From a virus: a stretch of 20,904 bases of DNA. Positions within the stretch are counted from its first letter, which is position 1; every line of letters begins with the position of its first letter. Below, one piece after another: positions 1 to 20,904 of the stretch. The notes under the pieces are model-generated. The model made no database searches. It saw only the letters and a list, made by a program, of their open reading frames with translations, and was not told the origin of the DNA. The stretch lies in the IMG/VR virus record IMGVR_UViG_3300045999_005958, positions 1 through 20,904 of that record, one strand, 5' to 3'. The position numbers were made by a program, and so were the translations under genes.

Positions 1-31
1 CAGTCTTTTGTCAACTAAGATTTGGTTAAGA

Positions 32-103
32 AGCGGAGTATCGGATTCGAACCGACGACATCTAACTTGGAAGGATAGCGTTCTACCACTGAACTAACTC
101 CGC
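32..103 (-). tRNA. tRNA-Gly (anticodon TCC)
   Basis: A full cloverleaf can be drawn on the minus strand: 7-bp acceptor GCGGAGT/ACTCCGC, D-arm with AGTGGT loop, anticodon loop CTTCCAA giving TCC, and a T-arm with a canonical TTCGAAT loop. The anticodon stem contains one T-T mismatch. No CCA is encoded, so the 3' end must be added by the host enzyme. It is the last tRNA of the cluster in the direction of transcription and probably belongs to the unit started by the promoter at 205-233. Confidence 0.95.
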
Positions 104-108
104 AATGT

Positions 109-177
109 GAGAGTGGAAGGTTTCGCATCCTTCTACCGTATCCCTTGTCGGGGTGCCTTACTTTTGGCATCACTCTC
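109..177 (-). other. Structured tRNA-like element in the leader of tRNA-Gly
   Basis: Read on the minus strand, a 7-bp terminal stem GAGAGTG/CACTCTC encloses three hairpins: TGCC/GGCA, a short CCC/GGG, and GAAGG/CCTTC with an 8-nt loop. The length (69 nt) and 7-bp closing stem mimic a tRNA. There is no acceptable anticodon arm and no TTCRA T-loop, so I do not call it a tRNA. It could be a decayed tRNA, a processing signal or a small structured RNA. The fold is seen directly; any function is unknown. Confidence 0.45.
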
Positions 178-204
178 AGCACTTCACTTCACACGGAAGT
201 ATAT

Positions 205-233
205 ATTTTAAAATAATATCCCTATTTTGTCAA
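205..233 (-). promoter_or_regulatory. sigma70-like promoter for the structured element and tRNA-Gly
   Basis: Minus strand TTGACA (228-233), 17-bp spacer, TAAAAT (205-210). Transcription would start near 198 and run through the structured element into tRNA-Gly. Confidence 0.7.
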
Positions 234-270
234 CCCCTAAAATATTAATGGTTAAAAATATGAATATTAA

Positions 271-352
271 CGGAAGAGACAGGGGTCGAACCTGCAAAGC
301 TTTTACACCCAACCGTTTTCAAGACGGCTTCCTCACCATTCGGATCTCTTCC
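271..352 (-). tRNA. tRNA-Ser (anticodon TGA)
   Basis: Class II tRNA with a long variable arm. The acceptor stem is GGAAGAG/CTCTTCC, the anticodon loop CTTGAAA gives TGA, and the T-arm has a GGTTCGACCCC-type sequence. No CCA is encoded. A promoter at 364-392 lies so close that the primary transcript would begin only about 5 nt before the mature 5' end. Confidence 0.95.
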
Positions 353-363
353 AGATATTTAAA

Positions 364-392
364 ATAATAAGACATAATGAGTATTATGTCAA
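364..392 (-). promoter_or_regulatory. sigma70-like promoter for tRNA-Ser, overlapping the end of tRNA-Thr
   Basis: Minus strand TTGACA (387-392), 17-bp spacer, TATTAT (364-369). The -35 box includes the base that serves as discriminator of tRNA-Thr (392), so the promoter begins inside the upstream tRNA. Confidence 0.7.
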
Positions 393-463
393 GCCCCCGA
401 CTGGATTTGAACCAGCGACCAACGGTTTACAAAACCGTTGCTCTACCACTGAGCTACAAGGGC
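392..463 (-). tRNA. tRNA-Thr (anticodon TGT)
   Basis: Cloverleaf on the minus strand with acceptor GCCCTTG/CGGGGGC (two G-T pairs), D-arm AGCTCAGTGGTAGAGC, anticodon stem ACGGT/ACCGT with loop TTTGTAA giving TGT, and T-loop TTCAAAT. No encoded CCA. It is preceded by a hairpin-rich leader at 470-538. Confidence 0.95.
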
Positions 464-469
464 AACTAG

Positions 470-538
470 CGGGGGTGATCAAGTCCCCGACCTAAGAAAA
501 CTTAGGATTTAGTGAGTCGGATATGATGATCCCGACTC
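470..538 (-). other. Three consecutive hairpins upstream of tRNA-Thr
   Basis: In minus-strand order there is GAGTCGG/CCGACTC (514-538, 11-nt loop), CCTAAG-TTTT-CTTAGG (491-506) and CGGGG/CCCCG (470-489). All three stems are perfect. There is no T-tract, so this is not an intrinsic terminator. No complete tRNA cloverleaf can be drawn, because no acceptor stem fits. It would be transcribed from the promoter at 580-608 as the leader of tRNA-Thr. Function unknown. Confidence 0.45.
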
Positions 539-579
539 TTATGAAAGACCCAGACATTTCCAGACCTTCCAAGATTTAT

Positions 580-608
580 ATATTACCTCATCTTCAAATG
601 TTTGTCAA
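580..608 (-). promoter_or_regulatory. sigma70-like promoter inside the 3' end of the HNH gene
   Basis: Minus strand TTGACA (603-608), 17-bp spacer, TAATAT (580-585). The TAA stop codon of the HNH endonuclease gene (583-585) forms the first half of the -10 box, so the promoter is embedded in the coding end. Confidence 0.7.
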
Positions 609-1158
609 GTTTCCCTTGCTCCCGCATTATTCTTTTCCTTATAGCATTATCACTGCAATTAAATAATCTTCCAGTTCCAGTATATCCGTGTTTTTTAACC
701 AAGGAAATTAATTCATTCAAAGGTGGATAATCTCTTGTTCTAGCAGCAGAAGCACACTTGTTTGAGCAATATTTTTGAGTTGTTAGTTTTTGCGTTCCGC
801 ACTGAGGACAATTATCTTTTTCTTTAGGTGTTGCTTTATTAGCATAGTCCCACTCCGCATAACTTTCATCAAATCTAGTAATATTTTCTGGAATATTAGT
901 TACTCCAGCATGAACTTCACGATGACAATTTGAACATAAACAAACACATTTACGAAGTTCGGAGGAAAGTATTTCCCAAGATCTAGTTACTCCACCCATA
1001 GATGGATTAAAAATTTTTTCTTCTGGATTTATATGATGAAAATCTAACGCCTGAACACACTTATCATAACCACATATGCCACATTTAGATCCAAATGCTT
1101 TTGTAGCATATGTTTTTGCTCGTTTTCTGTAGTAAGAAACTGCTTCTTTATTAGACAT
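583..1158 (-). CDS. HNH homing-type endonuclease
   Basis: A 191-aa protein with a zinc-bound HNH nuclease core: C26-x2-C29, HHxN at 41-44, and C75-x2-C78-H with a further H83, the usual order for this superfamily. A second Cys4-like cluster (CPQC, then YCSNKC) lies around residues 117-135. A C-terminal helical region (NELISLVKKHGYTGTGRLF and after) looks like a helix-turn-helix used by intron-type and free-standing homing enzymes to contact DNA. It sits among tRNA genes, typical of a mobile endonuclease exploiting conserved sites. A TATAAATA late promoter lies 33 bp before the ATG and there is no clear Shine-Dalgarno. The specific target is unknown; the family call is firm. Confidence 0.88.
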   Translation of the reverse strand: MSNKEAVSYYRKRAKTYATKAFGSKCGICGYDKCVQALDFHHINPEEKIFNPSMGGVTRSWEILSSELRKCVCLCSNCHREVHAGVTNIPENITRFDESYAEWDYANKATPKEKDNCPQCGTQKLTTQKYCSNKCASAARTRDYPPLNELISLVKKHGYTGTGRLFNCSDNAIRKRIMREQGKLDKHLKMR

Positions 1159-1190
1159 TTCTAACCAACAACTATAATATTATTTATAAA

Positions 1191-1198
1191 AATAATAA
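1191..1198 (-). promoter_or_regulatory. T4-type late promoter (TATAAATA) for the HNH gene
   Basis: Exact TATAAATA on the minus strand, 33 bp upstream of the HNH start codon and just downstream of the tRNA-Asn 3' end. It matches the T4 late consensus and the NATAAATA reported for cyanophages. Confidence 0.65.
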
Positions 1199-1206
1199 CT
1201 TATAAA

Positions 1207-1279
1207 CTCCACTCCTAGGTACTGCCCCTAGCAATCTCCGATTAACAGTCGGGCCCGTTCGCTTGCTCGGTCGAGTGGA
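1207..1279 (-). tRNA. Aberrant tRNA-Asn (anticodon GTT)
   Basis: Spacing is fully canonical on the minus strand: 7-bp acceptor TCCACTC/GAGTGGA, two linker bases, D-arm CCG/CGG, anticodon stem CCCGA/TCGGA (one mismatch) with loop CTGTTAA giving GTT, 5-nt variable loop, 5-bp T-stem CTAGG/CCTAG, and G discriminator. The T-loop is GGCAGTA instead of TTCRANN, and the D-loop AGCAAGCGAA lacks the GG pair. The normal elbow contacts are therefore absent or replaced. It may be a functional divergent tRNA, a pseudo-tRNA or a decoy. The Asn identity is supported by the anticodon and G73; the activity is uncertain. Confidence 0.65.
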
Positions 1280-1310
1280 ATACTAACAGGGGTGTTGCCA
1301 CCCCACAAAA

Positions 1311-1508
1311 TCACTTAGAACTTACAAAGTTATTAATCTTTTCTGCAAGTTGTTCAATCTTTTCATAAGAAGGAAATGGAGGATAATTCCATTTAGTCTC
1401 ATTATTTTGGTTGTGATTATCAACTACATTATAAGCAGCAAGATACTCATCATTAGCGTGAGCATATGCTTGCTTAAAAATTTCAAACCGTAATTCGTAA
1501 GGCGTCAT
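1311..1508 (-). CDS. Small hypothetical protein, 65 aa
   Basis: A short ORF between tRNA-Arg and tRNA-Asn, preceded by a good Shine-Dalgarno (AGGAG, 6 nt before the ATG at 1508). The product is acidic to neutral, begins MTPYELRFEIFKQAYAHAND, has a Trp/Pro-rich middle (WNYPPFP) and ends in a helix. No signal peptide or membrane segment and no family that I can name with certainty. Its position inside the tRNA transcription unit implies expression with the tRNAs. The leader upstream (1560-1625) holds a perfect GGAGA-ATTTA-TCTCC hairpin and a TATAAT, but no matching -35. Confidence 0.7.
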   Translation of the reverse strand: MTPYELRFEIFKQAYAHANDEYLAAYNVVDNHNQNNETKWNYPPFPSYEKIEQLAEKINNFVSSK

Positions 1509-1624
1509 AGTTTTACTCCTATGTGTGTGTTTGTGTGTTTGATGGAGTAAGTGTGATATACCTCATAAGGATATAACAGTGACTTACCCTCTATCATATT
1601 ATATATGGAGATAAATTCTCCAAG

Positions 1625-1698
1625 CGTCTCAGGTTGGATTCGAACCAACGACTAACCGCTTAGAAGGCGGATACTCTTGTCCACTGAGTTACTGAGAC
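1625..1698 (-). tRNA. tRNA-Arg (anticodon TCT)
   Basis: Minus-strand cloverleaf with acceptor GTCTCAG/CTGAGAC, anticodon stem CCGC/GCGG around loop CTTCTAA giving TCT, and T-arm GTTGG-TTCGAAT-CCAAC. No encoded CCA. It reads the AGA codon, which is common in this AT-rich sequence. Confidence 0.95.
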
Positions 1699-1724
1699 AT
1701 TATGGAAGAATAAGATCTTCCAAG

Positions 1725-1796
1725 TAGGACTGCGGAGAATTGAACTCCGTTCACACCGTTATAAGCAGTGGGCCTTAACCAATAGGCGACAGTCCC
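1725..1796 (-). tRNA. tRNA-Ile (anticodon TAT)
   Basis: Minus-strand cloverleaf with acceptor GGGACTG/CAGTCCT (first pair G-T), anticodon stem CACTG/CGGTG with loop CTTATAA giving TAT, and T-loop TTCAATT. It reads AUA directly, a codon frequent in AT-rich phage genes and poorly served by many hosts. First tRNA after the promoter at 1883-1912. Confidence 0.93.
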
Positions 1797-1828
1797 ATAA
1801 TTCTTCCGGTTTGTGCTTCTACGAGAGG

Positions 1829-1877
1829 CATGGAAGGGGCGGGTCTTACAGGAGGGTTGGAACCTCGCCTGCCCATG
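1829..1877 (-). other. GC-rich hairpin leader ahead of tRNA-Ile
   Basis: The sequence between the promoter and tRNA-Ile can close on itself through CATGG/CCATG, or through the overlapping alternative GGGC/GCCC. Inside is GAGG-TTCCAAC-CCTC, a 4-bp stem with a T-arm-like 7-nt loop. It starts almost exactly at the predicted transcription start. No coding potential seen. Together with 109-177 and 470-538 it is the third structured leader in this tRNA cluster. Confidence 0.35.
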
Positions 1878-1882
1878 AGAGT

Positions 1883-1912
1883 ATTATAAGGTATCTGACC
1901 CCATCTCGTCAA
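1883..1912 (-). promoter_or_regulatory. sigma70-like promoter driving the tRNA cluster
   Basis: Minus strand TTGACG (1907-1912), 18-bp spacer, perfect TATAAT (1883-1888). The -35 box contains the TGA stop codon (1909-1911) of the histone-like gene, so the promoter starts inside that gene. Strong host-type early promoter by sequence. Confidence 0.8.
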
Positions 1913-2100
1913 GCTGTTACTACCTTACGAGCGTTCTTCTCTTCAGAAATCTCCGACCTACGTGCCTTAACGAGTTTGGAAATTTCTTGAAGCGCCTTAC
2001 GAGCGCGAGTACCTGCTGCACCATTTCCATTAACAAACTTTTCATCTTCAGTTTGCCAAATTTCAAATGCTTCGGTAATTTGTTGTGCTGTAATTGACAT
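1909..2100 (-). CDS. Histone H1-like (Hc1-type) small basic DNA-binding protein
   Basis: A 63-aa protein starting MSITAQQ. I chose the ATG at 2100 because GGAG lies 6 nt before it; a longer frame opens at 2112. The core has the signature of the bacterial/chlamydial Hc1 family: an acidic helix followed by GNGAAGTRARKALQEISKL and a Lys/Arg-rich helix ending SEISEEKNARK. In Hc1 proteins this AAGTRxRKxL stretch belongs to a small alpha-helical DNA-compacting domain; the lysine-rich tail typical of chlamydial Hc1 is missing here. It probably binds phage or host DNA. It lies between the tail-lysozyme gene and the tRNA promoter. Assignment rests on motif resemblance, not on a search. Confidence 0.65.
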   Translation of the reverse strand: MSITAQQITEAFEIWQTEDEKFVNGNGAAGTRARKALQEISKLVKARRSEISEEKNARKVVTA

Positions 2101-2143
2101 AATGTACTCCATTGAAAAATTTACTTCTATATGTATACAAGAA

Positions 2144-2166
2144 GGGGAGGGATAATAATTCTCCCC
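2144..2166 (-). terminator. Possible weak terminator after the tail-lysozyme gene
   Basis: Minus strand GGGGAG, an 11-nt loop, CTCCCC, then TTCTT. The stem is GC-rich but the T-tract is poor, so termination may be partial and allow read-through into the histone-like gene. Confidence 0.35.
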
Positions 2167-2183
2167 AACTTTATTCTATTGTA

Positions 2184-2837
2184 TTAAACTTCTACCGTGA
2201 TCAGTCGGTTAGCATATTCATGTGCATAAGATGTGCGGGCACCATGAATGCCCCAACCAATCCAACTATACGCATAGTCCATGTAACGATTGATAGACTT
2301 ACCAGGAGTTTTCATTCGGTCTTCAATTCGTTTCCATTGAACCTCAGTCGTTAGATAACTAAGTTGCGTCTGGAGAGATGATGGATTTCCACCAAATCTC
2401 TTAGCAAAATCACCCAATCCATAATAACGATCGGCAGATGTCCATTGGATCAGACCATAACCACGCCAGCAATTATGGTACTGAGTCCTACTACCACCTT
2501 CACAAATATTAGGCACGAACATAGATTCCTGCTTAATATTGCCCAGGATAGTAGCAAGGGCGTTTCTGTCTTTAATTCCTTGATCTTGGAAATAATCCAG
2601 AGCAAGTTGTTCATGTTCTGAACACCCTTTACAAATTAACCTTGTCTCTTTTAACTTTGGAATTGCAACCTCGCGGATTGCTGTCGTCTCTGGTTCAAAC
2701 TCTTTAATAATGGTGTAAGGTTTTTCATCCACTGGGGGAGGAGGACCTTGCAGTTTATAACTAGAGAATGGCAGTGTTGCCGTATTGGTTGTAACCATCG
2801 CTACTAGAGGAACGGTTACAGTAAAGAAGTTTAGCAT
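2184..2837 (-). CDS. Phage tail-lysozyme domain protein
   Basis: A 217-aa protein from the ATG at 2837; an upstream GTG at 2921 would add 28 residues but shows no ribosome site. The N-terminus MLNFFTVTVPLVAMVTTNTA looks like a signal peptide or anchor. After a Pro-rich linker (GPPPPV), residues 75-215 match the phage tail lysozyme fold: ILGNIKQES (putative catalytic E104), then YGLIQWTSADR, QLSYLTTEV and the late YAYSWIGWG segment. This lysozyme-like domain is found in tail-tip and injection proteins that open peptidoglycan during entry. Here the small free-standing secreted form suggests an auxiliary muralytic enzyme. Promoter at 2968-2996 gives a leader of about 120 nt. The exact substrate bond is not shown. 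Confidence 0.78.
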   Translation of the reverse strand: MLNFFTVTVPLVAMVTTNTATLPFSSYKLQGPPPPVDEKPYTIIKEFEPETTAIREVAIPKLKETRLICKGCSEHEQLALDYFQDQGIKDRNALATILGNIKQESMFVPNICEGGSRTQYHNCWRGYGLIQWTSADRYYGLGDFAKRFGGNPSSLQTQLSYLTTEVQWKRIEDRMKTPGKSINRYMDYAYSWIGWGIHGARTSYAHEYANRLITVEV

Positions 2838-2967
2838 TAAAATTAATTGAACTCTACATCCGTATAGAGAAAGGGGTATACTTCCTTTCCAAGAAGCAAT
2901 CTCCACGGCTCTGATTGTCACATCACAGACTCATAATAATTACCTTGCTCATAACAAGGATTTTTCC

Positions 2968-2996
2968 ATCATAAGTTTTTATTTAGGTTTTGTCAA
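2968..2996 (-). promoter_or_regulatory. sigma70-like promoter for the tail-lysozyme gene
   Basis: Minus strand TTGACA (2991-2996), 17-bp spacer, TATGAT (2968-2973). The downstream leader contains a CCTTG/CAAGG hairpin and tiny ATG-stop frames before the gene. Confidence 0.7.
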
Positions 2997-3012
2997 GTAT
3001 GATAAGTTCTTC

Positions 3013-3020
3013 AATAAATA
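3013..3020 (+). promoter_or_regulatory. Late promoter (AATAAATA) for the plus-strand module
   Basis: AATAAATA on the plus strand, 29 bp before the ATG of the first plus-strand gene. It lies 17 bp from the outward-facing minus promoter, making a divergent early/late pair. Confidence 0.55.
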
Positions 3021-3048
3021 GTTGTAGTGTTTATCACAAAATAAGAAA

Positions 3049-3510
3049 ATGAAAAGACTTCTATTAGCCTTTTCGTTATTCTTCGCAATCCCAGTTAATG
3101 CTGCTGAAATCACATCAAAAATCACTGACTCTGTACAATTGAAAGTTGATGGTGCTGCAGTTCAATCAACCCGAATCGGTGCTTCATATTCAGCGTCAGG
3201 AACCAATATCCAATCTTCATCCTTTGGTGGTGTAGGTGGTGCTGGAACCTATGATATCAATACTCCAGGTCAAGCATTTAGTTTCTCGGAAACTATCAAT
3301 GCTGCTGATACTCCTGTTACTACTCAAACAGTTACGAATGGTGTTATTGGAACTCCAAATCTCTATGGAGATAGTATAACTCAAGTTGGTGGTGAGAAAG
3401 GAACCCTTGCAGGTACTCTTTCCCCAACTGGTGTTCCTACTGTTACTGCTGGTGGTGCTGGAACAAGTGCTACTGCTCAAAGATCAATTGAGTTAAGCAT
3501 ATTCAAATGA
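3049..3510 (+). CDS. Secreted Ser/Thr/Gly-rich protein of unknown function
   Basis: A 153-aa protein with a clear signal peptide: MKRLLLAFSLFFAIPVNAA, with an A-x-A cleavage site near residue 19. The mature part is rich in Ser, Thr, Gly and Val and reads like beta-strand repeats (TSKITDSVQLKVDGAAV, YSASGTNIQSSSFGGVGGAG). It shares the order YS(A/V)SGTNI, then GQAFSFSET, with the next gene, so the two are probably diverged duplicates. The end overlaps the next start as ATGA (3507-3510). Product would go to the periplasm or cell surface, or enter particles after export. I cannot name a family. Confidence 0.72.
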   Translation: MKRLLLAFSLFFAIPVNAAEITSKITDSVQLKVDGAAVQSTRIGASYSASGTNIQSSSFGGVGGAGTYDINTPGQAFSFSETINAADTPVTTQTVTNGVIGTPNLYGDSITQVGGEKGTLAGTLSPTGVPTVTAGGAGTSATAQRSIELSIFK

Positions 3511-3872
3511 GACATTTAACTCCCGCTTTGCTTTTAGCAGCGGGAGTCATTTGTACTCCCGTTTATGCTGAAAGTGTTGTGCCTAATTTTACTAGAGGCA
3601 CAATTAATGCAACAACAGAATCAACAACAAAAGTTATAGAAACTATTCGCCAAGTTGAATACACCACTGGCGAATCGTATACTGTAAGTGGCACGAACAT
3701 TAACATTCCCGGCGTCCCACAAAGGGGTGCTGGTTATTCCATCATGACTCAAGGTGCCCCATTTCAATTTAGTGAGACGTATCTTGGCCCTGGAGTGGCA
3801 AAAGAAACATGGATAGATCGCACTACAGAAACTCAATCAACCACTACATCAATTTCTGTCTTTACGCAATAA
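3507..3872 (+). CDS. Secreted paralogue of the preceding protein
   Basis: A 121-aa protein with signal peptide MRHLTPALLLAAGVICTPVYA and cleavage near residue 21. The mature region carries GESYTVSGTNINIPGVP and GAPFQFSETY, the same two blocks in the same order as in the upstream product. The long Gly-rich C-terminal part of that protein is absent. Start is fixed by the 4-nt ATGA overlap, a translational-coupling arrangement. The 3' end overlaps the next gene by 64 nt. Function unknown; export is inferred from the signal peptide. Confidence 0.7.
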   Translation: MRHLTPALLLAAGVICTPVYAESVVPNFTRGTINATTESTTKVIETIRQVEYTTGESYTVSGTNINIPGVPQRGAGYSIMTQGAPFQFSETYLGPGVAKETWIDRTTETQSTTTSISVFTQ

Positions 3873-4396
3873 TCTCAACAGGAACTGCATTCGCCCAAAG
3901 CACTCCTGCACCTAGTAATACCAATATTGCTGGTCCAAGTGCAAGTGCTACAGGAAACGTAACCAATCAAGCGGTTCAAGTTCTTCAAGGACCATATGCT
4001 CTCAACACTTATGGTAGTGGTGTAAGTTGTCAGGGAGCAACTTTTTCAATATCCCCATTTGCTATGAGTAGTAATAATCGCAGTGATGATCCAGAATCTT
4101 TTGCATCACGCAACGGTAACTGGGGTATTTCTGCCGGAATTAATATTCCTTTAGATAGAGATCTAATGGAATTGTGCAAAAAAAGAGCATCAACTGAAAT
4201 TTCTAGACAACAAGTAGAAACTGATAAAGCAAGATTGGATTTTGAGCTTATTAGATTAATTAAATGTGGTGAAGCATATAAGAATGGAGTTATGTTCCAT
4301 CCCGATAGTCCTTACTACAAAGTTTGTGCAGATGTTGTCGTGAAATACCCCAAAGTTGAGGATGTAGTGAATGGAACCCATAGAACTAATAAATAA
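3809..4396 (+). CDS. Secreted protein with C-terminal coiled coil, unknown function
   Basis: A 195-aa protein. The N-terminus has a 14-residue polar stretch, then a hydrophobic core ending STGTAFA-Q, consistent with a signal peptide and A-x-A cleavage. The middle has a GPYALNTYGSGVSCQG segment and NWGISAGINIPLD. Residues about 110-170 form a charged helix (CKKRASTEISRQQVETDKA) followed by a Cys-containing tail (CGEAYKN, YKVCADVV), allowing disulfides outside the cytoplasm. Starting within the upstream gene, it is coupled to it. The start at 3809 is the only ATG before the hydrophobic core. No named family. Confidence 0.65.
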   Translation: MDRSHYRNSINHYINFCLYAIISTGTAFAQSTPAPSNTNIAGPSASATGNVTNQAVQVLQGPYALNTYGSGVSCQGATFSISPFAMSSNNRSDDPESFASRNGNWGISAGINIPLDRDLMELCKKRASTEISRQQVETDKARLDFELIRLIKCGEAYKNGVMFHPDSPYYKVCADVVVKYPKVEDVVNGTHRTNK

Positions 4397-5252
4397 CCCA
4401 AATTTAAAACCCATAATCGGAAATAATCCGATTAGTGTTCCAAATTCAAACATCAATAAAATTGCTGGTCCTTCTGTAATTTCAACCATAGATAGACCAG
4501 CAATTCGTTCTGTCGAACAACCAGTTGTTCGCGGATTGGAAGTTCCTATTGTTGATGTTCCGAATACTACAATCAAGTATCCAGTTATTAATGTTCCGTC
4601 TCAAGCGGAATTTGATGCTGCAGTAAATGCAGAACGTCAAAAACAAGCACAAGAAGAGAAACCAAAAGAAAGAGGATTTCCTGATACAACTCCACCCCCT
4701 CCTCCTCAACTGCTTCAAGTTGCTCAAACCCCCACCATTCAAACGCCAGTTGCCGAAATACCAGCAGATACTAAACCTCAACCAACCTTTTCTGTTTATG
4801 GAGTCAATATTAATCTACCTGACCCTTCTCTTGTTGCTACGGCTGGTGCTGTCGCAGTAGTGACTACAGCATCCACCATGATTGCAACAACGGCGTTAAA
4901 CGCCCTCAAGAACGCCGCAGAACCAATCATTAAAGAAGCAACAAAGAATAAGTTTAAAATTAAAATTAAACATGTTAAACCTGTTCTTCATTATGTAATG
5001 GCAGAAGGAGGTCATATTGATATTTTTGAATACTCTGCAGATGGAACTCGTCTAGTGGAGCAAGTAACTAACGTAGAGCAATATATTCGTGATCAAGTGG
5101 AAATTAATGCTCTTTATGAAATTGATAACAAAATTATTATTGATGATGTAATATCAGATAAATTTACAAAAGAAGGCAAAGAAAGATTCAAATCCCTCTT
5201 TGCCCCTGCTAAAAAAATTGCTAAAAAACTTGCTGCTAGATTATCATTCTAA
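4371..5252 (+). CDS. Pro-rich membrane-associated protein, unknown function
   Basis: A 293-aa protein with GAGG 9 nt before the ATG and a 26-nt overlap with the previous gene. The N-terminal half (1-140) is low complexity, with repeated valine-proline stretches (NPISVPNSNI, VPIVDVPN, YPVINVPS) and a TPPPPPQ run. About residues 155-178 form a hydrophobic Ala/Thr/Val helix (LVATAGAVAVVTTASTMIAT) that could cross a membrane. The C-terminal third is basic and folded-looking (IKIKHVKPVLHYVMAEGGHIDIFEYSADG as separate strands), ending in a Lys-rich helix. It is the last gene of the plus module and converges on the minus-strand operon with a 4-nt overlap. Possibly a fibre or envelope-spanning protein; this is a guess. 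Confidence 0.68.
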   Translation: MEPIELINNPNLKPIIGNNPISVPNSNINKIAGPSVISTIDRPAIRSVEQPVVRGLEVPIVDVPNTTIKYPVINVPSQAEFDAAVNAERQKQAQEEKPKERGFPDTTPPPPPQLLQVAQTPTIQTPVAEIPADTKPQPTFSVYGVNINLPDPSLVATAGAVAVVTTASTMIATTALNALKNAAEPIIKEATKNKFKIKIKHVKPVLHYVMAEGGHIDIFEYSADGTRLVEQVTNVEQYIRDQVEINALYEIDNKIIIDDVISDKFTKEGKERFKSLFAPAKKIAKKLAARLSF

Positions 5253-5386
5253 TCCCAATCAAATTTTGATATTATCCAAGTAACTACAACAATGGGAAGT
5301 TGAACTAAAAGACTATAAAGTATTTCAAGAAAAATACTATCTTTTTCTCTTTTTTCTTCTTTATCTTTTGTTGGTGCTTGTGCCAT
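5249..5386 (-). CDS. Small single-pass membrane protein, 45 aa
   Basis: ATG at 5386, TAG at 5249-5251. The N-terminus is highly charged (MAQAPTKDKEEKREKDS) and is followed by a hydrophobic stretch (FLEILYSLLVQLPIVVVTWI) and a short tail KFDWD. That gives one membrane helix with the charged end probably cytoplasmic. It overlaps the upstream 77-aa gene by 26 nt and the convergent plus-strand gene by 4 nt. It is the last gene of the lysis operon; small membrane proteins of this shape in such a place could be a spanin, holin partner or antiholin, but nothing in the sequence decides this. Confidence 0.6.
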   Translation of the reverse strand: MAQAPTKDKEEKREKDSIFLEILYSLLVQLPIVVVTWIISKFDWD

Positions 5387-5594
5387 TATGTAACACCTTA
5401 AACAAATCTTTACTATTTAACAAAGTAATATCAAACTGTAACGATTTTTTACGACCTCTTCGTGCGGGTCTCATAACAAAACGAAAAACTTCAGGTGGTT
5501 GTCTTTTAGGAATAGGTCTTCTATTTTCAAGCATTATACCATCGTTAGTCAACAATCTTAATACTATTAAGAAATCAAGAATTGCTAGTTTCAC
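5361..5594 (-). CDS. Small basic hypothetical protein, 77 aa
   Basis: Starts with GTG at 5594 inside the TGA of the thermonuclease-like gene (GTGA overlap), with AAGGA 4-5 nt before it, which supports the non-ATG start. The N-terminus is hydrophobic (KLAILDFLIVLRLL), and the middle is Arg/Pro-rich (ENRRPIPKRQPPEVFRFVMR, then PARRGRKK). The rest is FDITLLNSKDLFKVLHNG. The basic patch suggests nucleic-acid or membrane-surface contact. An internal ATG at MLENRR would give 57 aa. No family recognised. Confidence 0.55.
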   Translation of the reverse strand: MKLAILDFLIVLRLLTNDGIMLENRRPIPKRQPPEVFRFVMRPARRGRKKSLQFDITLLNSKDLFKVLHNGTSTNKR

Positions 5595-6001
5595 TTTTTC
5601 CTTTTCTCCAATAGTACATCAAAATTTTTATCTTTTGTGCCACCATCATACGCAAGAGCATAACCATCATTAATCATTTGGTTATTCAATGAAATTTCTT
5701 GTCCATTGATAAACAAATGCCCAATAATACGACCATACTTCTCGGTACTATCTGGAAGTTCAGTCTTGATAATAATGTCTTTGGCACCTTCAAGTTTTTT
5801 CTTCAACCACTCCTTTGATTCCAGACCCATTGCCTTTTCTTTTAGATCCGTTGTTCTACTTTCTGGAGTATCAACCCCAGCAAGACGAATGCGTTTTTCT
5901 AAACTAATATCAAATCCCAAATCTATCGACGCATCAATAGTATCACCGTCTACTACTCTTCCTACAGATTTAATTCTGTAAATATATGGGTCTTTATCCA
6001 T
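5591..6001 (-). CDS. Thermonuclease-like (SNase) nuclease
   Basis: A 136-aa staphylococcal-nuclease-fold protein. It has VVDGDTI (16-22, calcium-site Asp18 and Asp20), RIRLAGVDTPE (37-47) with the catalytic-type Arg39, Asp44 and Glu47, and KYGRIIG with Arg91. These are the three catalytic positions and metal ligands of the family, so it should be active. SNases cut DNA and RNA with calcium. No signal peptide is present, so it acts in the cell, perhaps on host nucleic acid. The ATG shares its A with the previous stop (TAATG), and the end overlaps the next GTG. Shorter than the secreted S. aureus enzyme but covering the whole domain. Confidence 0.85.
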   Translation of the reverse strand: MDKDPYIYRIKSVGRVVDGDTIDASIDLGFDISLEKRIRLAGVDTPESRTTDLKEKAMGLESKEWLKKKLEGAKDIIIKTELPDSTEKYGRIIGHLFINGQEISLNNQMINDGYALAYDGGTKDKNFDVLLEKRKK

Positions 6002-6213
6002 TAGAATGGTAATTTAAATTCTTTGGTATTTAGTTTAGGAATAGGTAATTTTTCAAATGCTTTATTGACTTGGTTCTCAACAACCTTACCAACAAACTGT
6101 TCTGGATTGTTGAGGATTGCTTCTGCTTTTTTATAAGTCACATAAGCACCATAACAAAGTGCTCCACTAATGGTCAGACTTGTCGCTGACAGAATGAGTG
6201 CTAAATGTTTCAT
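6001..6213 (-). CDS. Small membrane-anchored protein, 70 aa
   Basis: Begins MKHLALILSATSLTISGALC, a hydrophobic signal-anchor of about 20 residues without an obvious cleavage site; an alternative reading is a lipoprotein-like SGALC, but the lipobox is poor. The rest is a helix (YVTYKKAEAILNNPEQFVGK) and a basic tail with IPKLNTKEFKLPF. GAGG lies 9 nt before the ATG. The first 47 nt overlap the 49-aa gene in another frame. Single membrane pass with an outside domain suggests a spanin-like or accessory lysis role, which is inference only. Confidence 0.65.
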   Translation of the reverse strand: MKHLALILSATSLTISGALCYGAYVTYKKAEAILNNPEQFVGKVVENQVNKAFEKLPIPKLNTKEFKLPF

Positions 6214-6316
6214 CTTTCATTTCCTCGTGTGCTAGTTTTAATATGTAGTAAATTACATATAGAGTAAAGATAAGACCAGACCCTAATATAATAACCACTC
6301 CCCAGGGAAATTCCAT
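6167..6316 (-). CDS. Small single-pass membrane protein, 49 aa
   Basis: ATG at 6316 shares its A with the TGA stop of the metallopeptidase gene (TGATG), a coupling overlap, and the frame ends with TAG at 6167-6169. It starts MEFPWGVVIILGSGLIFTLY, continues VIYYILKLAHEEM and ends in a polar Ser/His-rich tail. This is one clear membrane helix with a cytoplasmic-type charged tail. It overlaps the 70-aa gene by 47 nt. Two tiny membrane proteins in overlapping frames resemble the embedded or overlapping i-/o-spanin pairs of other phages, but no lipobox is evident in this one. Confidence 0.6.
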   Translation of the reverse strand: MEFPWGVVIILGSGLIFTLYVIYYILKLAHEEMKDETFSTHSVSDKSDH

Positions 6317-7062
6317 CAATACTTACCTTCAGTACAATACTCTACTTTCTTATTTGGATAATATGGATATTTCCCTTCTTGTGGTTTCATAAATCCACAC
6401 CCAATCAACCAATCCATGGTCATTGGTGTTGGGCGAATTTGATCCCAAAGAGGTCCTTTGGCACACATTTCTATCTTTTCAGCAGTTACATTTGACTGTT
6501 CTTCTGCCCAGTTCGCATCTGCTTCCCAAGGAACTGCACGACTTTGCATCATCGATTCATAAGTCAGTCTAGTATTCTTCATTATCCAAGCAGGAATTTC
6601 ACTGTCCTGATGTACCTGTGCCATAAATGAAGTTTGCAATCCACCACCCATACAATCTTGAACTACGTGCCACCCTTCGTGCCTCATTGTTCCCAGAAAC
6701 TCTCTTGGATCTTTGAGAAGAGTTTCATTTACAAAGAAACGATTGTAATTTGGTTTATATAATCCTACTGTTCTTGGAGTAAAATATCTTTCTGGTGCAA
6801 CATATACAGGAACATTTACACCATCAAGAGCAGTAATAATTCTTTTGAGTTCTTCCCTGAATGGATCAAAGTCTGGATCTTTTAATAACTCAGAATCTAC
6901 TGTGAGTTTTTCAATTCCTTCAGTGCATTCCAAAAGAATCATACAACCCATTGCCTCTGCACTATAAGGTCTTACTGTTGGTTGCTTTGATGCTAAAGAT
7001 GATGCTATTGCAGGAAATGATAATGATAAAATTAAACCAAATGAGGTGAATAACTTTTTCAT
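6316..7062 (-). CDS. Secreted zinc metallopeptidase-like protein (HEGWH)
   Basis: A 248-aa protein from the ATG at 7062, which overlaps the previous stop as ATGA; an in-frame TTG at 7074 is less likely. The signal peptide MKKLFTSFGLILSLSFPAIA is followed by six or more cysteines consistent with an exported domain. TMRHEGWHVVQD at 126-136 carries the zincin motif HExxH (H128, E129, H132). PWEADANWAEE at 179-188 supplies a possible third ligand (E180), as in gluzincins. Such enzymes cut proteins or peptidoglycan peptides. Its place among lysis genes suggests action on periplasmic or outer-membrane proteins during host lysis. Family not named; the motif is seen directly. Confidence 0.75.
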   Translation of the reverse strand: MKKLFTSFGLILSLSFPAIASSLASKQPTVRPYSAEAMGCMILLECTEGIEKLTVDSELLKDPDFDPFREELKRIITALDGVNVPVYVAPERYFTPRTVGLYKPNYNRFFVNETLLKDPREFLGTMRHEGWHVVQDCMGGGLQTSFMAQVHQDSEIPAWIMKNTRLTYESMMQSRAVPWEADANWAEEQSNVTAEKIEMCAKGPLWDQIRPTPMTMDWLIGCGFMKPQEGKYPYYPNKKVEYCTEGKY

Positions 7063-7259
7063 TCGTTCCACCAACCTTCTTCTTTGTGTATCCAGACTTT
7101 CAAATCCTTTACATACTTTCTCAACATCTGGGCCTGTTCTTCATGCCAAAAATTACCCGTCTCCATATGAAGGCGGGTGTGATTATCTATGGCTTTGAGT
7201 ATGTTATGGATGGGGGCATTCCAACACTCCCTCTTTGGAGTGTTCCATTCTCTTGGCAT
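7059..7259 (-). CDS. Small hypothetical protein, 66 aa
   Basis: A Trp-rich, helical, charged protein: MPREWNTPKRECWNAPIHNI, then a helix with NHTRLHMETGNFWHEEQAQM, RKYVKDLKVWIHKEEGWWNE. No signal peptide or membrane helix. It starts inside the 57-aa gene (73-nt overlap) without a clear ribosome site, and ends in an ATGA overlap with the metallopeptidase gene, so translation is probably coupled at both ends. The shape (His/Glu-rich two-helix protein ending in basic-acidic helix) recalls small conserved proteins of marine T4-like phages, but I do not recognise a function. Confidence 0.65.
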   Translation of the reverse strand: MPREWNTPKRECWNAPIHNILKAIDNHTRLHMETGNFWHEEQAQMLRKYVKDLKVWIHKEEGWWNE

Positions 7260-7360
7260 TTGTATTCAACTGTATAAAGTTGTCCTTTGTGAATAAAATC
7301 AACTGCACATAAATTTGTCCCAATTACAACGTTACCTGCAATTAGAATCTCAAGTAACAT
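7187..7360 (-). CDS. Small hypothetical protein, 57 aa
   Basis: ATG at 7360 shares a base with the TAA of the 34-aa gene (TAATG), and TAG is at 7187-7189. The product starts MLLEILIAGNVVIGTNLCAV, then DFIHKGQLYTVEYKCQENG, and ends in PPSITYSKP. The pattern of strands and the KGQLYTVEY segment look like a small beta-barrel of the SH3/OB type, though this cannot be proved by eye. It overlaps the next gene by 73 nt. No function assigned. Confidence 0.6.
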   Translation of the reverse strand: MLLEILIAGNVVIGTNLCAVDFIHKGQLYTVEYKCQENGTLQRGSVGMPPSITYSKP

Positions 7361-7464
7361 TATTTTTTCTTACCTCCATTCTTTGCTTTTTTAGCAGTCG
7401 CATTACCTTGATTTTGCTTGGATCCATTAGATCCTTTCTTACCTTTGTTTGGTGATTTAGACAT
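7360..7464 (-). CDS. Tiny Lys-rich protein, 34 aa
   Basis: ATG at 7464 overlaps the stop of the holin-like gene (TAATG), and TAA at 7360-7362 overlaps the next ATG in the same way. The product is almost entirely Lys, Gly, Asn, Ser and Gln, with MSKSPNKGKKGSNGSKQNQG at the start and GGKKK at the end. It is strongly basic and probably disordered, compatible with nucleic-acid or membrane-surface binding. The exact TAATG junctions on both sides are the main evidence that it is translated. Confidence 0.5.
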   Translation of the reverse strand: MSKSPNKGKKGSNGSKQNQGNATAKKAKNGGKKK

Positions 7465-7811
7465 TATGCTCCACCTGTGCGGGGTTGTACTTGACCTTCT
7501 AAAACTTCAACTCTTTCTTCAAGACTTGGTTCAGTAGTTGCAGCAACTTCTGGTGCTACTCGTTCTGGAGGTGCTTCTACAAACTCCTCCCTTTTTGGTT
7601 CTGCTTTCTTTTCATCTTCCTCATCACCACCTTTCTTCATAGTATTAATGCCAAAAGTGGCAGCAGATGCTGTAAAGACAGTAGCAATAAATGTTGGATC
7701 CATCTTCGATAGAGTACCAGCATAACTTGCAGTAAGGAGAGCAGCAGACCAACCCAAAATACATATACGAATTAATTGACCCATAGCATTTTCGTTTTTC
7801 TTGTTAGTCAT
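7464..7811 (-). CDS. Holin-like membrane protein
   Basis: A 115-aa protein directly downstream of the endolysin gene, the usual place for a holin. After a polar start (MTNKKNENAMGQ) there are two hydrophobic segments, LIRICILGWSAALLTASYAG and FIATVFTASAATFGINT. A long acidic, Glu/Pro-rich cytoplasmic tail follows (KKGGDEEDEKKAEPKREEF and on). Two helices with a charged tail fit class II-type holins, which let the endolysin reach the wall. AAGG stands 4 nt before the ATG. Holin is inferred from topology and position; no family motif is visible. Confidence 0.55.
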   Translation of the reverse strand: MTNKKNENAMGQLIRICILGWSAALLTASYAGTLSKMDPTFIATVFTASAATFGINTMKKGGDEEDEKKAEPKREEFVEAPPERVAPEVAATTEPSLEERVEVLEGQVQPRTGGA

Positions 7812-7828
7812 TTTACCTTAGTGTGAAG

Positions 7829-8500
7829 TTAACCTTTTTTCCAAGCTTCACCTTCTGCCTTTCTCCTACGTGCCAATCCTGCTTCTACATTAGAACCCGG
7901 ATTTCTGTAGAGATAAAGCGCATCGGGAACTAAATCCCACTCTTTATTCTTCAAGCGTTTAGTAATAGTATTAAAGTTATCACCACCGTAAAAACCGGCA
8001 CCAAGATTATAAGCAAAGCTGAGCAGAGCGCCTCTTTTTCCATCTGTCATTTCATTCCAGTGTGGGATTTTACGAAGTGAAGGAAGAAACTGATTCTTAC
8101 ACTGACTAATCAGTAGTTCATCTGCTTCTTGTTGTGTAATTTGATCTCCGAGTTGGAATGGTCCACCATCCTTCTTACGAGTAGAACCCCAACCAATTGT
8201 GATTGGAAGACCACCAGAAAGAGGATCTGGATATGCTTTAAGATGGCATCCTTCAAACTCTTTGATGAGTTTTATTCCCATCATAGGCATATCGTCACCA
8301 CCTGCTACAGGAGCGGCAGCAGTTGGTGTTGATGCTGGTGCCGCATTACCCTTTTTTCCCCTATAAATCTCCGCCCAATCAATATTATCTTCTAGATACT
8401 TGACTGGAAGATTATCTTCCAACCATTGAACTGCCTTAACATGGTTAGGATTCTTTTCGTCGTAAAACTTAAAAAAGTTATGAAGATCAATTCTTGCCAT
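7829..8500 (-). CDS. GH24 lysozyme-type endolysin with N-terminal accessory module
   Basis: A 223-aa enzyme from the ATG at 8500, chosen because GGAGG lies 5 nt upstream; a longer frame opens at 8512. Residues 76-223 are a T4/P22-type lysozyme: IKEFEG with catalytic E83, AYPDPLSGG with D92, and TIGWG with T101, followed by the SFAYNLGAGFYGG and GLARRRKAE blocks. It hydrolyses the MurNAc-GlcNAc bond. Residues 1-48 are a separate module (DLHNFFKFYD, NHVKAVQWLEDNLP, DWAEIYR) nearly identical to that of the upstream C39-like protein, joined by an Ala/Pro/Thr linker (APASTPTAAAPVAGG). No signal peptide, so it needs the holin-like protein encoded next. Confidence 0.88.
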   Translation of the reverse strand: MARIDLHNFFKFYDEKNPNHVKAVQWLEDNLPVKYLEDNIDWAEIYRGKKGNAAPASTPTAAAPVAGGDDMPMMGIKLIKEFEGCHLKAYPDPLSGGLPITIGWGSTRKKDGGPFQLGDQITQQEADELLISQCKNQFLPSLRKIPHWNEMTDGKRGALLSFAYNLGAGFYGGDNFNTITKRLKNKEWDLVPDALYLYRNPGSNVEAGLARRRKAEGEAWKKG

Positions 8501-8624
8501 TTTTACCTCCAAAGTATTTTAGATAGAGTTCGTTTGCTTCAATATGTTTTCCATTATTTGTAAGTTCTTTGATGACTTTAAGCATCTTTGCTTTAAATCT
8601 AGTCGAAGATTCTTCCCCAGCCAT
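8487..8624 (-). CDS. Small hypothetical protein between two lysis enzymes, 45 aa
   Basis: I chose the ATG at 8624 because a perfect AGGAGG lies 5 nt upstream; an adjacent ATG is too close to it, and a longer frame to 8687 has no support. The product MAGEESSTRFKAKMLKVIKE, followed by LTNNGKHIEANELYLKYFGG, is a compact charged helical hairpin ending in GKNGKN. It overlaps the C39-like gene by 26 nt and the endolysin gene by 14 nt. The strong ribosome site implies high expression. No function recognised; an endolysin regulator would fit the position. Confidence 0.65.
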   Translation of the reverse strand: MAGEESSTRFKAKMLKVIKELTNNGKHIEANELYLKYFGGKNGKN

Positions 8625-9270
8625 CATTACCTCCTGGACACCAACGGTGCTTAAGAACTGCTTTGGTGTAAATGGTTTTCTTACCATTAGTTACAGGACC
8701 AGTATAGTTGTCATTTAATGAACCGTATGGATCATTTATATAATATCCTTTACCATCTGGTGTCTTGCCGATGACTACACACATGTGTCCACCAGTGGGT
8801 GAAGTTAGAGAACCTCTGTGGAGAATACCAATAACAACTGGCTTACCTCTATCAAGGCTTTTATCAATATCACTAAAACTAAGATTATAACTAAAATGGG
8901 ATTTAATCCCATAACCAGACAGAACCTTCGTCTGTACCGCATGGTCGGTTGTATCACCGATAGCAAATACTTTCTTAACGTATTCGTCATCGCCTTTAAT
9001 GCTACCTGGCTTCAGAAAAGCAAGGCACATGGCACACGACGAACTGTTACAAGTTCTTTGTGCGTCTCTGTAGTTATCTACTTGATTGAAGTATGGAACA
9101 TCAAGAACTGCTGGGGTGGGTGGTTTGGTTCTAAAAAGTCCAATCCAATCAGTTTCTGAATCGTCAAGGAATTGAGCAGGTAGGTTATCTTCTAACCATT
9201 GAACTGCTGCCACATGATTATCATTAGCGTCATCATAAAATTTAAAAAAGTTATGAAGGTCTAGAGTCAT
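8599..9270 (-). CDS. C39-like cysteine peptidase with the same N-terminal module
   Basis: A 223-aa protein with GGAG 6 nt before the ATG. Residues 1-47 repeat the module of the endolysin (DLHNFFKFYD, AVQWLEDNLP, DW, FR). Residues 55-223 look like a papain-fold C39 peptidase: VPYFNQ, then QRTCNSSSCAM with nucleophile probably C79 and oxyanion Gln71, GGHMCVVIG with H162, and YYINDPYGS with N179/D180 as the third member. C39 domains cut at Gly-rich sites, or in stand-alone phage forms probably cut peptidoglycan cross-links. Found in a lysis operon, a wall-peptide endopeptidase is the best guess; a bacteriocin-type processing role is less likely because no transporter is present. Confidence 0.8.
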   Translation of the reverse strand: MTLDLHNFFKFYDDANDNHVAAVQWLEDNLPAQFLDDSETDWIGLFRTKPPTPAVLDVPYFNQVDNYRDAQRTCNSSSCAMCLAFLKPGSIKGDDEYVKKVFAIGDTTDHAVQTKVLSGYGIKSHFSYNLSFSDIDKSLDRGKPVVIGILHRGSLTSPTGGHMCVVIGKTPDGKGYYINDPYGSLNDNYTGPVTNGKKTIYTKAVLKHRWCPGGNDGWGRIFD

Positions 9271-9460
9271 CTTCTTCTCCTATGTATTCTAATGAAAAAA
9301 TATTATGATCTTCAATTTTAGGGTCTAACCATTCAATAAATTCTTTTTGAATTGCGTATGCATTTTGGTATTCGTGTTCTTCATTTATATCACAAAGAGT
9401 ATGAATGCGATCAATTGCCCAATCGTGGGTTAAACGAAGAGTTTCAACCAAAGTTACCAT
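9251..9460 (-). CDS. Small acidic hypothetical protein, first gene of the lysis operon
   Basis: A 69-aa acidic helical protein (MVTLVETLRLTHDWAIDRIH, NEEHEYQNAYAIQKEFIEWL, then EYIGEEDDSRPS) with no signal peptide or membrane segment. It lies first after the promoter at 9495-9523 and overlaps the C39-like gene by 20 nt. The ribosome site is weak. Function unknown. Confidence 0.65.
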   Translation of the reverse strand: MVTLVETLRLTHDWAIDRIHTLCDINEEHEYQNAYAIQKEFIEWLDPKIEDHNIFSLEYIGEEDDSRPS

Positions 9461-9494
9461 AGTCTTTTCGCATGTAGCGTCCTAGAATATTGCT

Positions 9495-9523
9495 ATTGTA
9501 GTACGCAGGGGTTCCATCGTCAA
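9495..9523 (-). promoter_or_regulatory. sigma70-like promoter for the lysis operon
   Basis: Minus strand TTGACG (9518-9523), 17-bp spacer, TACAAT (9495-9500), 35 bp upstream of the first gene. No late-type NATAAATA was found at the head of this operon, which is unexpected for lysis genes. Confidence 0.75.
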
Positions 9524-9558
9524 GTGACTCTACCAATATATTATTTAGGAAAAATTTT

Positions 9559-9607
9559 AAAAATATTTTCAAACATAAATAAAAATTATAAGGTAGAAAA
9601 TATTTTT
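9559..9607 (+). repeat. 12-bp inverted repeat framing the late promoter of a GIY-YIG gene
   Basis: AAAAATATTTTC (9559-9570) and GAAAATATTTTT (9596-9607) are perfect reverse complements. The 25-nt interval holds the CATAAATA promoter and an AAGG. The right arm ends one base before the ATG at 9608. RNA started upstream would fold the initiation region; RNA started at the internal promoter would lack the left arm. Confidence 0.7.
9574..9581 (+). promoter_or_regulatory. Late promoter (CATAAATA) for the plus-strand GIY-YIG gene
   Basis: NATAAATA on the plus strand, 27 bp before the ATG at 9608 and inside the loop of the inverted repeat. Its position favours the 9608 start over the open frame that begins at 9524. 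Confidence 0.6.
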
Positions 9608-10309
9608 ATGGAATGGAAATATAACGAGGAAGACTTTATTGAGGTCCCAAAAAATATGGAAGGATTTGTATATCTAATTACAAATTTAACAAATGAAAAA
9701 AAATATGTAGGCAAAAAACACTTCTGGTCTCGACAAAAAGATAAAAAAACAGGAAGAAGAAAAAAGAAAGAAAGTGATTGGAGAAATTATTATGGTTCTT
9801 GCGACGAACTAAAAGAAGATATTAAATTACTTGGGAAAGAAAATTTTTTAAGAGAAGTGCTTTACATCTGTCCCCATAAGAAATCTATGTCTTATTATGA
9901 AACTTATGAACAATTTAAAAGAGACGTATTAATGACTGATGAATATTATAATACAAATATTGAAGGTAGATTCTTTGTTAGTGAAAGAGCAGGAATATAT
10001 GAAGTCGTTTTAAGAAACGATAAGTATAGAGAAGACAAAAGAAAACTTATGACTGGTGATAACAATCCTGCAAAAAGACCAGAGGTTAGACAAAAATTAA
10101 GTGAGATGTTTTCTGGTGAAGGAAACCCTATGTATGGAACAACTCTTGCCAAAGAACATAAGGAAAAACTTTTAAATTCCAGAAGAAATGAAGTTACTGA
10201 TGGATCTAAAAGTTGGTTAAGTGTAAATGAATGGATGAAAGATAATAAAGCAGGATATCAAAAATACAAACAACAATTAAAAGACGGTTTGATCTGGATA
10301 AAAAGTTAG
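9608..10309 (+). CDS. GIY-YIG homing-type endonuclease
   Basis: A 233-aa protein from MEWKYNEEDF; the frame is open from 9524, but the late promoter lies inside that extension. GIY-YIG core: GFVYLITN (GIY equivalent) and KKYVGKKHFW (YIG equivalent), then basic DNA-binding stretches (KKTGRRKKKESDW) and a Glu-bearing helix (SYYETYEQF). Two NUMOD3-type repeats follow: GDNNPAKRPEVRQKLSEM and GEGNPMYGTTLAKEHKEKL, which bind DNA in Seg/I-TevI-like enzymes. It is an isolated plus-strand gene between two minus-strand operons, and its stop overlaps that of a 36-aa GIY-like fragment. Free-standing mobile endonuclease. Confidence 0.85.
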   Translation: MEWKYNEEDFIEVPKNMEGFVYLITNLTNEKKYVGKKHFWSRQKDKKTGRRKKKESDWRNYYGSCDELKEDIKLLGKENFLREVLYICPHKKSMSYYETYEQFKRDVLMTDEYYNTNIEGRFFVSERAGIYEVVLRNDKYREDKRKLMTGDNNPAKRPEVRQKLSEMFSGEGNPMYGTTLAKEHKEKLLNSRRNEVTDGSKSWLSVNEWMKDNKAGYQKYKQQLKDGLIWIKS

Positions 10310-10416
10310 ACAACATTTGTATAAAAATATACATGATAAACAAAACCAAAATAATCTTGAATATCAGAAGACTCAAAAACTTCTCCATTGAATCTCCAAG
10401 GATTCTCATATCTCAT
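10306..10416 (-). pseudogene. 36-aa fragment resembling the N-terminus of a GIY-YIG protein
   Basis: A short frame reads MRYENPWRFNGEVFESSDIQ, then DYFGFVYHVYFYTNVV, TAA. It resembles the start of the neighbouring endonuclease (W-K/R-Y/F-N-x-E-x-F, then GFVYLITN), the standard opening of cyanophage GIY-YIG proteins, but ends right after GFVY. Its stop codon overlaps the stop of the plus-strand gene (10306-10309). A GATAAATA late promoter lies 22 bp before the ATG. Either the rest was lost when the plus-strand gene arrived, or it is a real short protein. The resemblance is visible; the history is inference. Confidence 0.45.
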
Positions 10417-10437
10417 ACATTAATCTTATAGAGCTAT

Positions 10438-10445
10438 TATTTATC
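10438..10445 (-). promoter_or_regulatory. Late promoter (GATAAATA) before the 36-aa fragment
   Basis: GATAAATA on the minus strand, 22 bp upstream of the ATG at 10416. Its conservation ahead of a fragment suggests that the original gene was a late gene. Confidence 0.45.
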
Positions 10446-10464
10446 CTTCAACGCTAGCAAAGCG

Positions 10465-10494
10465 ATTCTAGCAATAAAAGGGGGGACTTGTCAA
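10465..10494 (-). promoter_or_regulatory. sigma70-like promoter overlapping a terminator
   Basis: Minus strand TTGACA (10489-10494), 18-bp spacer, TAGAAT (10465-10470). The -35 box lies in the loop region of the terminator hairpin of the upstream gene. Confidence 0.5.
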
Positions 10495-10501
10495 GACCCC
10501 C
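10472..10501 (-). terminator. Intrinsic terminator after the 395-aa gene
   Basis: Minus strand GGGGG, inner CTT-GAC-AAG extension across a T-T mismatch, CCCCC, then CTTTTATT. Stop codon of the 395-aa gene lies 21 bp upstream. Confidence 0.7.
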
Positions 10502-10521
10502 TAAAATGTACTATAATATAA

Positions 10522-11709
10522 TCACCAAAGAGGTTCATCTCTCATAGGTGCTTGTGGTTTTCTTTGTGGTTGTGGAATTGGTTTTTTCACTGATGTTTCT
10601 GGACCGTCCCAAAGAGGTCCATCTTTATAGGGCTTACCATCACCAGGTTTAGTGCTATATCCACCAGAAGGAATATTTCTTTTTATAATTTGAGATCCTG
10701 TTCTAATAGTATTTGAAACAGATGGATTGTTTAATGTTTTTTTAATAATACCAGCACCAGTTTTAATTGCATTTCCAATTGGATTTGGTCTATAATTATC
10801 TCCACCGATAGTTTCAACAATATTTTGAATATAATTAGAATCCATTTGCATCATTACATAATTTGCCTCTTCAATAGTATCCACATGTCCAGTATCAAAA
10901 AGATATTCTAAAACAAGATCATATGCATCATATTCGTAAGATTGTCTTAAAGTAGTTGTCATTTTACTAGTGTTAAATGTTGGAATGTTTCTTTTTTTAA
11001 CTTCTGCTTCAATTGATTTTGCAGCAGATTGACTCGCAGGTTGAATTCTTTGAACAGCAGTATCAGTCTTTACTTTTGAGGGTGAAGGAGTAGATACTTC
11101 TGAGGAAGAAGTTTTTGGAGCAGGAAGTCTACTCTTTAAATCTGCCATTTGTGGATTAGTTGTTGCACTTGTTCCACGAGTTCTTTCCCTTTCGGCAGCA
11201 GCGGCAGCAAGTTTTGGATTTGCTAATGCCCATGTTGCCTTGCCAGTTGCTTCGGCACCTTTAATATCACCCATCTTTATTTGACGTTTATAAACTTCCG
11301 ATCCACCTTTTATTTTTTCTGCAGTTGATGCAGTTGCCGATGAAGTTTTTGGTTGAGTTGGTGTTGGTTTTGCTGCTTTTGGTTTTGGAGACGGTGCTGG
11401 AGAAGTAGATGATGGTGCAGTAGACTGGGGAGGTTTTGGTGGTGTTGAAGGAGTTGATCCAACACCTTTTAACCTTTGTTTCTCTGCTTCAATTTGTGCT
11501 TGTCTATCTTTATTTCTTTTTTCTGCAGCAGAAAACTTTGCTGGGTCCAAATATTTTAAAGCAGACTGTGGAACTTTTTCTTTCGGAATCCAAGTTCCTG
11601 GAATTGGTTTTCCAGTTTTTGGATCAATCATAACTGCACCAAGTTCACCCTTTTGGCGAGCAATTACTGGTCTTGAACCGCTTTGTTCTTTTATATTGCC
11701 AGAATTCAT
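10522..11709 (-). CDS. Late low-complexity protein with DLV motif, 395 aa
   Basis: Residues 85-220 are a Pro/Ser/Thr/Lys/Ala-rich disordered region (STPSTPPKPPQSTAPSSTSP and more). Residues 256-300 are an ordered acidic block: YDAYDLVLEYLFDTGHVDTI, then EEANYVMMQMDSNYIQNIVE, related to residues 188-228 of the next gene product. Before the disordered part there is a DPKTGKPIPGTWIPKEKVPQ segment. The tail has repeated GPLWDGP and RDEPLW motifs. A TATAAATA promoter lies 19 bp before the ATG and a terminator follows, so it is a single-gene late unit. Late timing and structure suggest a virion or internal-head protein. No family named. Confidence 0.7.
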   Translation of the reverse strand: MNSGNIKEQSGSRPVIARQKGELGAVMIDPKTGKPIPGTWIPKEKVPQSALKYLDPAKFSAAEKRNKDRQAQIEAEKQRLKGVGSTPSTPPKPPQSTAPSSTSPAPSPKPKAAKPTPTQPKTSSATASTAEKIKGGSEVYKRQIKMGDIKGAEATGKATWALANPKLAAAAAERERTRGTSATTNPQMADLKSRLPAPKTSSSEVSTPSPSKVKTDTAVQRIQPASQSAAKSIEAEVKKRNIPTFNTSKMTTTLRQSYEYDAYDLVLEYLFDTGHVDTIEEANYVMMQMDSNYIQNIVETIGGDNYRPNPIGNAIKTGAGIIKKTLNNPSVSNTIRTGSQIIKRNIPSGGYSTKPGDGKPYKDGPLWDGPETSVKKPIPQPQRKPQAPMRDEPLW

Positions 11710-11727
11710 TTTATTTTCGTTTTTAGT

Positions 11728-11735
11728 TATTTATA
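11728..11735 (-). promoter_or_regulatory. Late promoter (TATAAATA) for the 395-aa gene
   Basis: Exact TATAAATA on the minus strand, directly after the T-tract of the terminator of the upstream gene; the two share base 11735. Confidence 0.75.
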
Positions 11736-11757
11736 AAAAAAGGGGCGTTTTGCCCCC
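11735..11757 (-). terminator. Intrinsic terminator after the 282-aa gene
   Basis: Minus strand GGGGC-AAAAC-GCCCC followed by seven T, merging into the TATAAATA late promoter of the next gene. Confidence 0.85.
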
Positions 11758-11762
11758 TCTTA

Positions 11763-12611
11763 TCAAACTCCAGGAAGACCTGGAGTAACTACTGGTCCTT
11801 GCCCTCTTTTCAATCTACCAATTGATTTAGATGTAGCGTTTTGCAATTTATTAATCGCATCAGAGTCTCCATGATATCCTTGTCTTTGATCATCAACGAC
11901 TTTAGCGGTTCTAGAAGCAATAGCACTTTGCTCTAAAATACTATTTTTCCATTCTTCACCCATGTTTGCCATAATTGCAAGTGCTGCTTCTTCAGTATCG
12001 GCATAACCCTCATCAAGAAGATGTCCTTTAACTAGGTCAAAAAGATCTACCGATTGTAACTGATCCCAAGCACTTTTCTTTTTGTCTTCTGGTGTTGGTG
12101 TTGGTCTTGCTGTTTGAGGTTTATCTGGTTTTGGAATACTATGTCCTACGTCTTTTACTGATTGAGCACCACGCCCTAACCACTCTCTTCCAGCACCACC
12201 AGTGAGTACTTGATCTGCAGCAAGACCCAAAGCTACCCAAGGTGCAACTTTACCTGTTTTTGCAAGTATTTCCTTAGTTGTTTCTTTTGCTCCAGGAATA
12301 ACTTTAGGACCTTCTTCTGTCTGCTTAACAGTCCCTTTCCAGGCAGTTCTAGCAGCTCCTCTGGTGGCGGCAAGTGCTCGTCCACCCAGTGCTTTTAATA
12401 CAGTTCCCAAACCACCTTCACTAAGATAATGTTCATAAAGTTCATCATAAGTATACTCACTCAAATCATATCCTTCTTCAACTAGTTCACCAATAACTTG
12501 CAGAAATTCTTGAATATTTTCCTGCTCTTGTAAATCATCAGTTCCATTATCATAGATAGAAACATATGATTCTAAAAAGGATCTGTACTTTCCGCCAGTT
12601 AATCTTTCCAT
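11763..12611 (-). CDS. Late protein with DLV motif, 282 aa
   Basis: N-terminus MERLTGGKYRSFLESYVSIY and an acidic helical region (QEFLQVIGELVEEGYDLSEY). An Ala/Gly-rich segment (GRALAATRGAARTAWKG; KVAPWVALGLAADQVLTGGA) could be a membrane-active or packing helix. After a Pro/Lys linker, residues 188-228 hold VDLFDLVKGHLLDEGYADTE, then EAALAIMANMGEEWKNSILE, a motif shared with the 395-aa protein. The tail is basic (KSIGRLKRGQGP). It has its own AATAAATA promoter and a strong terminator. No Shine-Dalgarno is seen. Likely a virion or internal-head component, by context. Confidence 0.7.
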   Translation of the reverse strand: MERLTGGKYRSFLESYVSIYDNGTDDLQEQENIQEFLQVIGELVEEGYDLSEYTYDELYEHYLSEGGLGTVLKALGGRALAATRGAARTAWKGTVKQTEEGPKVIPGAKETTKEILAKTGKVAPWVALGLAADQVLTGGAGREWLGRGAQSVKDVGHSIPKPDKPQTARPTPTPEDKKKSAWDQLQSVDLFDLVKGHLLDEGYADTEEAALAIMANMGEEWKNSILEQSAIASRTAKVVDDQRQGYHGDSDAINKLQNATSKSIGRLKRGQGPVVTPGLPGV

Positions 12612-12633
12612 TAGAAATAATACTTTTTACTAA

Positions 12634-12645
12634 TATTTATTTATT
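12634..12645 (-). promoter_or_regulatory. Late promoter (overlapping AATAAATA copies) for the 282-aa gene
   Basis: Two overlapping AATAAATA matches on the minus strand (12634-12641 and 12638-12645), 22 bp or so before the ATG, in the 38-bp gap after the 473-aa gene. Confidence 0.6.
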
Positions 12646-12648
12646 TGA

Positions 12649-14070
12649 TTATGCTGGTTTTACTGTTGCTGATGGTTTAGCACCAGTTCCTACTTTTTTA
12701 GGCCCTACAATTTTAGGTCCAACTAATTTAGGACCAACTTTTGCTGGTCCAACTCCACGTCCAGGAAGTTTCTGAGCAGTTGCTGCCTTTGGAGTAATAC
12801 CAAGTTTCTTTTGATATGTTTGCGTATTCTTTAGAGCAGTTCTATACTCTTGTTTTGCTGCTTGAGTTTCTGCTGCCTTAGAATATCTACCAATATTAAG
12901 TGCCCTACCAACTCTTGCACCAAGACTTGTGTCTCTGGATGCAACTGAAGGTCTGGCAAGATAAACTGGTTTTCCTCCCTTATATGCTAAATCACCAACT
13001 ACTTGCTTACCAGATTTTGGATCACGAACTAATTGAGTTTTTGCAAGTTGAACGGTTTGTCTTTGTTTTCCAGCACCTGTACTCATGAATGCAGCACCTT
13101 TGGCATCTTTACTGGTGGTAGTTTTTCCACCAATACCAGTTAATGCAGATCCTTGTCTTGCACCATAAGTTCCTGCCTTTGCAGCAACTTGTCTTGCTCC
13201 TCTGGTATCTACAGTTTGCTGCGCTTTTTGAAGACCAGCACCTTGCTTAATTAATGCATTCTTTTGCTGGAACTTATCAAATCCAGTTGCTTTTGAAACT
13301 TCTTGTCTTGCTGGGCGGGTTTTATCTGCTGCATAATCATATGCCTTTCCGGCAGCATCTGCACCAGCAACTCCTGCAGCAAGTGCAGCAGCACCTTTAA
13401 CAATTGGTGGTCCAGGAACCATCGCCCCGAATTTTGCTGCTGCTGCATATCCTGCCAGTTGTGAAGCAGCACCACCTGCTGCTCTTTGTTTTGATTGTCC
13501 TGCTTCTCTTCTTGCCTGATAATCCATAGCAGCACCAGCAACGTTTGCCGCAGGACCTGCAACACTACCTAAACGAGAACGAAGTCCTGGACCCTTTGGT
13601 GGCGCAGCGGCAGGTGTTGGTGCAGGTGCTGGAACGTTTCTAGTAGGTGGTTTAGGAGGTGGTGGAGTAGCACCTGAGGGTTGTCTAGGAGGCGTTTGGG
13701 TACTTCTAGGTGGCGTCTGAGCGCCTCTAGGAGGTGTTTGAGTAGGTCCTGAGGGTTGTCTAGGAGGCGTTTGAGTACGTGTCTGAGCGCCTCTAGGGGG
13801 CGTTTGGGTTTGTGTTTGTGTGGACTGTGTAGATCCTGAAGGTTGTCTAGGTGGTGTTTGTGTAGATCTAGAACCCCTTACGTCTTGTCCAGAAACATTT
13901 TGAGTTCTTGCTTTGACCCTTGCCCTTGCTCTTCTCATATTTTCACGTTCACCTTCAGTACCTAATCTACTAACCCACTTCTCAAAATCAGCATCATTCA
14001 TTTTTTTCCATTGACCTGCCTCACTAGCAGCAGTTTCCGCAATAAATATAAACTCTCTAAAACTCTTCAT
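12649..14070 (-). CDS. Probable capsid-targeted internal head protein, 473 aa
   Basis: The N-terminus MKSFREFIFIAE-T closely resembles the capsid-targeting leader of T4 internal proteins (MKTYQEFIAE-A), which the prohead protease gp21 cuts after (L/I)xE; here I10-A11-E12 fits. Next comes a charged helix (DADFEKWVSRLGTEGERE, basic RRARARVKAR), a TQTPPR repeat region (69-134), Pro/Ala linker, and Ala/Gly-rich helices (AAGGAASQLAGYAAAAKFGA). The C-terminal half is strongly basic and ends in repeated VGPK units. The basic, low-complexity composition suits a DNA-associated protein packed in the head and injected. Its own TATAAATA promoter and AAGG 5 nt before the ATG are present. Role by analogy. 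Confidence 0.7.
   Translation of the reverse strand: MKSFREFIFIAETAASEAGQWKKMNDADFEKWVSRLGTEGERENMRRARARVKARTQNVSGQDVRGSRSTQTPPRQPSGSTQSTQTQTQTPPRGAQTRTQTPPRQPSGPTQTPPRGAQTPPRSTQTPPRQPSGATPPPPKPPTRNVPAPAPTPAAAPPKGPGLRSRLGSVAGPAANVAGAAMDYQARREAGQSKQRAAGGAASQLAGYAAAAKFGAMVPGPPIVKGAAALAAGVAGADAAGKAYDYAADKTRPARQEVSKATGFDKFQQKNALIKQGAGLQKAQQTVDTRGARQVAAKAGTYGARQGSALTGIGGKTTTSKDAKGAAFMSTGAGKQRQTVQLAKTQLVRDPKSGKQVVGDLAYKGGKPVYLARPSVASRDTSLGARVGRALNIGRYSKAAETQAAKQEYRTALKNTQTYQKKLGITPKAATAQKLPGRGVGPAKVGPKLVGPKIVGPKKVGTGAKPSATVKPA
13669..13866 (-). repeat. TQTPPR tandem repeats within the 473-aa gene
   Basis: Residues 69-134 contain six TPPR units, alternating between PPRQPSG and PPRGAQ contexts, encoded by near-identical DNA copies (ggcgtttg and cctgagggttgtctagg-type blocks). 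Such a tract can change length by slippage or recombination. Confidence 0.75.
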
Positions 14071-14090
14071 TTATCCCTTACTTTTTTAGA

Positions 14091-14098
14091 TATTTATA
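14091..14098 (-). promoter_or_regulatory. Late promoter (TATAAATA) for the 473-aa gene
   Basis: Exact TATAAATA on the minus strand, 21 bp before the ATG, fused to the T-tract of the preceding terminator. Confidence 0.75.
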
Positions 14099-14123
14099 AA
14101 AAAAAGAGGGTCCGAAGACCCTC
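14098..14123 (-). terminator. Intrinsic terminator of the primase-nrd unit
   Basis: Minus strand GAGGGTC-TTCG-GACCCTC, a 7-bp stem with a stable TTCG tetraloop, followed by eight T. It overlaps the stop codon of the 53-aa gene. Confidence 0.88.
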
Positions 14124-14283
14124 AGTTTACATCATCAGTTTTTTTACCTAACCATTCTGTCTCATAGTCATAATCCCCAAACAGAAACTCATCTGCTTCT
14201 GCTGCATTCTTATATGCATTTATGATATCTTGTTCCACCCATTCATCATAATTGGAATCATCTTTGAGTATTTTAGGGTTCAT
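14122..14283 (-). CDS. Small acidic hypothetical protein, 53 aa
   Basis: ATG at 14283, TGA at 14122-14124. The product is acidic and rich in Asp, Glu and aromatic residues: MNPKILKDDSNYDEWVEQDI, then INAYKNAAEADEFLFGDYDY, ETEWLGKKTDDVN. It overlaps the end of the GIY-YIG gene by 11 nt and runs into the terminator hairpin, so it is the last gene of the primase-nrdA-nrdB unit. The overlap suggests the endonuclease gene settled immediately upstream of an older gene. No function recognised. Confidence 0.65.
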   Translation of the reverse strand: MNPKILKDDSNYDEWVEQDIINAYKNAAEADEFLFGDYDYETEWLGKKTDDVN

Positions 14284-15004
14284 TTATAGTCCATCCATTT
14301 CTTCTTGGTCCAGTTCTATTGTATTTAACTGCGGCAGACATAGTTGCATATGAAATATTATGTAACTTACAAAATTGTTTTAATTTACCAACAATTATAT
14401 ATTCTTGCCCATCTGGAGAAATAAGTTTCCATTTTTTTGCTGATGGTGATAAGAAACCTTTTTCATATCTTTGTTTTGCTTTATCGCTTATTTTTCTTTT
14501 TCTTTCTTCACTACAAGGAACACCGTAACTTGGATTATTTTTTCCTGCTACTTTTTCACTTATTTTTTTCTTGGTTTCTTCTGTATGTTTTTTTGGACCA
14601 TATCCACCCGATTTAATTTGTAGATTTCTTCTCTTTTCTATTTGTTCCTCCCATTTATCTCCATATATTTCTTGATATGTACGACCTTTATGTTTTGGCG
14701 GTCTAGAACTTTCGCAAATGTTAGTTAGTATTCCATTTTCATCATATCTTGATCTACCATATTTTTTTATTAATTGTTCTTCATAAACATAAGCATCATT
14801 TTCATTCTCAAAATATTCTACTATTTTGATTTCTGGTTCATATCCTTCTTTTCTTATTTTTTGTATTTTGTTGAACTTTCTTTCATTATCACTCTTTGCT
14901 CTTGATTTCTCAGACAAATGAAAATAGACCCTATCGTTTTTTCCCTTTCCAACATAGAAAGGAAGATTAACTCTAGGGTCTATTAATTCATAAACATAAT
15001 ACAT
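14273..15004 (-). CDS. GIY-YIG homing-type endonuclease next to nrdB
   Basis: A 243-aa Seg-type enzyme. GIY-YIG core: YYVYELIDP (GIY position) and PFYVGKGKNDR (YIG position plus the catalytic-type Arg), with a Glu in the YVYEEQLIKKYG helix. NUMOD3-type DNA-binding repeats follow: KKHTEETKKKISEK and GKNNPSYGVPCSEERKRKIS. A C-terminal module WKLISPDGQEYIIVGKL, then FCKLHNISYATMSAA, resembles the helix-turn-helix repeat of intron-type endonucleases. It sits directly after nrdB; T4 carries mobE and I-TevIII at nrdA/nrdB, so this locus is a known homing hotspot. It has a sigma70-like and a late promoter inside an inverted repeat. No clear Shine-Dalgarno. Confidence 0.88.
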   Translation of the reverse strand: MYYVYELIDPRVNLPFYVGKGKNDRVYFHLSEKSRAKSDNERKFNKIQKIRKEGYEPEIKIVEYFENENDAYVYEEQLIKKYGRSRYDENGILTNICESSRPPKHKGRTYQEIYGDKWEEQIEKRRNLQIKSGGYGPKKHTEETKKKISEKVAGKNNPSYGVPCSEERKRKISDKAKQRYEKGFLSPSAKKWKLISPDGQEYIIVGKLKQFCKLHNISYATMSAAVKYNRTGPRRNGWTINEP

Positions 15005-15008
15005 AAGT

Positions 15009-15058
15009 AAGAAACTGAACTCTAATAGTATTTATATAATATTATATTTCAGTTTCTT
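15009..15058 (-). repeat. 11-bp inverted repeat framing the promoters of the nrdB-linked GIY-YIG gene
   Basis: AAGAAACTGAA (15009-15019) and TTCAGTTTCTT (15048-15058) are perfect reverse complements, 28 nt apart. Between them lie a -10 TATAAT and a TATAAATA. The promoter-distal arm covers bases -5 to -15 before the ATG at 15004, where a ribosome would bind. RNA read through from nrdB can form the hairpin; RNA started in the loop cannot. Confidence 0.75.
15029..15036 (-). promoter_or_regulatory. Late promoter (TATAAATA) for the nrdB-linked GIY-YIG gene
   Basis: Exact TATAAATA on the minus strand, 25 bp before the ATG, within the inverted-repeat loop. Confidence 0.75.
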
Positions 15059-15069
15059 GTAATTGTCAA
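15041..15069 (-). promoter_or_regulatory. sigma70-like promoter at the nrdB stop codon
   Basis: Minus strand TTGACA (15064-15069), 17-bp spacer, perfect TATAAT (15041-15046). The TGA stop of nrdB (15066-15068) forms part of the -35 box. Confidence 0.75.
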
Positions 15070-16208
15070 AGTTTAAAATCACTAAAAGTATTAGCAGTAA
15101 CATCATGTTTAATTCCACCGACAATGTAAGATTCATTTTCTGTTTCTTGATTGGCGGTTTGAAGTCCCTTAGAAGAGATCCAATGATCGGTCCAAGGGAG
15201 AGGATTATTCTTTGCTGAGATACTATAAAGAGGTTTCAGTCCGATTGCCTTCATTCTACGATTCGCAATCCATTCAACATACTGCTGTAACAGTTTATCA
15301 TTTAATCCAATCATAGAACCGTCCTTGAACAGATACTCTGCCCAGAGTTTTTCCTGATTTACAGCATTCTCAAAGGTCTTGTAGACCCACTGCTCCTCCT
15401 CTTTGGAAATACGTGCCATCTCAGGGTCATCACCTTCCTTCCATTTGTTTAAAATGTTCTGAGTGATTACCAGGTGCTGATTTTCATCACGAGCAATTAG
15501 TGAGATGATTTTTGCACTTCCTTCCATAATCTTGAGTTCGCCAAATGCAAAACTGCAAGCAAAACTGACATAAAAACGAATACCTTCAAGAATATTAACG
15601 TTTGCAACTGCTCTGAACAATTTGCGCTTGAGTTCATACCTTGCCTCTTGTGCGTATGGTACTTGTTCCAATGCGTGAACCCATTCATTTGAATTATCAT
15701 AGTGATGAGCACTATTGATAAAATCATTATATGCCTGAGTCACACTCACGGCACGTTCCATGATACGGTCTTCTTTGAGAATAGTATCAAAAACTTCAGA
15801 TGGGTCTGAATAAACGTTCTTGATAATATAAGTGTACGAGCGAGAATGGATCATTTCCATAAACTCCCATACTTTCATACATGCTTCTAGTTCGGGAAGG
15901 GAACAGTAAGGCGCGAACGCCATACCAGGACCACGACCCTGAACTGAATCCAACATTACCTGATACTTCAGGTTGCTGGTAAAGATGTGTTTTTGTTCTG
16001 GGCGAAGAGATTGATAATCTCCACGATCTTTCTGTAAGGAGACCTCTTCTGGTCTCCAGAAATAACCCAGTTGTTGTGTTGTTAGTTTATCAAAAATTGG
16101 ATACTTGTAAGAATCGTATCTTTGTATTCCCAATGGTTGCCCAAAAAACATAGGTTGCTTTTTGGTATCTACTTCATTAGAGTTAAAAACGGTCATAGAT
16201 TCAACCAT
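15066..16208 (-). CDS. nrdB: Ribonucleotide reductase class Ia, beta subunit
   Basis: A 380-aa protein. I start at the ATG at 16208 because GGAGG lies 8 nt upstream and the sequence then matches phage NrdB beginnings (MTVFNSNEVDT, PMFFG); the frame is open to 16250. The di-iron and radical residues are present: D87 (MLDSVQG), E118 and H121 with tyrosyl-radical Y125 (EMIHSRSY), the Glu of NILEGIRFY, and Glu/His of ARDENQHL. NrdB supplies the tyrosyl radical to NrdA for reducing ribonucleoside diphosphates to deoxynucleotides for phage DNA synthesis. It follows nrdA by 22 nt. Length fits T4 NrdB. No intron is present. Confidence 0.97.
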   Translation of the reverse strand: MVESMTVFNSNEVDTKKQPMFFGQPLGIQRYDSYKYPIFDKLTTQQLGYFWRPEEVSLQKDRGDYQSLRPEQKHIFTSNLKYQVMLDSVQGRGPGMAFAPYCSLPELEACMKVWEFMEMIHSRSYTYIIKNVYSDPSEVFDTILKEDRIMERAVSVTQAYNDFINSAHHYDNSNEWVHALEQVPYAQEARYELKRKLFRAVANVNILEGIRFYVSFACSFAFGELKIMEGSAKIISLIARDENQHLVITQNILNKWKEGDDPEMARISKEEEQWVYKTFENAVNQEKLWAEYLFKDGSMIGLNDKLLQQYVEWIANRRMKAIGLKPLYSISAKNNPLPWTDHWISSKGLQTANQETENESYIVGGIKHDVTANTFSDFKL

Positions 16209-16230
16209 TTTTTTATCCTCCAAACCTGTT

Positions 16231-18528
16231 TTAAATCTTACAAGACTCACAATCTTCCTCCTCTGATTCTAGAATATCGGAAATTAAATTTTCAAGAGAC
16301 TGTTTGGTTTCTTCAACCTCATCAGTCTTATGATCATAAGTGTTTTGATAGTAACTGGTTTTCCAACCGTACTTATATGTAGTCAATAGGTCCTGAGCCA
16401 TTATTGAAGTAGGAACTTCATTATCTGGGTAATTTTCTGGATTATAGGACCAGTTTCCAGAAATCGCTTGATCAAAGAACTTTTGCATAACAGCAACAAT
16501 ATGAATATACCCACGATTGCTAGGCATATCCCACAGAAGCGTATAATTGTTCTTAAGAGTTTGATATTGCGGAACAATTTGCTTAAGTGGACCTTTCTTC
16601 GACTTCTTAATGGACAAGTATCCGCGAGGTGGTTCAATTCCATTGGTTGCATTTGACACAACGGAACTGCTCTCCGATGGCATCTGTGCGGACAATGTTG
16701 AGTTCCGTACACCATACTGCTTAACTTGCTCCCTAAGATTATCCCAATCATACTTCAGTTCATTAGGGACGATTTCATCAACGTCCTTCTTGTATGTATC
16801 AATCGGTAGAATGCCCTGCCCATACTTTGTACGGTGTGAATATTCGCAAGCACCTTTTTCTTTCGCAAGATTGACCGTTGCCTGAATGAGATAATATTGG
16901 AATGCTTCAGTAAGATCGTGAACAAGTTTCCAAGCACCAGGATCATCATAGTGTTCGCCATGTCTTGCGAGATAATGTGCTAGACCAATAAATCCTATAC
17001 CAAGAGAACGACGTGCTCTGGTGGCGATTTCTGCTGCTCTGACGGGATATCCTTGGAAATCAATAAGTTCATCCAGAGAGCGCACAGAAAGATCGCAGAG
17101 AACTTCAAGGTCTTCAAGGTCACGGATTTTACCAACATTAATTGCACTAAGAATGCAGAGAGCGATTTCACCATCAGTATCATCAATATGTTGAAGTGGT
17201 TTAGTAGGAAGAGTAATTTCTTGGCATAGATTACTCATCTCAACTTTATCCAAGAAGGAAGAGTGAGAATTGCAATGATCAATATTCATAATGTAAATAC
17301 GACCAGTTTCTGCACGTTCTTTCAGGAGATCCAGAAAGAGTTCTTGAGCACCGATAGTTTTTCTTGGAATAGATGTATCTCGTTCATAAGATACATATAA
17401 CTCGTCAAATCCATCAGTACCAAAAGCATCATACAGACCAGGAACGTCGTGTGGAGAGAAGAGTGAGATCTCTCGGTTTTGGATAAATCGTTCATAGAAG
17501 AGTTTGCTGATTTGGATACTGTAGTCTAATTTACGAACACGGTTATCTTCAGTTCCTTTATTGTTTTTTAATACTAGGATGTCTTCTATCTCTTGGTGCC
17601 AGATGGGGAAGTGGACAGTTGCTGATCCACCTCGGATGCCATTTTGAGTGCAGCATCGGACAGTTGCTTCAAACTTTTTGAGGAAAGGGACAACACCTGT
17701 GTGCTGTACTTCTCCACCTCTGATTTTAGCGTTGATGCCACGGATGCGACCTGCGTTGATACCGATTCCCGCCCTTTGTGCAACATACCTGCCGATAGCC
17801 ATATCAGAAGTAAAGATGCTATCGAGGGTGTCATCAACATCAACAAGAACACAGCTAGCATATTGTCTAAGCGGTGTTCGCACTCCTGCCATGATTGGGG
17901 TGGGAATGTTGATTTTGTGTTTGGAGATTGCGTCATAGTACTTTTTAACGTAGTCTAAACGTGTTTCCTTTGGATACTTGGAGAAAATGGTTGCCGCAAT
18001 CAAAAGATACATAAACTGTGGCGTTTCATAAAGTGCTCCAGTGCTTCTGTCCTGCACGAGATACTTATCAACGACTTGACGTAAACCTGCATAAGTGAAC
18101 AAATAGTCACGACTATGATCAATAAACGACTGAAGTTTATCAAACTCTTCATCAGAATAGAGGTCCGCAATTTCTGCATCATAAACTCCGTTTTTGATAC
18201 ATTGATCAATATGCTGCTTTACAGTTGGTGCTTCGTGCATACGTCCAAAAATCTGTTTACGAATAGCAAACAGAAGCAAACGTGCTGCTACAAACTGATA
18301 ATTGGGATGGTCTAAATCAATTAAATCCGAAGCAGAGCGAATCAAAATTTCTTGAATCTCTGCAGTTGTAATACCATCATAAAATTGAATACCAGACTGC
18401 ATTTCAACTTGCGATGCAGACACATTTGCGAGGTCCTTACATGCCTCTTCCACCATGACGTGGAGTTTATTTAAATCAAGAGGTTCAGTTTTACCGTTCC
18501 TTTTGACGACTTTCGTTCCGTTGCTCAT
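16231..18528 (-). CDS. nrdA: Ribonucleotide reductase class Ia, alpha subunit
   Basis: A 765-aa catalytic subunit, about the length of E. coli NrdA (761). An N-terminal ATP-cone (KVVKRNGKTEPLDLNKL, residues 6-95) binds the ATP/dATP activity effector. Active site: C226 (YASCVLVD) and C458 (EIALCILS) as the redox pair, N433-L-C435-Q-E437 with the thiyl-radical Cys and catalytic Asn and Glu. The YY pair in KTSYYQNTYD near 727 is in the radical path, and the C-terminal CESC pair accepts electrons from thioredoxin or glutaredoxin. All key residues are present, so it should be active. It overlaps the primase stop by 4 nt (ATGA), with GGAAG 6 nt before the ATG. Confidence 0.98.
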   Translation of the reverse strand: MSNGTKVVKRNGKTEPLDLNKLHVMVEEACKDLANVSASQVEMQSGIQFYDGITTAEIQEILIRSASDLIDLDHPNYQFVAARLLLFAIRKQIFGRMHEAPTVKQHIDQCIKNGVYDAEIADLYSDEEFDKLQSFIDHSRDYLFTYAGLRQVVDKYLVQDRSTGALYETPQFMYLLIAATIFSKYPKETRLDYVKKYYDAISKHKINIPTPIMAGVRTPLRQYASCVLVDVDDTLDSIFTSDMAIGRYVAQRAGIGINAGRIRGINAKIRGGEVQHTGVVPFLKKFEATVRCCTQNGIRGGSATVHFPIWHQEIEDILVLKNNKGTEDNRVRKLDYSIQISKLFYERFIQNREISLFSPHDVPGLYDAFGTDGFDELYVSYERDTSIPRKTIGAQELFLDLLKERAETGRIYIMNIDHCNSHSSFLDKVEMSNLCQEITLPTKPLQHIDDTDGEIALCILSAINVGKIRDLEDLEVLCDLSVRSLDELIDFQGYPVRAAEIATRARRSLGIGFIGLAHYLARHGEHYDDPGAWKLVHDLTEAFQYYLIQATVNLAKEKGACEYSHRTKYGQGILPIDTYKKDVDEIVPNELKYDWDNLREQVKQYGVRNSTLSAQMPSESSSVVSNATNGIEPPRGYLSIKKSKKGPLKQIVPQYQTLKNNYTLLWDMPSNRGYIHIVAVMQKFFDQAISGNWSYNPENYPDNEVPTSIMAQDLLTTYKYGWKTSYYQNTYDHKTDEVEETKQSLENLISDILESEEEDCESCKI

Positions 18529-19496
18529 ATTTTCTTCCAGTTGTTAAACTTAATTTTTGCTTCTAAGCCTGTGTATGTACTTGATTTTAACACATCCATA
18601 ACGTTAAGTCCAGCGAGCACCATATCATTGATATCTTTTTGCTCAATGGATGTTGGCCAGATAATCACCTTATCGCCTCTATTGATTGTTTTTTCGATTC
18701 GGTTGACGATTTCTCGATTGCGAGGTTCGTTATCAAAAACGTAAATATAATCGCTCCAACCAAACGTCCTAATATCAACGTCGGACCCACACATAGCAAC
18801 AGCATTTTGTACAAACGTGGAGTCGAAGGGTCCTTCAACGATGTAAATGGGTTGCGAAGAATCCACTTGGTCAAGACCGTAAATTTTTGGCGCATCATCC
18901 GAAAGCATCACAGTAATATATTTAACAGAGTTTGGAACTAGTGATCTTCCTTGAAATCCAATTAAATTATTTTCAGAATCAAATAATGGTATAATAATGC
19001 GACACTCATCTTTCTGAATTGATTCAAAAGTAGGTTTTTGATTGTTTGTCCATTCTTTGAATTTGTGAGCAAAATAAAACTTTTCTGGATTCAGTTTTCT
19101 TTTTTCTAGATACTCTCTAGCAATAGGTACTTCAGATGCTCTAGGAAGATCTAACTTTTTTTTAAACGATGGTTTTTTAAATTCAAACTTTGGTTGCTCA
19201 ACCACAAAATTTTTACCTGTATGTCCTTCTTTAAATTTCTCTAAGGTATATTGCTTATGCAGATTAAGATCTATTTCCTTAAGAAAGTTGTTGAATGATA
19301 AACTGGCACCGCAGTTATGACACTTGAAATTAGTATTATTTTTTACTGTGTAAATATAACCTCTTGACTTGTTTTTGTTTTTTTGAGAATCACCACAAAT
19401 AGGACAACGGAAGTTGTAGAGATCCGATTTGACCCTTTTAAATTTTTGTAGACGTGATGAGACTAAACCAATATACTTGGAATCAACAAAATCCAT
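18525..19496 (-). CDS. DNA primase, T4 gp61-like (DnaG family)
   Basis: A 323-aa protein close in size to T4 gp61 (342 aa). The N-terminal zinc ribbon is CPICGDSQ (C31, C34) and CHNCG (C59, C62). A basic linker follows. The TOPRIM core has IYIVEGPFDS (E221) and a later DNE motif (YVFDNEPRN), which chelate the metals used in primer synthesis. It makes the short RNA primers for lagging-strand synthesis with the gp41 helicase. First gene of a unit with nrdA and nrdB, so primer and dNTP supply are co-expressed. Preceded by a strong sigma70-like promoter; ACGAGG lies about 14 nt before the ATG. Confidence 0.92.
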   Translation of the reverse strand: MDFVDSKYIGLVSSRLQKFKRVKSDLYNFRCPICGDSQKNKNKSRGYIYTVKNNTNFKCHNCGASLSFNNFLKEIDLNLHKQYTLEKFKEGHTGKNFVVEQPKFEFKKPSFKKKLDLPRASEVPIAREYLEKRKLNPEKFYFAHKFKEWTNNQKPTFESIQKDECRIIIPLFDSENNLIGFQGRSLVPNSVKYITVMLSDDAPKIYGLDQVDSSQPIYIVEGPFDSTFVQNAVAMCGSDVDIRTFGWSDYIYVFDNEPRNREIVNRIEKTINRGDKVIIWPTSIEQKDINDMVLAGLNVMDVLKSSTYTGLEAKIKFNNWKKI

Positions 19497-19508
19497 TACA
19501 AAAAATTT

Positions 19509-19925
19509 CTACCTCGTGCGCTCTATTATAACCTGTTGTGGGGATGCCGTCAAGAGTTTGGGAACAAATGCATTCATGATTCCAATGCCAACCACTACAA
19601 ATGCAAGAACTCCTCCTGCCTGCCACCTAAACTTTTTAAGATCTTCTAATTTTGTTTCTATTTTTTCAAACTTATCTGCTATTTCTTTATGTTCTCTATC
19701 ATTATCTTCTTTCATTTCATCTATCATCTTAACTAGAAGAGCATCATTTTTCATACTTTGTTCTATTCGCTCATCATGTTTTGCGAGAATTGTAGCAATA
19801 CGGGAATTGCCCTCAGAAATTTTATCAACTGCTGCCTCTAATTTTGATAACATTTCGCGGGATAGGTCTTCATAAATACCGAGTTTAGATTCAAGAACCG
19901 CTAATTTTGATTCTTGTGAAAACAT
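19509..19925 (-). CDS. Coiled-coil protein with C-terminal membrane segment, 138 aa
   Basis: Residues 5-95 are a continuous charged helix with heptad-like Leu/Ile/Met spacing (LAVLESKLGIYEDLSREML, ATILAKHDERIEQSMKND, KIETKLEDLKKF). They are followed by one membrane helix (GGVLAFVVVGIGIMNAF) and a short tail (PQQVIIERTR). This shape, coiled coil then transmembrane segment, is seen in XhlA-like and other phage membrane proteins, possibly with lysis or assembly roles. It lies 5 nt after the preceding gene. Its last part contains the promoter for primase. No firm family. Confidence 0.68.
   Translation of the reverse strand: MFSQESKLAVLESKLGIYEDLSREMLSKLEAAVDKISEGNSRIATILAKHDERIEQSMKNDALLVKMIDEMKEDNDREHKEIADKFEKIETKLEDLKKFRWQAGGVLAFVVVGIGIMNAFVPKLLTASPQQVIIERTR
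19525..19553 (-). promoter_or_regulatory. sigma70-like promoter for primase-nrdA-nrdB
   Basis: Minus strand TTGACG (19548-19553), 17-bp spacer, perfect TATAAT (19525-19530), lying inside the 3' end of the coiled-coil gene. Expected early expression fits replication and nucleotide genes. Confidence 0.85.
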
Positions 19926-19930
19926 TTTAT

Positions 19931-20137
19931 TTACATTTTTGGAGGTTTTCTTCTTTGCATTCTTGCAAGATCTTTAAAAAATGGATTCCAATTTCTTCTT
20001 TTACCTTTTCTCAAATCAACTGGAGGATCATCACCCGCCTCTTTTGTACCGGCAATTTGACCAGCACCAAGATTCATAGTTGGCACCCCCTCTTCTTTAA
20101 TACAACGAATTATATCAATAATTTTGTCTATATCCAT
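19931..20137 (-). CDS. Small basic protein with IAGTKEAGDDPPV motif, 68 aa
   Basis: I start at the ATG at 20137, which shares a base with the upstream stop (TAATG); an in-frame start at 20164 lies inside the previous gene and has no other support. The product has an N-terminal helix (MDIDKIIDIIRCIKEEG), then the motif NLGAGQIAGTKEAGDDPPVD, then a basic tail (RKGKRRNWNPFFKDLARMQR and RKPPKM). The Gly-rich IAGT...PPV motif recurs, as I remember, in small proteins next to structural genes of marine T4-like phages; function unknown. Likely disordered and cytoplasmic or virion-associated. Confidence 0.68.
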   Translation of the reverse strand: MDIDKIIDIIRCIKEEGVPTMNLGAGQIAGTKEAGDDPPVDLRKGKRRNWNPFFKDLARMQRRKPPKM

Positions 20138-20508
20138 TAGATTGAATTTAAAATAGAAACACAATATTGATCCTTTTCAATATCGTCAATTTGAGATTTT
20201 GGATATTCCGGCAACCTATTTAAAAAAAGTAAAAAACTTTTTAATGCTGGCCAAAGATCTTGTTCCAAATTATAAAACAAAAGTGGAACGGCAGCATCAT
20301 CAAATACATTAAAAAGAAGAATAAGATGATTAAGAATTAGATGTGCTTTTAAAATACCGTCTTTTTTATACTTTTTAAGTAGTTTTTTAACATATCTAAT
20401 TCTTTTCAAATCATCTTCAAAATCATCTTTCGTCACTGCTTGTGGATTATTATAGAACTTTATAGCAAATAGCATGTAATTGCTATCATTCAACTCATCA
20501 AATCTCAT
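20137..20508 (-). CDS. Conserved-looking hypothetical protein, 123 aa
   Basis: An all-helical protein: MRFDELNDSNYMLFAIKFYN, a basic helix (KRIRYVKKLLKKYKKDG), AHLILNHLILLFNVFDDAAV, and LWPALKSFLLFLNRLPEYPK. The hydrophobic parts look amphipathic rather than membrane-spanning. I believe similar proteins sit beside baseplate or structural genes in marine myoviruses, but I cannot name a family. It is coupled to the next gene through TAATG and lies 6 nt after the probable virion gene. Weak ribosome site. Confidence 0.72.
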   Translation of the reverse strand: MRFDELNDSNYMLFAIKFYNNPQAVTKDDFEDDLKRIRYVKKLLKKYKKDGILKAHLILNHLILLFNVFDDAAVPLLFYNLEQDLWPALKSFLLFLNRLPEYPKSQIDDIEKDQYCVSILNSI

Positions 20509-20514
20509 ATATTA

Positions 20515-20904
20515 TCAGCTATCTGGCATTCTAGCATCATCACCAGCATCTCCATAAGTTCCCACTGCAGGAGTTCCTGAGCTAATACCACTCATTGCAA
20601 CAAGAACTTCAGACTTAACTCTAAAATTACCCTGTGCATCTACATAGGTTGTTACTCCAACCCAACCAGCATGAGCAACACCATATGCTCCTGCTTTTCC
20701 ACCAACAGTTGCCGCACTAGCAGCAGCAGCTTCATAAGTATCTACACCAAATACTGCAGAATATCTATTCGATTTTACATCAGGAGCAAAATACTGCCCG
20801 TCTTCCAAAGTATATTTTGGTTTTTGTGAAATGGTATATGCAACACCAACCAATCTACCGAAACCTACAGTTCCTATTCCAGTAATGAATTGTGTTGATG
20901 CTCC
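20515..20904 (-). CDS. Probable virion structural protein, 3' part only
   Basis: The frame is open to the window edge, so the start lies beyond base 20904. The 129 visible residues begin GASTQFITGIGTVGFGRLVG and include the Ala-rich YEAAAASAATVGGKAGAYGV, then the block HAGWVGVTTYVDAQGNFRVK, SEVLVAMSGI, and a tail with DAGDDARMPDS. The HAGW...G..R...EVLVAM pattern and Asp-rich end are, as I recall, typical of conserved virion or tail-fibre-associated proteins in marine phages. No hydrophobic signal is visible. Function is inferred from that pattern and from the neighbouring gene order, with moderate confidence. Confidence 0.6.
   Translation of the reverse strand, partial: GASTQFITGIGTVGFGRLVGVAYTISQKPKYTLEDGQYFAPDVKSNRYSAVFGVDTYEAAAASAATVGGKAGAYGVAHAGWVGVTTYVDAQGNFRVKSEVLVAMSGISSGTPAVGTYGDAGDDARMPDS

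Follow-up and report, generated by a model that had tools for sequence, protein, structure and literature searches.

Late-only locking of homing endonucleases has been known from a handful of genes of the T4 group. For I-TevI, I-TevII, I-TevIII and segB of T4 and mobE of phage Aeh1, read-through mRNA forms a hairpin that hides the start region, and an internal late promoter gives rise to mRNA without the 5' arm (PMC2988022; PMC3014915). I-TevI also represses itself through an operator over its own late promoter, and early expression of I-TevI is reported to leave T4 viability free of endonuclease-mediated effects (PMC2988022). The I-TevI-type genes of T4 are intron-encoded, receive sense transcription from early/middle operons and have stems described as very stable; T4 segB and Aeh1 mobE are free-standing, and mobE, an HNH endonuclease whose hairpin has been experimentally tested, is associated with nrd genes. 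In seg43(25) of Aeromonas phage 25, a stable hairpin lies just upstream of the ribosome binding site (RBS) of a Seg-type gene and the RBS stays free. A cyanophage late-promoter motif, NATAAATA, has been published (PMC2984593) and a psbA leader hairpin has been described in S-PM2d; in the literature that we searched, we found no report of the promoter-in-hairpin design at cyanophage endonucleases.

Here, we analysed a stretch of 20,904 nucleotides (the window; IMG/VR record IMGVR_UViG_3300045999_005958), a fragment of a T4-like cyanophage for which the nearest named record is S-SRM01. The features that concern us are the following.

9251–9460, minus strand: upstream neighbour of 69 aa, divergent from the 9608 gene
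9558–9570, plus strand: 5' arm of the repeat, TAAAAATATTTTC, forming the outer boundary of the conserved module
9574–9581, plus strand: CATAAATA, which agrees with the consensus of cyanophage late promoters (NATAAATA), with a predicted start site at ~9587
9590–9593, plus strand: putative Shine-Dalgarno (SD)-like AAGG, placed in the loop instead of the stem, 14 nt before the ATG
9596–9608, plus strand: 3' arm of the repeat, GAAAATATTTTTA, extending to the A of the start codon
9608–10309, plus strand: the 9608 gene, coding for a free-standing SegE-type GIY-YIG endonuclease of 233 aa that includes NUMOD3, and running against both neighbours
10522–11709, minus strand: downstream neighbour of 395 aa, convergent with the 9608 gene
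14273–15004, minus strand: nrdB-linked GIY-YIG gene (LEM-3-like GIY-YIG and NUMOD3)
15009–15058, minus strand: nrdB-linked hairpin with 23-nt arms and TATAAATA in the inner stem, the comparison case
15066–16250, minus strand: nrdB, co-oriented with the nrdB-linked endonuclease gene and leading into it

The product of the 9608 gene matched the SegE GIY-YIG domain (PF19835, E = 1.9e-36, above the cut-off) and NUMOD3 (22.2 bits against a cut-off of 20.4, E = 1.4e-4), so that it combines this domain with a DNA-binding nuclease-associated module, and cleavage and homing are predicted for it. Judged by gene order, both neighbours were antisense to the SegE gene in the window and in nearly all relatives, and neither the window nor nearly all relatives placed it in a sense early/middle polycistronic setting. 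An upstream sigma-70 promoter was considered as a source of early read-through and rejected; the best match, at 9517–9544, agreed at 9 of 12 positions, such sites were fewer than in shuffles, and the flank carrying this weak match was not conserved in relatives. On the minus strand, CTAAATA at 9542–9548, ~25 nt from the SegE promoter, may serve the divergent 69-aa and endolysin genes as a late-type promoter, and similar TATTTAG sites recurred in relatives. The convergent gap after SegE held a terminator-like G/C-rich stem followed by a T-rich stretch (10482–10501, minus strand).

The initial annotation had described a perfect 12-bp inverted repeat that encloses a promoter and whose right arm lies next to the ATG at 9608. 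The repeat is real and slightly longer than stated, as 9558–9570 and 9596–9608 are exact reverse complements over 13 bp; the 25-nt loop contains the late-promoter match CATAAATA, and the 3' arm spans the spacer before the ATG (9608–9610) and includes its A, leaving the SD-like AAGG in the loop. The late start site at ~9587 was placed using the spacing between promoter and start in T4. With 12 occurrences against 7.3 expected, ATAAATA itself showed no enrichment in the window. Taken on its own sequence, the repeat was suggestive, modestly beyond chance and weak, because the arms are near-palindromic A/T (AAAATATTTT) and form direct as well as inverted repeats; the best contiguous promoter-enclosing stem (-13.7 kcal/mol) was equalled or beaten by 2 of 200 dinucleotide shuffles, and a looser duplex test was matched by 8 of 300 shuffles. 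Single-sequence folding was dropped as proof of the hairpin, since the minimum-free-energy fold of the lone leader favoured other pairings (z = -1.0) and the predicted late RNA still weakly pairs the start codon with codons 3–6. Apart from one copy with a single mismatch, no third arm copy, a possible site of the enzyme itself, was present in the window.

With family and gene-class comparisons included, the repeat appears clearly non-random. We fetched 80 IMG/VR loci of SegE relatives and read their leaders, in which close full-length relatives retained the order arm, ATAAATA, arm, ATG. When these relatives were aligned on the promoter, mean identity rose from 0.27–0.42 in the flank to 0.83–0.89 exactly from the 5' arm onwards. 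Because identity jumps at precisely this point, we take the 5' arm to be the edge of an inherited unit and to be constrained, even though it belongs to neither the promoter core nor the leader; a T4-type late promoter requires no upstream element. In four relatives the inverted repeat was made of different letters and the inverted match was far better than the direct match: both arms had changed together in L016 and L018 (AATACTTTC/GAAAGTATT), and the arms were AAAATCCTT/AAGGATTTT in L045 and CTTACAACC/GGTTGAAAG in L044. Formal covariation was dropped as proof of the SegE hairpin, as pairing across the clade was no better than in shuffles (85.7% against 85.5%, not significant), and RNAalifold returned no structure for the clade. 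A.C mismatches occurred in L006, L036 and the L013 group, and the L029 group retained a near-perfect direct repeat; counts of G-U against A-C mismatches, tried as a test of RNA-level against DNA-level pairing, were not discriminating by eye. The case for a SegE hairpin rests on the conservation edge, the re-formed arms and the enrichment by gene class described below.

The short SegE genes of cyanophages, such as S-SRM01 gp272, offer a close contrast, as they occupy the same locus in the same opposite orientation and have a homologous N-terminal GIY-YIG domain (72% identity for gp272, 71–77% in the shared domain among short relatives), but lack the arms and the C-terminal tail, are ~140 aa long and carry a TCTAAATA-type site. 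An enclosing stem was found in 8 of 16 long SegE genes and in 1 of 19 short ones (p = 0.004), and on the SegE tree the hairpin state was clustered (3 changes, against 11.7 when shuffled). Comparing locked and unlocked relatives of this kind gives a way to test 'why late?'. The short genes commonly carry the label 'NAD synthetase' (PHROG 447), apparently a wrong one, for example at L164:14397–14828 and in many cyanophage records.

The nrdB-linked gene had been said to share the geometry of the 9608 gene, which holds approximately: its 23-nt arms are 87% complementary and separated by a 4-nt gap, the inner stem holds the promoter, and 4 nt separate the arm from the ATG. This hairpin was strong on folding (z = -3.0). 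Covariation was significant across 25 sequences of its family: 95.1% of cells were paired compared to 91.1% in shuffles and 13 cells showed double changes compared to 4.2, a value reached in none of 500 shuffles; more distant relatives (L129, L132 and L133) had different arms in the same place. With nrdB upstream of it on the minus strand, the gene has the sense-transcript setting of T4, and on this architecture it fits the T4/Aeh1 type of control; like mobE, its relatives are linked to nrd genes. At least four different GIY-YIG families with promoter-enclosing stems were seen at nrdA/nrdB boundaries, in the nrdA–nrdB gap and on the 3' side of nrdB (L081–L133 and L248–L407), which makes these boundaries an apparent hot spot for GIY-YIG genes comparable to mobE. 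In two nrdB-linked relatives from different metagenomes (L106 and L107, ~2945–3000), the promoter-bearing loop was inverted between the arms, so that the late promoter faces away from the gene; an assembly error is possible.

The initial annotation had held that its reading would fall if such repeats were just as common before ordinary late genes or in shuffled controls, and they were not. For each gene preceded at short distance by NATAAATA, we scored stems pairing the sequence before the promoter with that between promoter and ATG against shuffles, using this promoter form only, mechanically called gene starts and a set with near-duplicates removed. At the 1% level, 47/85 GIY-YIG leaders passed the contiguous-stem test compared to 14/377 others (Fisher p = 2e-28), and 30/85 compared to 6/377 passed the duplex-energy test (Fisher p = 6e-19). 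The others were mostly late structural genes, and several of those that passed were HNH or EndoVII-type endonucleases; the feature is not confined to GIY-YIG genes. Some families had been sampled because they were endonucleases, which does not apply to S-SRM01 or to a thymidylate synthase set, and in these two smaller tests the genes were classified after the hits had been seen. In S-SRM01 (~175 kb read), 8 of 11 late-promoter endonuclease genes passed (gp030, gp048, gp066, gp075, gp091, gp114, gp152 and gp207) compared to 2 of 37 others (p = 1.7e-5). In the independent sample, 80 contigs around thymidylate synthase that gave 44 gene families, 8 families were significant and all were endonuclease-like, six with database support by homology or domain and two (L408 and L467) assigned by sequence appearance; the other 36 families gave no significant result. 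Arm sequences were unrelated between families while their position was kept, so the promoter-enclosing design seems to have arisen or been rebuilt many times. These comparisons support shared control over chance, as the initial annotation had suggested, convergent between families and inherited within the SegE and nrdB-linked families, whose arms are conserved. S-SRM01 gp114 (L166:12515–13273), annotated as 'translation initiation factor 2', begins in a GIY-YIG-like manner, contains six NUMOD3 motifs and is probably a mis-annotated endonuclease.

Two geometries were found among these genes. In SegE, the nrd-linked families, gp152 and the EndoVII gene gp207, the 3' arm reached the start region, whereas in gp030, gp066, gp075, gp091, gp114 and most hits of the thymidylate synthase set it stopped 6–16 nt before the ATG, with the SD uncovered and often an apparent terminator also inside the loop. 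Genes with an arm short of the RBS, of which gp030, gp066 and gp091 resemble seg43(25), may act by a mechanism that differs from that of T4. In read-through RNA, opening of the start region was predicted to cost more than in late RNA, by +8.0 kcal/mol in the main GIY-YIG family, +3.9 kcal/mol in long SegE and +1.1 kcal/mol in other genes. For the 9608 gene the difference was small (+3.1; 10.4 compared to 7.3 kcal/mol), and for L001, L016, L023 and L024 it was 8–13 kcal/mol. These modelled energies agree in direction with translation from late transcripts only.

We consider it probable that, at the 9608 gene, the two arms of the repeat pair into an mRNA hairpin that restricts translation to late transcripts. 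The computed results behind this model are the repeat, the promoter match, the conservation edge, the enrichment at endonuclease genes and the nrdB-linked covariation, and from these we infer promoter use, start site, translation block and purpose at this gene. A transcript started upstream would carry both arms, and the 3' arm would pair with the 5' arm and occlude both the spacer and the start codon. The late promoter in the loop would start mRNA at ~9587, and since this is downstream of the 5' arm, no hairpin could form and the endonuclease would be made. As in T4 I-TevI, I-TevII and I-TevIII, a late promoter lies between the arms, the 3' side would cover the translation start, and read-through mRNA would be silent and late mRNA translated; as in mobE and T4 segB, this promoter-in-hairpin plan serves a free-standing endonuclease, although the arms are unrelated to those of mobE and the hairpin is predicted from sequence. 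Unlike in I-TevI, the gene is free-standing, its stem is almost all A/T and, in a departure from the T4 scheme, AAGG lies in the loop; unlike in seg43(25), the arm at 9596–9608 extends to the start codon. The 9608 gene would therefore work like the T4 device without being a full member of that type, because it lies antisense to its neighbours, outside any evident early operon of its own sense, and has AAGG in the loop.

The strongest alternative is a DNA operator, in which the arms would bind the endonuclease or another protein that represses its own late promoter. Autorepression of this kind is established for I-TevI (PMC2988022), and the near-palindromic arms of the window, which are direct as well as inverted repeats, would suit it, as would the L029 group with its direct repeat and a 5' arm conserved even where pairing is mismatched. 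However, L016, L018, L044 and L045 kept inverted complementarity while losing the direct repeat and the symmetry within each arm, and many families have the 3' arm at the start codon, with arms that vary by family in a position that is kept; we regard the operator as unlikely. If the A/T-rich pairing at the 9608 gene were a matter of inheritance or chance and served no function today, with constraint on promoter and leader only, this would account for the A/T arms, the weak fold, the 2/200 of the stem test, the non-significant covariation in the SegE clade and the antisense setting. We judge this quite unlikely, as the sharply conserved 5' arm belongs to neither promoter core nor leader, inverted repeats were re-formed in diverged members and the gene-class enrichment is strong.

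A role in processing or stability, or in blocking antisense transcripts that enter the divergent region, instead of translation control, would be in keeping with the orientation of the 9608 gene opposite to its neighbours and with the many endonuclease genes whose 3' arm, like that of seg43(25), leaves the SD uncovered; it is hard to reconcile with arms that reach the start region in SegE, nrdB-linked and EndoVII (gp207) genes, and we consider it very improbable.

Under late-only translation, the preferred reading, the module of 5' arm, promoter, 3' arm and gene would have been inherited as one unit in the SegE clade. Many other free-standing endonuclease genes in these phages would have acquired the same architecture independently, each with arms of unrelated sequence. 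The mobile gene would then carry its own lock against whatever transcription enters at its landing site.

More tentatively, and at somewhat less than even chances, the promoter-enclosing repeat may be a lock that evolved repeatedly and applies generally to free-standing endonuclease genes (GIY-YIG, HNH and EndoVII) in T4-like cyanophages, borne by the mobile gene and working in any operon and even in antisense insertions. What is new here is that the same anatomy, with unrelated arms, occurs at most late-promoter endonuclease genes examined in cyanophages and rarely at other late genes, a distribution that points to strong repeated selection for the silence of selfish nucleases until late. The description of these endonucleases as toxic in the initial annotation is an assumption. 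If the lock is general, the repeat could provide a sequence signature for finding unannotated or mis-annotated endonuclease genes.

Elsewhere in the window, an Rfam search returned tRNAs only, and five tRNA genes were clustered at 32–1796 (minus strand). Two adjacent lysis-type genes on the minus strand (7829–8512 and 8599–9270), encoding a lysozyme and a C39-like peptidase, were alike over an N-terminal stretch (DLHNFFKFYD...), which suggests that a duplication or a shuffling of domains took place.
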